This document shows, piece by piece, positions 1-64,000 of a DNA stretch of 64,000 nt. Numbering within the stretch: the first letter of the stretch is position 1; each line of letters starts with the position of its first letter. Where the stretch lies: the NCBI RefSeq assembly GCF_014202755.1, contig NZ_JACHHK010000002.1, positions 1 to 64,000 of the forward strand. Reading direction: 5' to 3'. The stretch comes from Catenisphaera adipataccumulans (GTDB taxonomy: Bacteria > Bacillota_I > Bacilli_A > Erysipelotrichales > Erysipelotrichaceae). A program made the translations under genes and the position numbers. Below the pieces are notes generated by a model. The model was not told where the DNA came from. It was given only the letters and a program-made list of their open reading frames with translations, and did no database searches.

Positions 1-76
1 ACCAAAAGGATTGGTATAATGTTTGCGCACTTACTTTAAACTCGACTGAAGTTTAAGGCGGAAGGAGGAAAAAGCG

Positions 77-154
77 ATGAAAAAAGGGATTCATCTAATT
101 TATTTAATTATTAGGCAACGAAATTTTCAAAGTTATGAAGAAAATATTTATTAA
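77..154 (+). pseudogene. possible truncated gene 5' end or 25-codon ORF
   Basis: A strong Shine-Dalgarno (GGAGG at 64-68) precedes an ATG at 77 that opens a 25-codon frame beginning MKKGIHLIYLI. After about seven codons it runs into the 148-base repeat that also lies before the second adhesin gene, and it stops at 152-154. A TATAAT lies near 16-21. I read this as the start of an older gene whose body was replaced by the duplicated adhesin unit. A genuine small peptide or chance are also possible, and no function is assigned. Confidence 0.25.
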
Positions 155-244
155 AAATATGAATAGTGATATGATAAATAAAAGATATTTAATTTAATAC
201 AAATAAAGCACTTTAGAGAGGGTGCCTGAAGGGAGGCTTGCTTT
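97..244 (+). repeat. direct repeat copy 1: leader of the tandem adhesin genes
   Basis: This AT-rich 148-base segment recurs at 3755-3902 with about five differences, and the similarity continues into the coding sequence. It ends with the ribosome-binding site GGGAGG (231-236), eight bases before the ATG. A short GCCT/AGGC pairing around the GGGAGG is kept in both copies, by G-T wobble in the second, so partial masking of the site is conceivable. The repeat marks the border of a tandem duplication with a unit of 3658 bases. Confidence 0.8.
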
Positions 245-3200
245 ATGGCAAAAGGCAGGAAACTCGGTTTTTTTGCCTGTTTTGTTTTTATGGCATTTTT
301 ATTGTTGGTTCATGGATCGGTCTTAGCAGAAGAGGTCCAGGCGGATCCTTCTGCAGAAACACAGACAGAGACCGTATCGGAGGAAACAGTGACGGATCAA
401 ACTTCTGATGTTCAAGCCGCTGCAGACGAGACACAAACGGATACGACTGCGGAATCTGAGACTACGGAAGAAACGCAGACGGATACGGCAACGGATCCTG
501 AGACGACTGAGCAATCAAAAGAAAACACACAAACGGATAAAACCGATGAATCCAAACCAATCAAACAAACAACGAACGAATCGAAAATACAGGCACAAGA
601 AAAACCTGTTTTACGTGCGCCAGGGTTTCCTAATTTTATTCATAAGGAAAATCTTTCCGGCTATTTAGAAGTGCACATTAGGAAAACAGATGACAAAGGC
701 AATGCATTAAAAGGCGCAACCTTGCAGATTACGGATCTTGATAATAACGGACAGCCAGCAGAATTCTGGATGAACGTTCAGGGGAAAATGGTCCTGGTTC
801 CAAACGGCACATTTGTCGTTAATGAAGATCCAGTCACGATTTATTTTAAACGGCCGGATCTGGACGATGATGATGTTGATTTAACGAAAATTCGACATTT
901 CCGACTTTTAGAATTGAAAGCACCGGATGGATATGAAGAGGCAGAACCTTTGGATTTTGATTTGAATTTTGCTGAATTTAATATATTTTATCGAACTGGT
1001 ATGCCTCTTAGAGATGAGAATACAAGTTATGCTGAATTTTTCTATGAAGAAGTAAGAGAAAAATTGAAAACAGGCTCTTATCGTCTCTACCGAACGGACT
1101 GGGTTTACTTGATTGATAATCATTTTGTCAAATATACGGGCGGTCATATTTATGATGCTGCAGCTGATGAGGCATTACTGTATCCAATTTTAATGAATGG
1201 CTACAAAGGCCGTGATTCAACCATTGCCAATAAATATTTAAGTGCATCCAAGGATCCGGATTTTGCATCTTTCTTGATCACGCAGCTGGCAATCTACCAT
1301 AAACTGGGAACGATCAGCGATGAAATGATATTGGAGGAAATTCAAAATATCAAAGATTACGATCAAGATATTTTCTCAAATTTGACCAAAGAAGAAGTCT
1401 TTGCGATTATCAAAGAACTTGCAGATTCCAACACATCTGATCAGTCTTACCAAATTGTTTCTTATACGCAATATAATGAAAAAGAAAAGGATAAAAAGAA
1501 TTTGTTCAATTGGGTCGGGCTGGAGCCGATTCCAACTTTCTGCCTGACCGATCACATTAAAAAAGATCATGGTGCTGTTACGATTCGAAAATACGGTACG
1601 GATACGAATGGGAAATACCTGCCGGGGGCAAAGTTTCAGATCATTGATGCAGACGGTAAAGTTGTCAAAGAATTTGTGACCGGAAAAGAAGAAACGAAGT
1701 TCATCCTTCCGATCGGAACATATACGCTGCATGAAGTCAGTGCCCCGAAGGGATACCAGACAGCATCGGATCAAACATTTGAAATTGTCGAGAACAAAAT
1801 CACAGATTTATACTACGAAGAATCTGATAAAGTTCGTCTCACCAATCATTATCGAGACAAAAATGCTGATTTATGGCAAAGTATGTATCGTGATTCAGAC
1901 TTGGGGAATAATTTATATGTAATTCAATTTAACAGTAACTATCATGATTTTTCATATTTTGATATGAATCGATCAGTTGCGCAGGCAGATAGTTTTAAGT
2001 TGATCTACGACCTTGGGTATTCATACTATGAAGATGGACAGTCGCATACGCCGCAGCGCATAACTTATAATTCAGCAGACTTTTATAAAGCAATTATTTA
2101 CATTTTGACATATAATTACAAATTTAAAGGGTTGAATGTTTTTCAGAAATACTATATTAAACAATCTATCCTTAATAATATTAGTAAGCAGTATTTTGGA
2201 AATGGAATCTATACTAATAGCTGGCATTTCATGTTCGCTAAAGATGTAATAGAAAATGAAATTACGAATAACGAAAAATATAATGATATTAATCTTTATA
2301 TAAGAAATTACACCAGTGCCATTATTGATGATCTGAATGCCGGTGTCTTAAATACTGGTGTGACCGATCCGTATTATTATTACGTATATCGTGATATTTA
2401 CAATTATGGAGGGGATAAAGAAAGTATAATAATGGTCAGTGAGCCAATAAAAGATATTGATCCGTTGATTGAAAAGATTGTCGATCTTCGCAGTACGGGT
2501 TATGTAAAGATCCACAAATATGCATCGGACACCCATCAGTATTTAGCAGGCGCAACGATGCAGATCATCGATCAGGCCGGCAACGTTGTCAAAACATTTG
2601 TTACGAACGGACAGGAGCAGACCATTGAACTGCCGTTTGGAACATATACATTGCATGAAGTCAGTGCCCCGCAGGGATACAACGTGAATTCGGATGTGAC
2701 GTTTACAGTCAATAACACGGGAATCAATCTTTTAACTGAAATTCAGAAAAAAGATCAGGTCATTTACGATGAAAATGGCAATGTAGTCTTTTGGCATAAA
2801 CCTTTTGGAACGGATGAAAATCTTATTTTTGATGAAAGTGGTTATATGCACTTAGTGTTTGATCCTTTAAAAGATAAGAACAATCAGTCGGTCATCAAAG
2901 TAAAAGCAGATGAGAATACGTTCAGCGATCAAAAAGATCCGAAATTATACTATGAAATTGAACGTTACTTACTGTCTCATTTTTATACATATGAAGATTC
3001 ACAAGATATTCATTCTCAAGGCATTTATCGTGTTGCACAACTGTATTATTTAATGATGAATGTATTTACTGTTGATAATTATAGCGAGGATGACTGGATC
3101 TATTTATATTTTGCAATGCTGGATGATATTCGAGAAACAGTAAATCAATATTCTGAAGAGGATGCAAAAAAGATCAGTCAGGATTTTTCCACAAAACTTA

Positions 3201-3568
3201 ATAATTTTTACGCGTTTTACGCGATTTATAATTCAGATGATCTATATGCAGGATTCCTGAAAGCCAATGAGAATGCCGGTGAGTTGTATCTCTACTATGC
3301 CGAGGACGGTTCGGTCTATGTTGGTATAGAACCGGCTGGAAAGACTGTCATGACCCTCGCATCGGCGGCCATCACGGATGAGAAGATCCCGGAAAAGCCG
3401 GAAGAGAAAAAAGAGGAGAAGAAAAAAGAAACAAAGAAAGAAACGAAGACGGTGGAAACAGCGACAGCGCATGGTGTACAAACCGGTACGTTTACTAACT
3501 CATTGATGTGGATGATGCTTGCGGCAGCGGCAGCAGCCGGAATCCATAAGATCCACGATATCGCATAA
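245..3568 (+). CDS. SpaA/Cna-B-type cell-wall surface adhesin, copy 1
   Basis: A secreted protein of 1107 residues, probably an adhesin or pilin-like scaffold on the cell wall. It has a signal peptide (about 1-29, ending VLAEE) and a low-complexity Thr/Glu/Asp stretch with TETQTD-type repeats (30-115). SpaA/Cna-B beta domains lie at about 140-235, 455-540 and 755-840. Each shows the VxIxK strand and the ELKAPDGYE or LHEVSAPxGY strand that in this family supply the Lys and Glu for an intramolecular isopeptide bond. Longer helical, aromatic-rich segments separate them, one with ITQLAIYHKL near 345. The C-terminus has HGVQTGT, a hydrophobic stretch and a short tail with few basic residues, so the sorting motif is VQTGT rather than LPXTG. 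The start has GGGAGG eight bases upstream. The next gene is a paralogue. The ligand is unknown. Confidence 0.8.
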   Translation: MAKGRKLGFFACFVFMAFLLLVHGSVLAEEVQADPSAETQTETVSEETVTDQTSDVQAAADETQTDTTAESETTEETQTDTATDPETTEQSKENTQTDKTDESKPIKQTTNESKIQAQEKPVLRAPGFPNFIHKENLSGYLEVHIRKTDDKGNALKGATLQITDLDNNGQPAEFWMNVQGKMVLVPNGTFVVNEDPVTIYFKRPDLDDDDVDLTKIRHFRLLELKAPDGYEEAEPLDFDLNFAEFNIFYRTGMPLRDENTSYAEFFYEEVREKLKTGSYRLYRTDWVYLIDNHFVKYTGGHIYDAAADEALLYPILMNGYKGRDSTIANKYLSASKDPDFASFLITQLAIYHKLGTISDEMILEEIQNIKDYDQDIFSNLTKEEVFAIIKELADSNTSDQSYQIVSYTQYNEKEKDKKNLFNWVGLEPIPTFCLTDHIKKDHGAVTIRKYGTDTNGKYLPGAKFQIIDADGKVVKEFVTGKEETKFILPIGTYTLHEVSAPKGYQTASDQTFEIVENKITDLYYEESDKVRLTNHYRDKNADLWQSMYRDSDLGNNLYVIQFNSNYHDFSYFDMNRSVAQADSFKLIYDLGYSYYEDGQSHTPQRITYNSADFYKAIIYILTYNYKFKGLNVFQKYYIKQSILNNISKQYFGNGIYTNSWHFMFAKDVIENEITNNEKYNDINLYIRNYTSAIIDDLNAGVLNTGVTDPYYYYVYRDIYNYGGDKESIIMVSEPIKDIDPLIEKIVDLRSTGYVKIHKYASDTHQYLAGATMQIIDQAGNVVKTFVTNGQEQTIELPFGTYTLHEVSAPQGYNVNSDVTFTVNNTGINLLTEIQKKDQVIYDENGNVVFWHKPFGTDENLIFDESGYMHLVFDPLKDKNNQSVIKVKADENTFSDQKDPKLYYEIERYLLSHFYTYEDSQDIHSQGIYRVAQLYYLMMNVFTVDNYSEDDWIYLYFAMLDDIRETVNQYSEEDAKKISQDFSTKLNNFYAFYAIYNSDDLYAGFLKANENAGELYLYYAEDGSVYVGIEPAGKTVMTLASAAITDEKIPEKPEEKKEEKKKETKKETKTVETATAHGVQTGTFTNSLMWMMLAAAAAAGIHKIHDIA
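3257..3568 (+). repeat. near-identical 3' coding segment, adhesin copy 1
   Basis: 312 bases encoding the last helical strand, the Lys/Glu linker and the VQTGT anchor recur at 6825-7136 with the same length and few changes, while the central modules differ strongly. Homogenised ends suggest gene conversion or recent duplication with fast change in the middle. Confidence 0.75.
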
Positions 3569-3575
3569 ATTTATA

Positions 3576-3608
3576 ATCTGCCTTCCAATAGGAAGACAGA
3601 TCTTTTTT
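3576..3608 (+). terminator. intrinsic terminator after adhesin 1
   Basis: The stem ATCTG-C-CTTCC / GGAAG-A-CAGAT has one C-A mismatch and an AATA loop, and is followed by six T. It sits just after the stop codon of the first adhesin gene. Confidence 0.85.
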
Positions 3609-3754
3609 GTTTAATGATGAAAAGGAATGTGGACCGTATTGAATATAGAAGAATTATTATTGTGCGGAAATTCCGCACTTTTTGTGTGCAAATCAATATT
3701 CTGAAAAACAAGATAATAATATCAATAAAGTCCATAATAAAAAACAAAGCAATT
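3609..3754. other. intergenic remainder with a second hairpin, no gene
   Basis: Nothing coding is visible here. A second hairpin, GTGCGGAA / TTCCGCAC (3662-3678) followed by five T, looks like another intrinsic terminator. Two terminators in series with about 50 bases between them suggest that something between them was lost. The rest is AT-rich. Confidence 0.5.
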
Positions 3755-3902
3755 AATTTATTTGATTATTAGGCAACGAAATTTTCAAAGTTATGAAGAA
3801 AATGTTTATTAAAAATATGAATAGTGATATGATAAATAAAGAATATTTAATTTAATACAAATAAAACACTTTAGAGAGGGTGTCTGAAGGGAGGCTTGCT
3901 TT
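3755..3902 (+). repeat. direct repeat copy 2: leader of the tandem adhesin genes
   Basis: The second copy of the 148-base leader at 97-244, with about five substitutions. It again ends in GGGAGG plus ATG at the same spacing. Confidence 0.8.
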
Positions 3903-6900
3903 ATGGCAAAAGGCAGGAAACTCGGTTTTTTTGCCTGTTTTGTTTTTATGGCATTTTTATTGTTGGTTCATGGACCGGTCTTAGCAGAAGAAGTCCAGGC
4001 GGATCCGTCTTCTGAACAAACACAGACAGAGACCGTATCGGAGGAATCGGTGGCAGATCAAACTTCTGATGTTCGTGCAACTGCAGACGAGACACAAACG
4101 GATACGACTGCGGAATCTGAGACAACGGAAGAAACGCAGACGGATGCGGCAACGGATCCTGAGACGACTGAGCAATCAAAAGAAAACGCACAGACAGGAA
4201 CAGCCAGTGAATCCAAATTAACCAAACAAGCAACGAAAGAAACCAAAACACCGGCGAAAGTAGGGCCAAGCACTCGTGGCAGTTGGCATTATTACTTTCA
4301 CAAGGAAAATCTATCCGGTTATTTAGAAGTGCACATCCGGAAAACGGATGACAAAGGAAATGCGTTAAAAGGCGCAACTTTGCAGATTACGGATCTTGAT
4401 AATAACGGACAGCCAGCGGAATTCTGGATGAATGTTCAGGGCAAAATGGTCTTGGTTCCAAACGGTACATTTGTCGTCAACGAGGATCCGATCACGATTT
4501 ATTTCAAACGCCCAGACCTAGATGATAATAACTTTGATTTTAGTACGGATTTCAGAGTAATCCGTCATTTTCGCCTTTCGGAACTGGAAGCGCCGGATGG
4601 ATATGAAAAAGCAGAACCTTTAGATTTTGAATTGAATTTTTCTGAGCTCAAAGGTATGAATCATTATGATGATCGTGAAGGTATCCATTATGTGATGCGT
4701 GAATACTTAGAACATAGAGAACATGTGGATAGTGGAAGGTTTAAAATTTATTTAACAGACTGGATTGATGAAAACGGAAACACATATACTGGCGGTCATA
4801 TTTATAACGCTGCAACTGATGAAGCATTATTGTATCCGATTCTAGTAAACGGATACGGCGGTCATAATTCGGCTATTGCCGCAAAGTATTTAAAAACATC
4901 CCAAGATTCGGATTTTGCATATTTTTTGATCACACAGTTTGCGATCTACCATAAGTTGGGAACGATCAGCGACGAAATGATCTTGAATGAAATCCAGTCG
5001 ATCATAGATGTCGATCAAGAAAGACAATATGGTATTTTTCCAAATATGACCAAAGAGGAAATCTTTGCGATCGTTGAGGAACTCGCAAATTCCACCACAT
5101 CCGATCGATCTTTCCAGATCATCTCGTTAAGCAATGTTTTTACGGAGGAAGATTATGAATTTGAGAAATGGGATCCAGGATATATCCGATTCTATCACTG
5201 GGTTGCATTGGAACAAGTTCCGACATTCTGCTTGACTGATCGGGTAAAGGACGATCATGGGGTGGTTCGGATCCGAAAATACGGTTCGGATACAAATGGA
5301 AAATATCTGTCGGGCGCAAAGTTTCAGATCATTGATGCAGATGGTAAAATTGTCAAAGAATTTGTGACCGGTAATGAAGAAATGAAAATTGTTTTGCCGA
5401 TTGGAACCTATACACTTCACGAAGTCAGTGCCCCGAACGGATATCAGACAGGTCCGGATCAGATGTTTGAAGTTGTGGAAGACAAGATCACAAAGTTGTA
5501 TGGAACATCCAAGAAAGTTAAAGTAAAAAACGCTTACAGTGACAGAACTAATTTAGATTGGTATCAAGCAATCTACCGTGATCCAAATACCGGACGGGAA
5601 TTGTATGCGCTTCAGTTCGCATATGATCCGCGCTCCAAATCTATTACATTCGATCGTACGATTGCGAATGCGGATTCTGTTCAGATGTTTTATGACAATG
5701 ATTATAGAAACGCCCCGCAACATATTATTTATAATTCAGCAGACTTTTATAAAGCCATCATTTACATACTGACATATAACTATAAGTTTGAAGGATTAAA
5801 TGGTTTTCAAGAGTACTACATCAAACAATCAATCCTCTCTAGGATCAGCTATCGTTACTTCGGTTCAGGACTTGATGAGAACCCGACGATGTTTAACTTT
5901 AAAATTTATGATCAAGAAATCAGAGATAGTCAAATGCGTGATGCGATATTTCAATATATCGATAACTATGCAAATATCATTATGAATGATCTGGGGACTG
6001 GTAAGCTGAACGACGAATATATCAACACAGAGCTCAATTCGTATTATTTTTATTACTATTTTGATTCAAGCAGAAAACGTATCATGGTCAGTGCGCCAAT
6101 GCAAGAAGATCTTTTAATTAAAAAAATTACGAATCGTCGAAATACCGGTTATGTGAAGATCCATAAATATGCATCGGATACCCATCAGTATTTAGCAGGC
6201 GCAACGATGCAGATCATCGATCAGACCTGCAATGTTGTCAGAACGTTTGTCACCAACGGTCAGGAGCAGACCATTGAACTGCCGTTCGGAACATATACGC
6301 TGCATGAAGTCAGTGCGCCGCAGGGATACAACGTGAATTCAGATGTGACATTCACAGTCAACAGTACGGAAATCAATTTATTAACTGCGGTCCAGAGAAA
6401 AGATACGGTCATTTACGATGAAAATGGCAATGTACTTTTTGTGTTCAAACCTTCAGAAAATTATGATCGCACGGATCAGAATATAAATCCGCTCATCAAA
6501 GTAAAAGCAAACGAGAATATGTTCAATGATCAGAAAGATCCGAAACTGTATTATGAAAGTGTGCGCTACTGGCTGTCACGTGTATATCCGTATACAGATT
6601 CTCAAAGCATCGATCCGCAGTTGGTCTACTTGATTTCACAAGTGTATGTTCATGAAGTATTCAGGGCAAACAATGATTATGTAGAAGTTGTTGATATGGA
6701 TCAATTGATGCAGATGATCGAGCAATATTCTGATGAAGACGTGGAAAAATTTCATCAAGAATTTAGTACGATTGTTAATGATTTCGATGCGATTTGTGAT
6801 TCGGATGATCCATATGCAGAATTACTGAAAGCCAATGAGAATGCCGGTGAGTTGTATCTCTATTATGCCGAGGACGGTTCGGTCTATGTTGGTATAGAAC

Positions 6901-7136
6901 CGGCTGGAAAGACTGTCATGACCATCGCATCGGCGGCCATCACGGATGAGAAGATCCCGGAAAAGCCGGAAGAGAAAAAAGAAGAAAAGAAACAAGAAAC
7001 CAAGCAAGATACGAAGACGGTGGAAACAGCGACAGCGCATGGTGTACAAACCGGTACGTTTACTAACTCATTGATGTGGATGATGCTTGCGGCAGCGGCA
7101 GCAGCCGGAATTCGTAAGATCCACGATATCGCATAA
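3903..7136 (+). CDS. SpaA/Cna-B-type cell-wall surface adhesin, copy 2
   Basis: A paralogue of the preceding gene with the same architecture in 1077 residues. It has a near-identical signal peptide and Thr/Glu repeats (1-115) and SpaA/Cna-B domains near 140-240, 455-540 and 745-830. The helical spacers keep the ITQFAIYHKLG motif near 342 and TFCLTD near 440. The C-terminus is HGVQTGT plus a hydrophobic segment. The first about 260 codons and the last 312 bases are almost identical to copy 1, whereas the helical spacers differ strongly. A Cys occurs in the third Cna-B domain (QTCNVV) where copy 1 has Ala. The role is probably adhesion with a variable binding face; the ligand is unknown. Confidence 0.8.
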   Translation: MAKGRKLGFFACFVFMAFLLLVHGPVLAEEVQADPSSEQTQTETVSEESVADQTSDVRATADETQTDTTAESETTEETQTDAATDPETTEQSKENAQTGTASESKLTKQATKETKTPAKVGPSTRGSWHYYFHKENLSGYLEVHIRKTDDKGNALKGATLQITDLDNNGQPAEFWMNVQGKMVLVPNGTFVVNEDPITIYFKRPDLDDNNFDFSTDFRVIRHFRLSELEAPDGYEKAEPLDFELNFSELKGMNHYDDREGIHYVMREYLEHREHVDSGRFKIYLTDWIDENGNTYTGGHIYNAATDEALLYPILVNGYGGHNSAIAAKYLKTSQDSDFAYFLITQFAIYHKLGTISDEMILNEIQSIIDVDQERQYGIFPNMTKEEIFAIVEELANSTTSDRSFQIISLSNVFTEEDYEFEKWDPGYIRFYHWVALEQVPTFCLTDRVKDDHGVVRIRKYGSDTNGKYLSGAKFQIIDADGKIVKEFVTGNEEMKIVLPIGTYTLHEVSAPNGYQTGPDQMFEVVEDKITKLYGTSKKVKVKNAYSDRTNLDWYQAIYRDPNTGRELYALQFAYDPRSKSITFDRTIANADSVQMFYDNDYRNAPQHIIYNSADFYKAIIYILTYNYKFEGLNGFQEYYIKQSILSRISYRYFGSGLDENPTMFNFKIYDQEIRDSQMRDAIFQYIDNYANIIMNDLGTGKLNDEYINTELNSYYFYYYFDSSRKRIMVSAPMQEDLLIKKITNRRNTGYVKIHKYASDTHQYLAGATMQIIDQTCNVVRTFVTNGQEQTIELPFGTYTLHEVSAPQGYNVNSDVTFTVNSTEINLLTAVQRKDTVIYDENGNVLFVFKPSENYDRTDQNINPLIKVKANENMFNDQKDPKLYYESVRYWLSRVYPYTDSQSIDPQLVYLISQVYVHEVFRANNDYVEVVDMDQLMQMIEQYSDEDVEKFHQEFSTIVNDFDAICDSDDPYAELLKANENAGELYLYYAEDGSVYVGIEPAGKTVMTIASAAITDEKIPEKPEEKKEEKKQETKQDTKTVETATAHGVQTGTFTNSLMWMMLAAAAAAGIRKIHDIA
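6825..7136 (+). repeat. near-identical 3' coding segment, adhesin copy 2
   Basis: The partner of 3257-3568, covering the C-terminal strand, linker and sorting signal of the second adhesin. Confidence 0.75.
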
Positions 7137-7143
7137 GATATAA

Positions 7144-7176
7144 GTCTGTCTTTCGAAAAGAAAGGCAGACCTTTTT
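7144..7176 (+). terminator. intrinsic terminator after adhesin 2
   Basis: An 11-bp stem, GTCTGTCTTTC / GAAAGGCAGAC with one G-T pair, and a five-base loop are followed by five T. It separates the adhesin locus from the purine operon. Confidence 0.9.
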
Positions 7177-7200
7177 CTTATTCCGGCAATTGAGAAAATA

Positions 7201-7229
7201 TTGTCATCCCCCTTAAATTACGGTAAAAT
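7201..7229 (+). promoter_or_regulatory. sigma-A-type promoter of the purine operon
   Basis: TTGTCA (7201-7206) and TAAAAT (7224-7229) are separated by exactly 17 bases, which predicts a start site near 7236. No PurR-type box or purine aptamer is visible around it, so control probably acts in the short leader that follows. Confidence 0.75.
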
Positions 7230-7262
7230 AGTTATACATTAAAGGATTTTGGAGGTCTGCTT

Positions 7263-7319
7263 ATGTATATTAAGAAGATTCACAAAACAAATAAAAAATG
7301 GATGAGAACGCGCCTGTGA
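7263..7319 (+). CDS. leader peptide upstream of purE
   Basis: An 18-codon ORF encoding MYIKKIHKTNKKWMRTRL. It has an ideal Shine-Dalgarno (GGAGGT at 7251-7256, six bases before the ATG) and starts only about 27 bases after the predicted transcription start. Its last codons form the 5' arm of the terminator at 7307-7337, and the TGA stop (7317-7319) lies in the loop. It is rich in Lys codons. The arrangement is that of an attenuator peptide: a ribosome finishing the peptide would cover the 5' arm and favour read-through into purE. No competing antiterminator hairpin was found. The role is inferred from layout only. Confidence 0.55.
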   Translation: MYIKKIHKTNKKWMRTRL

Positions 7320-7337
7320 GGTTAGGTGCGTTTTTTT
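7307..7337 (+). terminator. attenuator terminator in the purE leader
   Basis: The stem ACGCGCCT / AGGTGCGT (7308-7315 with 7324-7331, one G-T pair) has an eight-base loop and runs into seven T. It lies after the promoter and before purE, so full-length operon transcription requires read-through. Its 5' arm is the end of the leader-peptide ORF. Confidence 0.8.
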
Positions 7338-7356
7338 GCGGAAAGGAAGAGCACAA

Positions 7357-7845
7357 ATGTCAAACAAACAAGTATTGATCGTGATGGGATCACGTAGTGA
7401 TCTGCCAGCTATGGAAAGCTGCATGAAACAGCTGGATGAATTTGAAATTGGATATGAAGTACGCGTATTAAGCGCACACCGTACGCCGCAGGCCGTGCTG
7501 AAGCTGTCAAGCGAAGCCAAGGACCGCGGTATAAAAGTGATCATTGCCGCTGCCGGCGGCGCCGCTCACTTAGCCGGTGTCATTGCCAGCAGCACCCCGC
7601 TGCCGGTCATCGGCATTCCGATCCAGACCTCTGCACTAGGCGGTATGGATTCCCTGCTTTCAACGGTACAGATGCCGTCCGGCGTCCCGGTTGCCACAGT
7701 TGCGATCGGTAAAGCAGGACCAAAAAATGCGGCCATCCTGGCAGTTCAGATGATCGGCTTGGCGGATGCATCCGTTCAGCAGAAAATCATCGACTTTAAA
7801 AAGGCACAGGCAGATAAAGTCCTGGCCGATTCTGTCGTAGAATAG
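7357..7845 (+). CDS. purE: N5-carboxyaminoimidazole ribonucleotide mutase PurE
   Basis: PurE rearranges N5-CAIR to CAIR in purine synthesis in the cytoplasm. The 162-residue length and the motifs GSRSDLP (N-terminus) and SAHRTP near residue 42 fit the family, as does the Gly/Ala-rich AAAGGAAHL segment. I start at the ATG at 7357. An in-frame TTG at 7336 lies inside the T run of the terminator and is not credible. Upstream purines (GGAAAGGAAGA) give a modest ribosome-binding site. It is the first gene of purE-purL-purF-like-purM-purN-purH. PurK and PurC are not in the window, so bacterial class I activity is assumed from the sequence, not from context. Confidence 0.95.
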   Translation: MSNKQVLIVMGSRSDLPAMESCMKQLDEFEIGYEVRVLSAHRTPQAVLKLSSEAKDRGIKVIIAAAGGAAHLAGVIASSTPLPVIGIPIQTSALGGMDSLLSTVQMPSGVPVATVAIGKAGPKNAAILAVQMIGLADASVQQKIIDFKKAQADKVLADSVVE

Positions 7846-7853
7846 GAGAAACT

Positions 7854-10800
7854 ATGAACACCCGAATCTTTGTACAAAAGAAAGAAGCATTCCGCACCGA
7901 GGGCATCCTGCTTTGCCAGGAATTGAAAGAATCTCTGGGCCTTGATGAAGAATTCAGTCTGAAACGCTACAACATTTACGATATTTTCAACGCAGACGAA
8001 AACGATATCCGTCTGCTGAAAGAAAATGTCTGCTCCGAAGTTGTGACCGATAAAGTCTATGATGATATCGATCTGACCGGCAAGAAATACTTGGCTTACG
8101 AATATCTGCCGGGCCAGTATGATCAGCGCGCCGACAGTGCGATGCAATGTTTGATGCTTCTCAACAATAAACAGTCTGTCCGTATTCATTCCGGAACGCT
8201 GCTGCTATTTGAGAATGTGACGGATGAACAGATCGGCGCCATCGAACACTATCTGATCAACCCGGTTGAATCCCGTGTTAAAGACCTGTCTGTGCTGGAG
8301 GATGATATTGATATCAATGTCGAGGATGTCCCGGTATTGACCGGTTTTAATGAGATGGACAAAAAAGCCTTGTCCGATTATCGTGAAGAACTGGGTCTGG
8401 CCATGAGCCAGGAAGATATAGAGTTCGTACAAGACTATTTCAAAAATACCGAACATCGTGATCCGACCATGACCGAGATCCGTGTACTGGATACCTATTG
8501 GTCCGATCACTGCCGGCATACCACATTTGAAACCATTTTGAAAAACATCAAATTCCACGACGGCCAATTCAATGAACAGCTTCAGAAAGCATATGAAACC
8601 TATCTGAACATGCGCAAAGAACTGGGCCGGGAAGAAAAGGAACAAACGCTGATGGACATGGCGACCATCGGCGGGAAATACCTGAAAGCCAAAGGCAAGC
8701 TGGAAAATTTGGAAAAGAGCGACGAGATCAACGCCTGCTCGATCGAAATCAAGGTCGATGTCGACGGTGAAGATCAGGACTGGCTGCTCATGTTTAAAAA
8801 TGAGACCCACAACCATCCGACTGAAATTGAACCGTTCGGCGGGGCTGCCACTTGTATCGGCGGCGCCATCCGTGACCCGTTATCCGGCCGCAGCTATGTG
8901 TATCAAGCCATGCGTATCACCGGTGCCGGCGATATCACCAAGCCGGTCAGTGAAACGATGGAACACAAACTGCCGCAGTCCAAGATCTCACAGGAAGCCG
9001 CGCATGGTTATTCCAGTTACGGCAACCAGATCGGTCTGGCCACGACGTATGTCGAAGAAATCTACGACGAAGGTTATGTCGCAAAACGTTTGGAAGTCGG
9101 CGGCGTGGTCGGTGCGGCACCAAAAGCCAATGTCATTCGTGAACACGCGGAACCAGGCGATATCATCGTCTTGTTAGGGGGAGCGACCGGCCGTGACGGT
9201 ATCGGCGGTGCGACCGGCTCCAGTAAAGAACACAATGAATCCTCTCTGGAAAAGTGTTCCAGTGAGGTCCAAAAAGGAAACGCTTTGATCGAGCGCAAGC
9301 TGCAGCGTTTATTCCGTAATCCGGAATGCACCCGTCTGATCAAGATCTGCAACGACTTTGGCGCCGGCGGTGTCTCGGTCGCAGTCGGTGAACTGGCCGA
9401 CGGCCTGGATATCGATCTAGACGTGGTTCCGGTGAAATATCTCGGTTTAGACGGCACGGAGCTGGCGATCTCTGAATCGCAGGAGCGCATGGCTGTCTGT
9501 ATCGAAGCCAAAGATTTCGATCACTTCCTGCAGCTCGCCCACGATGAGAACCTGAACGCCGTGAAGGTGGCCGATGTCACTGATACGAACCGACTAGTGA
9601 TGAAATGGCGCGGCAAGACCATTGTCGACATGTCCCGTGATTTCCTGAACACCAACGGTGTCCGTCAGATCCAGGACGTTGATGTGACCGAAAGTGAATA
9701 CAACGTCGATCCATTTGCGCCGTCAAATACAAATATGACCGAAATGCTTCAGCAGCCGAATGTGGCTTCACAGATCGGTTTGAGCGAAATGTTTGATGCT
9801 TCCATCGGCAAAAGCACGGTCTTAATGCCTTGGGGCGGAAAATATCAGCTGACCCAGGAAGAAGGCAGCGTACAGAAGCTGCCGGTCCACGGTTTTACCA
9901 ACACCTGCTCACTGATGACCTATGGATACGATCCGCAGCTCAGCAAGTATTCACCATATTTAGGTGCATCCTACAGCGTGGTGGAAGCGCTGGCCCGTCT
10001 GACCGCTTTGGGCGCCGATTATAAGACCGCGCGCTTAAGCAATCAGGAATATTTCGAGCACTTAGGCAAAGATGAGAAAAAATGGGGCAATCCGTTCCAG
10101 GCCCTGCTTGGACTGATCGAAGCCCAGCTGGCTTTTGAGACGCCGGCCATCGGCGGCAAGGACTCCATGTCCGGTACCTATAACGACATTCACGTTCCCC
10201 CGACGGTCATCACTTTTGCGGTGACCACCGCAAAGACCGATGATATTGTTTCCGCTTCGTTCAAGAAAGCCGGCAACTATATTTATCTTGTGAAACATGA
10301 ACCAGGCAAGAATCATGCGCCGAATTATGAACAGCTGAAGAGCAACTTCGATGCGGTCCATAAATATATGAAGAACGGCAAGATCATTTCGGCCGGAACG
10401 ATCAAGTTCGGCGGCCTGGCCTATACCTTATGCCGTATGGCCTTTGGAAATAAGATCGGCGCAGCCATCAAGACCGATGAAGATCTGTTCGGCTTCAATA
10501 TCGGTTCGATGATCGTAGAAACGACAGAAACGATCCAGGATGAGCACTTTACGATGTTGGGCATGACCAACAACGAATCCGAAATTACGATCAACGATAA
10601 TGATCCGATCAAGCTCCATGATGCCATTGAAGTATGGCAGAAACGCTATGATAAGATCTATCCGGCAGTGACCGACCGCAAAGGCAAAGCCGTCAAGACA
10701 GAACTGTACAATGCGGAAGTGCCGCAGTCCGAACTGCTGATCGAGAAACCAATCGTCGTGATCCCGATCTTCCCAGGTCAGAACTGCGAATACGATACAA

Positions 10801-11546
10801 CACAGAAATTTGAACGTGCCGGTGCTGAAGTGCACCAGATCGTCTTCAATAACCTCACGGTCGAAGATATTCAAAAGAGCATCGATACGCTGGCAGCCGA
10901 GATCCGTCAGGCACAGATCCTGATGTTAGTGGGCGGTTTCAGCAGCGGCGATGAACCGGATGGATCCGGTAAGTTTATTGCCAATGTGCTTCGCAACAAG
11001 ACCATTGCCGAAGCCATCGATACGATGCGGGGCAACGACGGTCTGATCCTCGGCATCTGCAACGGTTTCCAGGCCTTGATCAAATCCGGCCTGCTGCCGT
11101 ACGGCGATATCGAAAAGCTCGACGAACACAATCCGACGTTGTTCCGCAACAACATCAACCGTCACGTCAGTCATATCGCGAATACGCGCATCACGTCGAA
11201 TAAATCGCCGTGGCTGACCGGTATGAGCCCAGGAACGATGTATTCGGTCGCTGTGAGCCATGGCGAAGGCAAATTTGTCGCCGAAGAATCGGTGCTGCAG
11301 AAACTGGCAGAAAACGGGCAGATCGCCACGCAGTATGTCAATGAATTCGGTGTGCCGACGATGAACGGCAAAGACAATATCAACGGTTCCTATTGGGCCA
11401 TTGAAGGAATTCTCAGCGAAGACGGCAAGATCTTCGGAAAGATGGGACATAGCGAACGGTATGAACCGGGCTTGTTCCAGAATATTTCCGGCAATAAAGA
11501 TCAGAATATTTTCGCAAACGGCGTGAAGTATTTTACGCATAAATAG
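7854..11546 (+). CDS. purL: phosphoribosylformylglycinamidine synthase, single-chain PurL
   Basis: It converts FGAR, glutamine and ATP to FGAM. At 1230 residues it is a large single polypeptide, of the clade II type found in streptococci and clostridia, rather than the split PurS/PurQ/PurL of Bacillus. The synthase halves carry YWSDHCRHTTFET near 217 and KNETHNHPTEIEPFGGAAT near 308. The C-terminal glutaminase domain begins near 965 (PIFPGQNCEYDT) and has the nucleophile motif GICNGFQ near 1065. It starts eight bases after purE with AGGAG before the ATG. Base composition is clearly more GC-rich than in the flanking adhesins, as for the whole purine operon. Confidence 0.97.
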   Translation: MNTRIFVQKKEAFRTEGILLCQELKESLGLDEEFSLKRYNIYDIFNADENDIRLLKENVCSEVVTDKVYDDIDLTGKKYLAYEYLPGQYDQRADSAMQCLMLLNNKQSVRIHSGTLLLFENVTDEQIGAIEHYLINPVESRVKDLSVLEDDIDINVEDVPVLTGFNEMDKKALSDYREELGLAMSQEDIEFVQDYFKNTEHRDPTMTEIRVLDTYWSDHCRHTTFETILKNIKFHDGQFNEQLQKAYETYLNMRKELGREEKEQTLMDMATIGGKYLKAKGKLENLEKSDEINACSIEIKVDVDGEDQDWLLMFKNETHNHPTEIEPFGGAATCIGGAIRDPLSGRSYVYQAMRITGAGDITKPVSETMEHKLPQSKISQEAAHGYSSYGNQIGLATTYVEEIYDEGYVAKRLEVGGVVGAAPKANVIREHAEPGDIIVLLGGATGRDGIGGATGSSKEHNESSLEKCSSEVQKGNALIERKLQRLFRNPECTRLIKICNDFGAGGVSVAVGELADGLDIDLDVVPVKYLGLDGTELAISESQERMAVCIEAKDFDHFLQLAHDENLNAVKVADVTDTNRLVMKWRGKTIVDMSRDFLNTNGVRQIQDVDVTESEYNVDPFAPSNTNMTEMLQQPNVASQIGLSEMFDASIGKSTVLMPWGGKYQLTQEEGSVQKLPVHGFTNTCSLMTYGYDPQLSKYSPYLGASYSVVEALARLTALGADYKTARLSNQEYFEHLGKDEKKWGNPFQALLGLIEAQLAFETPAIGGKDSMSGTYNDIHVPPTVITFAVTTAKTDDIVSASFKKAGNYIYLVKHEPGKNHAPNYEQLKSNFDAVHKYMKNGKIISAGTIKFGGLAYTLCRMAFGNKIGAAIKTDEDLFGFNIGSMIVETTETIQDEHFTMLGMTNNESEITINDNDPIKLHDAIEVWQKRYDKIYPAVTDRKGKAVKTELYNAEVPQSELLIEKPIVVIPIFPGQNCEYDTTQKFERAGAEVHQIVFNNLTVEDIQKSIDTLAAEIRQAQILMLVGGFSSGDEPDGSGKFIANVLRNKTIAEAIDTMRGNDGLILGICNGFQALIKSGLLPYGDIEKLDEHNPTLFRNNINRHVSHIANTRITSNKSPWLTGMSPGTMYSVAVSHGEGKFVAEESVLQKLAENGQIATQYVNEFGVPTMNGKDNINGSYWAIEGILSEDGKIFGKMGHSERYEPGLFQNISGNKDQNIFANGVKYFTHK

Positions 11547-11558
11547 AAAGGAAATGTC

Positions 11559-12938
11559 ATGGACCAAACACAAGTAGTCCAGGATTCTTCCGGGATCATC
11601 GCGATATACGGGGTGGAGCAGGCATCGCAGTATGGCTATCTGGCGCTGCATGCCATCCAGCACCGCGGGCAGGACGGTGTCGGACTTGCCGTCAGCGATG
11701 GGAAGAATGTAAAAATTCAAAAAGGCCTTGGCTTAGTCAACGAAAACATGAGCGGCCCGATCTTGGAACAAATGACAGGCTATATCGCGGTCGGACAGGT
11801 TCGCATGGCAACCGACGGCGATTCAGCGTTAGAGAATGTACAGCCGACCGTGGTCCGTGCTCATCAGGGCAGTTTTGCGATCGCGACCACCGGCATGATC
11901 ACCGATGCGGTCAGCCTGCGGGAAGAGCTGGAGGATGACGGCTTGATCTTTCAGGGAACCGGCGACGGTGAACTGATCGCTCATTTGATCCAGTGGACCG
12001 ACGGTAAGTTTGTCGATAAGATCCGTCAGGCATGTAAAATGGGCACCGGCGCATGCAACTTTGTGATCGCGACCAAAGACCACTTATACGTGTACCGCGA
12101 TCGTTACGGTGTACATTCCATAAGCATGGGCAAGCTGAAGGACGGTTATGTCTTCAGCAGCGAAACAAGTTCATTCACGATCCTGCAGGCCGAATATATC
12201 CGCGATGTCAAACCGGGCGAATTGATCGTTTTGGATGAAAACGGCGTCCGTTCGATCCAGCTCGATGATACGAAGAAACAAGCGACCTGCGCGATGGAAT
12301 ATGTTTACTTTGCGCGGCCGGATTCCATCATCAACGGCGTCAACGTGCACCAGGTCCGTAAGCTGTGCGGCTATTACTTGGCCAAGCAGGAAGATGTCGA
12401 TGCAGATTTTGTGATCGGTACCCCGGATTCGGCTTCCTCCGCAGCGGCAAGCTTTGCGCGCAATTTGGGCAAGCCTTATGAGATCGGCTTGATCAAAAAC
12501 CGTTACATCGGTTCGACCTTTATCCACCCGACCCAGGAACAGCGGGAGCAGGGCATGCGCGTACGTTTGAATGCGATCAGTTCGGTCGTGCGCGGCAAGA
12601 AGATCCTGCTGGTGGATGACAGCGTGGTCTATGGACTGACGGCACGGCGGGTCTCACAGCTTCTGCATGAAGCGGGAGCCAAGGAAGTGCATCTGCGCAT
12701 TGCTTCACCGATCATCAAGTATCCATGCTTCTATGGATACGAGAAGACGGAACAAAAACGTTTGGCCGGCTTCAATTATACAGAAGAAGAAATGCGGCAG
12801 TATTTCAACGTCGATACGCTGCGTTTTATGTCATTGGAAGATTTTAAAAAATGTATCCCGGAAACAAGCTGTCTGGCTTGTTTCAACGGTGTGTATCCGT
12901 CACAGCTGGCGGACTACGAAAGAAAGGTAGAGGAGTAA
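11559..12938 (+). CDS. PurF-like protein with degenerate glutaminase and PRPP sites
   Basis: The 459 residues align over their full length with the canonical amidophosphoribosyltransferase at 61223-62599, but key residues are changed. The N-terminal nucleophile Cys is Ser11 (DSSGIIAIYG against EECGVFGVYH). The oxyanion-hole HNG is TTG (Thr111). HVRYST is QVRMAT, though the Arg remains. In the phosphoribosyltransferase half the PRPP loop reads DDSVVYGLTARR where the canonical protein has DDSIVRGTTSRR, and KNRYVGRTFI is KNRYIGSTFI. The four Cys that bind the Fe-S cluster in Bacillus PurF all remain (TCAMEY, YPCFYG, SCLACF). The frame is intact, it has a Shine-Dalgarno and it sits two bases before purM, so it is maintained. 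It may be a regulatory pseudoenzyme, an ammonia-dependent enzyme or a partner of true PurF. Function unknown. Confidence 0.85.
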   Translation: MDQTQVVQDSSGIIAIYGVEQASQYGYLALHAIQHRGQDGVGLAVSDGKNVKIQKGLGLVNENMSGPILEQMTGYIAVGQVRMATDGDSALENVQPTVVRAHQGSFAIATTGMITDAVSLREELEDDGLIFQGTGDGELIAHLIQWTDGKFVDKIRQACKMGTGACNFVIATKDHLYVYRDRYGVHSISMGKLKDGYVFSSETSSFTILQAEYIRDVKPGELIVLDENGVRSIQLDDTKKQATCAMEYVYFARPDSIINGVNVHQVRKLCGYYLAKQEDVDADFVIGTPDSASSAAASFARNLGKPYEIGLIKNRYIGSTFIHPTQEQREQGMRVRLNAISSVVRGKKILLVDDSVVYGLTARRVSQLLHEAGAKEVHLRIASPIIKYPCFYGYEKTEQKRLAGFNYTEEEMRQYFNVDTLRFMSLEDFKKCIPETSCLACFNGVYPSQLADYERKVEE

Positions 12939-12939
12939 T

Positions 12940-13971
12940 ATGGCAGAGCAATACAAGCAAGCCGGCGTGAATTTGGAAGCCGGATACGAATCCGTACGGC
13001 GTATCCAGTCCCATGTGGGCCGGACCAAGGTCAAAGGAGCGATGGATTCCATCGGCGCGTTCGGCGGGATGTTTGATTTAAGCGCTTATCATTTCAAAGA
13101 GCCGGTCCTGGTTTCAGGCACGGACGGTGTCGGCACGAAGCTGATGATCGCTTTTGAGATGAACAAACACGATACCATCGGCATCGATGCGGTCGCCATG
13201 TGTGTCAATGATGTTTTGGTTCAAGGTGCACAGCCGATTTATTTTCTGGATTACATCGCAGTCGGCGAGAATCATCCGGAAGTCATCGAACAGATCGTCA
13301 AAGGCGTAGCAGACGGCTGCGTGCAGTCGGAAGCAGCTTTGATCGGCGGCGAAACGGCCGAGATGCCGGACATGTACGATGTCAATCACTACGATGTGGC
13401 CGGCTTCTGTGTCGGTGCGGTCGAGAAATCAAAATTAAAAGATTCACGTCATTTGAAGGTCGGTGATGTGCTGATCGGCCTGCCGAGCACCGGAGTGCAT
13501 TCCAACGGCTTCAGTTTAGTGCGCAAGGTCCTGTTCAAAGACAACCATCTGGATCCGCATGCGCGCTATGCCGAGCTGGATGATCAAGTGCTGGGCGATG
13601 TGCTGCTGACGCCGACGAAGATCTATGTCAAACCGGTCAAATCACTGTTTGATAAAGTGGATATCCATGCGATGAGCCATATCACCGGCGGCGGTTTCTA
13701 TGAAAATGTGCCGCGGATGCTCAAGGACGGCATGGGTGTCACCATTGATACGAAGGCATTCCCAAGACCGAAGATCTTTGATTTTATTCAGTCCTACGGC
13801 AAGATCGAAACCAAAGAAATGTACAATGTCTTTAATATGGGATTAGGCTTTGTGATGGCCGTTGATCCGGCTGATGTTGAAAAGACGCAGAGCCTGCTGA
13901 AAGCAGCCGGCCAGGAATCGTATGTGGTCGGTGCGGTGACGGATACAGGTGAGGTGGATGTCCAATGGTAA
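12940..13971 (+). CDS. purM: phosphoribosylformylglycinamidine cyclo-ligase (AIR synthetase)
   Basis: PurM closes the imidazole ring, converting FGAM to AIR with ATP. The 343-residue length is normal. Family motifs are visible: VSGTDGVGTKL near 58, DAVAMCVNDVLVQGAQP near 87 and GGETAEMP near 133, plus the C-terminal HITGGGFYENVPR. The start overlaps the upstream region by almost nothing (two bases after the PurF-like stop), with GAGGAG ahead. The 3' end overlaps purN by seven bases, consistent with translational coupling. Confidence 0.97.
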   Translation: MAEQYKQAGVNLEAGYESVRRIQSHVGRTKVKGAMDSIGAFGGMFDLSAYHFKEPVLVSGTDGVGTKLMIAFEMNKHDTIGIDAVAMCVNDVLVQGAQPIYFLDYIAVGENHPEVIEQIVKGVADGCVQSEAALIGGETAEMPDMYDVNHYDVAGFCVGAVEKSKLKDSRHLKVGDVLIGLPSTGVHSNGFSLVRKVLFKDNHLDPHARYAELDDQVLGDVLLTPTKIYVKPVKSLFDKVDIHAMSHITGGGFYENVPRMLKDGMGVTIDTKAFPRPKIFDFIQSYGKIETKEMYNVFNMGLGFVMAVDPADVEKTQSLLKAAGQESYVVGAVTDTGEVDVQW

Positions 13972-14552
13972 ACATTGCGGTATTTGCGAGCGGATCCGGA
14001 ACCAACTTCGAAGAAATCATGAAACATATCGAAGACGGTTCACTGCCGGTGAATTGTGCCTGTCTGATCGTGGATCATTCCGATGCCTTTGTGATCAAAC
14101 GGGCTGAAAAGCATCATATCCGTTCTTTCTTTGTGAATCCGAAACGATATGCAGACAAGGCGGAATACGAAACATATATTTTAAAGATCCTCAAAGAACA
14201 CGAGGTCGATTTGATTGTCTTAAGCGGTTATATGCGATTTATCGGCAAGACGCTTCTGGATGCTTATCCGAATCGGATCATCAACCTGCATCCGGCGTAC
14301 CTGCCTGAATTCCCGGGCGCGCATGCGATCCTTGATGCGTTCCAGGCCGGTGTTTCGCAGACCGGGGTCACGGTCCATTATGTCGATGAAGGCATCGACA
14401 CAGGACCGATCATTCGCCAGGAACGTGTACCGATCGATCCGGATTGGAATTTAGCCGAACTGGAAACACACGTACACGCGAAGGAATATGAAATTTTCTG
14501 GCAGGTCATTCGTGATGTCGCTGCCAAAATAGAAAAGGAGAAAGAACAATGA
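13965..14552 (+). CDS. purN: phosphoribosylglycinamide formyltransferase (GAR transformylase)
   Basis: PurN transfers a formyl group from 10-formyl-THF to GAR. The 195 residues carry the N-terminal FASGSGTNFE phosphate-binding loop. The catalytic Asn and His lie in INLHPAYLPEFPG near 102-114 and the Asp in VDEGIDTGPII near 140. It overlaps purM by seven bases and purH by four (ATGA). One-carbon supply probably comes from fhs at 55.5 kb. Confidence 0.97.
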   Translation: MVNIAVFASGSGTNFEEIMKHIEDGSLPVNCACLIVDHSDAFVIKRAEKHHIRSFFVNPKRYADKAEYETYILKILKEHEVDLIVLSGYMRFIGKTLLDAYPNRIINLHPAYLPEFPGAHAILDAFQAGVSQTGVTVHYVDEGIDTGPIIRQERVPIDPDWNLAELETHVHAKEYEIFWQVIRDVAAKIEKEKEQ

Positions 14553-16081
14553 AACGAGCTTTAGTCAGTGTTTCGGATAAAACCGGAATTGTGGATTTTG
14601 TGAAAGGGCTGAAAGCAGCCGGTTATGAAATTATTTCGACCGGCGGCACGAAGAAAGCGTTGGATGAGGCCGGTTTGGCGCCGATCGGCATCAGTGAAGT
14701 GACAGGCTTTCCGGAAATTCTGGACGGCCGGGTAAAGACGCTGCATCCGAAAGTACACGGCGGTCTGCTGGCCGTGCGTTCCAATCCGGATCATATGGCA
14801 CAGCTGAAAGAACTGAACATTGAATGTATCGATTTGGTTTGTGTCAACTTGTATCCGTTCAAGCAGACGGTGCAGAAAGAAGACGTTTCGCATGAAGAGA
14901 TCATCGAAAACATTGATATCGGCGGTCCAAGCATGCTGCGCAGCGCATCAAAGAACTATCAGTCGGTCACGGTCGTAACGGATCCGGCGGATTATGATAA
15001 AGTGCTCAATGAGATCCAGACCAACGGCGATACGACATTGGCAACGCGGGAAGCGTTGGCCGCAAAAGTCTTCCGTACAACGGCCCAGTACGATGCGATG
15101 ATCGCTGATTATTTGACCAAGAAGGAAGGCAACGAATTCCCGGAAAAACTGACGATCACGTTCGACAAGGTGCAGGATCTGCGCTACGGCGAAAATCCGC
15201 ACCAGAAAGCCGCATTCTACAAAGGCATGAAGCCGCAGTACTCACTGGCCAATGCCCAGCAGCTGCATGGTAAGGAGCTTTCCTATAACAACATCCAGGA
15301 CGGCAATGCGGCCATCGAGATCCTGAAAGACTTTGAAGGACAGCACGCTGCCATCGGCCTGAAACATATGAATCCATGCGGTATCGGCATTGGTTCTTCG
15401 ATCGAAGAAGCATGGGACAAGTGCTTTGAAGCGGATTCCGTTTCGATCTTCGGCGGCATCGTCGCATTCAACGACGTCGTCAATGTCGCAGTCGCTGAGA
15501 AGCTGTCCAAGATCTTCCTGGAAATCGTCATTGCGCCGGACTTTGAACCGGAAGCATTTAAGATCCTGACCAAGAAAAAGAACATCCGTTTACTGAAGCT
15601 GGATGTCACGCAGGAAGTCAACAATAAGTTCAAATATACCAATGTCAACGACGGTCTGCTCGTGCAGGAACTGGATACGAAGAAGATCACCAAAGACGAT
15701 CTGAAATGCGTTACGGACCGCAAGCCGACCGAGGAAGAAATCGATCAGCTGCTGTTCGCATGGAAAGTGGTCAAACACGTCAAATCCAATGCGATCGTGC
15801 TGGTCAAAGACAATATGACCGTCGGTGTCGGCGCCGGACAGATGAACCGTGTCGGTGCTGCTGAGATCGCGATCAAAGAAGCTGGTGAAAAAGCCAAAGG
15901 ATCCGTTCTGGCCAGCGATGCATTCTTCCCGTATCGGGATACGGTCGATGCAGCCATCAAAGCCGGTGTAACAGCCGTGATCCAGCCGGGCGGCTCCATC
16001 CGTGACCAGGAGTCGATCGATGCCTGCAACGAAGCCGGCATTGCGATGGTTTATACCGGTGTCCGTCACTTTAAACATTAG
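14549..16081 (+). CDS. purH: bifunctional AICAR transformylase / IMP cyclohydrolase
   Basis: It catalyses the last two steps to IMP. The 510 residues contain an N-terminal MGS-like cyclohydrolase domain (SVSDKTGI, STGGTKKALDEAG, DGRVKTLHPKVHGG) to about residue 190. The AICAR transformylase domain follows, with LRYGENPHQKAAFY near 212 and the catalytic KHMNPCGIG near 272. It is the last gene of the operon; the ATG overlaps the purN stop (ATGA). A terminator follows at 16141. Confidence 0.97.
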   Translation: MKRALVSVSDKTGIVDFVKGLKAAGYEIISTGGTKKALDEAGLAPIGISEVTGFPEILDGRVKTLHPKVHGGLLAVRSNPDHMAQLKELNIECIDLVCVNLYPFKQTVQKEDVSHEEIIENIDIGGPSMLRSASKNYQSVTVVTDPADYDKVLNEIQTNGDTTLATREALAAKVFRTTAQYDAMIADYLTKKEGNEFPEKLTITFDKVQDLRYGENPHQKAAFYKGMKPQYSLANAQQLHGKELSYNNIQDGNAAIEILKDFEGQHAAIGLKHMNPCGIGIGSSIEEAWDKCFEADSVSIFGGIVAFNDVVNVAVAEKLSKIFLEIVIAPDFEPEAFKILTKKKNIRLLKLDVTQEVNNKFKYTNVNDGLLVQELDTKKITKDDLKCVTDRKPTEEEIDQLLFAWKVVKHVKSNAIVLVKDNMTVGVGAGQMNRVGAAEIAIKEAGEKAKGSVLASDAFFPYRDTVDAAIKAGVTAVIQPGGSIRDQESIDACNEAGIAMVYTGVRHFKH

Positions 16082-16099
16082 TTCAAAAAAGACAGACGC

Positions 16100-16127
16100 T
16101 TGCATAATTTTGTAAAATTCTTATAAT
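16100..16127 (+). promoter_or_regulatory. candidate promoter for the LuxR-type gene
   Basis: TTGCAT (16100-16105) and TATAAT (16122-16127) are 16 bases apart. The predicted start near 16134 lies before the terminator-like hairpin at 16141, so either the hairpin attenuates the LuxR-type gene or the promoter match is fortuitous. Confidence 0.45.
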
Positions 16128-16140
16128 TAATATTGTCAAA

Positions 16141-16177
16141 GAGGACACATCACCACACCGATGTGTCTTCTTTTTTT
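16141..16177 (+). terminator. intrinsic terminator after purH
   Basis: An 11-bp stem built on GACACATC / GATGTGTC (with one G-T pair) and an eight-base loop are followed by seven T. It ends the purine operon and stands about 20 bases ahead of the next start codon. Confidence 0.9.
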
Positions 16178-16197
16178 CTTTTTAAGGGGGCCGTACG

Positions 16198-16950
16198 ATG
16201 AAACAAATTCAGGCAGCCGACTGGATCATTTTAAACACTTTGATCTATGAAATCTACTCGATCGAAGATTTCAATGAAATGCGGCTGAACTTTCTGAAGA
16301 AAATGAAAATGGTCATCGACTTTGACGATGCTGACTTTTATCTTGCCGATCCGCAGCACCCCGATCAGATTATCGAAGGACTCTCGCTCCATCACACATC
16401 AGCCCGCAGAGAGACCCTCGACCGACAAAACGGCGATACCTTCGGTCTCGTGCATGCCGGCAAATGCCTGGTCTGCCGGGATAGTGACTTGATGAGTGAC
16501 GAACAACTGGAACAGACATCCTATTATCAGAACATTCTAACCAAAAACAACTGGCATCATGCCATGAAAATGATCCTTGCCTTTGAAGGCAAATTCCTCG
16601 GATTGGTAACGTTCTACCGCAATATCGGCAAGGCCGATTTCGCCTATGAAGACGTCTTTCTGGCCGACATGATGAAAGAACACATGGCTTTACGTCTGCA
16701 CGAACAGGAACGCTTTGACCGGGAAAACCGCGAACAACATACGATCGAGGAAATCACAGCACAGTACCACTTAACAAAACAGGAACATCGTATTCTTTGT
16801 CTGACGATGAAGCGCATGAGCAATCCGGAAATCTGCGATCGTCTGTCCATCAGTAATAACACGTTAAAAAAACATTTTCTGAACATCTATCGTAAGATGC
16901 ATATCAACAGCCGGCTGGAATTATTTAAAATGGTCAAAGGCACACATTAA
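16198..16950 (+). CDS. LuxR/GerE-family transcriptional regulator with GAF-like N-terminus
   Basis: A 250-residue DNA-binding protein. Residues 185-250 form a GerE-type helix-turn-helix (YHLTKQEHRILCLTMKRMSNPEICDRL, then ISNNTLKKHFLNIYRKMHI). The first about 175 residues resemble a GAF-type sensor domain (FDDADFYLAD, VTFYRNIGKADF) and contain one Cys pair near 96 and 99. The ribosome-binding site is AAGGGGG. It lies 21 bases from the next ORF, upstream of the galactitol PTS genes, so it may act on that locus. The signal is unknown. Confidence 0.75.
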   Translation: MKQIQAADWIILNTLIYEIYSIEDFNEMRLNFLKKMKMVIDFDDADFYLADPQHPDQIIEGLSLHHTSARRETLDRQNGDTFGLVHAGKCLVCRDSDLMSDEQLEQTSYYQNILTKNNWHHAMKMILAFEGKFLGLVTFYRNIGKADFAYEDVFLADMMKEHMALRLHEQERFDRENREQHTIEEITAQYHLTKQEHRILCLTMKRMSNPEICDRLSISNNTLKKHFLNIYRKMHINSRLELFKMVKGTH

Positions 16951-17052
16951 AATTTTTCCGAACGATGGGAAATGATTTTGACTGTTCCCGAACCCGCTGA
17001 CATGATAAGGTATTTTCGAAGGCATACGCAGTTAGAAAAGGATGTTTCGGAA

Positions 17053-19119
17053 ATGAATGAACGGATGATCGAGATTATTAAATTATTAGCAGAGAAAGAC
17101 ATGAACGTTGCTGAACTGGCCGAACATTTTCATGTTTCTTCGCGAACCATTCGCAACGATTTACATACGATCAACGACTGGCTTTTGGAAAAAGGGCTGG
17201 AACCGCTGGAGATCAAACGCGGCGGGATCATTAATAAATCCGAAAATTTTATGGCCGTGACCGACATTCTCGGTGAGATGAATCTGATGACCTATCATAT
17301 GTCCAAACAGGAGCGCAAACGCCTGGCATCGGCCTTATTGATCACGACCCCGGGTTATATTACACTTTCACAGATCGCCGATTACTTGATGGTCAGCCGG
17401 GTGACGATCATCAATGATCTGGACGGCATCAAAAAATTTATCCATAACGGACATCTGGAAGTGATCTCGCAGCCCAACCGCGGCCTTCGCGTAGAGGGAA
17501 AAGAAAGCGCTAAGCGCTTATTCTTAATGAAATTAAGCAACGGCAATAAAGAAAATGATGTGCTGTCAAAATACTTACCGATCCAAGCCGGCAATCAAGT
17601 CGTGATCCGTAAGATCTTATTGGAGCAGGAAGCCAACCATAACAACTACCAGAGCGATTATTCGTTTGAAAGCCTGCTTCTTTATTTAGGCATCATGATC
17701 AACCGCAATATGCAGGGCGAATACATCGAAGTGCAGAAGCATGGAGACAATGATAAATACTTGATGGCCCAGGATATTCTGAAATACATCACACAATATT
17801 GTGCGATCAACACCACACAGGACGAAGTCCTGTTTTTAAGCCATATATTAGGCGGCCTGCGCTATGTGAAACAAGCCTACGGCAACAATGATGCCATTAA
17901 GATCCAAATGATGACCCGTCGTTTTATTGACGCCATCTCACAGGAACTGGAAATGGATCTAAGCAACGACTATGAATTCTATGAAAACTTATCCAACCAC
18001 TTAGAATCCGTGTTTAAATCCGATGCTTCTGCGTTCCCGGAAACGGCCGTGATCCAGCAAGTGCTGGAAGACAACCCCGAAGTGGTTTCAGCGGTAAACA
18101 ACAGTTTGTATACCATTACCAATCATCTGAATCGGGAATTACGTCAGATCGAAATCGGCTACCTGGTCGTTCATGTCTGCGCGGCGATCGAACGGAAGAA
18201 AAACAAAGAAGTTGCTTTTCATGTCATCGTCGTCTGCCATGCCGGCGTCGGTACATCACGCTTGCTGCTGGAACGATTGAAACAGCACTTTAATTTCCAG
18301 GTCGTAGACATCATGTCCAGTCATGAGGTCGGACGTTTGAAACCAGACCAGGCGGATCTGGTCATTTCTACCGTGGAGCTGAAAGACTGCCCGATCGAGA
18401 CCATCGTCGTTTCACCGCTGCTCGGGGATGAGGACTATATCCGTGTGGGCAATAAAGTCGATATGCTGCGCAACAGCCGCCATCTGCCGTCCCGCATCGA
18501 GACCACGAAGCTGACCGCCAAAGGTCTCATGGAAAAACTGAATCCGGTCATCCATGAACTGGCACCGGAACAAGAAGCCGAGCTGACCCGCGGCATCCGC
18601 AAAGTTGTCCGTGAATACTTTAATCAAACCATCGATCCGGAAGAAGATATCTTCTCCCCGTATCTGCACCATTTGCTGCCGCCGTCCCACATTCAGCTGG
18701 ATGTCGAATGCAAAGACTGGAAAGATGCAGTCTATCAATCTGCTCTGCCGCTGTTAAAATGGGGCTATATTGAAGAGCGGTATATCGATGCGATGATCCG
18801 CAATATTGAAGAAAATGGTCCGTATGTCGTGATTTCCAAAGGCTTTGCCATTCCGCATGAAGGCTTGGACATGGGCAGCATCAAAGTCGGCATGAACCTG
18901 ATCCGGCTGAAGACGCCGGTTGAATTTGGGGCAGATGAAGACGATCCGATCCGCTATGTCTGCTGCCTCAGTGCGGTCGATCATAAGACGCACCTGAAAG
19001 CTTTTTTCAATCTGGTGAACATGTTAAAAAATCCGGCCTTCAAACATAAGCTGGATGAAGCGGATACACCGGAAGCCGTTGAAAAAATTATTGAGCAATA
19101 TGAACTCAGCTTAGGATAG
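17053..19119 (+). CDS. PRD-containing PTS-controlled transcriptional activator (GatR/MtlR-like)
   Basis: A multidomain regulator whose activity is set by PTS phosphorylation. In order it has an N-terminal winged helix (VAELAEHFHVSSRTIRND) and a second HTH (TLSQIADYLMVSRVTIINDL). Two PRDs follow, with histidines in FLSHILGGLRYV and YLVVHVCAAIERKK. Next come an EIIB-Gat-like domain with its Cys in VVCHAGVGTSRLL (about 395) and a C-terminal EIIA domain with its His in GFAIPHEG (about 600). The frame is open from 16972, but only the ATG at 17053 (MNERMIEIIKLLAEK) has AAGGA upstream and matches the usual family start, giving 688 residues. It lies directly before the galactitol PTS operon, its probable target. 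Confidence 0.85.
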   Translation: MNERMIEIIKLLAEKDMNVAELAEHFHVSSRTIRNDLHTINDWLLEKGLEPLEIKRGGIINKSENFMAVTDILGEMNLMTYHMSKQERKRLASALLITTPGYITLSQIADYLMVSRVTIINDLDGIKKFIHNGHLEVISQPNRGLRVEGKESAKRLFLMKLSNGNKENDVLSKYLPIQAGNQVVIRKILLEQEANHNNYQSDYSFESLLLYLGIMINRNMQGEYIEVQKHGDNDKYLMAQDILKYITQYCAINTTQDEVLFLSHILGGLRYVKQAYGNNDAIKIQMMTRRFIDAISQELEMDLSNDYEFYENLSNHLESVFKSDASAFPETAVIQQVLEDNPEVVSAVNNSLYTITNHLNRELRQIEIGYLVVHVCAAIERKKNKEVAFHVIVVCHAGVGTSRLLLERLKQHFNFQVVDIMSSHEVGRLKPDQADLVISTVELKDCPIETIVVSPLLGDEDYIRVGNKVDMLRNSRHLPSRIETTKLTAKGLMEKLNPVIHELAPEQEAELTRGIRKVVREYFNQTIDPEEDIFSPYLHHLLPPSHIQLDVECKDWKDAVYQSALPLLKWGYIEERYIDAMIRNIEENGPYVVISKGFAIPHEGLDMGSIKVGMNLIRLKTPVEFGADEDDPIRYVCCLSAVDHKTHLKAFFNLVNMLKNPAFKHKLDEADTPEAVEKIIEQYELSLG

Positions 19120-19212
19120 GAAAAAGTCAAAGTTGTTTCCGGAAATTGAGAAAAAATCAAGAAAAGCAAGAGAAAATATTTCTTGTTTACGGAAAAAGAA
19201 AAATAGTGATTC

Positions 19213-19242
19213 AAAATCTCCTTTATATAAAGGAGATTTTTT
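19213..19242 (+). terminator. intrinsic terminator after the PRD regulator
   Basis: The long palindrome AAAATCTCC...GGAGATTTT ends in six T and forms a strong hairpin between the regulator and the PTS operon. Confidence 0.85.
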
Positions 19243-19328
19243 AATTTGTAAATTGGTTTCCAAATTTGGGAAAAGAAACATACCGGTATGATTCTTTTCC
19301 CGTAAAAAGTAATACCTTTGACTGTTTT

Positions 19329-19342
19329 TGAAAACGTTTACA
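19329..19342 (+). promoter_or_regulatory. catabolite-responsive element (cre)
   Basis: TGAAAACGTTTACA matches the CcpA operator consensus TGWNANCGNTNWCA at every fixed position. It lies about 55 bases before the EIIA gene, just after a TTGACT (19318-19323), where CcpA with Ser-phosphorylated HPr would repress the galactitol operon. HprK, which makes that HPr form, is encoded at 48450. Confidence 0.8.
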
Positions 19343-19363
19343 CGATAACATATGGGTGTAAAC
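19336..19363 (+). promoter_or_regulatory. 8-bp inverted repeat, candidate operator of the PTS operon
   Basis: GTTTACAC (19336-19343) and GTGTAAAC (19356-19363) are perfect inverted copies with centres 20 bp apart, two helical turns. The left arm overlaps the cre site. It is a plausible binding site for the adjacent PRD regulator, or a stem in the 5' leader. Confidence 0.5.
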
Positions 19364-19394
19364 AGAAAACAGACAAGCGAAAGGAGGAATGCTG

Positions 19395-19859
19395 ATGATC
19401 TGGGAGAAGTTAGACGAGCAACGAATCTACTTAGGACTGAAGGCAGACAACACAGACGAAATCTTCGAAAAAATGGGGAGACCCCTCATTGAACAAGGCT
19501 TTGCCAAAGAGAACTATGTAGAAGGATTGATCGAACGAGAAAAGGAATTCTGTACCGGATTGGCCACACCGATCGGTGTCGCGATCCCGCATACCGCAGC
19601 TGATTATGTAAATAAAACCACCTTCAGTATCGCGGTGCTGGATCACCCGGTCGAATTCACGGAAATGGGAACGGACGATGACAAAGTAAACGTCGAAGTC
19701 GTCATTATGCTGACGATCGCGGAAGCACACGGACACATTGATATGCTGCAGCGCGTCATTGCCATCATCCAGGACCCGGAGCTTGTAAAGAATATTAAAA
19801 ATGCAAAAGATGAAAAAACAGTCATTGAACTGATCAAAGAAAAGGAGAACACATTATGA
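19395..19859 (+). CDS. gatA: PTS EIIA component, galactitol/fructose type
   Basis: A 154-residue cytoplasmic phosphocarrier that takes phosphate from HPr and passes it to EIIB. The active-site His is in the GVAIPHTAAD motif near residue 58, typical of the EIIA-2 family. I use the ATG at 19395, seven bases after GGAGG, rather than the ATG at 19389, which touches the ribosome-binding site. It is the first gene of EIIA-EIIB-EIIC-gatD-gatZ, and its stop overlaps the EIIB start (ATGAG). Galactitol specificity is inferred from GatD and GatZ. Confidence 0.85.
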   Translation: MIWEKLDEQRIYLGLKADNTDEIFEKMGRPLIEQGFAKENYVEGLIEREKEFCTGLATPIGVAIPHTAADYVNKTTFSIAVLDHPVEFTEMGTDDDKVNVEVVIMLTIAEAHGHIDMLQRVIAIIQDPELVKNIKNAKDEKTVIELIKEKENTL

Positions 19860-20140
19860 GTAAGAAAAAAGTAATCGTAGCCTGCGGCGGAGCCGTCGCA
19901 ACCAGTACTGTAGCAGCCAATGCCGTCGTTCAGTTATGCAAGGAAAACGGAATCGATGTTGAGATCGCACAATGCCGTATTTCGGAAATTGCTTCCAACC
20001 TGCCGGCTGACTTGATCGTGCCGACTTCCCGCGTAAAACGCGACTATGGCGTTCCGCTGATCACAGGCATGCCATTTGTATCCGGTGTCGGTGTCGAAAA
20101 GACCAAAGAAAAGATTTTAAAAGTTCTGAAAGATGATTAA
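19856..20140 (+). CDS. gatB: PTS EIIB component, galactitol-type
   Basis: 94 residues with the phosphocysteine motif VACGGAVATSTVAA near residue 10, the P-loop form of EIIB-Gat. It accepts phosphate from EIIA and phosphorylates the sugar transported by EIIC. It overlaps the EIIA gene by four bases. Confidence 0.88.
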   Translation: MSKKKVIVACGGAVATSTVAANAVVQLCKENGIDVEIAQCRISEIASNLPADLIVPTSRVKRDYGVPLITGMPFVSGVGVEKTKEKILKVLKDD

Positions 20141-20166
20141 GAAAAATTAAGGAGAGAAATGAAGTT

Positions 20167-21534
20167 ATGTTAGATGCTTGTGCATTTGTGATTAATTACA
20201 TCGTAGACATGGGTGCGTCGGTCATGATCCCGATCGTGATCGCCATCCTGAGCATCATCGTCGGCGTCAAGCCGGGCAAAGCGATCCGTTCTGGTTTGAT
20301 GATCGGTGTCGGCTTTGTCGGCCTGGGCTTGATCGTCGACATGATGAATGAACAGTTAGGACCTGCAGCGCAGGCGATGTCGGAAAACTTCGGCCTGTCG
20401 CTGTCCGTTGTCGATATCGGATGGCCGGGCGCTTCTCCGATGACCTGGGCTTCTGAGATCGCTACAGTAGCGATCCCGATCGCCGTCGGCGTCAACATCC
20501 TGATGCTGGTGCTGAAAATGACCCGCACGGTCAACGTCGATATCTGGAACGTTTGGCATATGACATTCACCGGCGCGATCTGCTACGCCGTGACCGGAAA
20601 TTTTGGTTTAGGTATCCTGGGTGTCATCGTTCACGCAGTCATCGCATACAAGCTTGGTGATATCTGGGCACCGTTGATGCAGGACTACTTCGAGCTGGAC
20701 GGTCTGACCATCCCGCATGGTACTTCCGCTTACATGGCACCGTTTGCCTGCGTCGTTGACTGGATCATTGAAAAGATCCCAGGCCTGCGCAATGTCAACT
20801 TCTCAATCGATTCGCTGCAGGAACGTGTCGGCGTGCTGGCTGAACCAGTTGTCATTGGTTTCATCTTAGGTGCTGCCATTGGTTTCATGGCTGGATACGA
20901 TGCACAGGGCGCATTGCCGCTGGGCGTCAATATGTCGGCTGTCATGGTCTTGATGCCGAAAATCGTTAAATGTATCATGGATGGCCTGCTGCCGTTATCG
21001 GACCGCGCAAAAGAAATCATGAATACGCGATTCAGCGGTCAGGAATTCTACATCGGTCTGGATCCGGCGATCCTGCTGGGCGACCCGGAAGTTGTAACGG
21101 CTGGTTTGATCTTCATCCCATTGACGCTGCTGATCGCGGTTTTGGTACCGGGCAACCGGATCCTGCCGTTCGGTGACTTGGCGACGATCGGATTCTTCAT
21201 CGCCATCGCAGTTGCCGTACACAAAGGAAACCTGTTCCGTACGTTGATCTCCGGCTCGGTCATCATGTATGTCACGATCTGGATCGCAAACCAGACCATC
21301 CCTTGGCTGACCGCATTGGCACACCAGACAGGTACGAGCTCGGCTTCGGCTATTGCTGCACTGGACCAGGGCGGATCACCGATCACTTACATCTATGTAC
21401 AGTTGTGCACGATGCAGAATGTCTCCGGCTTGCTGATCATCGGCATCATCTACGTCATCTGTATGATCTTCGCAGTGAAGACATCGAAAAAACGTGCGGC
21501 TGAATTGGCAGCTGCTGAAGCAGAAGAAGAATAA
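20167..21534 (+). CDS. gatC: PTS EIIC component, galactitol permease
   Basis: An integral membrane protein of 455 residues with about ten hydrophobic segments and the GatC-family character: a short N-terminus, VDMGASVMIPIVIAIL, and a Glu/Ala-rich cytoplasmic tail. It carries substrate across the membrane while EIIB phosphorylates it. AAGGAGAG lies 10 bases before the ATG. A four-codon ORF (ATG 20159) overlaps the start and is probably incidental. Confidence 0.88.
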   Translation: MLDACAFVINYIVDMGASVMIPIVIAILSIIVGVKPGKAIRSGLMIGVGFVGLGLIVDMMNEQLGPAAQAMSENFGLSLSVVDIGWPGASPMTWASEIATVAIPIAVGVNILMLVLKMTRTVNVDIWNVWHMTFTGAICYAVTGNFGLGILGVIVHAVIAYKLGDIWAPLMQDYFELDGLTIPHGTSAYMAPFACVVDWIIEKIPGLRNVNFSIDSLQERVGVLAEPVVIGFILGAAIGFMAGYDAQGALPLGVNMSAVMVLMPKIVKCIMDGLLPLSDRAKEIMNTRFSGQEFYIGLDPAILLGDPEVVTAGLIFIPLTLLIAVLVPGNRILPFGDLATIGFFIAIAVAVHKGNLFRTLISGSVIMYVTIWIANQTIPWLTALAHQTGTSSASAIAALDQGGSPITYIYVQLCTMQNVSGLLIIGIIYVICMIFAVKTSKKRAAELAAAEAEEE

Positions 21535-21557
21535 AAAGAAAGAAGGAACCAACCCAA

Positions 21558-22607
21558 ATGAAAGCAGGAGTATTACACGGAAAAGAAGATCTTCGTTATG
21601 AAGAGATCGAAAAACCAAACCCGAAGAAAGGCGAGGTACGGATCAAAGTTAAATATACCGGCATCTGCGGATCGGATATCCCGCGTGTCAACGGCGATGC
21701 TTCCCATTTCTATCCGAATATTTTAGGACATGAATTCTCCGGTGTCGTAGATGAAGTAGGCGAAGGCGTCAAGAACCTGCAGGTCGGACAGCGTGTGGCC
21801 GGCGTTCCGCTGGTGCCATGCATGGAATGTGAAGACTGCCTGAGCGGCAACTATTCATTGTGCAAGCATTACAGCTTTATCGGCTCCCGTCAGTTCGGCA
21901 GCTTCGCTGAATACGTCTGCGTACCGGCAGCGAATGCTGTACCGTTCGATGACTCGGTATCCTTTGAACAAGGTGCTTTGTTTGAACCGGCTACCGTGGC
22001 ACTGCACGGTTTGGAGCGCGTACCGTTCAAAGGCGGCAAGACGGTCGCCATCCTGGGCGGCGGAACGATCGGATTGTTCACGATGCAGTGGGCAAAGATC
22101 TACGGTGCTGCCAAAGTTGTTGTCTTCGATATCCAGAATGAACGTCTGGAACTGGCAAAACGCTTCGGTGCTGACGCAGGTGTGAATACTTTGGATGAGG
22201 ATTTCATGGATCAGGCAATGGCTCTGACGGACGGACATGGATATGACTATGTCTATGAAACAGCCGGCAACACGATCACCATGAAGATGGCCTATGCTCT
22301 GGCAGCCAATAAAGCCTACGTGACCTTTATCGGAACACCGAAGAAAGAAATCACTTTTACTGTCAAAGAATGGGAAATGATGAACCGCAAAGAATTTACC
22401 ATGACGGGTTCCTGGATGTCCTACAGTGCGCCGTTCCCAGGCCATGAATGGACCAATGTGGCACATTTCTTCCAGACCGGACAGCTGAAATACAGCGATG
22501 AGCTGATCTTTAAGAAAATGCCGTTAAGCAAGATCGCCGATGCGTTTGAAATGTACAAGACACCAGGCGCAGTCAAAGGCAAGATCCTGATCAATTCAGA
22601 AGAGTAA
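21558..22607 (+). CDS. gatD: galactitol-1-phosphate 5-dehydrogenase
   Basis: A zinc-dependent medium-chain dehydrogenase of 349 residues that oxidises galactitol-1-phosphate to tagatose-6-phosphate. It has the catalytic zinc segment GICGSDIPR near 36 and GHEFSG near 57. The structural zinc Cys cluster is CMECEDCLSGNYSLC near 94-108, and the NAD Rossmann loop is ILGGGTIG near 172. The C-terminal GSWMSYSAPFPGHEW closely recalls E. coli GatD (GSWMNYSSPWPGQEW), which supports the specific name. It lies between EIIC and gatZ. Confidence 0.88.
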   Translation: MKAGVLHGKEDLRYEEIEKPNPKKGEVRIKVKYTGICGSDIPRVNGDASHFYPNILGHEFSGVVDEVGEGVKNLQVGQRVAGVPLVPCMECEDCLSGNYSLCKHYSFIGSRQFGSFAEYVCVPAANAVPFDDSVSFEQGALFEPATVALHGLERVPFKGGKTVAILGGGTIGLFTMQWAKIYGAAKVVVFDIQNERLELAKRFGADAGVNTLDEDFMDQAMALTDGHGYDYVYETAGNTITMKMAYALAANKAYVTFIGTPKKEITFTVKEWEMMNRKEFTMTGSWMSYSAPFPGHEWTNVAHFFQTGQLKYSDELIFKKMPLSKIADAFEMYKTPGAVKGKILINSEE

Positions 22608-22616
22608 GGAGGAACA

Positions 22617-23939
22617 ATGGAAAACGCATTAAAAAATATCGTTAAGCTGCAGAAAGCAGGCAACCCGGTCGGCATCTGTTCGGTCTGCACCGGCAATGCC
22701 TATGTCATTGAAGCAGCATTGGAACGAGCGAAGGAAACCGACAGTGTCGTCCTGATCGAATCAACTGCCAATCAGGTGGATCAAAACGGCGGTTATACGG
22801 GAATGAAACCTGCGGATTTCTACCAAATGGTCTATGACAAAGCCGATGCGATCGGTCTGGACCGCAGCCGCGTCTTCTTAGGCGGTGATCATCTTGGACC
22901 GCTGACCGTTACAGATCTGCCGGAAAAAGAAGCAATGGCCTATGCCCGCCGGCTGGTACATGATTATGTAGCAGCAGGCTATACGAAGATCCATATCGAC
23001 ACAAGCATGAAAGTGGCCGATGATGATCCGGATACCCGATTGAGCGATGAAACCATTTCCCGCCGCGGCGCCGAGCTCGCAAAGGTCTGTGAAGAAGCTT
23101 ATCAGGAATTGAAAAAGACCCGTCCGGATGCGGTAAGGCCGGTCTACATTGTCGGCAGCGAGGTACCGATCCCAGGCGGTGCGCAGGATCCGAAAGCCGG
23201 CATGCAGGTCACGCGGGTCGAGGATTTCAAAGCGACATACAAAGCATTTGAAAAAGCGTTTGCCGATCAAGGACTGACCGAGACATGGAAGGATGTCATG
23301 GCCATCGTCGTTCAGCCAGGCGTAGAAGAGAAGGATGCCGGCTGTGAAGAATACGATCGCAAACGGGCAGCAGAATTGATGGCATCGATCAAGGATTTCC
23401 CGAACTTGGTCTTCGAAGGACACTCAACGGATTACCAGACCAAATACAAGCTGCGTGAGTTGGTGGAAGACGGTGTCGGCATCCTGAAAGTCGGTCCGGG
23501 CATGACCTTCGCGATGCGGGAAGCCTTGTTCGCACTGGCTTATATGGAAGACCAGCAGCTGAATGGCGCGCATGAAGCGGAGAAATCGCATTTCATCGAC
23601 GTGCTGGACAAAGCGATGTTGGCGGATCCGAAGTATTGGAAAAAATACTATCATGGAACGGATGATGAGATCGCCTTCAAACGGAAATTCTCATTCTCTG
23701 ACCGCAGCCGCTACTACATGCCGAATGAAGCAGTCGATGCCGCAAAGAATAAAATGTTGGAGAACTTAAGAAAATACGGCATCAACTTATCGACGTTGTC
23801 TCAGTTCATGCCGCTGCAATATACGAAAGTAAGAGAAGGAACATTAGCTAACGATCCTGAAGCACTGATTAAGGACAAAATCAAATACACGATCGACGAA
23901 TACCTCTTTGCAACTCGCCAGGAGCAATTGGTAAAATAA
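22617..23939 (+). CDS. gatZ: tagatose-1,6-bisphosphate aldolase subunit GatZ/KbaZ
   Basis: 440 residues of the GatZ/KbaZ family (GICSVCTGNAYVIEAAL, ESTANQVDQNGGYTGM, FLGGDHLGP, IHIDTSMK). In enterobacteria GatZ is the non-catalytic partner that stabilises the class II aldolase GatY. No GatY, and no tagatose-6-phosphate kinase, is encoded nearby, so either the partner lies elsewhere or this protein acts alone. GGAGG precedes the ATG. It is the last gene of the PTS operon, with a strong terminator after it. Confidence 0.88.
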   Translation: MENALKNIVKLQKAGNPVGICSVCTGNAYVIEAALERAKETDSVVLIESTANQVDQNGGYTGMKPADFYQMVYDKADAIGLDRSRVFLGGDHLGPLTVTDLPEKEAMAYARRLVHDYVAAGYTKIHIDTSMKVADDDPDTRLSDETISRRGAELAKVCEEAYQELKKTRPDAVRPVYIVGSEVPIPGGAQDPKAGMQVTRVEDFKATYKAFEKAFADQGLTETWKDVMAIVVQPGVEEKDAGCEEYDRKRAAELMASIKDFPNLVFEGHSTDYQTKYKLRELVEDGVGILKVGPGMTFAMREALFALAYMEDQQLNGAHEAEKSHFIDVLDKAMLADPKYWKKYYHGTDDEIAFKRKFSFSDRSRYYMPNEAVDAAKNKMLENLRKYGINLSTLSQFMPLQYTKVREGTLANDPEALIKDKIKYTIDEYLFATRQEQLVK

Positions 23940-23985
23940 CTAAGTCCTTCCCATAAGAAATATATAGGACTCCGAAAATAAAATC

Positions 23986-24022
23986 AACCAGAAGGAACTA
24001 CGCCGGTTCCTTCTGGTTTTTT
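23986..24022 (+). terminator. intrinsic terminator after gatZ
   Basis: A perfect 13-bp stem, AACCAGAAGGAAC / GTTCCTTCTGGTT, with a seven-base loop and T run. The stop codon of the converging membrane-protein gene lies in the loop, so the hairpin may serve both strands. Confidence 0.9.
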
Positions 24023-24345
24023 ATACAGTACATGACGACCAGCGGCAGCGCGATATTAAACACCAGATATTCTGCCAGGCCTTCTGTACCATAGTTGATC
24101 AGACCGATCATCATGCAGATCAGGCCGACCGCTAATGTTGCAGCTGCCCACTTGAATGTACGATCAGGATCTTTCAGTTGAACGCCCCAAACGCCGAGAA
24201 CCATAAAGAAGAATCCCTGGACGGCGGCCAATAGTTCCTGGCCCCAGTTCGATCCTAGCCGTGTGACCATCAAATAGACAGCCAAAAACAGTAAACAGCC
24301 CCGCAGCATGATAAACAGCGAAGCAATCCTACGAAGTATGTTCAT
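23998..24345 (-). CDS. small integral membrane protein, function unknown
   Basis: 115 residues with four hydrophobic segments (LFIMLRGCLLFLAVYLMV, LAAVQGFFFMVLGVWGV, AAATLAVGLICMMIGL, LVFNIALPLVVMY) and a short basic tail. I start at the ATG at 24345 because AGGAGG lies seven bases upstream of it on the minus strand. The frame extends seven codons further without support. It faces gatZ across a shared terminator and diverges from exoA. I do not recognise the family. Confidence 0.65.
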   Translation of the reverse strand: MNILRRIASLFIMLRGCLLFLAVYLMVTRLGSNWGQELLAAVQGFFFMVLGVWGVQLKDPDRTFKWAAATLAVGLICMMIGLINYGTEGLAEYLVFNIALPLVVMYCIKNQKEPA

Positions 24346-24416
24346 CGTTGATCCTCCTAGTACCATGATAACTCATAAGCACGATTCATGGTAGAATGAA
24401 AACGAGGTGAAAAAAA

Positions 24417-25169
24417 ATGAAATGTATATCATGGAATGTGAACGGCATTCGTGCCGTTTTAAAGAAGGATTTTGTAGAAATCCTATATGCGCTGGACGCT
24501 GATGTGTTCTGCGTGCAGGAAACCAAGGCCCAGCCGGATCAGATCGAAGTTGATTGTGAACTGTATCCATATCGGTACATCAACAGTGCGCAGCGCAAAG
24601 GCTACAGCGGTACGATGATCTTCTGTAAAAAAGAACCGCTCTCCGTGCATTACGGCATCGATCGACCGGAGCATGATACCGAAGGACGCGTGATCACGAT
24701 TGAATACGAAAACTGTTATTTAGTGACGGTGTACACCCCGAATGCCGGCGACGGCCTGAAGCGTCTGGATTACCGGATGGATTGGGATAAAGCGTTTGCG
24801 GACTATATCCGGTCTTTAAACAAACCCGTCATGATCTGCGGTGATTTCAATGTGGCCAATGAAGAAATCGATATCAAAAATCCCCAAAGCAACCATCACA
24901 ATGCCGGCTTTACCGATGAGGAACGAAACAGCTTTAAAGAAAACCTGCTCAGCCAGCTCTCGGATACCTATCGGACGTTGTATCCGGAGAAGGTGGAATA
25001 TTCCTGGTGGTCGTATCGTTTTAAGGCCAGAGAACGCAATGCCGGATGGCGGATCGACTATTGGCTGGTCAGCCCGGAACTGATGGAAAAAGTACAGGAT
25101 TCGAAGATCCTGACCGATATTTACGGCAGCGATCATTGTCCGGTCGAGCTGGACATCGAGGTGGCATAG
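24417..25169 (+). CDS. exoA: exodeoxyribonuclease III / AP endonuclease
   Basis: A 250-residue magnesium-dependent nuclease of the exonuclease-endonuclease-phosphatase fold for base-excision repair. Motifs are WNVNGIRA (N-terminus), the catalytic Glu in VQETKAQ near 36, YSGTMIF, ICGDFNVA near 142 and the C-terminal GSDHCPVEL. GAGGTG precedes the ATG. The next gene starts immediately after the stop codon. Confidence 0.95.
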   Translation: MKCISWNVNGIRAVLKKDFVEILYALDADVFCVQETKAQPDQIEVDCELYPYRYINSAQRKGYSGTMIFCKKEPLSVHYGIDRPEHDTEGRVITIEYENCYLVTVYTPNAGDGLKRLDYRMDWDKAFADYIRSLNKPVMICGDFNVANEEIDIKNPQSNHHNAGFTDEERNSFKENLLSQLSDTYRTLYPEKVEYSWWSYRFKARERNAGWRIDYWLVSPELMEKVQDSKILTDIYGSDHCPVELDIEVA

Positions 25170-25754
25170 ATGACGGACCGTCTTGCGCAGCAGATGCGCT
25201 TCTGCCTGGAAATCGATCAGGAAAAGAACATTGACCGCCATACCTATACGACAGAATACCGCCGGGAAAACGATGCGGAACATGCCTGGCATATGGCCGT
25301 CATGGCTATGGTCCTGCATGAGTATGCCAATGAAGACGTTGATCTGCTGCGGGTGATCGAACTGCTTTTGGTGCATGATCTGGTGGAAATTTATGCCGGG
25401 GATACGTTTGCGTATGATGAAGAGGGCAAAAAGACGCAGAAGGAACGGGAGACCCAAGCGGCTGACCGTCTGTATGCGATGCTGCCGGACGATCAGGAAC
25501 AATATTTCCGCGGTCTGTGGGACGAATTTGAAAATGAGCAGACACCGGAAGCCCGCTTTGCCCACACACTGGATAACTTCCAGCCCGTGATGCTGAATGA
25601 TGCGACAGGCGGCAAGCTGTGGCAGGAAGCAGGTGCGCATCTGGATCAGATCCTGGAACGCAATCATAATACGGCGGCCGGATCGAAGACGCTTTGGGAA
25701 TATTCTTATCATCATTTTATCGAGCCGCATGTAGGCAAAGAGATCAAAAAATAG
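25170..25754 (+). CDS. HD-domain metal-dependent hydrolase (YfbR-like)
   Basis: 194 residues with HD-superfamily metal ligands: DAEHAWHMAVMAM near 35, VHDLVEIYAGDT near 67 and a late HTLDNFQP near 132. Close relatives include 5'-deoxynucleotidase-type HD proteins, so a nucleotide phosphohydrolase is the best guess, not proven. The ATG directly follows the exoA stop codon, so the two are translationally coupled, which fits a DNA or nucleotide housekeeping role. Confidence 0.75.
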   Translation: MTDRLAQQMRFCLEIDQEKNIDRHTYTTEYRRENDAEHAWHMAVMAMVLHEYANEDVDLLRVIELLLVHDLVEIYAGDTFAYDEEGKKTQKERETQAADRLYAMLPDDQEQYFRGLWDEFENEQTPEARFAHTLDNFQPVMLNDATGGKLWQEAGAHLDQILERNHNTAAGSKTLWEYSYHHFIEPHVGKEIKK

Positions 25755-25775
25755 ATGTCAGACATCAAACAAACT

Positions 25776-25803
25776 TTTAACAGACAACTATTTGTAGTAT
25801 AGT
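25776..25803 (+). promoter_or_regulatory. candidate promoter of the gntR gene
   Basis: TTTAAC/TTAACA (25776-25782) and TATAGT (25798-25803) are 15-16 bases apart. The predicted start site falls on or beside the ATG at 25810, and there is no Shine-Dalgarno, which would make a leaderless message. Confidence 0.45.
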
Positions 25804-25809
25804 AAAGGC

Positions 25810-26496
25810 ATGAAAAAAGAAAATTTATCACAGCGTACCGCACAAACACTGCGGTCCTGGATCGATGAAGGACGCTACAAGCCGGGCGATAAACTGCCGA
25901 ATGAAAATGAATTGTCCGACCAGCTGGGTATCAGCCGGACGACCTTGCGGGAAGCGATCCGTGAGCTGGTTTCTGAACAGCGCCTGGAAGCCCGCCGGGG
26001 CAGCGGCACCTATGTGGCCGATCAGCTGGATACGAAAGCGAAGACCTCGATCCCGACTGCCGATATGAAAGTGACCCTGCGCGATTTATATGAGACACGG
26101 ATGATCTTTGAACCGGAAGCGGCCGCACTGGCCTGCCGGCGGGCAACCGATGAAGAAATTCAGGAGATCCTGCGATTGGGCAATGAAGTACAGCGCTGGA
26201 TCATTGATGAGCCGGCAGGAAATCACCGGATCGCATCGGAGAGCGCGTTCCATTCTGCTATCATCAAGGCAAGCCACAATGAATTTTTAAGTCAGTTCAT
26301 GCCGATCATTACGGAAACCATCGAAAAAACATTCGCATTAAAGATCAATTTGGAAATCATTGCCGAAGATGCGTATAAGGACCATATCATGATCATGGAA
26401 TTTTTAAAACAGCGGGATGCAGAAGCGCTCAAAAGTGCCGTGACCATTCATCTGCATCACGCGGTATGGAACGAAAATCTGAATTTCCATGAATAA
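25810..26496 (+). CDS. GntR-family regulator, FadR subfamily (FCD domain)
   Basis: 228 residues. The N-terminal winged helix (1-75) has PGDKLPNENELSDQLGISR, then TTLREAIRELVSEQ and RRGSGTYV. An all-helical FCD ligand domain (90-225) with metal-binding-type His/Asp residues (YETRMIFEPEAA, ESAFHSAIIKASHN, DHIMIMEFL) follows. The start cannot be moved downstream without cutting the DNA-binding domain, yet no ribosome-binding site precedes it. Two operator boxes fitting FadR-type proteins lie in front of the next gene, ilvC, making that gene its likely target. The effector may be a branched-chain keto acid or related metabolite, which is only an inference. Confidence 0.85.
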   Translation: MKKENLSQRTAQTLRSWIDEGRYKPGDKLPNENELSDQLGISRTTLREAIRELVSEQRLEARRGSGTYVADQLDTKAKTSIPTADMKVTLRDLYETRMIFEPEAAALACRRATDEEIQEILRLGNEVQRWIIDEPAGNHRIASESAFHSAIIKASHNEFLSQFMPIITETIEKTFALKINLEIIAEDAYKDHIMIMEFLKQRDAEALKSAVTIHLHHAVWNENLNFHE

Positions 26497-26500
26497 AGTA

Positions 26501-26529
26501 TTGACAATCAGAGGATTTGATTTTACAAT
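26501..26529 (+). promoter_or_regulatory. promoter of ilvC
   Basis: TTGACA (26501-26506) and TACAAT (26524-26529) are 17 bases apart, a near-consensus promoter. The -10 element abuts the first operator box, and the predicted start site lies between the two boxes. Confidence 0.75.
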
Positions 26530-26562
26530 TGTCATACAACAGGTCAGTTAGTTGTATGACAA
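26529..26562 (+). promoter_or_regulatory. two FadR-type operator boxes before ilvC
   Basis: TTGTCATACAA (26529-26539) and TTGTATGACAA (26552-26562) each fit the FadR-subfamily pattern TNGTNNNACNA. Together they form a perfect inverted repeat of 12 bp arms. They cover the ilvC transcription start, so a bound GntR protein would repress it. Confidence 0.7.
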
Positions 26563-26581
26563 CTAAATAAGGAGGAACTGA

Positions 26582-27613
<1,032 letters not shown>

Positions 27614-27629
27614 TTGGACCACATACATA

Positions 27630-27655
27630 AGCGATGCATCTGCATCGCTTTTTTT
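27630..27655 (+). terminator. intrinsic terminator after ilvC
   Basis: A nine-bp perfect stem, AGCGATGCA / TGCATCGCT, with a two-base gap in the loop, is followed by six or more T. Confidence 0.9.
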
Positions 27656-27745
27656 CTGTCGCGATGACTCGTATTTCTTCTGTGCTCATCCTATAATAAA
27701 AGAGAAGAGAGATCCTGATCGAAAAAGAAGGAACGAGGGAAAAAC

Positions 27746-28294
27746 ATGAAATGGAAACAATGGGTGTTGATTTTCAGTCTGTGTTTGGGACTGGCTGGCT
27801 GCGGTACAGCATCGAATACGAGCACGGAAACGGATACTGCCAAGGATAGCGGATCATCTTCGGAAACAAAGTCTGAAAAGAAGACAGATTCGACCTCGGA
27901 AACAAAATCCGAAGATACATCATCGGAAACACAGTCGACAGAGACAGCGGCTCCAACATCGGACAGTCAAACGACCGAAACGTCTGCTGCCATGGATCTG
28001 AATGCTTGTATTGCCGGAGATTTTTCCAGCGTTGCCGGTACCTGGCAGAACGCAGACGGGGATACACTGACATTCAATAATACTGGCTTGGTCTCAGATA
28101 CTTATGATATGACATATACCGGGCCGGACGGAACCTTCAATCTGACGGTCAAGAACGGCATCGGCGGGGCGGGACTGATGATGATCCCGGCCGGAACGCC
28201 GGATCCGGCTGGTACGACGTATACGGAAGACGTCATGTTTGTCGGGCAGGATTTCTCGCCGGGCATGGCCCCTTATTATCGGGTCAGCGAATAA
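27746..28294 (+). CDS. lipoprotein with Ser/Thr-rich linker, function unknown
   Basis: 182 residues. It has a lipoprotein signal with lipobox LAGC (Cys about 20), so the mature protein should be anchored outside the membrane by Lgt. A Ser/Thr/Glu linker with repeated SETKSE units (22-85) follows. A compact C-terminal domain (88-182) begins DLNACIAGDFSSVAGTWQNADGDTL, which resembles the DUF6287-type domain of Firmicute lipoproteins as I recall it. A TATAAT lies near 27692 and GAGGG before the ATG. The role is unknown. Confidence 0.75.
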   Translation: MKWKQWVLIFSLCLGLAGCGTASNTSTETDTAKDSGSSSETKSEKKTDSTSETKSEDTSSETQSTETAAPTSDSQTTETSAAMDLNACIAGDFSSVAGTWQNADGDTLTFNNTGLVSDTYDMTYTGPDGTFNLTVKNGIGGAGLMMIPAGTPDPAGTTYTEDVMFVGQDFSPGMAPYYRVSE

Positions 28295-28300
28295 AAAGAA

Positions 28301-28327
28301 AATGCGGCAAATATTGCCGCATTTTTT
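28301..28327. terminator. bidirectional terminator between lipoprotein gene and pepF
   Basis: A ten-bp perfect stem, AATGCGGCAA / TTGCCGCATT, with a three-base loop is flanked by T runs on both strands. It sits between the two converging genes and reaches the pepF stop codon. Confidence 0.9.
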
Positions 28328-30107
28328 ATTGCTTCCGTACTTCGACAAAGGCATCGATGAGCTGATCAAATTGTTTTAATGCCGCATGGATCGGTCCCGG
28401 GTCTGACATATCCACACCGGCTAGTTTCAGCAGATCGATCGGACTTTGCGTACAGCCGGCAGATAAAAACTGCAGATAGTGGTCGACATCTTCCTGTGTA
28501 CCGTGCAGGATCTTATCGGACAATGCCATGGCCGCACTGAAACCGGTCGCATATTGATAGACATAGAAATCGTAGTAGAAGTGCGGGATCCGTGCCCATT
28601 CATAGTCGATGCCCGGATCAACGATCATATCTTCGCCGTAATAGAATACATTCAGATCGTGATAAATTTGATTCAGCCGTTCGACGGTCAGCGTTTCATG
28701 GTTCGCGCACAATTTCGCACAGTGCAGTTCGAATTCCGCAAACATCGTCTGCCGGTATAAGGTCGTCCGGTATTGTTCCAGGAAATAATTAATATAGTAT
28801 GCCTGCAGTTTCGGATCATCGGTATGTTGACGCAGGTAGGACATCAGTAATGCTTCGTTGCAGGTGGAGGCGACCTCTGCCACAAAGATCGGATACTCCC
28901 GATCCAGCGGTCTTTGGTTCTTGTTGGATAAATACGAATGCATGGCATGGCCCATCTCATGGGCCAGTGTGAATTCACTGTCCAGTGTTCCCGTGTGGTT
29001 CAAGAGCACGTATGGATGTACCCGCATGCCCGATGAATACGCACCGGATTGCTTGCCTTCATTGGGATAGATATCGATCCAGCGGCTGTTCAGTCCGGAT
29101 CCATAAATGGATGCATAGTCGCTGCCATAGACCTGTACCGAAGCGAGGCAGTCTTCCTTGGCTTTCTCAAACGGAACTTGGATATCCACTTCATCGACCA
29201 TCGGCACATAGAGATCCCACATATGCAGCTGTTCTTTCCCTAATTCCTTTTTGCGTACTTTCATGTACTTATGAAGGATGCCGATGTCTTCATGGACGGC
29301 TTCGATCAAGTTCATATAGACGGAAACCGGAACATTGACCTGATCCAGCGAAGCAGCCAACGCGGTGTTGTAGTGACGGACCTGGGCATTGTATTTCAGC
29401 TGTTTCATCTGTCCGTCCAGCAGGGAGGCATAGGTATTGCCCAGCTTCCGATACGTTCCGTATAAGCTGTTAAACGCATTCTTGCGCAGTGTTTCATCCT
29501 GCTGCTCCAATAACTGGATATACGATGCGCTGTTGACCGCATGGGCCTCGCCTTCCTTGTCTGCGGCATCCGGGAAATACATATTGGTATTGTTTAAAAT
29601 ATTGAAGGTCTGTGCTGAGGCGTTCATGGCTTCCTGACCGGCAGAAAGCAAGGCTTCTTCTTTTTCACTTAACGTGTGCGGTTTCAGACGACGGATCTCT
29701 GTCAGATAACGGTGATATGGCCGCAAGGAACGTTTTTTCAGCAGATCTGAAAAATCTTTTTCCGCAATTTCCATGATCTGTACATCGAAAAATGATTGTT
29801 CCGTGGAAACCTGTACGGCAGCCGCCATTGCTTTGCCGACCATCTTTTGTCCTTCGGGATTTGCCGCATCTTGATCGGCATATAAATTGGCATAGTCGTA
29901 GGTGTCGTTGATGAGATCGCTCAGTTGTTCTGCCATTTCTAAATATTCCCGTAAGGCGTTCCCGTCCGACAGCCGGCCGGAATAGGTCTTCATGCGGGCG
30001 GATAATTCAATTTCTTGGTGCAGGGCTGTTTCCCAGGCTTCATGATCCGGAAAAATGTCTTCCAGCTTCCAAGTATCTGCTATGTTTTGTTCATTTCTAT
30101 GAATCAT
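28326..30107 (-). CDS. pepF: oligoendopeptidase F (M3B metallopeptidase)
   Basis: A cytosolic zinc peptidase of 593 residues that degrades oligopeptides of about 7-17 residues. The zinc site is HEMGHAMHSYLS near 385, with the downstream Glu in FVAEVASTCNEALL near 410. The N-terminal helical half (ADTWKLEDIFPDHEAWE) is typical. AAAGGAAG precedes the minus-strand ATG. It is monocistronic and shares a terminator with the lipoprotein gene. Confidence 0.95.
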   Translation of the reverse strand: MIHRNEQNIADTWKLEDIFPDHEAWETALHQEIELSARMKTYSGRLSDGNALREYLEMAEQLSDLINDTYDYANLYADQDAANPEGQKMVGKAMAAAVQVSTEQSFFDVQIMEIAEKDFSDLLKKRSLRPYHRYLTEIRRLKPHTLSEKEEALLSAGQEAMNASAQTFNILNNTNMYFPDAADKEGEAHAVNSASYIQLLEQQDETLRKNAFNSLYGTYRKLGNTYASLLDGQMKQLKYNAQVRHYNTALAASLDQVNVPVSVYMNLIEAVHEDIGILHKYMKVRKKELGKEQLHMWDLYVPMVDEVDIQVPFEKAKEDCLASVQVYGSDYASIYGSGLNSRWIDIYPNEGKQSGAYSSGMRVHPYVLLNHTGTLDSEFTLAHEMGHAMHSYLSNKNQRPLDREYPIFVAEVASTCNEALLMSYLRQHTDDPKLQAYYINYFLEQYRTTLYRQTMFAEFELHCAKLCANHETLTVERLNQIYHDLNVFYYGEDMIVDPGIDYEWARIPHFYYDFYVYQYATGFSAAMALSDKILHGTQEDVDHYLQFLSAGCTQSPIDLLKLAGVDMSDPGPIHAALKQFDQLIDAFVEVRKQ

Positions 30108-30300
30108 CTTTTCACTTCCTTTGAGCTTATTGTACTTGATATCGCAGAAAATAGAAAACAGGAAGCAGGATTAAAAGTTAAGTCAGGGTGAAACTTAGAC
30201 GCTATAGGTCCTTGAAATGAAAAAAATAGCATAAAAAGTGACAAATTTTCTTTAATTTGTATAACGTTTATGGCTTTCATGTGATAAAATATTTATAATT

Positions 30301-30318
30301 TATGACTGGTATGTCATA
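30301..30318 (+). promoter_or_regulatory. short inverted repeat before the ATPase gene
   Basis: TATGAC (30301-30306) and GTCATA (30313-30318) lie just after a TATAAT (30294-30299) and before AGGGAGGG. It could be an operator overlapping the start site. No good -35 element was seen. Confidence 0.3.
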
Positions 30319-30333
30319 AAATAGGGAGGGCTT

Positions 30334-31665
30334 ATGCAGAGCTTAGAGTTGAAAAAGCGCGATTTGTATTTGAATCGGCTGATCGATCAACAAGATAACG
30401 GTAAATTAAAGATAATTACCGGTCTGCGTGGCGTCGGAAAATCAAGTTTATTGTTTTTGATGGAAAAACATCTGCGCGCCCGCGGAAAATCGGTTGATCA
30501 AATTGTTTATATCAATTTTCAGCCGCTTCAGCGGATCCTTAAAACTCCGGAAAAATTAAAGGAGAAACTTTCGGAATTGGCGCCGAAAGAGGGTCATTAT
30601 TACATGTTTCTTGATGAAATTCAGATCATGAACGGTTGGCAGGACGTTGTGAATGAATGGATGAAGACACAGGATGTGGATATGTACATCTGCGGATCGA
30701 ACCGCAGTATCTTATCCGAAGAACTGGACGCGATCAAGGAAGATAACTATGCACAGATTGTCATGCTTCCGCTTTCTTTGCCGGAATTTATAGAATTCAA
30801 CGGTTTTATGAAAGTCGAAGTAACACAGTCATTATTGGACAAGCAGCAACACCCGATGTATCGTTCATCGATCAACGACCGGATCTATACACTGGAAGAA
30901 GTATACGATCTTTACATCAAATACGGCGGGCTGCCGATCTTGTTCTATGTGGGATTGGAAATGGACCGTGCGCGGATCGCTGTCGACGGTGCATACTGCT
31001 CGATCGTTTATCACGATATTTTGGAAGTGCAGAAATCCAGCGGACAGCGCCTGATCACGGATCCGATCTTGCTTCGTGAGATCATTGCGGTATTGACGGA
31101 GGATATTGGTCAGGTGGTTTCCTATACATCGGTCGGCAAACAGCTGATCCGCGAAGGATTCCTGAACGCGGGCAAGCGCAAAAGCGCACCGGCACCGCGG
31201 ACGATCGAAGCTTATATCCTGGCTTTGTGTGATGCGTTCTTCTTCTATCAGGTCCCGCGCTATGATATGAAAAATGAAACATTCCTGCAGACGTTGGATA
31301 AATACTTCCTGATCGATGTCTGCTTCCGGAATTATCTGTTCGGCATGTCAAACGATGTCAATCGTCAGACTGTTTTGATCAATAAGATCTATTTTGAATT
31401 CATTCGTCGGCAGTATGATGTCTGCGTCGGCAAGAACGGCATGCAGAATATTCATTTTATTGCTAAGAAGAACAACGAGACATTGTATGTCATGGTCGAA
31501 GATGAGATCAATGAGCGTAATATCCAGAAGAAGACCGCCGTGCTGCGCCGTCTGGACCGGGATGACCGAAAGGTCATCATTGCCTGGAAATGCAAACCGC
31601 AGATGACCAAGAGCGGCATACAGATCGTCAATGCGATGGATTTCCTCATGGAACAAGCGTTGTAG
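30334..31665 (+). CDS. AAA+ ATPase with C-terminal DUF4143-type domain
   Basis: 443 residues. An AAA_14 domain (1-200) has Walker A GLRGVGKSS near 30 and a Walker B-like YYMFLDEIQIMNGWQ near 92. The C-terminal DUF4143 region (230-440) has TSVGKQLIREG, TIEAYILALCDAFFFY and DKYFLIDVCFRNYLFG. Proteins of this type are common and scattered in Firmicutes and archaea; their role is unsettled. The start has AGGGAGGG. A terminator follows directly, so it is monocistronic. Confidence 0.85.
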   Translation: MQSLELKKRDLYLNRLIDQQDNGKLKIITGLRGVGKSSLLFLMEKHLRARGKSVDQIVYINFQPLQRILKTPEKLKEKLSELAPKEGHYYMFLDEIQIMNGWQDVVNEWMKTQDVDMYICGSNRSILSEELDAIKEDNYAQIVMLPLSLPEFIEFNGFMKVEVTQSLLDKQQHPMYRSSINDRIYTLEEVYDLYIKYGGLPILFYVGLEMDRARIAVDGAYCSIVYHDILEVQKSSGQRLITDPILLREIIAVLTEDIGQVVSYTSVGKQLIREGFLNAGKRKSAPAPRTIEAYILALCDAFFFYQVPRYDMKNETFLQTLDKYFLIDVCFRNYLFGMSNDVNRQTVLINKIYFEFIRRQYDVCVGKNGMQNIHFIAKKNNETLYVMVEDEINERNIQKKTAVLRRLDRDDRKVIIAWKCKPQMTKSGIQIVNAMDFLMEQAL

Positions 31666-31670
31666 AAACG

Positions 31671-31692
31671 AAAGCTCCGAAAAGGAGCTTTT
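31671..31692 (+). terminator. intrinsic terminator after the ATPase gene
   Basis: The stem AAAGCTCC / GGAGCTTT with a five-base loop is followed by a short T run. Confidence 0.75.
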
Positions 31693-31825
31693 ATATGTTT
31701 ATTAAAAACATATAAATATAAAAAATAAAATATATTTGTTATAAAAATAAAATATAAGTCATATAGGTGTCAAAAAATGTAATAATATATTATGATAAAT
31801 GCAAAGAAAGAGGGGAGGTGAAGAA

Positions 31826-33820
31826 ATGCAACAATACTATAAGAAACCGTTTACTATATTAGCTGTTTTCTTGGGCGTATTTTTTTGTTTGTGGCTTGCG
31901 CAGACATCCATACAGGCAGAAGAAACAGATAGCGTTCAGGAAGTGACGAGCACTGTGGAAACATCTGTGCAATCAACAGAAACGGATACTGTTCAGGAAG
32001 AAACGAGTACTACAGAGACTTCCTCGCAAACAGAAGAAACCGATCCGGTCCAGGAAGAAGCAGGGACCGTGGAAGAAGACGGTACACTGGTCATCGATGA
32101 AAATAATACCGATAAATCCAAGACAGCAACGGATCTTGATGAAAACAAAGAAACCGAAGTGACCTTGGAAATACCTTCTGGCGAAACGTATCGTGCCGAT
32201 GTCGTACTGGTCATGGATAAAAGCGCATATTCTGATGTCGATAACATCGAAGCCCAATCCAAAGCTTTGCTTGATAGTTTTATGGCGAAAGTCGAAACGG
32301 GCAATTATTCGATCAATTTAGGCGTTGTGGTATTTGACGGCTGGGCACACGATGCGTATTCTCTGTCACAGGGCCTGGGTGATGTCGTTACTGGTCTGGT
32401 CAATGTAAATGCAGACACATACGACAGTTTACTGGAAGCGATCATGTATAAATTTAATAGCGACTCAGAGTATTACATAGGCGGAAGCAATACCGAGACA
32501 GCCGTCCGTCTGGCCAACCGTATGCTGGCGGCCGATACCCAGACACCGGACCAAAATAAAAATCTGATTTTGCTGTCCGATTTTGAATCATATATTTATT
32601 CCGGACCGATCACGATCAACGGCCAAACTTATGAGATGGCACCTGTCAGCAAGAACAATGGCCACTATACTTTGGCCAGTTTGGAGTTTGGTTCAAGTTA
32701 CAGCAGCTGGGCCGATCTGCTTAGTGATTGGCAGTCCGGAGCGATCCAGAGCCGTGATGATTTCAACACCAACTGTTTTATGCGTTGGGGAAATGAAGGA
32801 GCGTCGTGGAGCAATTTTTGGAACAATATTTATCCAGGCGGTATGCCGGCAGAGCTGGCGGGTATTACCGAAAGTTATTTTCAGTATTTGATGGATACTG
32901 AATGGGCCATTACACAGACCGCCGGGGACAACTATGTGAACGGCAACGACATTTCGCTGCTCATGACCTATGAAGCATTGAAAGAAAGCTATGAACGCGG
33001 ATATAAAATTATGGCGTTCTCGACAAGTCATGACGGAACGGACGGCGAGAATTACAACTGGAATCAATATCTTAGGAATAAGCCGATGGATTTCCTTGAA
33101 CAGATCCAGAACGATTTTAACGCACATATTTACGGCCGTACTTCGACCGATTCGGATATCGACAACTGGGGAACGACCATAGGTGAAAGTTTCGACGACA
33201 TCAACTACAATATCGAATATTTATTCGAAGAAGCAGAACTGACCGACTATATCGGAGACGACTTTGATTTGGTCGAAACAGCTGGTACCTGCCCGTTCAC
33301 GCTGAAGATCGGCAGTCAGACGCTGACACCAATATCACTTGGCAGCGATGTCTGGGCATTCGGCAGTCTGATCGAAAAAGACGGCGAACAGATGTATCAA
33401 TACGTACTGACCTATGACCGTTCAGAAGAAATGTTCGTGCTGCAGATCAATGTCCCAGTAAAAGTGTCGGATCCGCTGCGCCTGTCCTATCGGCTGCTGC
33501 TGACGGCAGACGAGACCGGAGACTATCCGACCAATAAATTAGCTTCATTGAAATATACGACAGAATGGAACGAATCATTCCGTGAATATTTTGAAGTACC
33601 ATACGTACACTACGAAAAAGAAGTACCGCAGGAAGAAGAAACAACACCATTGAACGATGAATCAGAATCACAGCCGGCTGAAAAAGCTGTGCAGACGGCA
33701 GCAGCCGTTTCTCAGCAGAAAAGCGGTGTACAGACTTCCGTAAATGGATTTACGGCTTTTTGGATGATCATCGCACTGGCAGCCTTCGGCGGTATCGTAT
33801 GTATGAAAAAAGAAAGATAA
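31826..33820 (+). CDS. wall-anchored surface protein with VWA-like domain
   Basis: 664 residues. I start at 31826 because GGGGAGGTG lies upstream; an earlier in-frame ATG (31799) has none. It has a signal peptide (1-31, ending IQAEE) and three imperfect 19-residue repeats beginning ETDxVQEE (31-90). A von Willebrand A-like domain (about 120-450) has VVLVMDKSAYS near 125 and NLILLSDFES near 245. The metal-site motif DxSxS reads DKSAY, so one Ser is Tyr. A beta-rich part (460-610) follows. The C-terminus is SGVQTS, a hydrophobic segment and MKKER, a variant of the VQTGT sorting signal in the other surface proteins here. Probably an adhesin. Confidence 0.75.
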   Translation: MQQYYKKPFTILAVFLGVFFCLWLAQTSIQAEETDSVQEVTSTVETSVQSTETDTVQEETSTTETSSQTEETDPVQEEAGTVEEDGTLVIDENNTDKSKTATDLDENKETEVTLEIPSGETYRADVVLVMDKSAYSDVDNIEAQSKALLDSFMAKVETGNYSINLGVVVFDGWAHDAYSLSQGLGDVVTGLVNVNADTYDSLLEAIMYKFNSDSEYYIGGSNTETAVRLANRMLAADTQTPDQNKNLILLSDFESYIYSGPITINGQTYEMAPVSKNNGHYTLASLEFGSSYSSWADLLSDWQSGAIQSRDDFNTNCFMRWGNEGASWSNFWNNIYPGGMPAELAGITESYFQYLMDTEWAITQTAGDNYVNGNDISLLMTYEALKESYERGYKIMAFSTSHDGTDGENYNWNQYLRNKPMDFLEQIQNDFNAHIYGRTSTDSDIDNWGTTIGESFDDINYNIEYLFEEAELTDYIGDDFDLVETAGTCPFTLKIGSQTLTPISLGSDVWAFGSLIEKDGEQMYQYVLTYDRSEEMFVLQINVPVKVSDPLRLSYRLLLTADETGDYPTNKLASLKYTTEWNESFREYFEVPYVHYEKEVPQEEETTPLNDESESQPAEKAVQTAAAVSQQKSGVQTSVNGFTAFWMIIALAAFGGIVCMKKER

Positions 33821-33829
33821 AAACCTTTG

Positions 33830-33857
33830 CGCATCGGCAGAAAGCCGATGCGTTTTT
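33830..33857 (+). terminator. intrinsic terminator after the VWA-like protein gene
   Basis: A nine-bp perfect stem, CGCATCGGC / GCCGATGCG, with an AGAAA loop is followed by five T. Confidence 0.9.
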
Positions 33858-33860
33858 ATG

Positions 33861-33869
33861 TGCTATAAT
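33861..33869 (+). promoter_or_regulatory. extended -10 promoter of ruvAB-fau
   Basis: TGCTATAAT is a perfect extended -10 element, 29 bases before the ruvA ATG and just after the upstream terminator. Confidence 0.6.
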
Positions 33870-33897
33870 TGGTTCGTACGTATATAGGAGTGAGATC

Positions 33898-34467
33898 ATG
33901 ATTGCGTTTTTAGAAGGAATCGTTCGTCTGATCCGGGAGAAATCCATTGTGTTGGATGTCAATGGGGTCGGTTATGAAATTTACATGAGCGATGCGCAGA
34001 CCCGGAAACAAGGCGATGAACTATTTGTGTATACTTATGAGCACGTTCGGGAAGATGCGATTCTTTTATATGGATTTACAAAAGAAGAGGACTACGAAGT
34101 CTTTATGCGCTTGATCGATGTCAAAGGCATCGGCCCGCGTTCGGCACAGAATATTCTGGCTGTCTGTCCAGGCCGACAGCTGATCGAAGCGATCGAGAAC
34201 GATGATATCAAGCGGTTAAAATCATTGCCTGGTATCGGCGCGAAAACAGCCGGCCAGATCGTATTGGATCTGAAAGGTAAATTTGTTTCCGTTGATGCAC
34301 AGGAGAAGAAAATCGATAATCCGGTCTGGGATGAAACTGAGGAGGCATTGCTTTCTTTGGGCTATAAATCTTCCCAGCTTGGCGCTATCCGTAAGGAACT
34401 GGCACCGCGTACGGATCTAAGCACGCCGGAAATGGTACAGATGGCTTTGCGCCAGCTGGCAAAATAG
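33898..34467 (+). CDS. ruvA: Holliday junction DNA helicase subunit RuvA
   Basis: 189 residues, beginning MIAFLEGIV with TAGGAG upstream; longer readings run back through the terminator and are rejected. RuvA binds four-way junctions as a tetramer and loads RuvB. It has the N-terminal OB-fold (DVNGVGYEIYMSD), two helix-hairpin-helix motifs (IDVKGIGPRSAQNIL, LPGIGAKTAGQIVLDLKGK) and the C-terminal RuvB-binding domain (EEALLSLGYKSS). It is followed by ruvB and fau in one unit. Confidence 0.96.
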   Translation: MIAFLEGIVRLIREKSIVLDVNGVGYEIYMSDAQTRKQGDELFVYTYEHVREDAILLYGFTKEEDYEVFMRLIDVKGIGPRSAQNILAVCPGRQLIEAIENDDIKRLKSLPGIGAKTAGQIVLDLKGKFVSVDAQEKKIDNPVWDETEEALLSLGYKSSQLGAIRKELAPRTDLSTPEMVQMALRQLAK

Positions 34468-34482
34468 AAATGAGGGAATACA

Positions 34483-35490
34483 TTGGACGACAGAACAATG
34501 GACGCAAATGCGCAGGAAAATGATCGTTTGGAAATGACCCTGCGCCCATATACATTGGATGAATACATCGGTCAGGAAACGCTGAAGGAGAATCTGCGCG
34601 TTTTTATCAACGCAGCCAAGCAGCGCAGTGAAGCTTTGGACCATGTCCTGCTGTATGGCCCGCCGGGCTTAGGAAAAACGACATTGGCGTATATTTTGGC
34701 GCATGAAATGGGCGGTAATCTGAAAACGACGAGCGGCCCTTCTATTGAGAAGAGCGGCGATCTGGCTTCGATCCTTTCGACCTTGGAGCCGGGCGATGTG
34801 CTCTTTATCGATGAGATCCACCGTCTGCCGAAACAAGTAGAGGAAGTGCTCTATCCGGCGATGGAAGATTATTGTTTGGATATCGTTGTCGGCAAAGACC
34901 GTGCTACGACCCATAGTATCCGCCTGGACCTGCCGCCATTTACCTTGGTGGGAGCGACGACCCGGGCAGGAGATCTAAGCGCGCCGCTGCGCGATCGTTT
35001 CGGCATCGTTTCGCAGCTGGAATATTATCAGCTGCCTGAACTGGAACAAATCGTTGCCCGTACTGCGCGCGTCATGGATACGGATATCGAACCGGATGCG
35101 ATCGCAGAGATCGCCCGCCGTTCCCGCGGCACGCCGCGTATTGCGAATCGCTTGTTCCGGCGTGTGCGTGATTTTGCGGACGTGTACAACGAAGGGCTGA
35201 TTTCTCAGGATGTTGCCAAGGACGCTTTGGACCGCCTGCAAGTGGATTCACTTGGACTGGATCATGTCGATCACAAATATCTGCGCGGTATCATTGAACG
35301 ATTCAAGGGCGGACCGGTCGGCCTGGAAGCCATTGCTTCAAGCATCGGCGAGGAACCAGGCACGATCGAGGATGTCTACGAGCCCTATCTGCTGCAGATC
35401 GGCTTTATCAACCGCACCCCGCGCGGCCGGATCGTTACGGCCAAAGCATATGATCATTTGAAGGTTCCGTATCAGAAGAATCTGTTTTGA
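34483..35490 (+). CDS. ruvB: Holliday junction branch-migration ATPase RuvB
   Basis: 335 residues. The start is a TTG (34483) five bases after GAGGGA; an ATG at 34498 is a less likely alternative. RuvB is the hexameric AAA+ motor. It has Walker [13 protein letters not shown] near 59, the Walker B region FIDEIHRLP near 107, [18 protein letters not shown] near 151, the Arg-finger region [12 protein letters not shown] near 210 and a C-terminal winged helix ([17 protein letters not shown]). The stop overlaps the TTG of fau. Confidence 0.96.
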
Positions 35491-36026
35491 TAGAGAAACG
35501 TACACTGCGCCGGCAGCTGCCAATATTGAATGAAACGTATTGCCTGGAAGCCGACCGTCGGATGACGGCACAAATTCTGGCTTCGGATTGGTTTCAGGAA
35601 GCTCGTTCGATTTTTGTCTATGTCAATATGGATCTGGAACCTTCAACGAGAACGATCATCGAAACGGCTTGGCAGAATAAAAAAGTCTTTGTGCCCAAAT
35701 GCATCTCCAAAAATGAAATGATCGCGGTGCAGATTCGTTCTTGGAACGATCTGCAGGAAGGCACCATGCATATCCTCGAACCGATTCATGATGAACCGAG
35801 CGACGTCGATTTCGATCTTGGTTTGATTCCGTGCGTGGCGGCAGGTACACATGGTCAGCGTCTGGGACACGGAGCCGGGTATTATGACCGCTTTCTGCAG
35901 GGAAAACACATGAAAAAGCTCTGCCTGTGTTACGAAAAGCGGATCTGTGATGAGATCGAAATGGATGCGCACGACGTATACATGGATGCGGTCGTTACAG
36001 AGAAGAATTGGTATTATTTTCAATAA
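35487..36026 (+). CDS. fau: 5-formyltetrahydrofolate cyclo-ligase
   Basis: 179 residues; it recycles 5-formyl-THF to 5,10-methenyl-THF with ATP. The N-terminal basic motif EKRTLRRQ and the C-terminal [18 protein letters not shown] near 130 are diagnostic. It starts with a TTG that overlaps the ruvB stop (TTGA), showing tight coupling. It supplies the folate pool also drawn on by PurN, PurH and Fhs. Confidence 0.9.
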
Positions 36027-36030
36027 AAAT

Positions 36031-36065
36031 GACCTATGAGCGTATAGCTCATGAGTCTTTTTTTT
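36031..36065 (+). terminator. intrinsic terminator after fau
   Basis: An 11-position stem, GACCTATGAGC against GCTCATGAGTC with one mismatch, is followed by eight T. Confidence 0.85.
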
Positions 36066-36148
36066 ATCGAAATAAAAAATGATTTGAATGGTGATGAAAC
36101 ATACGATTTATAGAAGAGAATGATAGATCCATAAACTTTTAAAGCATG

Positions 36149-36172
36149 AAAAAAGAGGGCGGCTGCCCTCTT
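36149..36172 (-). terminator. intrinsic terminator of the CAP/coiled-coil gene
   Basis: The stem AAGAGGGC / GCCCTCTT has a four-base loop with six T on the minus strand, just after the stop codon at 36185. Confidence 0.9.
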
Positions 36173-36184
36173 CTTATAGAAGAA

Positions 36185-39100
36185 TTATTTATTTGCTTCT
36201 TTACGATGTTTGTTTAAGAAAGCGGCTGCCAGGGCTCCTGTCAGCATCGTACCTGCCACATAAACGATGTAGTCGGTTTCGGTGCCGGTTTGAACGCTCT
36301 TAGCGCTTTCTTTACTGTTTTCTGCTTGTGCAGCTTTCGTGTCTTTCACTTTGATAACGATTGCTTTGTCGGTATTCTTCGTCAGGCCGGCAATGTAATC
36401 TTCAATTGCCTTTTCGGCTTTGATCCGTGCAGCTACGGCATTTTCGTATGCGGCTTTTGCGGCAATCAAGGTCTTGCGCTTCTTATTGGTGTTTTCCTTT
36501 GCAGCTTCATAAGCGGCCTTCAGGTCATTTTCTTTTGCACGCAGAGCTTTATATTTTTCAACATTAACAGAAATCGGATTCAATTCATCGATCGAAGCGA
36601 CGATCGAATCATTCGATCCAGACTTGATTGATGTCCATGTGGTGATGGCATTGACAACAGCGGCCAGTTCAGAATCGGCTGTGCTCTTTGCGGCTTTCAG
36701 GCTTGCCAAATTATTCTCAGCAGTCTGCAGTTTTTCCTGCAAACTGGAAATTTCTGTATTCACGGCATCAACAGCAGATTGAGCGTTTGTCAGTGCTTCC
36801 TGAGCCGATTCAACATTTTCATCCGCGTTCTCATAAGCAGCTAATTGTGTCTGAGCTTTTGTCAAAGCGGCTTTCTTCGAATTTAAATCGTTCTTCAAAG
36901 CTTCAGCATTAGTACTTGCTTCATCCAAAGCAGTTTTTGTGGCTGTAACATCGGAAGTCAGTGTATCGATATCCGACTGTTTCTGATTGATTTCATTGTT
37001 CAGCGTGCTGATTGCATTTTGCTTGTCAGAAATTGTTTTCTTCAGAGCATCAATTTCTTTCTGAGCTGCTTCGGCATCAAAGTTGTTGTAGGCATCCACA
37101 ACTTCCTGCTTTGCTTTTTCGTCCGCCTGAGCTGCGGTCAGCTGCTCATTCAAAGCGGACATCTTTTGATTCATTTCATCCAAAGATGCTTTTTCTGTTT
37201 CCAGCTGATTCAGCAGATCCGTATAGTCTTTGTTTTCTTTGACTGCTTGATCATAAGCGGTCTGGGCAGCGTTCAAGGCTTCTTGCGCATTATTCTTTTT
37301 AGTTTCAGCTAAATTTAGAGCTTCCTGTTTTTCTTTGACATTGGTGTTACTTTCATCGACTGTTTTCTGCAGTTCATTGACTTTTTTGGTCATTTCTTCT
37401 ACAGCTGAATGCTTGCTGTTGTAAACATCCTGAGCATCTGTTACATCGCTGTCAGCTGTTGTCAGCTGTTCGTTCAGTTCAGCCAGTTTCTCATTGATCG
37501 CATCGATCTTATCCTGATCCGGACTGGTCAATCCCATAACCTTGTTATAGTAATCCATGAATTGCGATTCATAATCAGCAACACTCATGTCACCAGCTGT
37601 GTATTCACTATCGTAATCAAACGTCTGGCTAAAAACCGTGTCGTACTCTGAAGAGTTTTCACCAACAGCAAATCCTGTTGTTGTTTCGTAACCGTCCATA
37701 ATATTACGGTAATGACCTGTTTCTTCGCCGTTTTGTGTTTCAGCGTTTTCTTTTTCAATGGTATACCAGCCGTCAAACGGTCCGCCGTCGCCCATAACAT
37801 CGGTATTTTCATAACCCCATGCAAGGTTTTCAGCGACACCATACAGTGCAGAATGATCAATAATATCCTTGCTTGCAGAAGCCTGTACTTCAGAAATTGC
37901 CATCATTGCATTTGAAATATTTAATGCATTTAAACCATTAGCTTCACGCAAAGCATTGCAGCGTTTGATCAGTGCAATCGAATCCTTCATATGTTCCAAA
38001 GTCGATGTGTCTTTTTCATCGCCCAATACGATGTATCCGTCATCGATACCTTTCTGAATGATCTCGATGGCTTTCTGGTCATTGACAGATTTGAAGAATC
38101 CTAACGAACCCTGTTTAACAGCTTCTTCATCAACGGTTCCCACTGTCTGCAGAGAATCCAGTTCCGCTTTCAATGAACTGATCTGGTTTTCCAGATCCTC
38201 TTTCTTGGCTTGAGCGTCATTCAAAGCGGTTTCAGCAGCCTGTTCTTCTGATTTAGCGTTATCCAGATTTGTCTGAGCTTCGTTCAGCTGTGCAGTATAG
38301 CTGTCGTATTCAGCCTGAGCGTTGGTCAGATCTGTCTGTGCCTGATTGTAAGCAGCGGATGCGTTATCATACTGCGTTTGTGCGTTCTGCAAATCGGTTT
38401 TCGCCTGATCCAGTGCACTGGTATCATAAGCGTCTGCCTGTGCCTGCAGCTGATCGACAGTTGCCTGTTGGCTGGCAATATCGGTATTTAATGTAGAGAT
38501 CTGATTTTGCAGGCTGGTAACTTTATTTTGTGCTGCAGTTAAATCAGAATTTGCTTTTGCGATTGCGTCTTCATCCGTCATCGTCGATAAAGTCGATTGC
38601 TTGGTCTGCAGATCAGCTTGAGCTGTGCTTAATTCACTGTTCAGCGTTGACAACTGAGACTGCTTCGATGCCAGATCATTCTGAGCCTGTGTCAGAGAAG
38701 AAGTCTTTGTGTTGTAGTCGGCAGATAGTTTCTCTACTTTTGCGTTCGCTTCATCGTAAGCGGTCTGCGCTTTATCAAGATCTGCTTTTGCCTTTGTGAC
38801 TGCATCCTGTGCTTCGGCAATCTTTTCCGGTGTTGCTTCTTCTTTTTTCGCTTTTGCATCATCTAGAGCCTTTTCAGCATCCTTGACGGCCTGCTTCTTG
38901 GTTTCCAGATCTGCCTTCTTCGTTTTTAGATCGCTGTCCAGCTGGTCTTTTTCTGTTGTCGCCTGGTTGATCTGTGTTTGAAGTTCATTTACTTTTGCAT
39001 CTTTTTGTGCTTTCAAATCTTCTAGATCAGTATTGATAGAATTTTCAAGAGTTGTTCTATCATTAGCAGCGTCTGTGTACGCTTGATTTGCGGTAGCTTC

Positions 39101-39364
39101 CGTGTTTTCAGCAGTTGTTAAATCGGCGGCTGCGGTATTCATGTTGGACTGAGCAGCCGCTTCATTGACCGAAGCTGTTTCCAGGTCGTTTTCTAATTTT
39201 GAAGAAGTGCTCTGTTCCGTTACTGTTGTTTGATTGGCTTTCGGGGCAGAGGCTTCCTCCGCCATGACCGGAGCGGCCATGGCCGCCATAGCTGGCGCCG
39301 TACTTGTGACCGTAAGAGCGGCAGCAGCTAAAGTTGCGACATCTTTTTGTACAGTGATTTTCAT
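36185..39364 (-). CDS. wall-anchored coiled-coil surface protein with CAP domain
   Basis: 1059 residues. It has a signal peptide (1-36, ending APVMAEE) and a long Ala/Gln/Lys/Glu/Asp-rich coiled coil (about 50-420). A CAP (SCP/PR-1) domain (about 430-595) shows the family marks DHSALYGVAENLAWGYEN and GHYRNIMDGYETTTGFAVG. A second coiled coil (620-950) and a conserved basic segment (960-1020) follow, then SVQTGTETDY, a hydrophobic stretch and NKHRKEANK. The sorting motif is therefore VQTGT. The ATG has no Shine-Dalgarno but follows a structured leader shared with the neighbouring paralogue. CAP domains in bacteria have varied, mostly unknown roles. Likely a long stalk presenting the CAP head. 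Confidence 0.8.
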   Translation of the reverse strand: MKITVQKDVATLAAAALTVTSTAPAMAAMAAPVMAEEASAPKANQTTVTEQSTSSKLENDLETASVNEAAAQSNMNTAAADLTTAENTEATANQAYTDAANDRTTLENSINTDLEDLKAQKDAKVNELQTQINQATTEKDQLDSDLKTKKADLETKKQAVKDAEKALDDAKAKKEEATPEKIAEAQDAVTKAKADLDKAQTAYDEANAKVEKLSADYNTKTSSLTQAQNDLASKQSQLSTLNSELSTAQADLQTKQSTLSTMTDEDAIAKANSDLTAAQNKVTSLQNQISTLNTDIASQQATVDQLQAQADAYDTSALDQAKTDLQNAQTQYDNASAAYNQAQTDLTNAQAEYDSYTAQLNEAQTNLDNAKSEEQAAETALNDAQAKKEDLENQISSLKAELDSLQTVGTVDEEAVKQGSLGFFKSVNDQKAIEIIQKGIDDGYIVLGDEKDTSTLEHMKDSIALIKRCNALREANGLNALNISNAMMAISEVQASASKDIIDHSALYGVAENLAWGYENTDVMGDGGPFDGWYTIEKENAETQNGEETGHYRNIMDGYETTTGFAVGENSSEYDTVFSQTFDYDSEYTAGDMSVADYESQFMDYYNKVMGLTSPDQDKIDAINEKLAELNEQLTTADSDVTDAQDVYNSKHSAVEEMTKKVNELQKTVDESNTNVKEKQEALNLAETKKNNAQEALNAAQTAYDQAVKENKDYTDLLNQLETEKASLDEMNQKMSALNEQLTAAQADEKAKQEVVDAYNNFDAEAAQKEIDALKKTISDKQNAISTLNNEINQKQSDIDTLTSDVTATKTALDEASTNAEALKNDLNSKKAALTKAQTQLAAYENADENVESAQEALTNAQSAVDAVNTEISSLQEKLQTAENNLASLKAAKSTADSELAAVVNAITTWTSIKSGSNDSIVASIDELNPISVNVEKYKALRAKENDLKAAYEAAKENTNKKRKTLIAAKAAYENAVAARIKAEKAIEDYIAGLTKNTDKAIVIKVKDTKAAQAENSKESAKSVQTGTETDYIVYVAGTMLTGALAAAFLNKHRKEANK

Positions 39365-39503
39365 ATTTACTATTCAGAACGACATTGAAACTATTGCCAA
39401 AGGCGATAGACAAACCGCCTGCTCCCTTCTTCCTCATTTATATCCCTCGTCGTTCCTGCGGTTTGTTTTAAATGTGCTATTAAGCTGCGAACAATATTAT
39501 ATA
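39365..39503 (-). promoter_or_regulatory. structured 5' leader of the CAP/coiled-coil gene
   Basis: This segment closely matches the leader of the paralogue at 42100-42236. On the minus strand a TATAAT (39503-39498) starts it. CAAACCGC (39465-39458) can pair with GCGGTTTG (39418-39411), and GAACGAC (39455-39449) with GTCGTTC (39383-39377). The order A-B-A'-B' is that of a pseudoknot. The second pairing ends 12 bases before an ATG that lacks any ribosome-binding site. The element is a candidate cis-acting RNA. Confidence 0.5.
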
Positions 39504-39765
39504 ACAAATTGTGTCATATTGCATTAAAAAATATATTAAAAATAATACAATTAATGAAATTAATATGACATACCATACAAAATCGGTGATAAGTGTGGTG
39601 CCGGAAGATTTCAATTTTTCTTTCATTTCAACTGCTTTTCGTCTGAATAATAATAAAGCGTGGATGAATTTTCGTTAATATGATCAAAATAAAATAACTA
39701 TGTTGATATCGTTTGATTTATAATCGTTCTATATAGCGTTTCAAAGAACATTATTGATTAGAATC
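39504..39765. other. AT-rich intergenic region, no gene seen
   Basis: Between the leader of one coiled-coil gene and the terminator of the other I see only AT-rich sequence with short A/T runs. There is no ORF with a ribosome-binding site and no repeat of note. It probably holds upstream promoter elements for the minus-strand gene. Confidence 0.4.
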
Positions 39766-39793
39766 AAAAAAAAAAGAGGGAAGGCCCTCTTTT
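39766..39793 (-). terminator. intrinsic terminator of the second coiled-coil gene
   Basis: The stem AAGAGGG / CCCTCTT with loop AAGG has a long T run on the minus strand, directly after the stop at 39802. Confidence 0.9.
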
Positions 39794-39801
39794 GTAGAAA
39801 A

Positions 39802-42099
39802 TTATTCTTCGGATTCTTTACGATGTTTATTTAAGAAAGCAACTGCCAGGGCGCCGGTCAGAACCATGCCTGCTACATATACGATGTAGTTGGTCTCAGT
39901 GCCGGTTTGTACGCTGTTGGCATTGTTGTTCATTTTGATAACGATCGCTTTGTCGCTATTCTTTGTCAGACCCGCAATGTAATCTTCGATTGCCTTTTCG
40001 GCTTTGATCCGTGCAGCTACAGCATTTTCATATGCGGCTTTTGCGGCGATCAAGGTCTTGCGCTTCTTATTGGTGTTTTCCTTTGCAGCTTCATAAGCGG
40101 CCTTCAGGTCATTTTCTTTTGCACGCAGAGCTTTATATTTTTCAACATTAACAGAAATCGGATTTAATTCATCGATCGAAGCGACGATCGAATCATCCGA
40201 TCCAGCTTTGACGGATGTCCATGCGGCAATCGCATTGGCAACAGCGGTCTTTTCAAAATCGACTGTATTCTTCGCATTTGTCAATTTTGTCAGTTTCTGT
40301 TCCGTGTTCTGAAGTTGTTCCTGCAAACGGGAAACTTCCGCATTCACGGCATCAGCAGCATCTTGAGCGCTGGTCAGTGCTTCCTGCGCTTTTTGGAAAT
40401 CTTCACTCGCTTTCTTATAAGCGTTCTCATTTTCAGTTAATGATGTCTGAGCCTGATTTAATGCAGTTTGTTTTGCGGATAAATTGTTCTTTGAAGATGC
40501 GGCATCTGCTTTTGCGGTCTCAAGATCCGCATTTACTGATTCGATAGCAGAAGTTAATGTAGCAATTTCAGATTGTTTTTGATTGATTTCATTGTTCAGC
40601 GTGCTGATCGCATTTTGCTTGTGAGAAATTGTTTTTTTCAGAGCATCGATTTCAGCTTGAGCTGCTTCAGCATCAAAGTTGTTGTAGGCATCCACAATTT
40701 CCTGTTTTGCCTTCTCATCAGCTTGAGCAGCCGGCAGCTTCGCGTTCAGATCTGACAACTGCTTTTTCAAATTCGCTAAGAAGCCCTTTTCTGTCTGTAG
40801 TTTATACAGAAGATTCCTATAAGGTTTGTGTTCATCCCAAACTGTCTCGTAATTTGCTTTCGCTGTATTCAAATTCTCTTCCGCGCTTTTCTTTTTGCTT
40901 TCAGTACCCGTAAGAGTTGTTTCTTTCAAGGTCATATCCATGCCGCAGGCTTCAAGTTTATCAAGCGCTTCTTCTGCACCGTCGGGAAGATCCATACCAG
41001 GCTTATACCCAGACATCAGCGCATAGAAATTTGCGCTAGCAATCTCAAATTTTGCCTGCGCCTGATTGTAATCATATTGTGCCTGATCGTAAGCGGCCGC
41101 TACGTCATCGTACTTTGCCTGCGCTTCCTGTAAATCAGCTTGTGCCTGATCCAGTGCAGTGGTGTCATAGGCGTCTGCCTGAGCCTGCAGCTGATCAACA
41201 GTTGTCTTCTGGTTGTTGATATTCGTATTTAGTGTATTAATTTGACTTTGCAGGTCGTTGACTTTTGCTTTAGCTGCTTCCAAATCCGAATTAGCCTGAT
41301 TAATAGCATCTTGATTTGTCATCGCTGCTAAGTTTGCTTCTTTTTCCTGCAGATCAGCCTGCGCCTTGCTCAATTCATTCTTCAGTGTTTCTAATTGAGA
41401 CTGCTTTGCAGCCAAGTCATTTTTTGCTTGTTCCAGAGAAGAAGTTTTCGTATTGTAATCATCAGTCAGTTTCTTCACTTTTTCGTTTGCTTCATCGTAA
41501 GCAGTTTGTGCATTTTTCAAAACTTCCTGTGCTTTGGTTACAGCGTCTTTTGCTTCGGATACTTTTTTCTCATTTGCATCTTTTGTATTTATTGCCTCTG
41601 TCAATGCATCTTCCGCGCCTTGAACAGCCTGATTCTTTGTTCCCAGATCAGATTGTTTCGTTTCCAGTTCGCTGTTCAGCTGGTCTTTTTCTTTGGTTGT
41701 CTCTGTGATCTGTTCCTGAAGTTCGTCTGATTTGGCATCTTTTTGCTCTTTCAAGTTTTCCAGATCGTTGTCGATAGAATTCTTCAGATCTTCTTTTTCA
41801 GCGGCTGTGTCTTTGTACGCTTGATTTACGGAGGCTTCCGTGTTTTCAGCGGTCGTTAAATCGGCAGCTGCGGTATTCATGTTGGACTGAGCAGCCGCTT
41901 CATTGACTGAAGCAGTTTCCAGATCGTTTTCCAGTGTTGTCGAAGTGTTCTGTTCCGTTACGGTCGTTTGTATGGCTTTCGGAGCAGCGGACTCTTCAGC
42001 CAAGACCGGAGCGGCCATTGCTTTGATCGCCGGAGCTGCACCAATAACTGTAATAGCAGCCGCTAAGGTTGTGAAATCTTTTTGCATCGTGGTTTTCAT
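39802..42099 (-). CDS. wall-anchored coiled-coil surface protein, paralogue without CAP domain
   Basis: 765 residues, paralogous to the downstream minus-strand gene. It has a signal peptide (1-35, ending APVLAEE), the nearly identical segment ENDLETASVNEAAAQSNMNT and a long coiled coil. Where the other protein has its CAP domain there is only a short insert (GYKPGMDLPDGAEEALDKLE, then CGMDM). The C-terminal about 85 residues before the anchor are almost identical to the paralogue, ending NSVQTGTETNY, hydrophobic stretch, NKHRKESEE. It has the same leader and again no Shine-Dalgarno. Probably a fibrous surface stalk; partner unknown. Confidence 0.8.
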   Translation of the reverse strand: MKTTMQKDFTTLAAAITVIGAAPAIKAMAAPVLAEESAAPKAIQTTVTEQNTSTTLENDLETASVNEAAAQSNMNTAAADLTTAENTEASVNQAYKDTAAEKEDLKNSIDNDLENLKEQKDAKSDELQEQITETTKEKDQLNSELETKQSDLGTKNQAVQGAEDALTEAINTKDANEKKVSEAKDAVTKAQEVLKNAQTAYDEANEKVKKLTDDYNTKTSSLEQAKNDLAAKQSQLETLKNELSKAQADLQEKEANLAAMTNQDAINQANSDLEAAKAKVNDLQSQINTLNTNINNQKTTVDQLQAQADAYDTTALDQAQADLQEAQAKYDDVAAAYDQAQYDYNQAQAKFEIASANFYALMSGYKPGMDLPDGAEEALDKLEACGMDMTLKETTLTGTESKKKSAEENLNTAKANYETVWDEHKPYRNLLYKLQTEKGFLANLKKQLSDLNAKLPAAQADEKAKQEIVDAYNNFDAEAAQAEIDALKKTISHKQNAISTLNNEINQKQSEIATLTSAIESVNADLETAKADAASSKNNLSAKQTALNQAQTSLTENENAYKKASEDFQKAQEALTSAQDAADAVNAEVSRLQEQLQNTEQKLTKLTNAKNTVDFEKTAVANAIAAWTSVKAGSDDSIVASIDELNPISVNVEKYKALRAKENDLKAAYEAAKENTNKKRKTLIAAKAAYENAVAARIKAEKAIEDYIAGLTKNSDKAIVIKMNNNANSVQTGTETNYIVYVAGMVLTGALAVAFLNKHRKESEE

Positions 42100-42236
42100 A
42101 TTACTATTCAGAACGACATTGAAACTATTGCCAAAGGCAGATAGACAAATCGCTTGCTCCCTTCATTTATATCCCTCGTCGTTCCTGCGGTTTGTTTTAA
42201 AAGTGCTATTATGCTGCAGACAACATTATATAACAA
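42100..42236 (-). promoter_or_regulatory. structured 5' leader of the second coiled-coil gene
   Basis: The counterpart of 39365-39503. GAACGAC (42184-42178) pairs perfectly with GTCGTTC (42117-42111). CAAACCGC (42194-42187) pairs with GCGATTTG (42153-42146) with one C-A mismatch. A 13-codon ORF (MKGASDLSICLWQ) with GAGGG upstream starts in the leader at 42167. It is not conserved in frame in the other copy, so it may be incidental. Confidence 0.45.
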
Positions 42237-42411
42237 AATGTATTGTATTGTTCAAAAAATATAATGTAAATAACATAAATAATGTCACATTAACATTAGA
42301 TTAACGACATTTTACGCATTGTATATGAAAACATGAACGATAATTGATGAATTTCCGAGTGATTCCTATTTGTGATCTGTTTGTGAGAATCGTTACGATC
42401 GTTATAAGAAA

Positions 42412-42430
42412 TATTGATCAGCGATCAATA
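42412..42430. repeat. perfect 8-bp inverted repeat in an intergenic region
   Basis: TATTGATC / GATCAATA is separated by three bases. It lies in the otherwise featureless AT-rich stretch 42237-42506 between the coiled-coil gene and the FMN riboswitch promoter. It may be an operator or chance. Confidence 0.35.
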
Positions 42431-42506
42431 CAATATACAAACAGAAAAGATGTAAGCGGTATCGTAAAAATACTTGGGATTTTTTTCACAAATAGAGTCA
42501 TATTTG

Positions 42507-42535
42507 TTGCATGGGCTGGAAATATGTGCTAGTAT
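42507..42535 (+). promoter_or_regulatory. promoter of the FMN riboswitch operon
   Basis: TTGCAT (42507-42512) and TAGTAT (42530-42535) are 17 bases apart, placing the start about 15 bases before the aptamer. Confidence 0.6.
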
Positions 42536-42555
42536 ACGAGTGATCAATGAATAAG

Positions 42556-42665
42556 TTCTTCGGGGCAGGGTGAAATTCCCTACCGGCGGTGACAGTCCGC
42601 GACTCGCTAAGGCGACTGAATCGGTGAAATTCCGATACCGACAGTATAGTCTGGATGGTAGAAGA
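42556..42665 (+). ncRNA. FMN riboswitch (RFN element)
   Basis: All the conserved blocks of the RFN aptamer are present in order: TTCTTCGGGGCAGGGTGAAA, TTCCCTACCGGCGGTGACAG, a variable arm, CCGACAGTATAGTCTGGATG and GTAGAAGA. It is followed by a terminator and then ribU. FMN binding should favour termination and shut down riboflavin uptake. Confidence 0.97.
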
Positions 42666-42698
42666 CAAAAAACGAGATTTTTTCGTATTTTTGGAATC

Positions 42699-42727
42699 AA
42701 ACTCAGGCCTCGATGCCTGAGTTTTTT
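42699..42727 (+). terminator. riboswitch expression-platform terminator
   Basis: The stem ACTCAGGC / GCCTGAGT with a six-base loop is followed by six T. It lies between the aptamer and ribU and is the expected FMN-controlled terminator. Confidence 0.9.
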
Positions 42728-42776
42728 CGTTTCTAAAGAACTTACTCTTGAGGAAGAAAAGAGGAGAGTGCTTATT

Positions 42777-43400
42777 ATGAAAAAATGGAGCGTAAAAAAA
42801 CTTGTATTGACCGCGATCTTAGGCGGACTGGCCGGTGTGCTGATGTCATTGGGATTCTCACTGCCGTTCATGCCGACTTTCTACAAAATTGACTTCAGTG
42901 ATGTACCGAGCATCATCGCATTATTTACGATGGGGCCGCTGTCCGCAGCATGTGTTGAAGTGATCAAAATTGTCGTTAAGATCGCTACCGTCGGTTCTTA
43001 CAGCTTCGGCATCGGTGAACTGGCAAACTTAATTGCGATCGCGCTGTTCATCATTCCGACCTGGCTGATCTACAAAGCCATGGGCAAAACCAAAAAAGCC
43101 GTGGTGGCTTCCTTGTTCTTCGGTATGCTGATCCGTACAGGATTTGCCTGCTTCGTCAACGCATATATCACGTTGCCGCTGTATGCACGAGCAATGGGCA
43201 TGCCGGTTGATTCGATCGTGAAGATGGTCGCTTCGGTCAACCCAAGCATTACCGATCTGCGCAGCTTTATCTTGTTTGCGACGATTCCGTTCAACCTGAT
43301 CAAGATCGCTGCCAACTACGGTATTGGATACTTCATCTTAGTACGCCTGGCATCGGCTCGTACAGATGTAAATTTTTATAAACCGGAGAGTGCGTGCTAA
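42777..43400 (+). CDS. ribU: riboflavin ECF transporter S component
   Basis: A 207-residue membrane protein with about six hydrophobic segments, the substrate-binding subunit of an energy-coupling-factor transporter. The name rests on the FMN riboswitch and on RibU-like features (VLTAILGGLAGVLMSLGFSLP, FYKIDFSDVPSIIALF, GPLSAACVEVIKI). The frame is open from 42570, inside the aptamer. The ATG at 42777 with GAGGAGAG upstream is the real start. The ATPases and T subunit are not in the window. The next gene begins right after its stop. Confidence 0.93.
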   Translation: MKKWSVKKLVLTAILGGLAGVLMSLGFSLPFMPTFYKIDFSDVPSIIALFTMGPLSAACVEVIKIVVKIATVGSYSFGIGELANLIAIALFIIPTWLIYKAMGKTKKAVVASLFFGMLIRTGFACFVNAYITLPLYARAMGMPVDSIVKMVASVNPSITDLRSFILFATIPFNLIKIAANYGIGYFILVRLASARTDVNFYKPESAC

Positions 43401-44162
43401 ATGATGCGCTATCATCGGCTGACCACGCAGGAAATGCGTGAAGCCGACCGAGAACATGTTGTTGTTCTGTTACCCTTGGGCGCCTTGGAGCAACATGGAA
43501 ACCAGGCCCCCTTGGGAACAGATTGGATGATCGCGAATGCTTTGCCCGATTATATTGAAAAAGAGCTTGCACAGCGGGCATCGGATTATCCGCTGCTCGT
43601 CATGCCGGCGATGCCGATCGGACTGAGCACGGAACATAAAAATTTTTGCGGTACGGTCACTTTCCGGGCAGAGACTTATTACCATGTGTTGTATGATATG
43701 TGCGAAAGCCTGGCTCACCACGGTTTTCAAAATGTCGTTCTGCTGGTCTGCCATGGCGGCAACACCGCAATGGCGCAGGTCGTTTCACGCCAGATCCGCA
43801 GTGAATACGGCACAAACCTTTATGTTTGGAATGCCGGTGCGTTTGATGATCCCGAAGTGCAGGCAACCATTTCTCCGGACAATACATTTGATTTCCATGG
43901 CGGTGAGATGGAAACATCCATGGCAATGGCTATTGATGCGTCTTCTGTGAAATTAGAACGAGCGCAGGCCGGTCATGCTGCCAACCATGCACTGCAGGAT
44001 GGCATCGGCTGGATCGCCGAAGACTGGGTCACGGAGGACGGCACCCCTATCGGAATCGGCGGGGATCCCAAAGGCGCGACAAAAGAAAAGGGCGAGATCA
44101 TTCTCAAAGCCAGCGCCCGCGCTGTTGTTGATCGATTGATACAAATTCAGGAGCATCAATAA
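43401..44162 (+). CDS. creatininase-family amidohydrolase under FMN riboswitch control
   Basis: 253 residues of the creatininase superfamily, metal-dependent amide hydrolases. Ligand motifs are PLGALEQHGNQAPLGTDW near 26, VCHGGN near 115 and FDFHGGEMETS near 155. Members include creatininase, the archaeal FAPy deformylase ArfB of flavin synthesis, and MftE. Its ATG follows the ribU stop without a gap, so it should be co-regulated by FMN. This context points to a flavin-related substrate, for example hydrolysis of a scavenged flavin precursor or breakdown product. That is an inference and no substrate can be read from sequence. Confidence 0.82.
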   Translation: MMRYHRLTTQEMREADREHVVVLLPLGALEQHGNQAPLGTDWMIANALPDYIEKELAQRASDYPLLVMPAMPIGLSTEHKNFCGTVTFRAETYYHVLYDMCESLAHHGFQNVVLLVCHGGNTAMAQVVSRQIRSEYGTNLYVWNAGAFDDPEVQATISPDNTFDFHGGEMETSMAMAIDASSVKLERAQAGHAANHALQDGIGWIAEDWVTEDGTPIGIGGDPKGATKEKGEIILKASARAVVDRLIQIQEHQ

Positions 44163-44174
44163 TGCTCCTTTTTT
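44149..44174 (+). terminator. intrinsic terminator of the ribU operon
   Basis: The stem AGGAGCAT / ATGCTCCT is followed by six T. The stop codon of the creatininase-family gene lies in the loop. Confidence 0.9.
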
Positions 44175-44190
44175 ATGGGAAGCAGGCAAG

Positions 44191-44216
44191 AAAAAAGCGG
44201 ATGCATTTGCATCCGC
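44191..44216 (-). terminator. intrinsic terminator of the minus-strand membrane protein gene
   Basis: The perfect stem GCGGATGC / GCATCCGC has a four-base loop and six T on the minus strand, just after the stop at 44224. Confidence 0.9.
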
Positions 44217-44223
44217 ATAAGAA

Positions 44224-45336
44224 CTAAGATTTTTCAACAATTCTGCAGAGGATAGTAGGCACTGTCAATGATTGACCGTCACCGCTTGTCGCGGTCTCAT
44301 TGCCATAGTATGTACCGTAAATCGTTATAATGTCGCCTTGCGCAAAGTGTGAATCGTCATCATCGTAAGCATAGTAGCAATAAATCAGATGCTGGTTCCA
44401 GTTGCCGGCAGAATCCTGCTGCGTCGCAATGATCATATTGATACCATCATCAGAATCTTCACACGTGACGATCTGTCCGCGGAATGTGATCTTATCGCTC
44501 ATATGACCGGATTCGTCGTTGATCAGATCATCGTAATTCACTGTTGCATATGCGTCTTTGGCCGCATCGTTGGATGAACTGGAAGTATTGGAATCGGAAC
44601 ACTTGATCGATAAGGTCGTTGTCTGATTGGCATATTCAATAATGACATAGCTGGTTTTGCCTTTTTCCAGTTTTTGTTTCTTGCGTACTTTCCAGCCTTT
44701 TACCGAAGCCACGGATCCATCGTTGTAATGGGCCGTGACAATGATGTCAGATTTATTATTGATGACCGTGCCAGCTTTCCTAGAACCATTGTAGACCGCC
44801 GAGATCGATGAAATATCATCGATATTCTCATCATCATAAGAGCTGTCTTCATCACTGTATTCATCATTATAATCTTCGGCTGCCGAATCACTTCCGGTAC
44901 CTGCCGCAAAACCAAAGACAACAATTAATATAATTGCTAGGACCTTGAACCAAGTCTTTTTATAATAGGCCTTCTTCTGCGGCTGGTTGTTCTGCGGCGG
45001 CTGCGGCTGTCCGGATGGCTGCGGCGGTACCGGGCCTGGCGGCACCGGGGTCCCAGAATTAAATTCTGTCTGCGGACCGGTGTGCTGTTCCGGCTGCGGT
45101 TCTGGTGCAGCCGGCTGAGATTCTTGCGGAGTTTCCGTATTGAATTCCAGCTGCGGACCATGATGTTCTTCTGTCTGCGGGGCGGATCCAGTTTCAGTTT
45201 CCGGTGCAGTTGTTGTTTCTTGTTCCGGCTGCGTGTTCACCGCTTCTGAAGCGGCATCCGCTGCCGTGTTTTCCGGTTGTGTATTTTCGGCGTTTGTTTC
45301 GTCGAAACCGGAATCGCTGAATTTGTCTTCACTCAT
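44224..45336 (-). CDS. single-pass membrane protein with Pro/Gln-rich N-terminus
   Basis: 370 residues. The N-terminal about 125 residues are low complexity (TQPE, PQTEE, QPQP repeats) and end in a Lys-rich YYKKTWFK. A transmembrane helix (VLAIILIVVFGFAAGTG, about 132-148) and an acidic Asp/Glu/Ser stretch follow. Two beta-rich parts come last: one about 185-245 (VINNKSDIIVTAHYNDGSVASV), one about 265-365 resembling an OB-like fold (SDKITFRGQIVTCEDSDDG, GDIITIYGTYYG). The tail is probably outside the cell. I start at the ATG 45336; a TTG six bases earlier is an alternative. The family is not recognised. Confidence 0.65.
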   Translation of the reverse strand: MSEDKFSDSGFDETNAENTQPENTAADAASEAVNTQPEQETTTAPETETGSAPQTEEHHGPQLEFNTETPQESQPAAPEPQPEQHTGPQTEFNSGTPVPPGPVPPQPSGQPQPPQNNQPQKKAYYKKTWFKVLAIILIVVFGFAAGTGSDSAAEDYNDEYSDEDSSYDDENIDDISSISAVYNGSRKAGTVINNKSDIIVTAHYNDGSVASVKGWKVRKKQKLEKGKTSYVIIEYANQTTTLSIKCSDSNTSSSSNDAAKDAYATVNYDDLINDESGHMSDKITFRGQIVTCEDSDDGINMIIATQQDSAGNWNQHLIYCYYAYDDDDSHFAQGDIITIYGTYYGNETATSGDGQSLTVPTILCRIVEKS

Positions 45337-45547
45337 ATTCAATACCTGCCTTTAAGTTAATAATAAAGGAAGGCTAAAATAAATTCAACAAAATGTAGCA
45401 CATCAACATTTAAAACCATTAAAATTATCGTATTTGTAAATTTTTTGTTAAAGAATTTGAAATAAAAAACAAGTGGATCAAAAAAATATGGATTTATTCA
45501 AAATTTCACATGTTTTTAGGCAATATATTTTCTATCTGCAGAAATCA

Positions 45548-45556
45548 TGATAAAAT
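45548..45556 (+). promoter_or_regulatory. extended -10 promoter upstream of uvrA
   Basis: TGATAAAAT is a TGn-extended -10 element about 65 bases before the uvrA start. The -35 region is poor. A weak terminator-like hairpin follows. Confidence 0.45.
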
Positions 45557-45575
45557 GTATTCGATACAAAGAAGT

Positions 45576-45597
45576 AAGGGACGCTCAGTCCCCTTTT
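45576..45597 (+). terminator. weak terminator-like hairpin in the uvrA leader
   Basis: A five-bp core, GGGAC / GTCCC, with two further A-T pairs across a bulge is followed by five T. It lies between the candidate promoter and uvrA, so it could act as an attenuator. The stem is short. Confidence 0.35.
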
Positions 45598-45622
45598 TGT
45601 CTATATATAGGAGAGGTCAGAA

Positions 45623-48448
45623 TTGAGTCAAAAATATATTGTCATCAAAGGTGCCCGCGAAAACAATCTGAAAAATGTCAACGTAAAGATCCCGAAGGAC
45701 AAGTTTGTCATTATGACCGGAGCCTCCGGTTCGGGAAAATCTTCACTGGCATTTGATACGATTTACGCCGAAGGACAGCGCCGCTACATGGAATCTTTAT
45801 CCGCTTACGCCCGTCAGTTTCTTGGCAACAGCGAAAAACCGGATGTCGACCAGATCGATGGTTTATCACCAGCCATTGCGATCGATCAGAAAACCACATC
45901 AAACAATCCCCGCAGTACGGTAGGGACCGCAACGGAGATCTACGATTATCTGCGGCTTTTGTATGCCCGCATCGGCGTGCCGTACTGCCCGCATCATCAT
46001 ATTCCGATCACCGGCAGCACCATTAAAGAAATGATCGATAAGATCATGGAACTGCCCGACGGGACCCGGTGCACGATCCTAAGCCCGATCGTCAGCGGCA
46101 AAAAAGGCATGCACAAAGACTTGATCGAAAAATTGATCAAAGAAGGGTATGTGCGTGCCCGCATTGACGGAGAGATCCAATATTTGGAAGAAGTCGGCCC
46201 TTTGGAAAAAAACAAAAAACACAACATCGATGTGGTCGTCGACCGCATCGTCAAGAAGGATAACCGCTCGCGTTTCCATGATTCTCTGGAAACGGCTTTA
46301 AATTTGAGCGACGGACTGGCCGTGCTGCTGACCAAAGAGCAGGAAACGCTGTTTTCCAGCAACTATGCCTGCAAGATCTGCGGCTTCTCGGTCCCGAAAC
46401 TGGAACCGAAACTATTTTCATTCAACGCGCCCTACGGCGCCTGCCCGACCTGCAAAGGCTTGGGCATCACCCAGAAAGTGGACTTGAATTTACTCATGCC
46501 GGACCGCAGTCTTTCTATCAACCAGGGCGGGATCCGTTATTATAAGAACATTGTCAATACGGAAAACCTCGAATGGCAGCGGATGAAAAATCTGATTGAT
46601 TTCTATCATATTGATATGGATACGCCGATCGAGGATCTGCCGGCCGATCAATTGGATAAAATATTATATGGCTCCGATGTACCGATCGCGTATACCTTGC
46701 ATTCACGTTCCGGCATCGTCCAGCAGAAAAACGAATACATCGAAGGGGTCTGCCCGATGATCGAACGCCGTTATCAGGAAACCGGCTCCGCCTTTTCCCG
46801 TGAATGGTACGGCTCGTTCATCTCGGATCAGGAATGTCCGACCTGCCATGGGGCCCGTCTGAACGAACAAGTTTTAAGCGTGCAGGTCGGCGGCAAGAAC
46901 ATCTATGAATGGACACAGATGAGCATCAAAGAAGCCCGCGCATTCATGAAAAACTTGGATCTTGATCCAACCGATGCGAAGATTGCCAACCTGATCGTCC
47001 GCGAAATCAGCAATCGCCTGGAATTTCTGGATCATGTCGGTCTGGGCTATTTATCGCTGGACCGTCTGGCCGGAACGCTGTCCGGCGGCGAAGCCCAGCG
47101 CATCCGTTTGGCGACACAGATCGGTTCCAAACTGACCGGCGTCATGTATGTCCTAGATGAACCGAGCATCGGTCTGCATCAGCGGGACAATGACCGCCTG
47201 ATCGATGCTTTAAAAGAAATGCGTGATCTGGGCAATACCTTGATCGTCGTGGAACACGATGAAGATACCATGCGCGCCAGCGATTATATCGTTGATGTCG
47301 GACCGGGTGCCGGTATTCACGGCGGCGAGATCGTTGCTGTTGGCACACCGGAAGAGATCATGGCCAATCCAAATTCGTTGACGGGTGCTTATTTAAGCGG
47401 CCGAAAACGCATCGAAGTACCGACAAAACGGCGCCGCGGCAACGGCAAGAAATTACGTGTTGTCCAGGCTACGCAGAATAACTTGAAAAAAGTCACGGTC
47501 GACTTCAAGCTCGGCACCTTTACCGTCGTCACCGGTGTATCCGGTTCCGGTAAATCCTCATTGGTCACGGAAGTTTTGACCCGCGGCATCCAGCACAAAC
47601 TGGGCCGGGCCCATGTAACACCAGGCCGATGCAAAGCCATCAAAGGCATGGAAAACATCGACAAGATCGTCGAGATCAGCCAGGATCCGATCGGCCGCAC
47701 CCCGCGCTCCAACCCGGCGACCTACACCGGCGTCTTCGATGACATCCGGGCGTTGTATGCCCAGACCAAAGAAGCGCGGATGTTAGGGTATGACAAAGGA
47801 CGGTTCTCGTTCAATGTCAAAGGCGGACGCTGCGAAGCCTGCCAGGGCGACGGCATCCTGCGTATATCCATGCAGTTCTTGCCGGATGTCTATGTGACCT
47901 GCGACCAATGCGGCGGTACGCGTTACAACGAAGAAACGCTGCAAGTCCGCTACAAAGGCAAAAACATTGCCGAAGTGCTGGATATGACCGTGGAAGAAGC
48001 ACTGGACTTCTTTTCGAACATCTCCAAGATCCGGCATAAGTTACAAACGCTGAATGATGTCGGACTGTCGTATATTAAATTGGGACAGCCGGCCACGACC
48101 TTGTCCGGCGGCGAAGCCCAGCGGATCAAGCTGGCCAGCCAGCTGCAGAAAAAGCCGACCGGCAAAACATTGTTCGTTTTGGATGAACCGACCACCGGTC
48201 TGCACAGCGATGATGTCAACAAGCTGATCAGCGTCCTGCAGCGTCTGGTGGACCACGGCGATACCGTGATCGTCATTGAACACAATCTGGACGTGATCAA
48301 ATGTGCCGACTGGCTGATCGATTTAGGACCGGAAGGCGGCGATGAAGGCGGAACGGTGGTCGTCACAGGAACGCCGGAGACCGTCAGTCAATGTGAAAAC
48401 AGTTATACAGGGCAGTATTTAAAGCCTTTATTGGAACGGGGTAAATAA
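45623..48448 (+). CDS. uvrA: excinuclease ABC subunit A
   Basis: The damage-recognition ATPase of nucleotide-excision repair, 941 residues. It has two ABC modules with Walker A motifs [12 protein letters not shown] near 32 and [11 protein letters not shown] near 638, and two [12 protein letters not shown]-type signatures. The zinc-binding Cys groups are CKIC...CPTC near 250 and CEACQGDG...CDQC near 735. The start is a TTG with AGGAGAGG seven bases before it. uvrB is not in the window. hprK follows one base after the stop. Confidence 0.97.
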
Positions 48449-48449
48449 A

Positions 48450-49412
48450 ATGTCAAAAGTTTGCGTAAAAGATCTGGCAGAAAAATTTAAATGGGAACAA
48501 GTTGCGGGCGATGCATCTAGTCTGGAACGGCCGCTGGTCATGCCCGACACGAATCGTCCGGGCCTGGAATTGGCAGGGTATTTTCCGGATACTCAGACAG
48601 AACGTCTGGTGATCCTCGGTGAGAAAGAAATCGGCTATATTGAAAAAGAAATGGACGAAGTCAGTCAGCGGCGTTCATTTGAGTTTTTGACGGCCAAAGA
48701 AACCCCGGCCATCGTCATTTGTCATGGCTGCCAGTGCCCGTCCACTTTGATCGACATCGCCCAGCGGAAAAACTTCCCGGTATTCAAGTCGAATGTCAAC
48801 ACGGCGAGGGTCATCGTCAATGTCACGAACTTTCTTGATGAAGAGCTGGCAGAATCCATCATTATCCATGGCGAATTGATGCGTATTTTTGGCATCGGTG
48901 TGTTGATCACCGGCCGGTCCGGTATGGGAAAAAGCGAGATCGCTTTGGAACTGATCAAACGCGGCCACCAATTGGTTGCCGATGACCGGGTCGACTGCTA
49001 CCACATTCATAACTCGCTGGTCGGCCGTACGACCAAACTGCTTGAAGGTTTTATGGAACTGCGCGGTGTCGGTGTCATTAATATTAGTAAGATGTTCGGT
49101 GTCGGCGCCTACGCCAGCGAAGTAGAAATTCAGCTGCATATTGTGCTGGAGCCATTCAATGATTCGATGGAATATGACCGTGTGGGCATTGAAGAAAAAG
49201 AATATACAGAGATGTTCGGTGAACGGATCCTGAAAATGCGGATCCCGGTCAGTGCCGGCCGTCCGATGGGCGTGATCATCGAAAGCGCTGTTTCAAACTA
49301 TATGTTGATGTTGGCGGGAAGTGATTCAGCCAAGGAATTCGAAGACCGGGTCCTGAATCAGATCGCCAAAAACAAAGAAGCCGAAGAAGGAGATGAAAAC
49401 GATGAGTCCTGA
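48450..49412 (+). CDS. hprK: HPr kinase/phosphorylase
   Basis: 320 residues; phosphorylates and dephosphorylates Ser46 of HPr, the switch for CcpA-dependent catabolite control. The Walker A is ITGRSGMGKSEIALEL near 154, followed by HQLVADDRVD near 173 and the signature LMELRGVGVINI near 205. It lies one base after uvrA and overlaps the next gene, which fuses Lgt to a PpaX-like phosphatase. The order hprK-lgt-ppaX is that of Bacillus subtilis. Confidence 0.96.
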   Translation: MSKVCVKDLAEKFKWEQVAGDASSLERPLVMPDTNRPGLELAGYFPDTQTERLVILGEKEIGYIEKEMDEVSQRRSFEFLTAKETPAIVICHGCQCPSTLIDIAQRKNFPVFKSNVNTARVIVNVTNFLDEELAESIIIHGELMRIFGIGVLITGRSGMGKSEIALELIKRGHQLVADDRVDCYHIHNSLVGRTTKLLEGFMELRGVGVINISKMFGVGAYASEVEIQLHIVLEPFNDSMEYDRVGIEEKEYTEMFGERILKMRIPVSAGRPMGVIIESAVSNYMLMLAGSDSAKEFEDRVLNQIAKNKEAEEGDENDES

Positions 49413-50826
49413 CTCGAGATACATTCTCTCGCTCGGCTCTTTTCATATCGCATGGTATGCGGTGCTGATCCTGACCGGTGCCCTCTGTGCGTATGCGCTG
49501 GCCCAGCGAACGATGAAAAAATGGGGATATGAACATAGTATCCTGGAAGACTACCTGCTGCCGATGCTTTTGACAGGCATCATCGGCGCACGGATCTACT
49601 ATGTCATTTTTCAATGGCCGTATTATTCCCAGAATCCCAATGAAATTGTTGCGATCTGGCATGGCGGGCTGGCCATTCACGGCGGCCTGATCGCCGGCCT
49701 GCTCTTCAGCATCGTTTATTTTAAGAAACGCAAAATTTCCTGTCTGCGTATGTTCGATGCGATCATGCCCAATGTCCTTCTGGCCCAGGCCTTCGGACGC
49801 TGGGGAAACTTTATGAACCAGGAAGCCTACGGCGGGATCGTGCCGGAAAGTTATTATGCACATTTTCCGCAGTTCATCAAAGAGCGGATGTACATCGACG
49901 GTGCCTATCGGCAGCCGACGTTCTTATATGAAAGTGTATTGGATCTGTGCGGCTTTTTGTTTATTTATTTTATCTTCCGCAGACATCTGTACCGCCGGCG
50001 CGGCGATGCCGGCTGGATGTATCTGATCTGGTACGGCATCAGCCGGTTTATTGTCGAAGGCATGCGTACGGATTCATTGATGGCGGGCAGTCTGCGCATG
50101 GCGCAGGTCATCTCGGTCGTTTTTGTGATCGTGGGGATCTGCGGTTTGGCCGGCCTTTTCCATCGCCGCCAGAAACCGACCGTGATCTTTGATCTGGACG
50201 GGGTCCTGATCGATTCGAAACCGTTGATCTTTGATACCTTCACCAAAGTGATGCGTGATCACCAGCCGGACCGGCAGCTGACGGAAGCAGAACTGGAAAC
50301 AGTTTTAGGTCCGACGCTGGAAGAATCTTTCCGCCGGTTTCTGTCGGATGAAGATCCGGATCAATTGGTAGAAGAGTATGAATCGATCATGTTTGCGCAT
50401 TATGATCAAGTCAAACCAATGCCGCATGCTTCGGAAACGGTTAAGGCTTTGAAAGATATGCACATTCCGATGGCGGTGGTATCCAATAAGCGGCACGATG
50501 CTGTATGCCGCGGTCTGGAAGTGACCGGACTGAATGAGTATTTTGAGGTCGTTTTAGGCGTTCAGGATCTCCCGGCTCCCAAACCGAGTGCATCCGGCTT
50601 GATAAAAGCGTGCGATCTTCTGCATACTAATCATGACGATTGTGTTTATATCGGAGATACGGCAGGCGATATCGAAACCGCCAAAAACATGGCGGCTTTC
50701 TCTGTTGCCTACGGCCAGGATACACAGATGGCTGCTTTGCATCCGTGTGCGCAGATCTCTGATTTAAGCCAGTTGGTTGATTTGATAAAGGAGGACCGAA
50801 CATGGAGCGACAATACGATTTGGTAA
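49402..50826 (+). CDS. lgt: Lgt-PpaX fusion: prolipoprotein diacylglyceryl transferase plus HAD phosphatase
   Basis: 474 residues in one uninterrupted frame. Residues 1-258 are Lgt, the membrane enzyme that transfers diacylglycerol to the lipobox Cys. Its signatures are AIHGGLIAGL near 91, FGRWGNFMNQEAYGG near 131 and SRFIVEGMRTDS near 214, with about seven membrane segments. From 262 a HAD hydrolase follows, with FDLDGVLIDS near 263, VVSNKRHDAV near 360 and YIGDTAGD near 414, resembling the pyrophosphatase PpaX. In B. subtilis these are separate genes of the hprK operon; PpaX hydrolyses the pyrophosphate made by HprK. No internal start or ribosome-binding site was seen at the joint. I start at 49402, with GAAGGAG upstream. 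It overlaps trxB by 25 bases. Confidence 0.9.
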   Translation: MSPDSRYILSLGSFHIAWYAVLILTGALCAYALAQRTMKKWGYEHSILEDYLLPMLLTGIIGARIYYVIFQWPYYSQNPNEIVAIWHGGLAIHGGLIAGLLFSIVYFKKRKISCLRMFDAIMPNVLLAQAFGRWGNFMNQEAYGGIVPESYYAHFPQFIKERMYIDGAYRQPTFLYESVLDLCGFLFIYFIFRRHLYRRRGDAGWMYLIWYGISRFIVEGMRTDSLMAGSLRMAQVISVVFVIVGICGLAGLFHRRQKPTVIFDLDGVLIDSKPLIFDTFTKVMRDHQPDRQLTEAELETVLGPTLEESFRRFLSDEDPDQLVEEYESIMFAHYDQVKPMPHASETVKALKDMHIPMAVVSNKRHDAVCRGLEVTGLNEYFEVVLGVQDLPAPKPSASGLIKACDLLHTNHDDCVYIGDTAGDIETAKNMAAFSVAYGQDTQMAALHPCAQISDLSQLVDLIKEDRTWSDNTIW

Positions 50827-51719
50827 TTATCGGCGCCGGACCGGCAGGCATGAGTGCCGCCTTGTACGGTTCCAGAGCCGGCTTGAAAACCGTAATGATC
50901 GAAAGCGGCGCGCCCGGCGGCAAGCTGCTGAAGACACATAAAATTGCGAATTATCCGGGGACCGGCGAAGTCAACGGGGCAGATCTGGCGGCCAAGATGC
51001 TTGAACAGGCGACTGCTTTCGGCGCTGCCTATGAATACGGTGAAGTGACCGACATCTCCAAAGACCGGACCGTGACCTTGGCAGACGGCACGGTGATCCA
51101 GGCGAAAGCGATCATCGTAGCGACCGGAACACGGGAAAAAATGATGGGCATTCCAGGTGAGGCGCAGAATGTCGGCCATGGCGTCAGCTTCTGTGCTGTC
51201 TGCGATGGGGCTTTCTTCCGCGGCAAAGACGTAGCCGTGATCGGCAGCGGCAATACCGCGCTGGAGGAAACCGAGTTCCTGACACAGTTTGCCGATCATA
51301 TTTATATCGTGACGCAGGAGAAGGAAGTTACAGCGGATGAAGGTCTGCAGGGCGTCCTGCACGATGAGAAAGTCAAATTGATCCTGCACCATCGGCCGAA
51401 GGAAGTTCTGAGCGCGGATCATAAAGTGGCCGGTCTGGTGATCGAGGATACAGAAACCGGAGATCTGCATACGCTGGATGTCAAAGGCATTTTCCCATAC
51501 GAAGGCCAAAATCCGATGAGCAGCGCCTTGGTCAATTTAGGTATTCTGGATACGAATGGCTTTGTGCGTGTCAATGAGCAGCGGATGACCAGTGTGCCGG
51601 GCATTTACGCCGCCGGGGATATCGTAGCCAAGGATCTGCGGCAAATTGCGACAGCGGTCAGTGACGGCGCCGTTGCGGCACAGGATGCCAGTAAAAAAAT
51701 CCGTCAAAAAAGGTTGTAA
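50802..51719 (+). CDS. trxB: thioredoxin reductase
   Basis: 305-residue flavoenzyme that reduces thioredoxin with NADPH. It has an N-terminal FAD loop IIGAGPAGMSAALY, the redox pair CAVC near 132, the NADPH loop VIGSGNTALEE near 148 and the C-terminal FAD motif GIYAAGDIVAKDLRQIATAVSDG near 265. AAAGGAGG lies inside the end of the lgt fusion, giving translational coupling. Its partner trxA is at 62662. Confidence 0.96.
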   Translation: MERQYDLVIIGAGPAGMSAALYGSRAGLKTVMIESGAPGGKLLKTHKIANYPGTGEVNGADLAAKMLEQATAFGAAYEYGEVTDISKDRTVTLADGTVIQAKAIIVATGTREKMMGIPGEAQNVGHGVSFCAVCDGAFFRGKDVAVIGSGNTALEETEFLTQFADHIYIVTQEKEVTADEGLQGVLHDEKVKLILHHRPKEVLSADHKVAGLVIEDTETGDLHTLDVKGIFPYEGQNPMSSALVNLGILDTNGFVRVNEQRMTSVPGIYAAGDIVAKDLRQIATAVSDGAVAAQDASKKIRQKRL

Positions 51720-51774
51720 AGGCTTACATTTAGTGTTTCAATAATATCAGGAAGAATTTTTTGAGGTGATAACT

Positions 51775-52269
51775 ATGAAAGCGATGGAAGCCATCCAGAA
51801 AGCGATGAATGCTTATGAGCAGGTCAGCGGTCTGCGCAGCTACTTTGTGAATGCGGATAATGCGACTTATGACGGCGCGCAGGAACGAAACTATTTTTGT
51901 AAATGTTTTAAGACCAGCACCAAGGCGGTCGCACTATGCGATGAGGTTGAGGCAGAATATGTCAAGAGCGCCGTTGAATCCAATGAAGTGCAGACCTTTG
52001 CGTGCCATGCAGGTGTGGTAAAATGGACCGTACCGGTTCATATCGGCAATGTGAAAGGCGCGATCATCAGTGAAGGCGTCATTACCGGAACACAGATCGA
52101 AAACAGTGAAGAGTGGGTCGCAAAATTGTCAGAAGATTTTAATGTTTCGCGCTCCATCCTGCTGGAAAACTACGATAAGATCAAAGTCATGAACGAAGAT
52201 CAGGCACAGGCCAGCATCGAAGTTTTGCAGAAACTGTTGGATTTCTACGCAAAATATGTCGAAGAATAG
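51775..52269 (+). CDS. stand-alone PocR-domain sensory protein
   Basis: 164 residues made almost entirely of a PocR-type ligand domain (PF10114-like). It has the spaced Cys pattern YFCKCFKTS near 40 and CDEVEAEYV near 54, the FACHAGVVKWTVPVHIG motif near 77, and IISEGVITG. Such domains usually sit at the front of regulators or kinases, sensing small hydrocarbon compounds or redox/metal states. Here no output domain is attached. GAGGTG precedes the ATG at 51775; a GTG nine bases earlier is rejected. It lies just after trxB, and the Cys residues could make it redox-responsive, which is speculation. Confidence 0.65.
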   Translation: MKAMEAIQKAMNAYEQVSGLRSYFVNADNATYDGAQERNYFCKCFKTSTKAVALCDEVEAEYVKSAVESNEVQTFACHAGVVKWTVPVHIGNVKGAIISEGVITGTQIENSEEWVAKLSEDFNVSRSILLENYDKIKVMNEDQAQASIEVLQKLLDFYAKYVEE

Positions 52270-52277
52270 ATCATGAC

Positions 52278-52303
52278 GGCAGGTGGAAACATCTGCCTTT
52301 TTT
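52278..52303 (+). terminator. intrinsic terminator after the PocR-domain gene
   Basis: The stem GGCAGGTG / CATCTGCC (one G-T pair) with a GAAA loop is followed by six T. Confidence 0.9.
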
Positions 52304-52306
52304 CAT

Positions 52307-52334
52307 GCAAAAAAAACAGGAGCATGCTCCTGTT
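52307..52334 (-). terminator. intrinsic terminator of the deacetylase gene
   Basis: The perfect palindrome AACAGGAGCATGCTCCTGTT has a long T run on the minus strand and overlaps the stop codon at 52333. Confidence 0.85.
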
Positions 52335-53847
52335 ATTGTGCAGCCGCTGTCTCTTCATCAGTGCCTGTATCCGTACTTGTATCGGTGGTCCCGGTATCAT
52401 CGGATGCCTCATCGACGACGCCTTGATGATGGACCACATAACTGCCTTTAGTGATCGGTAAAAAAACATAACCTTTCTTTTTATAATATTTAATGATCTT
52501 CGGCAGGGCTTCTACCGTCGTGCTTTTCGACCCCGAATCATGCATCAGAATATTAACATAGCTTTCATCGCTGCTGGTCGCGTTGGAGACGATCACGCTG
52601 ACGGAGACATTGTTGCCGCTGGCATCCTGTGAATCGACGTTCCAGTCGTAGTATTCATAGCCCATATTTTCGACATCCTCGATCAATGTCGGCATGATAT
52701 TTTGGCCGTCGGACGTATAGTTTTCATTGATCGTATTGCTGGAGCCGCCCGGGAAACGCATGATGGTCGATTTTTCTCCTGTCTCTTCCTCCACCAGTTT
52801 AGAAATCTTTTTTAAATCGGCCAAATAGGTTTTCTCGGTGCTGTAGATGGAATAATCATGGCTGTACGTATGCAGGCCAATGCTGTTGCCCTGTTCATAT
52901 GCCTTGCGGATCTCATCGTTATATTCTTCACCGGTGCCGGTGACAAAGAACGTTGCTTTGGCATCGTATTTTTTCAGGATCTTCAAGATCTTGCTGGTAT
53001 TGGCAGACGGGCCGTCATCAAAGGTCAGATAGACGATCTTATCATATTTCTCTGTATCATCGGTGACGATCCGGACTTTCTGTTTCTTTTTGGATGTGTT
53101 TCCGGAACGGTCGGTCGCCGTATATACCGCGGTATATTTGCCGGCCTTTTTATAATTGACATCCGAATCATCGAGCTTGAGATCCGGATCATCGTCGTAG
53201 TTGTCTTTGACCTTTACATCTGAAGTATCCAGCTTTTCGCCGGATAACAGCGTCGTGGTCCGCACATTGCTGATGGTCGGTGCTTTCTTGTCTTTTTTCC
53301 GGATCAGTTTGCATGTTTTCGTGGTCTGATTGCCATAGGCATCCTTTGCTGTGACGGTCACTTTGTAAGTGCCGGTTTGATTCGCATCATTTTCGATATC
53401 GGCAGTCGTTGTCACTTTCGAATTGTCTTTTACCGACTGAACAAAACGTTTGGCTTTGACCTCTTCTACTGTATCGGTCGTATAGTTCTGAACGGTCAAT
53501 TTTGGCTTGACGTCATCATAAACATGAACTGTGGCCGTTTTTTCTTTATCATGATATTGATAGGTGATCGTATAATCACCGGCTTTTTTCGTGTTGACCT
53601 GACCGGCGACGGTCACCTGACTTTCATCGCCGAGAAAGACATATTTCAGATTGCTTTTGGGATCATAATTTTGATCGACCTCTACTTCAACGGTCGTATC
53701 GTTCAGCACGATCGGCTGTACGATCAAATAAATAAGCCGGACGATCCCGCATAAAAGGAGCAGCGCAATGGCTGCTGCAATCAAACGGTGGCGAAATCTC
53801 TTGCTGGCTAGTTTCCTCTTTCTTTTCGCTTTTCTTTTCATACGCAT
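52333..53847 (-). CDS. membrane-anchored polysaccharide deacetylase with Ig-like repeats
   Basis: 504 residues. A very basic N-terminus (MRMKRKAKRKRKLASKR) is followed by a membrane anchor (LIAAAIALLLLCGIVRLIYLIV) at 24-45. Three bacterial Ig-like/DUF5011-type beta domains (50-260, with KKAGDYTITYQY, TGTYKVTVTAKDAYGN and KKAGKYTAVYTATDRSGN) come next. The NodB deacetylase domain (270-470) has the catalytic Asp in LTFDDGPSA and metal His in LHTYSHDY, then RFPGGSS and ILMHDSG. A Thr/Asp-rich tail ends it. It probably removes N-acetyl groups from peptidoglycan, as PgdA does. The start region has TATAAT but only a weak ribosome-binding site; 53841 is an alternative ATG. Confidence 0.88.
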   Translation of the reverse strand: MRMKRKAKRKRKLASKRFRHRLIAAAIALLLLCGIVRLIYLIVQPIVLNDTTVEVEVDQNYDPKSNLKYVFLGDESQVTVAGQVNTKKAGDYTITYQYHDKEKTATVHVYDDVKPKLTVQNYTTDTVEEVKAKRFVQSVKDNSKVTTTADIENDANQTGTYKVTVTAKDAYGNQTTKTCKLIRKKDKKAPTISNVRTTTLLSGEKLDTSDVKVKDNYDDDPDLKLDDSDVNYKKAGKYTAVYTATDRSGNTSKKKQKVRIVTDDTEKYDKIVYLTFDDGPSANTSKILKILKKYDAKATFFVTGTGEEYNDEIRKAYEQGNSIGLHTYSHDYSIYSTEKTYLADLKKISKLVEEETGEKSTIMRFPGGSSNTINENYTSDGQNIMPTLIEDVENMGYEYYDWNVDSQDASGNNVSVSVIVSNATSSDESYVNILMHDSGSKSTTVEALPKIIKYYKKKGYVFLPITKGSYVVHHQGVVDEASDDTGTTDTSTDTGTDEETAAAQ

Positions 53848-53898
53848 AGTCTCTTAGGCAAATTATACAATATTTGCAGAAACTCAACCACTTTTTGT

Positions 53899-53904
53899 TA
53901 TAAT
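53899..53904 (+). promoter_or_regulatory. -10 element of the darA-purD-fhs unit
   Basis: TATAAT lies 24 bases before the darA ATG. The best -35 match, TTGCAG (53874-53879), is 19 bases away, so the promoter would be weak or activator-dependent. Confidence 0.45.
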
Positions 53905-53927
53905 ATTTACACAAGAGGTGAATGAAC

Positions 53928-54251
53928 ATGAAACTCGTACTCGCTATTGTTTCCAATGATGATGCCTCGGCTTGTGTCAAGGCACTGGTCAAGAAACATT
54001 TCTATGTAACCAAGCTTTCCAGCAGCGGCGGCTTTCTGCGCGCCGGCAATACAACGTTGATCATTGGCTGTGAAGAAGATGAAGTCGGACCGGTCATCAA
54101 GATCTTAGGTGCACATTCTTCGCGCCGCAAGGAAGTTGTGCAAAGCACGGCTGGGTACGATATGGGCGTCTTCACATCTTTTCCGATGGAAATTACCGTC
54201 GGCGGCGCAACCATTTTTGTGTTGAGCGTAGATCAATTCTATAAATTATAA
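53928..54251 (+). CDS. darA: cyclic-di-AMP receptor DarA/PstA (PII-like)
   Basis: 107 residues, a full-length match in pattern to the PII-like c-di-AMP-binding family (YaaQ/DarA/PstA). It begins MKLVLAIVSNDDAS, then KKHFYVTKLSSSGGFLRAGN, TTLIIGCEEDEV and the ending EITVGGATIFVLSVDQFYKL. The protein is a cytosolic trimer in characterised cases; its output is not well known. I start at the ATG at 53928, seven bases after AGAGGTG; another ATG is six bases upstream. purD begins 11 bases downstream, so they are probably one transcription unit. Confidence 0.93.
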   Translation: MKLVLAIVSNDDASACVKALVKKHFYVTKLSSSGGFLRAGNTTLIIGCEEDEVGPVIKILGAHSSRRKEVVQSTAGYDMGVFTSFPMEITVGGATIFVLSVDQFYKL

Positions 54252-54262
54252 AGGAGAACGAT

Positions 54263-55504
54263 ATGAAGATCTTAGTTGTCGGAAAAGGCGGACGGGAACA
54301 TGCCCTGGCTTGGGCTTGCCACCGTTCTCCATTGTGTACGGAATTATTGATGGCCCCGGGCAATCCGGGCATGGCGGCGCTCGGGGAATGTGTCGATGTA
54401 GCCGATGATGATATTGACGGACTGGTCAAATTGGCAAAGGAGCGTCAGGTCGATTTAACCGTGGTCGGTCCGGAAGCGACGCTCGCACTGGGCATCGTGG
54501 ATGCGTTCCAGGCGGCCGGACTGAAGATTTTCGGCCCGACCAAGGCAGCGACGCAGGTCGAATCCAGTAAAGACTTTGCGAAACGGATCATGAAAAAATA
54601 TAACATCCCGACGGCAGCGTATCAGACCTTTGATAATGAGGCAGATGCCTGGGCGTATGTACAGAAACAAGGGGCACCGATCGTCATCAAAGAAGACGGT
54701 CTGAAAGCTGGCAAAGGTGTAACTGTTGCACAGACGCTGGATGAAGCCAAAAAGGCACTGGATATCGCATTTGCGATCGATAACAACCGGGTGGTCATCG
54801 AAGAGTGCCTGGTTGGATTTGAATTTTCTTTGATCAGTCTGGTCCATGGCGATCGGGTCATTCCGCTGGAAGTGGCACAGGATCACAAACCGGTGGGAGA
54901 CGGAGATACCGGTGCGAACACCGGCGGTATGGGTTCATACAGTCCGGTCAAAAAGATCACCCCGGCTCTGCGTCAGGAAGCGCTGGACCGCATCATTCTG
55001 CCGATGGCACAGGCACTGGTCGATGAAGGCATTCCATTTACCGGCTTTCTGTATGGCGGTTTGATGGAAACCAAAGACGGTGTAAAGACCATCGAATTCA
55101 ATGCCCGTTTCGGTGATCCGGAAGCCGAAGTGATCCTGCCGCGCTTAAAGAGCGATTTCGTTCAGGCGATGCTGGATGTGATGGAAGATCGCCCGGTTGA
55201 ACTGGAATGGACCAATCAGGTCAGCCACGGTGTGGTCCTGGCCAGCACCAATTATCCGGCATCTTCTACAAAAGGCGCTGTGATCGAAAATCTGGATCAG
55301 GTAGACGGACTGGTCTTTCATATGGGCACCAAAACAAATGAACAGGGTCAGCTGGTGACCAACGGCGGCCGTGTGCTGATGATCACGACCTTAGCCGATA
55401 CGTTGGAGGAAGCGTTCAAAAAAACATATCAGGAAGTCGCCAAAGTAAAATGTTCGGATTTATTCTATCGTCATGATATCGGCAGAAAGGACATGGACAA
55501 ATGA
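54263..55504 (+). CDS. purD: phosphoribosylamine-glycine ligase (GAR synthetase)
   Basis: 413-residue ATP-grasp enzyme making GAR from phosphoribosylamine, glycine and ATP. It has an N-terminal [13 protein letters not shown], the ATP-grasp segment [15 protein letters not shown] near 138, [17 protein letters not shown] near 210 and the metal-site [13 protein letters not shown] near 280. AAAGGAG precedes the ATG. Its stop overlaps fhs by four bases (ATGA). In many Firmicutes purD closes the purHD end of the main operon; here it lies about 38 kb away with darA. Confidence 0.97.
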
Positions 55505-57174
55505 CAGTAAAAAAAGATATAGAGATCGCTCAGGAAACACCCATGGAACCGATTGCGGATGTAGCCGCAAAAGTCGGTATTCCGGCCGATTGCCTGGAGC
55601 CTTATGGAAAATATAAAGCAAAGCTTTCTTTTGATTATTTGAAACAGCTGCAGGACCGCCCGGACGGCAAATTGATCCTGGTTACCGCGATCAACCCGAC
55701 CAAAGCCGGCGAAGGGAAAAGTACAACGACCGTTGGCTTAGGGGATGCGCTGAATCTGCGCGGTCAGAAGACCATGATGGCACTGCGGGAACCGAGCTTA
55801 GGACCGGTATTCGGTCTGAAGGGCGGAGCCACCGGAGGCGGTTATGCCCAGGTGGTGCCGATGGAAGACATCAACCTGCATTTTACCGGTGACATGCATG
55901 CGATCACGACGACGAACAACTTAGTGTGTGCTGCCCTGGACAATTCCATTTATCAGGGAAATCCGCTGCATATCGATCCGGAAAATGTCACATTCAAACG
56001 CTGCATGGATATGAATGACCGCACCTTACGGAACATTACCATCGGCCAGGGTGCGAAAGTCAACGGTGTAGAGCGCAAAGACGGCTTCAACATCACCGTG
56101 GCCAGCGAGATCATGGCCGCTTTATGTCTGGCCGATGATCTGATGGATCTTAAAGAACGTTTCGCAAATATGTTGGTGGCATATACCTACGACGGCGATC
56201 CGGTCTATGTCCGTGATCTGGGCATTCAGGGTGCCATGGCCATGGTCATGAAAGATGCCATCCTGCCGAATATCGTGCAGACACTGGAACATAATCCAGT
56301 GCTGATCCACGGCGGTCCATTTGCGAATATCGCGCATGGCTGCAACTCGGTCATTGCGACGCGTGCTTGTCTGAAACTGGCAGATTATACGGTCACAGAG
56401 GCAGGCTTCGGTGCCGATCTGGGTGCCGAGAAGTTCCTCGATATCAAATGCCGGCTGGCCGGTCTGCATCCGAACGCGGTCGTCATCGTGGCGACGATCC
56501 GGGCGTTGAAACAGCACGGCGGTGTAGCGTTTGAGGATCTGAAGGAAGAAAACGTCGATGCGATGTTAGCGGGCTGCGGCAATTTAGCGAAGCATATCGA
56601 CACCATCCAGCAGTTTGGTCTGCCGTATGTGATCGCGATCAACCAGTTCGCAACCGATACCGAGAAAGAAATTGCAGCATTAGAAAACTGGTGCAAGGAA
56701 AACGGTCATCCGATGTCGCTGTCGCAAGTCTGGGCCAAAGGCGGCGAAGGTGCCCTGGATCTGGCCGATCAGGTCATGGCCCTGTGCGATCAGGAAAATC
56801 ATTATGCGCCGTTGTACGATGTGAATGAACCCATCGAACAAAAGATCGAAACCATCGCTTCCAAGGTATATGGTGCCGACGGCGTTGATTTTACCGATGA
56901 GGCTAAGGCACAGATCGAGACGTTCAATCAGATGGGCTGGGATAAACTGCCGATCTGCATGGCGAAGACACAGATGTCGTTGACCGACAACGGAAAGATC
57001 ATGGGACGGCCGCAGGGCTTCCGCATCACGGTGCGTGAACTGCGTCCGAGCCTGGGTGCCGGCTTTATCGTGGCGCTGACCGGCAAGGTGCTGACGATGC
57101 CAGGTCTGCCGAAGCATCCATCCGCTTTGGATATGGATATTGATGAAAACGGCAAGATCGTCGGCTTGTTCTGA
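55501..57174 (+). CDS. fhs: formate-tetrahydrofolate ligase
   Basis: 557 residues; makes 10-formyl-THF from formate, THF and ATP, feeding PurN and PurH. It has the P-loop [19 protein letters not shown] near 60, [20 protein letters not shown] near 97, the ATP/folate-site region [14 protein letters not shown] and the C-terminal [10 protein letters not shown]. Coupling to purD is by ATGA overlap, so purine and one-carbon genes are co-expressed. Confidence 0.97.
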
Positions 57175-57176
57175 TC

Positions 57177-57203
57177 AAAAGCCTCCTGTAGGAGGCTTTT
57201 TTT
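57177..57203 (+). terminator. intrinsic terminator after fhs
   Basis: The stem AAAAGCCTCC / GGAGGCTTTT with a TGTA loop is followed by further T. Confidence 0.92.
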
Positions 57204-57352
57204 GTGGGCGAAAGAATTCAAATGAAAAAATTCATTTCACATAATATCGATAACTGCTCAAATTTTGAAATATAAGGGGTTATTGATATAATACAAATGC
57301 CGAAATATTGCGTATAAATAAAATAATACATAAATAAAGGAAGAAGCCAATC

Positions 57353-58885
57353 ATGTCAGAAAATGAACACAGAAAACACAGAAAGGTCCTTGTAGACAGT
57401 AAAGCCTTGACAAGCGATGATTTCAAGAAGTATAAAAACATCTTGTCAGATCAGGAGCATACGAATGAAACAATCAAAACACCGGAACCATCCGCATACG
57501 ATGATGATGAGATCATCGGGTCCATGCCAACATTTGATCCAAATGACGTTCCGACGTTGGACCCAGAAGGTTCTAATAGAAAAAATACACCTAAATATTC
57601 TGCCGATACTGCACCGCATAAACAGGAACACAAATCAAAACGCGGTCCGAAGATTGTCGTTGGGATCGCATTGGCCATATGCGCTGCTCTCATTGTCAGC
57701 CAGCTTTCTTTTGGTCAAACGATGGTTGTTCGCGCGGATACGGTCCATGTCGAACTGGGAAAACCAGTCGTTTTGTCTAAATCCAAACTATTGAACACCG
57801 ATGAAATGAAAGGCAAAGACGTTAAGAATACAAAGGTTTCATCCAAGTTGATGACGGATTCAAAACACTATACGTATGATCCAAAATCAAAAACGGTCGT
57901 TTCAAATGGCCATCCGTATTTATTATCTGGGCATTATACTGTGCAGCTCACTGAGGCCAAAGATACCCAAAAGGTCAATATCATCGTTGAAGACACGAAA
58001 AAGCCCGTGTTTCAAATCGCCCCGTCGGAAATCTTCATCGAACAGGATGCAGAAGACGTTGATCTTTCCCGGTATTTTCTTGTCACCGATAAATCAAAGG
58101 TATCACTGTCTTTTTCCAAGTATTCTCTAAAGAAAACCGGAAAACAAACCGTCAAGGTCTCAGCAAAAGATAAGGCAGGGAATAAAGCAAAAAAATCTAT
58201 TGTGATTCACATTCTTTCTGAAGAGGATCTGAAGAAGGGGAAAAAATTGACACCGATGCTGGATGAGACTGTTCCGCTTTCCGCATCCACATATCAGAAG
58301 GTCATGAATGGGGATATGACCGTGCAGATGCTTGACATCTCAGAGAAGACGAAGGAACTCTTTCAGAAAGGGAAATCAGTCAACGGTTATACATCTTTCA
58401 ATTATCAATATAAGAGCGATTCCGATAAACGCTTAAGTATCAAAGAGATCGAGGATAAAAGAAAAGAAATGGCCAAAAAAGACACAACATCAGAAGATAA
58501 AAAAGATAATTCGTCTGACAGTGACACAGCAGACGATTCCGCCTCAAGCTCTTCCGATGAACAAACAAAGAATCAGAATTCGCAGTCTTCATCGAATACA
58601 TCCGCTGATACCGGACATTCCGTATTTGATGATTATCCGAACGGTTTTGCCGGAATGACGCCGGAAGCCGCTAAAGCACAGGATCGTTATATGGTTGAAC
58701 TTGCGAGACAAAATGGTGGTATCTTTGACAATGGCGAAAGTTCAGCGGCTTTAGCGCTGGATTATAATCAGGCTGTTGCTTATGGTGAGCAGCAGGCTGC
58801 CAGCGGACGCTGTTCATCATACTCGATTTCATCACGTGTCGATTATAATGGAGTCACTGAATATCACATTTATTTTAACGAATGA
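57353..58885 (+). CDS. single-pass membrane protein with Ig-like domains, function unknown
   Basis: 510 residues. A hydrophilic cytoplasmic N-terminus (1-98, acidic then KQEHKSKRGPK) is followed by one membrane helix (IVVGIALAICAALIVSQLSF, about 100-119). Outside lie beta-rich segments with Ig-like or DUF5011-like features (DTKKPVFQIAPSEIFIEQDA, KTGKQTVKVSAKDKAGNKAK) at about 140-290. A Ser/Asp-rich linker (365-420) and a C-terminal domain with FAGMTPEAAKAQDRYMVELA and a final Cys (GRCSSYSISS) follow. It shares the Ig-like style with the deacetylase at 52.3 kb. Base composition is AT-richer than fhs. No family recognised. Confidence 0.65.
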   Translation: MSENEHRKHRKVLVDSKALTSDDFKKYKNILSDQEHTNETIKTPEPSAYDDDEIIGSMPTFDPNDVPTLDPEGSNRKNTPKYSADTAPHKQEHKSKRGPKIVVGIALAICAALIVSQLSFGQTMVVRADTVHVELGKPVVLSKSKLLNTDEMKGKDVKNTKVSSKLMTDSKHYTYDPKSKTVVSNGHPYLLSGHYTVQLTEAKDTQKVNIIVEDTKKPVFQIAPSEIFIEQDAEDVDLSRYFLVTDKSKVSLSFSKYSLKKTGKQTVKVSAKDKAGNKAKKSIVIHILSEEDLKKGKKLTPMLDETVPLSASTYQKVMNGDMTVQMLDISEKTKELFQKGKSVNGYTSFNYQYKSDSDKRLSIKEIEDKRKEMAKKDTTSEDKKDNSSDSDTADDSASSSSDEQTKNQNSQSSSNTSADTGHSVFDDYPNGFAGMTPEAAKAQDRYMVELARQNGGIFDNGESSAALALDYNQAVAYGEQQAASGRCSSYSISSRVDYNGVTEYHIYFNE

Positions 58886-58902
58886 TCTATAGTTTAACTA
58901 AA

Positions 58903-58935
58903 AACCTATGAGTTTTTATGCTCATAGGTTCTTTT
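58903..58935 (+). terminator. intrinsic terminator after the Ig-like membrane protein gene
   Basis: A ten-bp perfect stem, AACCTATGAG / CTCATAGGTT, with an eight-base loop is followed by a short T run. Confidence 0.85.
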
Positions 58936-58976
58936 AATATTTTCATGATCGGCTGATGGGAGCATGAAAATAAGGC

Positions 58977-59004
58977 TTGATTATTTGAGAAATTACGATA
59001 TAAT
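58977..59004 (+). promoter_or_regulatory. promoter of tRNA-Leu
   Basis: TTGATT (58977-58982) and TATAAT (58999-59004) are 16 bases apart, about 20 bases before the tRNA. Confidence 0.65.
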
Positions 59005-59023
59005 AAAAAAGCTACAGAAAAAT

Positions 59024-59109
59024 GCAGAAGTGGTGGAACGGCAGACACGCTGTCTTCAGGCGGCAGTGAGAGAGATCTCGTGAGGGTTCAAATCCCTTCT
59101 TCTGCACCA
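59024..59109 (+). tRNA. tRNA-Leu (anticodon CAG)
   Basis: 86 bases including an encoded CCA. The acceptor stem GCAGAAG / CTTCTGC, a D-arm with TGGTGGAACGGCAGA, and an anticodon stem CTGTC / GGCAG around the loop TTCAGGC put CAG at positions 34-36. A long variable arm (class II) and the T-arm with GGTTCAAATCC complete it. It has its own promoter and terminator. Confidence 0.96.
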
Positions 59110-59120
59110 TGTAAAAAACG

Positions 59121-59146
59121 AAAGTCCGGGAGAACCGGACTTTTTT
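59121..59146 (+). terminator. intrinsic terminator after tRNA-Leu
   Basis: The stem AAGTCCGG / CCGGACTT with a five-base loop is followed by T. Confidence 0.92.
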
Positions 59147-59222
59147 CTGTTGGAAAAAATGTGTAAATATACTATTATTAAATCGAAGTAACACATCACA
59201 AGCCGAAGGAGGAATTACAGAA

Positions 59223-60800
59223 ATGAACTGGAAAAATTTAGATGAACTGAAGGCGTTCGATGCGCTGAAAAACACGGAACCAGTGAATGTCCGCGATGTC
59301 ATGACCGGATCAAATGGTGCAGACCGAGTAAAGAACTACAGCGTACCGATGGCCGAAGGAATGGCTTATAATTATGCCGCAAAAGCAGTTGACGATAAGA
59401 TCCTGGATCAGCTGCAGGCTTTGGCGGATGAAGCGGAATTGACACAGAAATATGCCGCATTGTACAACGGTGAAGTGATTAATACGGGTGAAAAACGTTT
59501 GGTCCTGCATCATCTCTGCCGCAGTCAGCTGGGCAAAGATGTTGTTGTGGACGGTGTCAATAAACGTGAATTCTACACGACTCAGCAGCATCGTATTGCA
59601 GAATTCGCAAACAAGGTGCACAGCGGTGAACTGACCAACGAAAAAGGCGAACCGTATAAGATCGTCGTACAGATCGGTATCGGCGGCAGTGACTTAGGTC
59701 CGCGCGCTATTTATCTGGCATTGGAAAACTGGGCAAAAGTAAACAATAAATTAAAGATGGAGGCAAAATTCATCTCCAACGTCGATCCGGATGATGCTTC
59801 GGCTGTTTTGTACGGATTGGATGTGGAACATGCGCTGTTTATTCTGGTTTCAAAATCCGGAACGACCTTGGAAACATTGACCAATGGTGCATTTGTTCAG
59901 GATGCATTGAAGAAAGCAGGATTGGATCCGGCCAAACATATGATCGCTGTGACCAGTGAGACCAGCCCGCTGGCAAAGAATGAAGGCTTTATGGATGCTT
60001 TCTACATGGATGATTACATCGGCGGCCGTTATTCGACTTCTTCTGCGGTCGGATGCGCTGTCCTGTCGCTGGCTTTCGGACCGGATGTATATGCCGACTT
60101 CCTGAATGGTGCAGCCAAAGCGGATGAAACCGCCAAAGATCCGGATATCCGCAAGAATGCAGCGCTGCTGGATGCACTGATCGGTGTTTATGAACGCAAT
60201 GTCCTGGGTTACGATACAACGGCTGTTCTGCCGTATTCACAGGCTTTGAGCCGTTTCCCGGCCCATCTCCAGCAATTGGATATGGAATCCAATGGTAAGT
60301 CTGTCAACCGTTATGGCGATCCGGTCAACTATGTGACCGGTCCGATCATCTTCGGTGAACCAGGCACCAACGGACAGCATTCATTCTATCAGCTGCTGCA
60401 TCAAGGCAAGACGATCGTTCCGCTGCAGTTCGTCGGCTTTAAAGAATCACAGATGGGAAACGATGTGGTCATCGAAGGCAGCACCAGCCAGAAGAAACTG
60501 TGCGCCAATGTTTCTGCTCAGATCGTTGCCTTTGCGTGCGGCAAAGACGATGACAACCCGAACAAGCGCTTTGACGGCGGACGTCCGTCCAGCGTCATCA
60601 TCGGTGAGAAACTGACACCGGCTTCTTTAGGTACGTTACTGGCACATTTTGAAAACAAAGTCATGTACCAGGGCTTCACTTGGAATATCAACAGCTTTGA
60701 CCAGGAAGGTGTTCAGCTGGGCAAGGTCCTGGCAAAACGTGTCCTTGCACACGATACCGACGGTGCTCTGGCTGTTTACAGTGATTTGTTTGAGATTTAA
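59223..60800 (+). CDS. pgi: glucose-6-phosphate isomerase
   Basis: 525 residues; interconverts glucose-6-phosphate and fructose-6-phosphate. SIS-fold motifs visible are QIGIGGSDLGPRA near 147, VSKSGTTLETLTNGAF near 204, GGRYSTSSAVG near 263 and the signature region GEPGTNGQHSFYQLLHQG near 380. AAGGAGG lies ten bases before the ATG. It is monocistronic between two terminators. Confidence 0.97.
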   Translation: MNWKNLDELKAFDALKNTEPVNVRDVMTGSNGADRVKNYSVPMAEGMAYNYAAKAVDDKILDQLQALADEAELTQKYAALYNGEVINTGEKRLVLHHLCRSQLGKDVVVDGVNKREFYTTQQHRIAEFANKVHSGELTNEKGEPYKIVVQIGIGGSDLGPRAIYLALENWAKVNNKLKMEAKFISNVDPDDASAVLYGLDVEHALFILVSKSGTTLETLTNGAFVQDALKKAGLDPAKHMIAVTSETSPLAKNEGFMDAFYMDDYIGGRYSTSSAVGCAVLSLAFGPDVYADFLNGAAKADETAKDPDIRKNAALLDALIGVYERNVLGYDTTAVLPYSQALSRFPAHLQQLDMESNGKSVNRYGDPVNYVTGPIIFGEPGTNGQHSFYQLLHQGKTIVPLQFVGFKESQMGNDVVIEGSTSQKKLCANVSAQIVAFACGKDDDNPNKRFDGGRPSSVIIGEKLTPASLGTLLAHFENKVMYQGFTWNINSFDQEGVQLGKVLAKRVLAHDTDGALAVYSDLFEI

Positions 60801-60804
60801 TTTT

Positions 60805-60828
60805 AAGCCCGCAGCCGCGGGCTTTTTT
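60805..60828 (+). terminator. intrinsic terminator after pgi
   Basis: An eight-bp perfect stem, AAGCCCGC / GCGGGCTT, with an AGCC loop is followed by T. Confidence 0.92.
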
Positions 60829-60842
60829 GATACAATACCCAT

Positions 60843-61181
60843 ATGAAAGATATTCGCACATGGCTGGGCATCGGCGCGGCGGTCCTGGTGATCGTGTTTT
60901 ACCTGATCTTCGATCATCAAAGTGTCTATAAGCCGATCGACCTAACAAAATATTGTATCGTGAAAGATGATACGGTGACCAAGGATCCGGCGCTGAAAAA
61001 AGAACTCGATCCATATAACGAAGTAGACAAAGAATGGTATGACAGTCTGAAATACACCGTGATCAAAAAATCCGGCAATACGTTGACCATCAAGGTTTCC
61101 TACGATAAAGAATGTGAAGAGCAGATGTTTTATGATTTTGAGCCGGATGATTCCGACACGTTTACGATGCAGACGGATTGA
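60843..61181 (+). CDS. small membrane-anchored protein, function unknown
   Basis: 112 residues: a short N-terminus, one hydrophobic segment (WLGIGAAVLVIVFYLIF, 7-23) and an acidic soluble part with two Cys (KYCIVKDD, KECEEQMF). No Shine-Dalgarno precedes the ATG, only TACAAT a few bases after the pgi terminator, so expression may be leaderless or weak. It lies between pgi and purF. No family recognised. Confidence 0.55.
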   Translation: MKDIRTWLGIGAAVLVIVFYLIFDHQSVYKPIDLTKYCIVKDDTVTKDPALKKELDPYNEVDKEWYDSLKYTVIKKSGNTLTIKVSYDKECEEQMFYDFEPDDSDTFTMQTD

Positions 61182-61186
61182 CGTTT

Positions 61187-61195
61187 GTGGTAGAA
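61187..61195 (+). promoter_or_regulatory. extended -10 promoter of purF
   Basis: TGGTAGAAT fits a TGn-extended -10 element about 28 bases before the purF ATG, suggesting purF is transcribed on its own and not with the main purine operon. Confidence 0.45.
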
Positions 61196-61222
61196 TGGTA
61201 ATACCGATAAGGAGAACAAAAA

Positions 61223-62599
61223 ATGGCAGAAATACATGAAGAATGCGGTGTCTTCGGCGTCTATCACGTTGAAAACGCGGCAATGTTGGAGTACTATGGT
61301 CTGCATTCATTGCAGCACCGGGGACAAGAATCCAGCGGTATTGCCGTCTCGGACGGGGAAACGATCAATTCCTATAAAGGCAAGGGCTTGACCGTTGATG
61401 TTTTTCAAAAAGAAAAACTGAGTGCGATGAAAGGAAACACCGCCATCGGTCACGTGCGCTATTCGACCGCCGGCGGACAGGAAGCAGAAAACATTCAGCC
61501 CATCGTGTCAAAAGGACACAATGGCTGTCTGGCTGTATCGCATAATGGGCAGATCGATAATGATGTGGAACTGCGGCTGGAGCTGGAAAATCATGGTGCT
61601 ATCTTTCAGGGCACCGGCGACAGCGAAGTGATCCTGCATCAGATCCAATATGAACGCGGAACACTGCTGGAACGGATCACGCAGGCAGCCCGCAAGCTGG
61701 ACGGTGCGTTTTCATTTTTGGTCATGGACGAAGACCGCATTTATGCGGTGCGTGACCGCTACGGCATCCGGCCGCTAAGCTATGCGCCGTGCCGCCAGGG
61801 CTATGTCATCAGTTCAGAGACGTGTGCTTTTGAGGTCATGGGCATCTATGAAAGCTATGATCTGAAACCAGGAGAAATCGTCGAGTTCTCCAAGGATATC
61901 GTGAAACATTATCAATATACCAATGATATCAGTCATCACATGTGTGCCATGGAATACATCTATTTTGCGCGGCCGGACAGTGTGGTCGAAGGCAAGAACG
62001 TGCATACGTTCCGCAAAGAATCAGGTGCTGTGCTGGCCCGGAAGGATCAGGATCTGCATGCGGATATCGTGGTCGGAGTACCGGATTCCTCGCTTTCGGC
62101 AGCGATTGGATATGCCGAAGAATCGGGCCTGCCGTTTGAAACCGGTTTATTTAAGAACCGCTATGTCGGCCGTACGTTCATTCAGCCGACCCAGGCCATG
62201 CGGGATCAGAGCGTACGCATGAAGCTGAGCCCGGTCGAAAGCGTGGTCAGCGGCAAGTCGGTCGTCATGATCGATGATTCGATCGTGCGCGGGACGACCT
62301 CGCGTCGGATCGTTCAGCTGCTGAAAAGCGCCGGTGCCAAAGAGGTGCATGTGCGCATTGCCAGTCCGGTGTTCGCATATCCATGTTTCTACGGTGTGGA
62401 TACTTCCACAAGAGCGGAACTGATCGGGGCCCGTCTGAATGTCGAGGAGATCTGCGATTATATCAAGGCGGATTCGCTGCGCTATCTGGAAGTGGAAGAT
62501 ATGCGTGAAGTAGCCGGTCAGATTGGTTTATGCCTGGCTTGTTTTGACGGCAAGTATGTGACAAATTTATATACACACGGAAAGGAATTGGAAGACTGA
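61223..62599 (+). CDS. purF: amidophosphoribosyltransferase (canonical)
   Basis: 458 residues; the committing step of purine synthesis, PRPP plus glutamine to phosphoribosylamine. All catalytic residues are in place: nucleophile Cys8 after a short propeptide (EECGVFGVYH), Arg in GHVRYSTAG near 79, SHNGQ near 106 and GTGDSE near 131. The PRPP loop is MIDDSIVRGTTSRR near 350. Fe-S ligand Cys are in HMCAMEY, YPCFYG and GLCLACF. AAGGAG precedes the ATG. It stands apart from the main operon, which carries a degenerate paralogue instead. Confidence 0.97.
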   Translation: MAEIHEECGVFGVYHVENAAMLEYYGLHSLQHRGQESSGIAVSDGETINSYKGKGLTVDVFQKEKLSAMKGNTAIGHVRYSTAGGQEAENIQPIVSKGHNGCLAVSHNGQIDNDVELRLELENHGAIFQGTGDSEVILHQIQYERGTLLERITQAARKLDGAFSFLVMDEDRIYAVRDRYGIRPLSYAPCRQGYVISSETCAFEVMGIYESYDLKPGEIVEFSKDIVKHYQYTNDISHHMCAMEYIYFARPDSVVEGKNVHTFRKESGAVLARKDQDLHADIVVGVPDSSLSAAIGYAEESGLPFETGLFKNRYVGRTFIQPTQAMRDQSVRMKLSPVESVVSGKSVVMIDDSIVRGTTSRRIVQLLKSAGAKEVHVRIASPVFAYPCFYGVDTSTRAELIGARLNVEEICDYIKADSLRYLEVEDMREVAGQIGLCLACFDGKYVTNLYTHGKELED

Positions 62600-62661
62600 G
62601 CATCTGAAGTGCGAAATCGCCAAATTTTCCGTACGATGAACACAGAAATGAGGTGGATATC

Positions 62662-62973
62662 ATGAAAGTTGTAAATCAAGATGAATTTAATAAATTAATG
62701 AAAGAAGACGCTGTATTGGTGGATTTCTTCGCAACGTGGTGCGGCCCATGTAAAATGCTGTCGCCGCTGCTGGAATCCATGGCCAGTGAATACGAAGGCC
62801 GCTGCCAGTTTGTAAAAGTAGATGTCGATCAGGAACCGGATCTGGCCGGTCAGTTTGGCATCATGGCGGTACCGACCGTGATCTTATTCAAGAACGGCAA
62901 ACAAGCTGCAAGCTTTGCCGGCTATCAGGCAAAGCCGCAGGTGCAGCAGTGGCTGGACAGTCATTTAGCGTAA
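62662..62973 (+). CDS. trxA: thioredoxin
   Basis: 103 residues with the active site FATWCGPCKML near 28 and the cis-Pro segment MAVPTVILFKNG near 72. It is reduced by TrxB (50802). I start at the ATG at 62662, with GAGGTGG upstream; an in-frame GTG nine bases earlier is part of that site. Confidence 0.96.
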   Translation: MKVVNQDEFNKLMKEDAVLVDFFATWCGPCKMLSPLLESMASEYEGRCQFVKVDVDQEPDLAGQFGIMAVPTVILFKNGKQAASFAGYQAKPQVQQWLDSHLA

Positions 62974-62980
62974 AAGAAAT

Positions 62981-63002
62981 GCCCGCAGATGCGGGCTTTT
63001 TT
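62981..63002 (+). terminator. intrinsic terminator after trxA
   Basis: The stem GCCCGC / GCGGGC with an AGAT loop is followed by six T. Confidence 0.9.
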
Positions 63003-63006
63003 CATG

Positions 63007-63029
63007 AAAAAAGCGGCTTATGCCGCTTT
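63007..63029 (-). terminator. intrinsic terminator of cstA
   Basis: The stem AAAGCGGC / GCCGCTTT has six T on the minus strand. The cstA stop codon lies in the loop. Confidence 0.85.
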
Positions 63030-64000
63030 CTTTGCTTTGTTTTGTTTTACGATGGTCCGCAGTGAATCGATGGCCAGAATGATCGCCAAAACGATCAAGA
63101 CCACGGCAATGATCGTACGGGCAACATCCCATCCTGGATCGGTTGCCAAACCACTGCTTAAGTTCGCTACATTGGTGCGGACCGTTAAGGTCAGCGAAGT
63201 GACCGTGACGATCAGCATGAAGATCATCGGGAAGTAGAACATTTTGTTGTTCTTGCCGACTTTTCCTAACCAAGTTGCGACAGCCAGTAATCCAACGGCA
63301 GCTAACAGCTGGTTGGAAGCACCGAACAGCGGCCAGATCTGCAGATAACCGGTCATACCTAAACCGATACCCAATACAACGGTAATGATGGTTGCCAGGT
63401 ATGGGTTGGTCAGAACTTTTTTATAGCCAGTCGCATCCGCAACGGTCTCGCCTTCATCCAGCCAGAATTCCTGGAACGTATAACGAGCCAGACGAGTCGC
63501 TGTATCCAAAGATGTCAGGCAGAATACCGAGATCGCCAGGATCAGCATCGTCTGCAGGAAGCTCTGCGTACCGGACAGACCCGGAATGCTGGCGACCATC
63601 GATGCGATACCGATCGAGAAGACCTGCATCGGGTTGGTGATCTCACCGCCGGCGTATTTCGTCCAAATGTAGCTGACCGCACAAACCGTGCAGATACCCA
63701 GGACACATTCAATCAACATCGAGCCGTACGCGATCGGTAAGGCATGTTTTTCATTGTCCAGCTGTTTGGATGTCGTTCCGGAAGAAACCAGTGAATGGAA
63801 ACCGGAAATGGCACCGCAGGCGATGGTGACGAACAATGCCGGGAACAAGTAACCTTGGGTCTCATTGTAAAAGCCGGTGAACATCGGCATGGAGGCAATG
63901 CTCGGATGTGAACCCAGGATACCCAGTACGGCGACGATCATCATAAAATACAGTAAGAATGAGCTCAAATAATCACGCGGCTGCAGCAGGAGCCAAACTG
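63018..64000 (-). CDS. cstA: peptide/pyruvate transporter CstA, 3' part (5' end outside window)
   Basis: The C-terminal about 327 residues of a CstA-family membrane protein (carbon starvation; peptide or pyruvate uptake). The frame is open to the window edge and reads VWLLLQPRDYLSSFLLYFMM in its first residues, a hallmark CstA segment, so the gene continues beyond 64000. Other marks are ACGAISGFHSLVSSGTTSKQ and the hydrophobic segments around FGASNQLLAAVGLL and FPMIFMLIVTVTSLT. It converges on trxA. Confidence 0.92.
   Translation of the reverse strand, partial: VWLLLQPRDYLSSFLLYFMMIVAVLGILGSHPSIASMPMFTGFYNETQGYLFPALFVTIACGAISGFHSLVSSGTTSKQLDNEKHALPIAYGSMLIECVLGICTVCAVSYIWTKYAGGEITNPMQVFSIGIASMVASIPGLSGTQSFLQTMLILAISVFCLTSLDTATRLARYTFQEFWLDEGETVADATGYKKVLTNPYLATIITVVLGIGLGMTGYLQIWPLFGASNQLLAAVGLLAVATWLGKVGKNNKMFYFPMIFMLIVTVTSLTLTVRTNVANLSSGLATDPGWDVARTIIAVVLIVLAIILAIDSLRTIVKQNKAKKAA

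Follow-up and report, generated by a model that had tools for sequence, protein, structure and literature searches.

A conserved leader ORF and terminator in front of purE in Erysipelotrichaceae, a probable ribosome-dependent transcription attenuator

The E. coli pyrBI and rph-pyrE operons are controlled by a comparison of ribosome progress with that of RNA polymerase (PMC5021804, PMC2784333), and attenuation at pyrE is probably relieved when the rph stop codon is brought closer to the attenuator (PMC2784333). The reach of the ribosome in E. coli has been described: a terminator placed a few nucleotides past a stop codon is almost fully repressed, and this repression fades beyond ∼27–30 nt and vanishes without translation (PMC4824070). 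Polymerases of Bacillota are predicted to outrun ribosomes (PMC13323073), and the tlrB leader of B. subtilis uses a polymerase pause for ribosome protection (PMC12288461). Leader peptide attenuators of the his type have been predicted in Erysipelotrichales (PMC9413887), the same order as the bacterium described here. In the literature searched we found no report of a translated leader governing a purine operon.

We analysed a stretch of 64,000 nucleotides from Catenisphaera adipataccumulans (the window; contig NZ_JACHHK010000002.1, positions 1 to 64,000), which includes a purine operon headed by purE. The purE leader is probably a ribosome-occlusion transcription attenuator without amino-acid specificity that follows the logic of pyrBI and rph-pyrE, and it is most likely the position of the ribosome, not a particular amino acid, that decides expression of the operon.

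The purE leader and its conservation

The promoter with 17-bp spacing, the GGAGGT, the 18-codon ORF and the terminator whose arm is the end of that ORF, followed by purE, all lie where a first-pass annotation of the window had placed them. A sigma-70-type promoter, TTGTCA-17-TAAAAT, occupies 7201–7229 of the forward strand, and the same TTGTCA-17-TAAAAT precedes the leader at loci L002, L005 and L015 of relatives; the leader length of 27 nt presupposes a putative start site near 7236. The Shine-Dalgarno (SD) sequence GGAGGT (7251–7256) is seen in nearly all relatives. The leader ORF (7263–7319) begins with ATG at 7263 and has 18 codons, MYIKKIHKTNKKWMRTRL, among them five Lys, one His and one Trp, and its TGA at 7317–7319 falls in the terminator loop. 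The intrinsic terminator (7304–7335) has its 5′ arm at 7304–7316, its loop at 7317–7322 and its 3′ arm at 7323–7335, running into U residues; the 5′ arm coincides with the end of the leader ORF, and the arm core (7307–7316) lies inside the last codons. This terminator is unlisted by a simple terminator scan but emerged on reading, on folding and in a second scan. The fold of 7236–7356 has a z of −3.1 relative to shuffles. The purE gene (AIR carboxylase; 7357–7845, ATG at 7357) is the first of an operon in the order purE-purL-purF-purM-purN-purH that extends to 16081, and Pfam confirms the AIR carboxylase and other purine genes.

Directly upstream of the purine operon, 3903–7136 (forward strand) encodes a 1077-aa protein with SpaA prealbumin-like domains, and this gene has its own terminator at 7144–7170. 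An FMN riboswitch (Rfam RF00050, 113 bits) lies at 42552–42670 of the forward strand with a terminator just downstream. Elsewhere in the genome of the window (G000:C4, L130:5317, forward strand), a 19-codon ORF, MWWFVTKSLTRAKNKQPAR, contains two Trp codons and overlaps a terminator that lies 28 nt upstream of a 377-aa ORF; it is a possible candidate for a second leader attenuator in this genome.

In agreement with the first-pass annotation, an Rfam search of the purE leader gave no match to a purine, ZTP, PRPP or other aptamer, so a known aptamer in the leader is ruled out. A whole-genome search found no purine riboswitch anywhere in the genome of the window. The repressor PurR (TIGR01743) scored above cut-off in 0 of 195 Erysipelotrichaceae genomes, that of the window included. 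The PurR-specific domain PF09182 gave weak matches only, mostly in frames of ∼500–720 aa that are not PurR-sized and that we take to be BglG-type regulators, judged by their length.

We located purE in 109 of the 195 genomes of the same family and read the upstream DNA at 90 loci; the family is Erysipelotrichaceae as judged by the named carriers of the same element (Faecalitalea, Faecalicoccus, Longicatena, Holdemanella and Amedibacillus). An automatic scan for ATG ORFs of 8–45 codons preceded by an SD, with the stop codon inside a terminator or at most 20 nt before it, found a short ORF with a strong SD coupled to a terminator at 42 of 79 purE loci, versus 4 of 321 control terminators in a 453-kb portion of the genome to which the window belongs; these four include the purE locus of the window itself. 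With any SD accepted, the same scan gave 54 of 79 and 25 of 321. When a count by eye is added, a short ORF ends on or adjoins the terminator at ∼77 of the 88 purE loci with enough upstream sequence, although this count is biased towards finding leaders, whereas the automatic one is unbiased and lower, and the relatives in either are not independent observations. The count by eye also took in non-ATG starts, weaker SDs and L035, where the leader lies ∼510–550 nt upstream, and some leaders outside the hairpin group described below were picked by eye.

The spacing of the elements is narrowly kept. The base of the terminator lies 38–68 nt past the AUG in 66 of 70 leaders, with a median of 50, and the distance from the stop codon to the base of the hairpin has a median of −4.5 nt, with a 10–90% range from −21 (inside) to +10 (before the hairpin). 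At L017 and L034 the leader ORF runs through the terminator into the purE start. In leaders with the initiation hairpin the start codon could be fixed without reference to the stop, and 29 of 29 distinct sequences keep the ORF frame open as far as the terminator, versus 4 and 15 of 29 for the other two frames; shuffling the variable part of the ORF alone was uninformative, as this part is too short. Family members that lack the initiation hairpin still keep the arrangement. The layout of ORF, SD and terminator at purE is beyond chance, and across the family the three are conserved together, rather than the hairpin being kept where the ORF is lost. In a sister family purE directly follows another gene, on reading presumably fhs, with no leader in front. 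At L020, L021, L026, L027 and L036 a U run falls within the terminator stem or loop itself (CACAGAAU..GUGUUUUUUU..), and at the first four of these the FF codons of the leader form part of the terminator hairpin.

The encoded peptides are not kept. The 60 distinct leader peptides are unrelated and have no universal amino acid, with Phe in 52, Arg in 51 and Trp in only 4, and codon-specific sensing is rejected on this ground. The role that the first-pass annotation had envisaged for the Lys codons is therefore not sustained, and Lys appears incidental. Between the close relatives L003 and L009 the end of the ORF shifts frame (MVLRRFTKLKEHRLF versus MVLRRFTKLKNMDCFKRA) and still ends on the hairpin. 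An antiterminator reading is likewise excluded, since the sequence preceding the terminator is no more stably folded than its shuffles (mean z −0.18).

A hairpin around the leader initiation region

Positions 7247–7287 of the window fold as a two-stem hairpin around the SD and AUG of the leader, a structured initiation region that is absent from the first-pass annotation. The outer stem, P1, joins UUUUG (7247–7251), immediately before the SD, to CAAAA (7283–7287), as judged from the fold and from a pairing test of own against swapped partners. In the inner stem, P2, identified by fold and covariation, GGUCU.CUUA (7254–7263), whose last base is the A of the AUG, pairs with UAAG.AGAUU (7271–7280). 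The apical loop of the fold (7264–7270) holds the UG of the start codon and reads UGUAUAU, as against UGGUCU in most relatives.

The SD and AUG of the leader lie inside one such hairpin at 34 loci, including that of the window. The usual form of P2 is GGUCUU.CUUA/UAAG.AAGAUU, with variants GUUA/UAAC, ACGAA/UUCGU and UAAAGUUA/UAACUUUA; 86% of cells are paired, and covariation is 0.344 versus 0.115 in shuffles (0/500) and at most 0.147 when slid (0.348 with the window in the set). The variants of P1 that bracket the SD are UUUUG/CAAAA, CUUUUG/CAAAAG, UAUAG/CUAUA and UUGUUG/CARCAA, and P1 strands pair better with their own partners (−3.5 kcal/mol) than with partners swapped between sequences (−2.19±0.27 kcal/mol; permutation p 0.0002, a value that ignores relatedness). 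Taken singly, the hairpin sequences have only a modest folding advantage over shuffles.

When the window is left out of its training set, a covariance model still matches the window at 7244–7289 with 28.8 bits. The model matched 33 of 195 family genomes, once in each and at purE wherever this could be checked (the match in G123 is at a contig end); a search of 395 genomes of the class gave no match outside this family. Copies of the hairpin elsewhere in the genomes are ruled out by this single match at purE, and the SD-preceded exact matches to the core among 84,980 named species all stand before purE where the contig is long enough. The loop letters UGGUCU are strongly conserved in most relatives; the loop is nevertheless variable, differing in the window and being longer in L006 and L013, and the 3′ side of the internal loop is not conserved, so that a loop-binding ligand is rejected. 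The initiation hairpin probably limits the time for which the site is open for ribosome loading.

A run of at least four U residues within 15 nt before the terminator is present in 23 of 31 leaders with the initiation hairpin, versus 31 of 332 and 15 of 120 controls. These U runs are consistent with a polymerase pause; the leader of the window, unlike most of its hairpin-bearing relatives, has none. A purine-rich pause tract was not seen in the leader body, which shows no purine enrichment (A+G 0.507), and the NusG pause motif TTNTTT occurs in 22 of 63 leaders where ∼20 are expected, with no overall enrichment. Since the leader body is not purine-rich and TTNTTT is not enriched, sensing specific to purine NTPs finds no sequence support.

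Proposed mechanism and the signal it may read

We propose that RNA polymerase starts ∼27 nt upstream of a strong, structured ribosome-binding site and transcribes a short ORF whose end meets an intrinsic terminator ∼50 nt past the AUG. A ribosome on or near the last codons would cover the 5′ arm, so that no hairpin could form and the purine operon would be transcribed; with no ribosome there in time, the polymerase would terminate. Such a switch would compare the progress of the ribosome with that of the polymerase, with a slow polymerase (low NTPs) favouring expression and translation that is slow or fails, through amino-acid starvation, the stringent response or poor initiation, favouring termination. 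The first-pass annotation had likewise proposed that a ribosome on the ORF blocks the hairpin, and the retained ORF frame and the absence of an antiterminator argue for this core mechanism at the level of sequence; it had also called the arrangement the reverse of trp-type logic, which is correct, though E. coli pyrBI and rph-pyrE already follow that logic.

With no antiterminator present, and with ORF, SD and terminator retained as a set, the only evident means of preventing termination is a ribosome on the ORF. We infer the direction of the switch, in which the presence of a ribosome brings read-through, from this geometry and the published E. coli data. The measured spacings between stop codon and terminator are within the reach reported for E. 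coli (PMC4824070), and thus a ribosome that has arrived at the leader's end should allow read-through, and an absent or late one should lead to termination. If polymerase outruns the ribosome in Bacillota, ribosome protection would be harder and may depend on pausing or on slow transcription.

A similar race may operate elsewhere in the lineage. In pyrB of the window's genome (L207; G000:C2:192600–196300) and of ten relatives (L186, L188, L191, L196, L198, L201, L202, L203, L205 and L206), a terminator-like hairpin with a U run lies inside the coding sequence and ends at the LFFEPSTRT codons. In most genes that carry it, it is more stable than in synonymous-codon shuffles (z −1.7 to −5.1; p<0.05 in 10 of 19 tested genes); the pyrB genes of the other clade lack it. 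As the protein is conserved, the hairpin shows little covariation. This suggests that a ribosome-polymerase race may also gate the pyr operon, in what looks like a pyrBI-type attenuation built into pyrB itself.

The physiological signal at purE may be of two kinds, and our estimates for these concern the signal alone; both refine the core mechanism and are not alternatives to the anatomy. In the first, which we regard as quite possible if somewhat short of probable, the input would be the supply of initiating and elongating ribosomes, as in a stringent-type gate, and amino-acid starvation or (p)ppGpp would lower leader translation and turn purine synthesis off, replacing the missing PurR. The mixed, unspecific codons of the leader and its structured and conserved initiation region both speak for it. 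Moreover, Bacillota with PurR repress purine genes through (p)ppGpp and PurR on amino-acid starvation (PMC8789054) and this family has no PurR above cut-off, so that a coupling of purine synthesis to translational capacity is plausible; termination on failing translation would let the family, like Bacillus, turn purine synthesis off when amino acids run out (PMC8789054). However, a falling GTP level should itself slow initiation, and would turn purine synthesis off just when purines are scarce.

The second is a purine counterpart of pyrBI, in which low ATP or GTP slows the polymerase, the ribosome catches up and read-through follows, and we consider it possible but rather doubtful. The anatomy is that of pyrBI and rph-pyrE, with overlap, no antiterminator and no special codons, and the U runs that most hairpin-bearing leaders carry just before the terminator point the same way, as does the pyrB of the same lineage, with its in-CDS terminator stronger than synonymous shuffles predict. 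Against this, the leader of the window has no U run, no leader body is enriched in purines, and U runs would report UTP, not purines. A wider version would have the ribosome-polymerase race control both purine and pyrimidine synthesis in this PurR-less lineage, the purE hairpin closing over the SD and AUG during transcription so that only a slow polymerase allows loading, as a kinetic NTP sensor, and the same race acting at pyrB on the in-CDS terminator; in this full form we think it unlikely.

It is improbable that the ORF is unused, the terminator hairpin being a constitutive partial terminator or the initiation hairpin binding a ligand or protein directly. The strong conservation of UGGUCU in most relatives would fit direct binding, but the loop varies in the window, L006 and L013 and the 3′ side of the internal loop is unconserved, while conservation of the SD, AUG, frame and spacing exceeds chance, and the ORF-terminator layout persists in members without the initiation hairpin. 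Classical attenuation, with ribosomes stalling at particular codons (Lys, or His and Trp) or a nascent-peptide signal, is very improbable, since the Lys, His and Trp codons of the window ORF are not conserved among the 60 peptides, C-terminal frames differ between close relatives and no antiterminator is present.

Comparison with known systems

Read as a ribosome-occlusion attenuator, the purE leader resembles E. coli pyrBI. As with pyrL, a short and, at purE, putatively translated leader overlaps an intrinsic terminator in front of a nucleotide-synthesis operon, with neither an antiterminator nor a regulatory codon run, and a close ribosome gives read-through, as it presumably does here. It differs in serving purine genes in a Bacillota host, in being much shorter (18 codons), in having its SD and AUG in a conserved hairpin, and in lacking, in the copy of the window, the U-rich pause tract. 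By layout the purE leader would work like pyrBI, and strict membership of that class would mean a response to NTPs. In rph-pyrE, too, the distance between stop codon and terminator sets expression (PMC2784333), but the upstream ORF there is a full gene, rph, whereas here it is a dedicated leader without conserved sequence.

Leaders of the trp and his type share a translated leader and an intrinsic terminator before a biosynthetic operon; the purE leader has neither their regulatory codon run nor their antiterminator and would act in the opposite sense, the translating ribosome switching the operon on. The antibiotic-inducible leaders of tlrB and vmlR in Bacillota likewise combine a leader ORF with transcription attenuation in a Gram-positive host, and their attenuation is aided by polymerase pausing (PMC12288461), but the purE leader shows neither a stalling peptide nor alternative structures.

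Guanine (purine) and ZTP riboswitches act on the same gene, purE; the leader of the window has neither, and in relatives the purine riboswitch stands beside the purE leader while the ZTP riboswitch occurs where the leader is absent. By pattern, the leader precedes a purine riboswitch at 26 loci and follows one at 12, and at ∼35 a leader is present and no riboswitch was detected. Purine riboswitch and leader follow one another upstream of purE, in both orders and in different genera, at L019, L022, L023, L030 and L031 and at L051, L053, L059 and L063, and a leader in series with a guanine riboswitch would make a natural two-input gate. In one large genus a ZTP riboswitch is found instead at L159, L160, L163 and L166 (by reading), and L165, L167 and L169 have a longer leader ORF that ends on a terminator before purE, which suggests that within this genus one replaced the other.

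Erysipelotrichaceae are common in the gut and belong to a phylum whose polymerases are predicted to outpace the ribosome, and a conserved ribosome-dependent terminator would make transcription-translation coupling directly testable there. The leader also offers an answer to how bacteria without PurR may match purine synthesis with growth. Compared with the systems above, the novelty of the purE leader is that of a known attenuator logic on a new operon with a new initiation structure.
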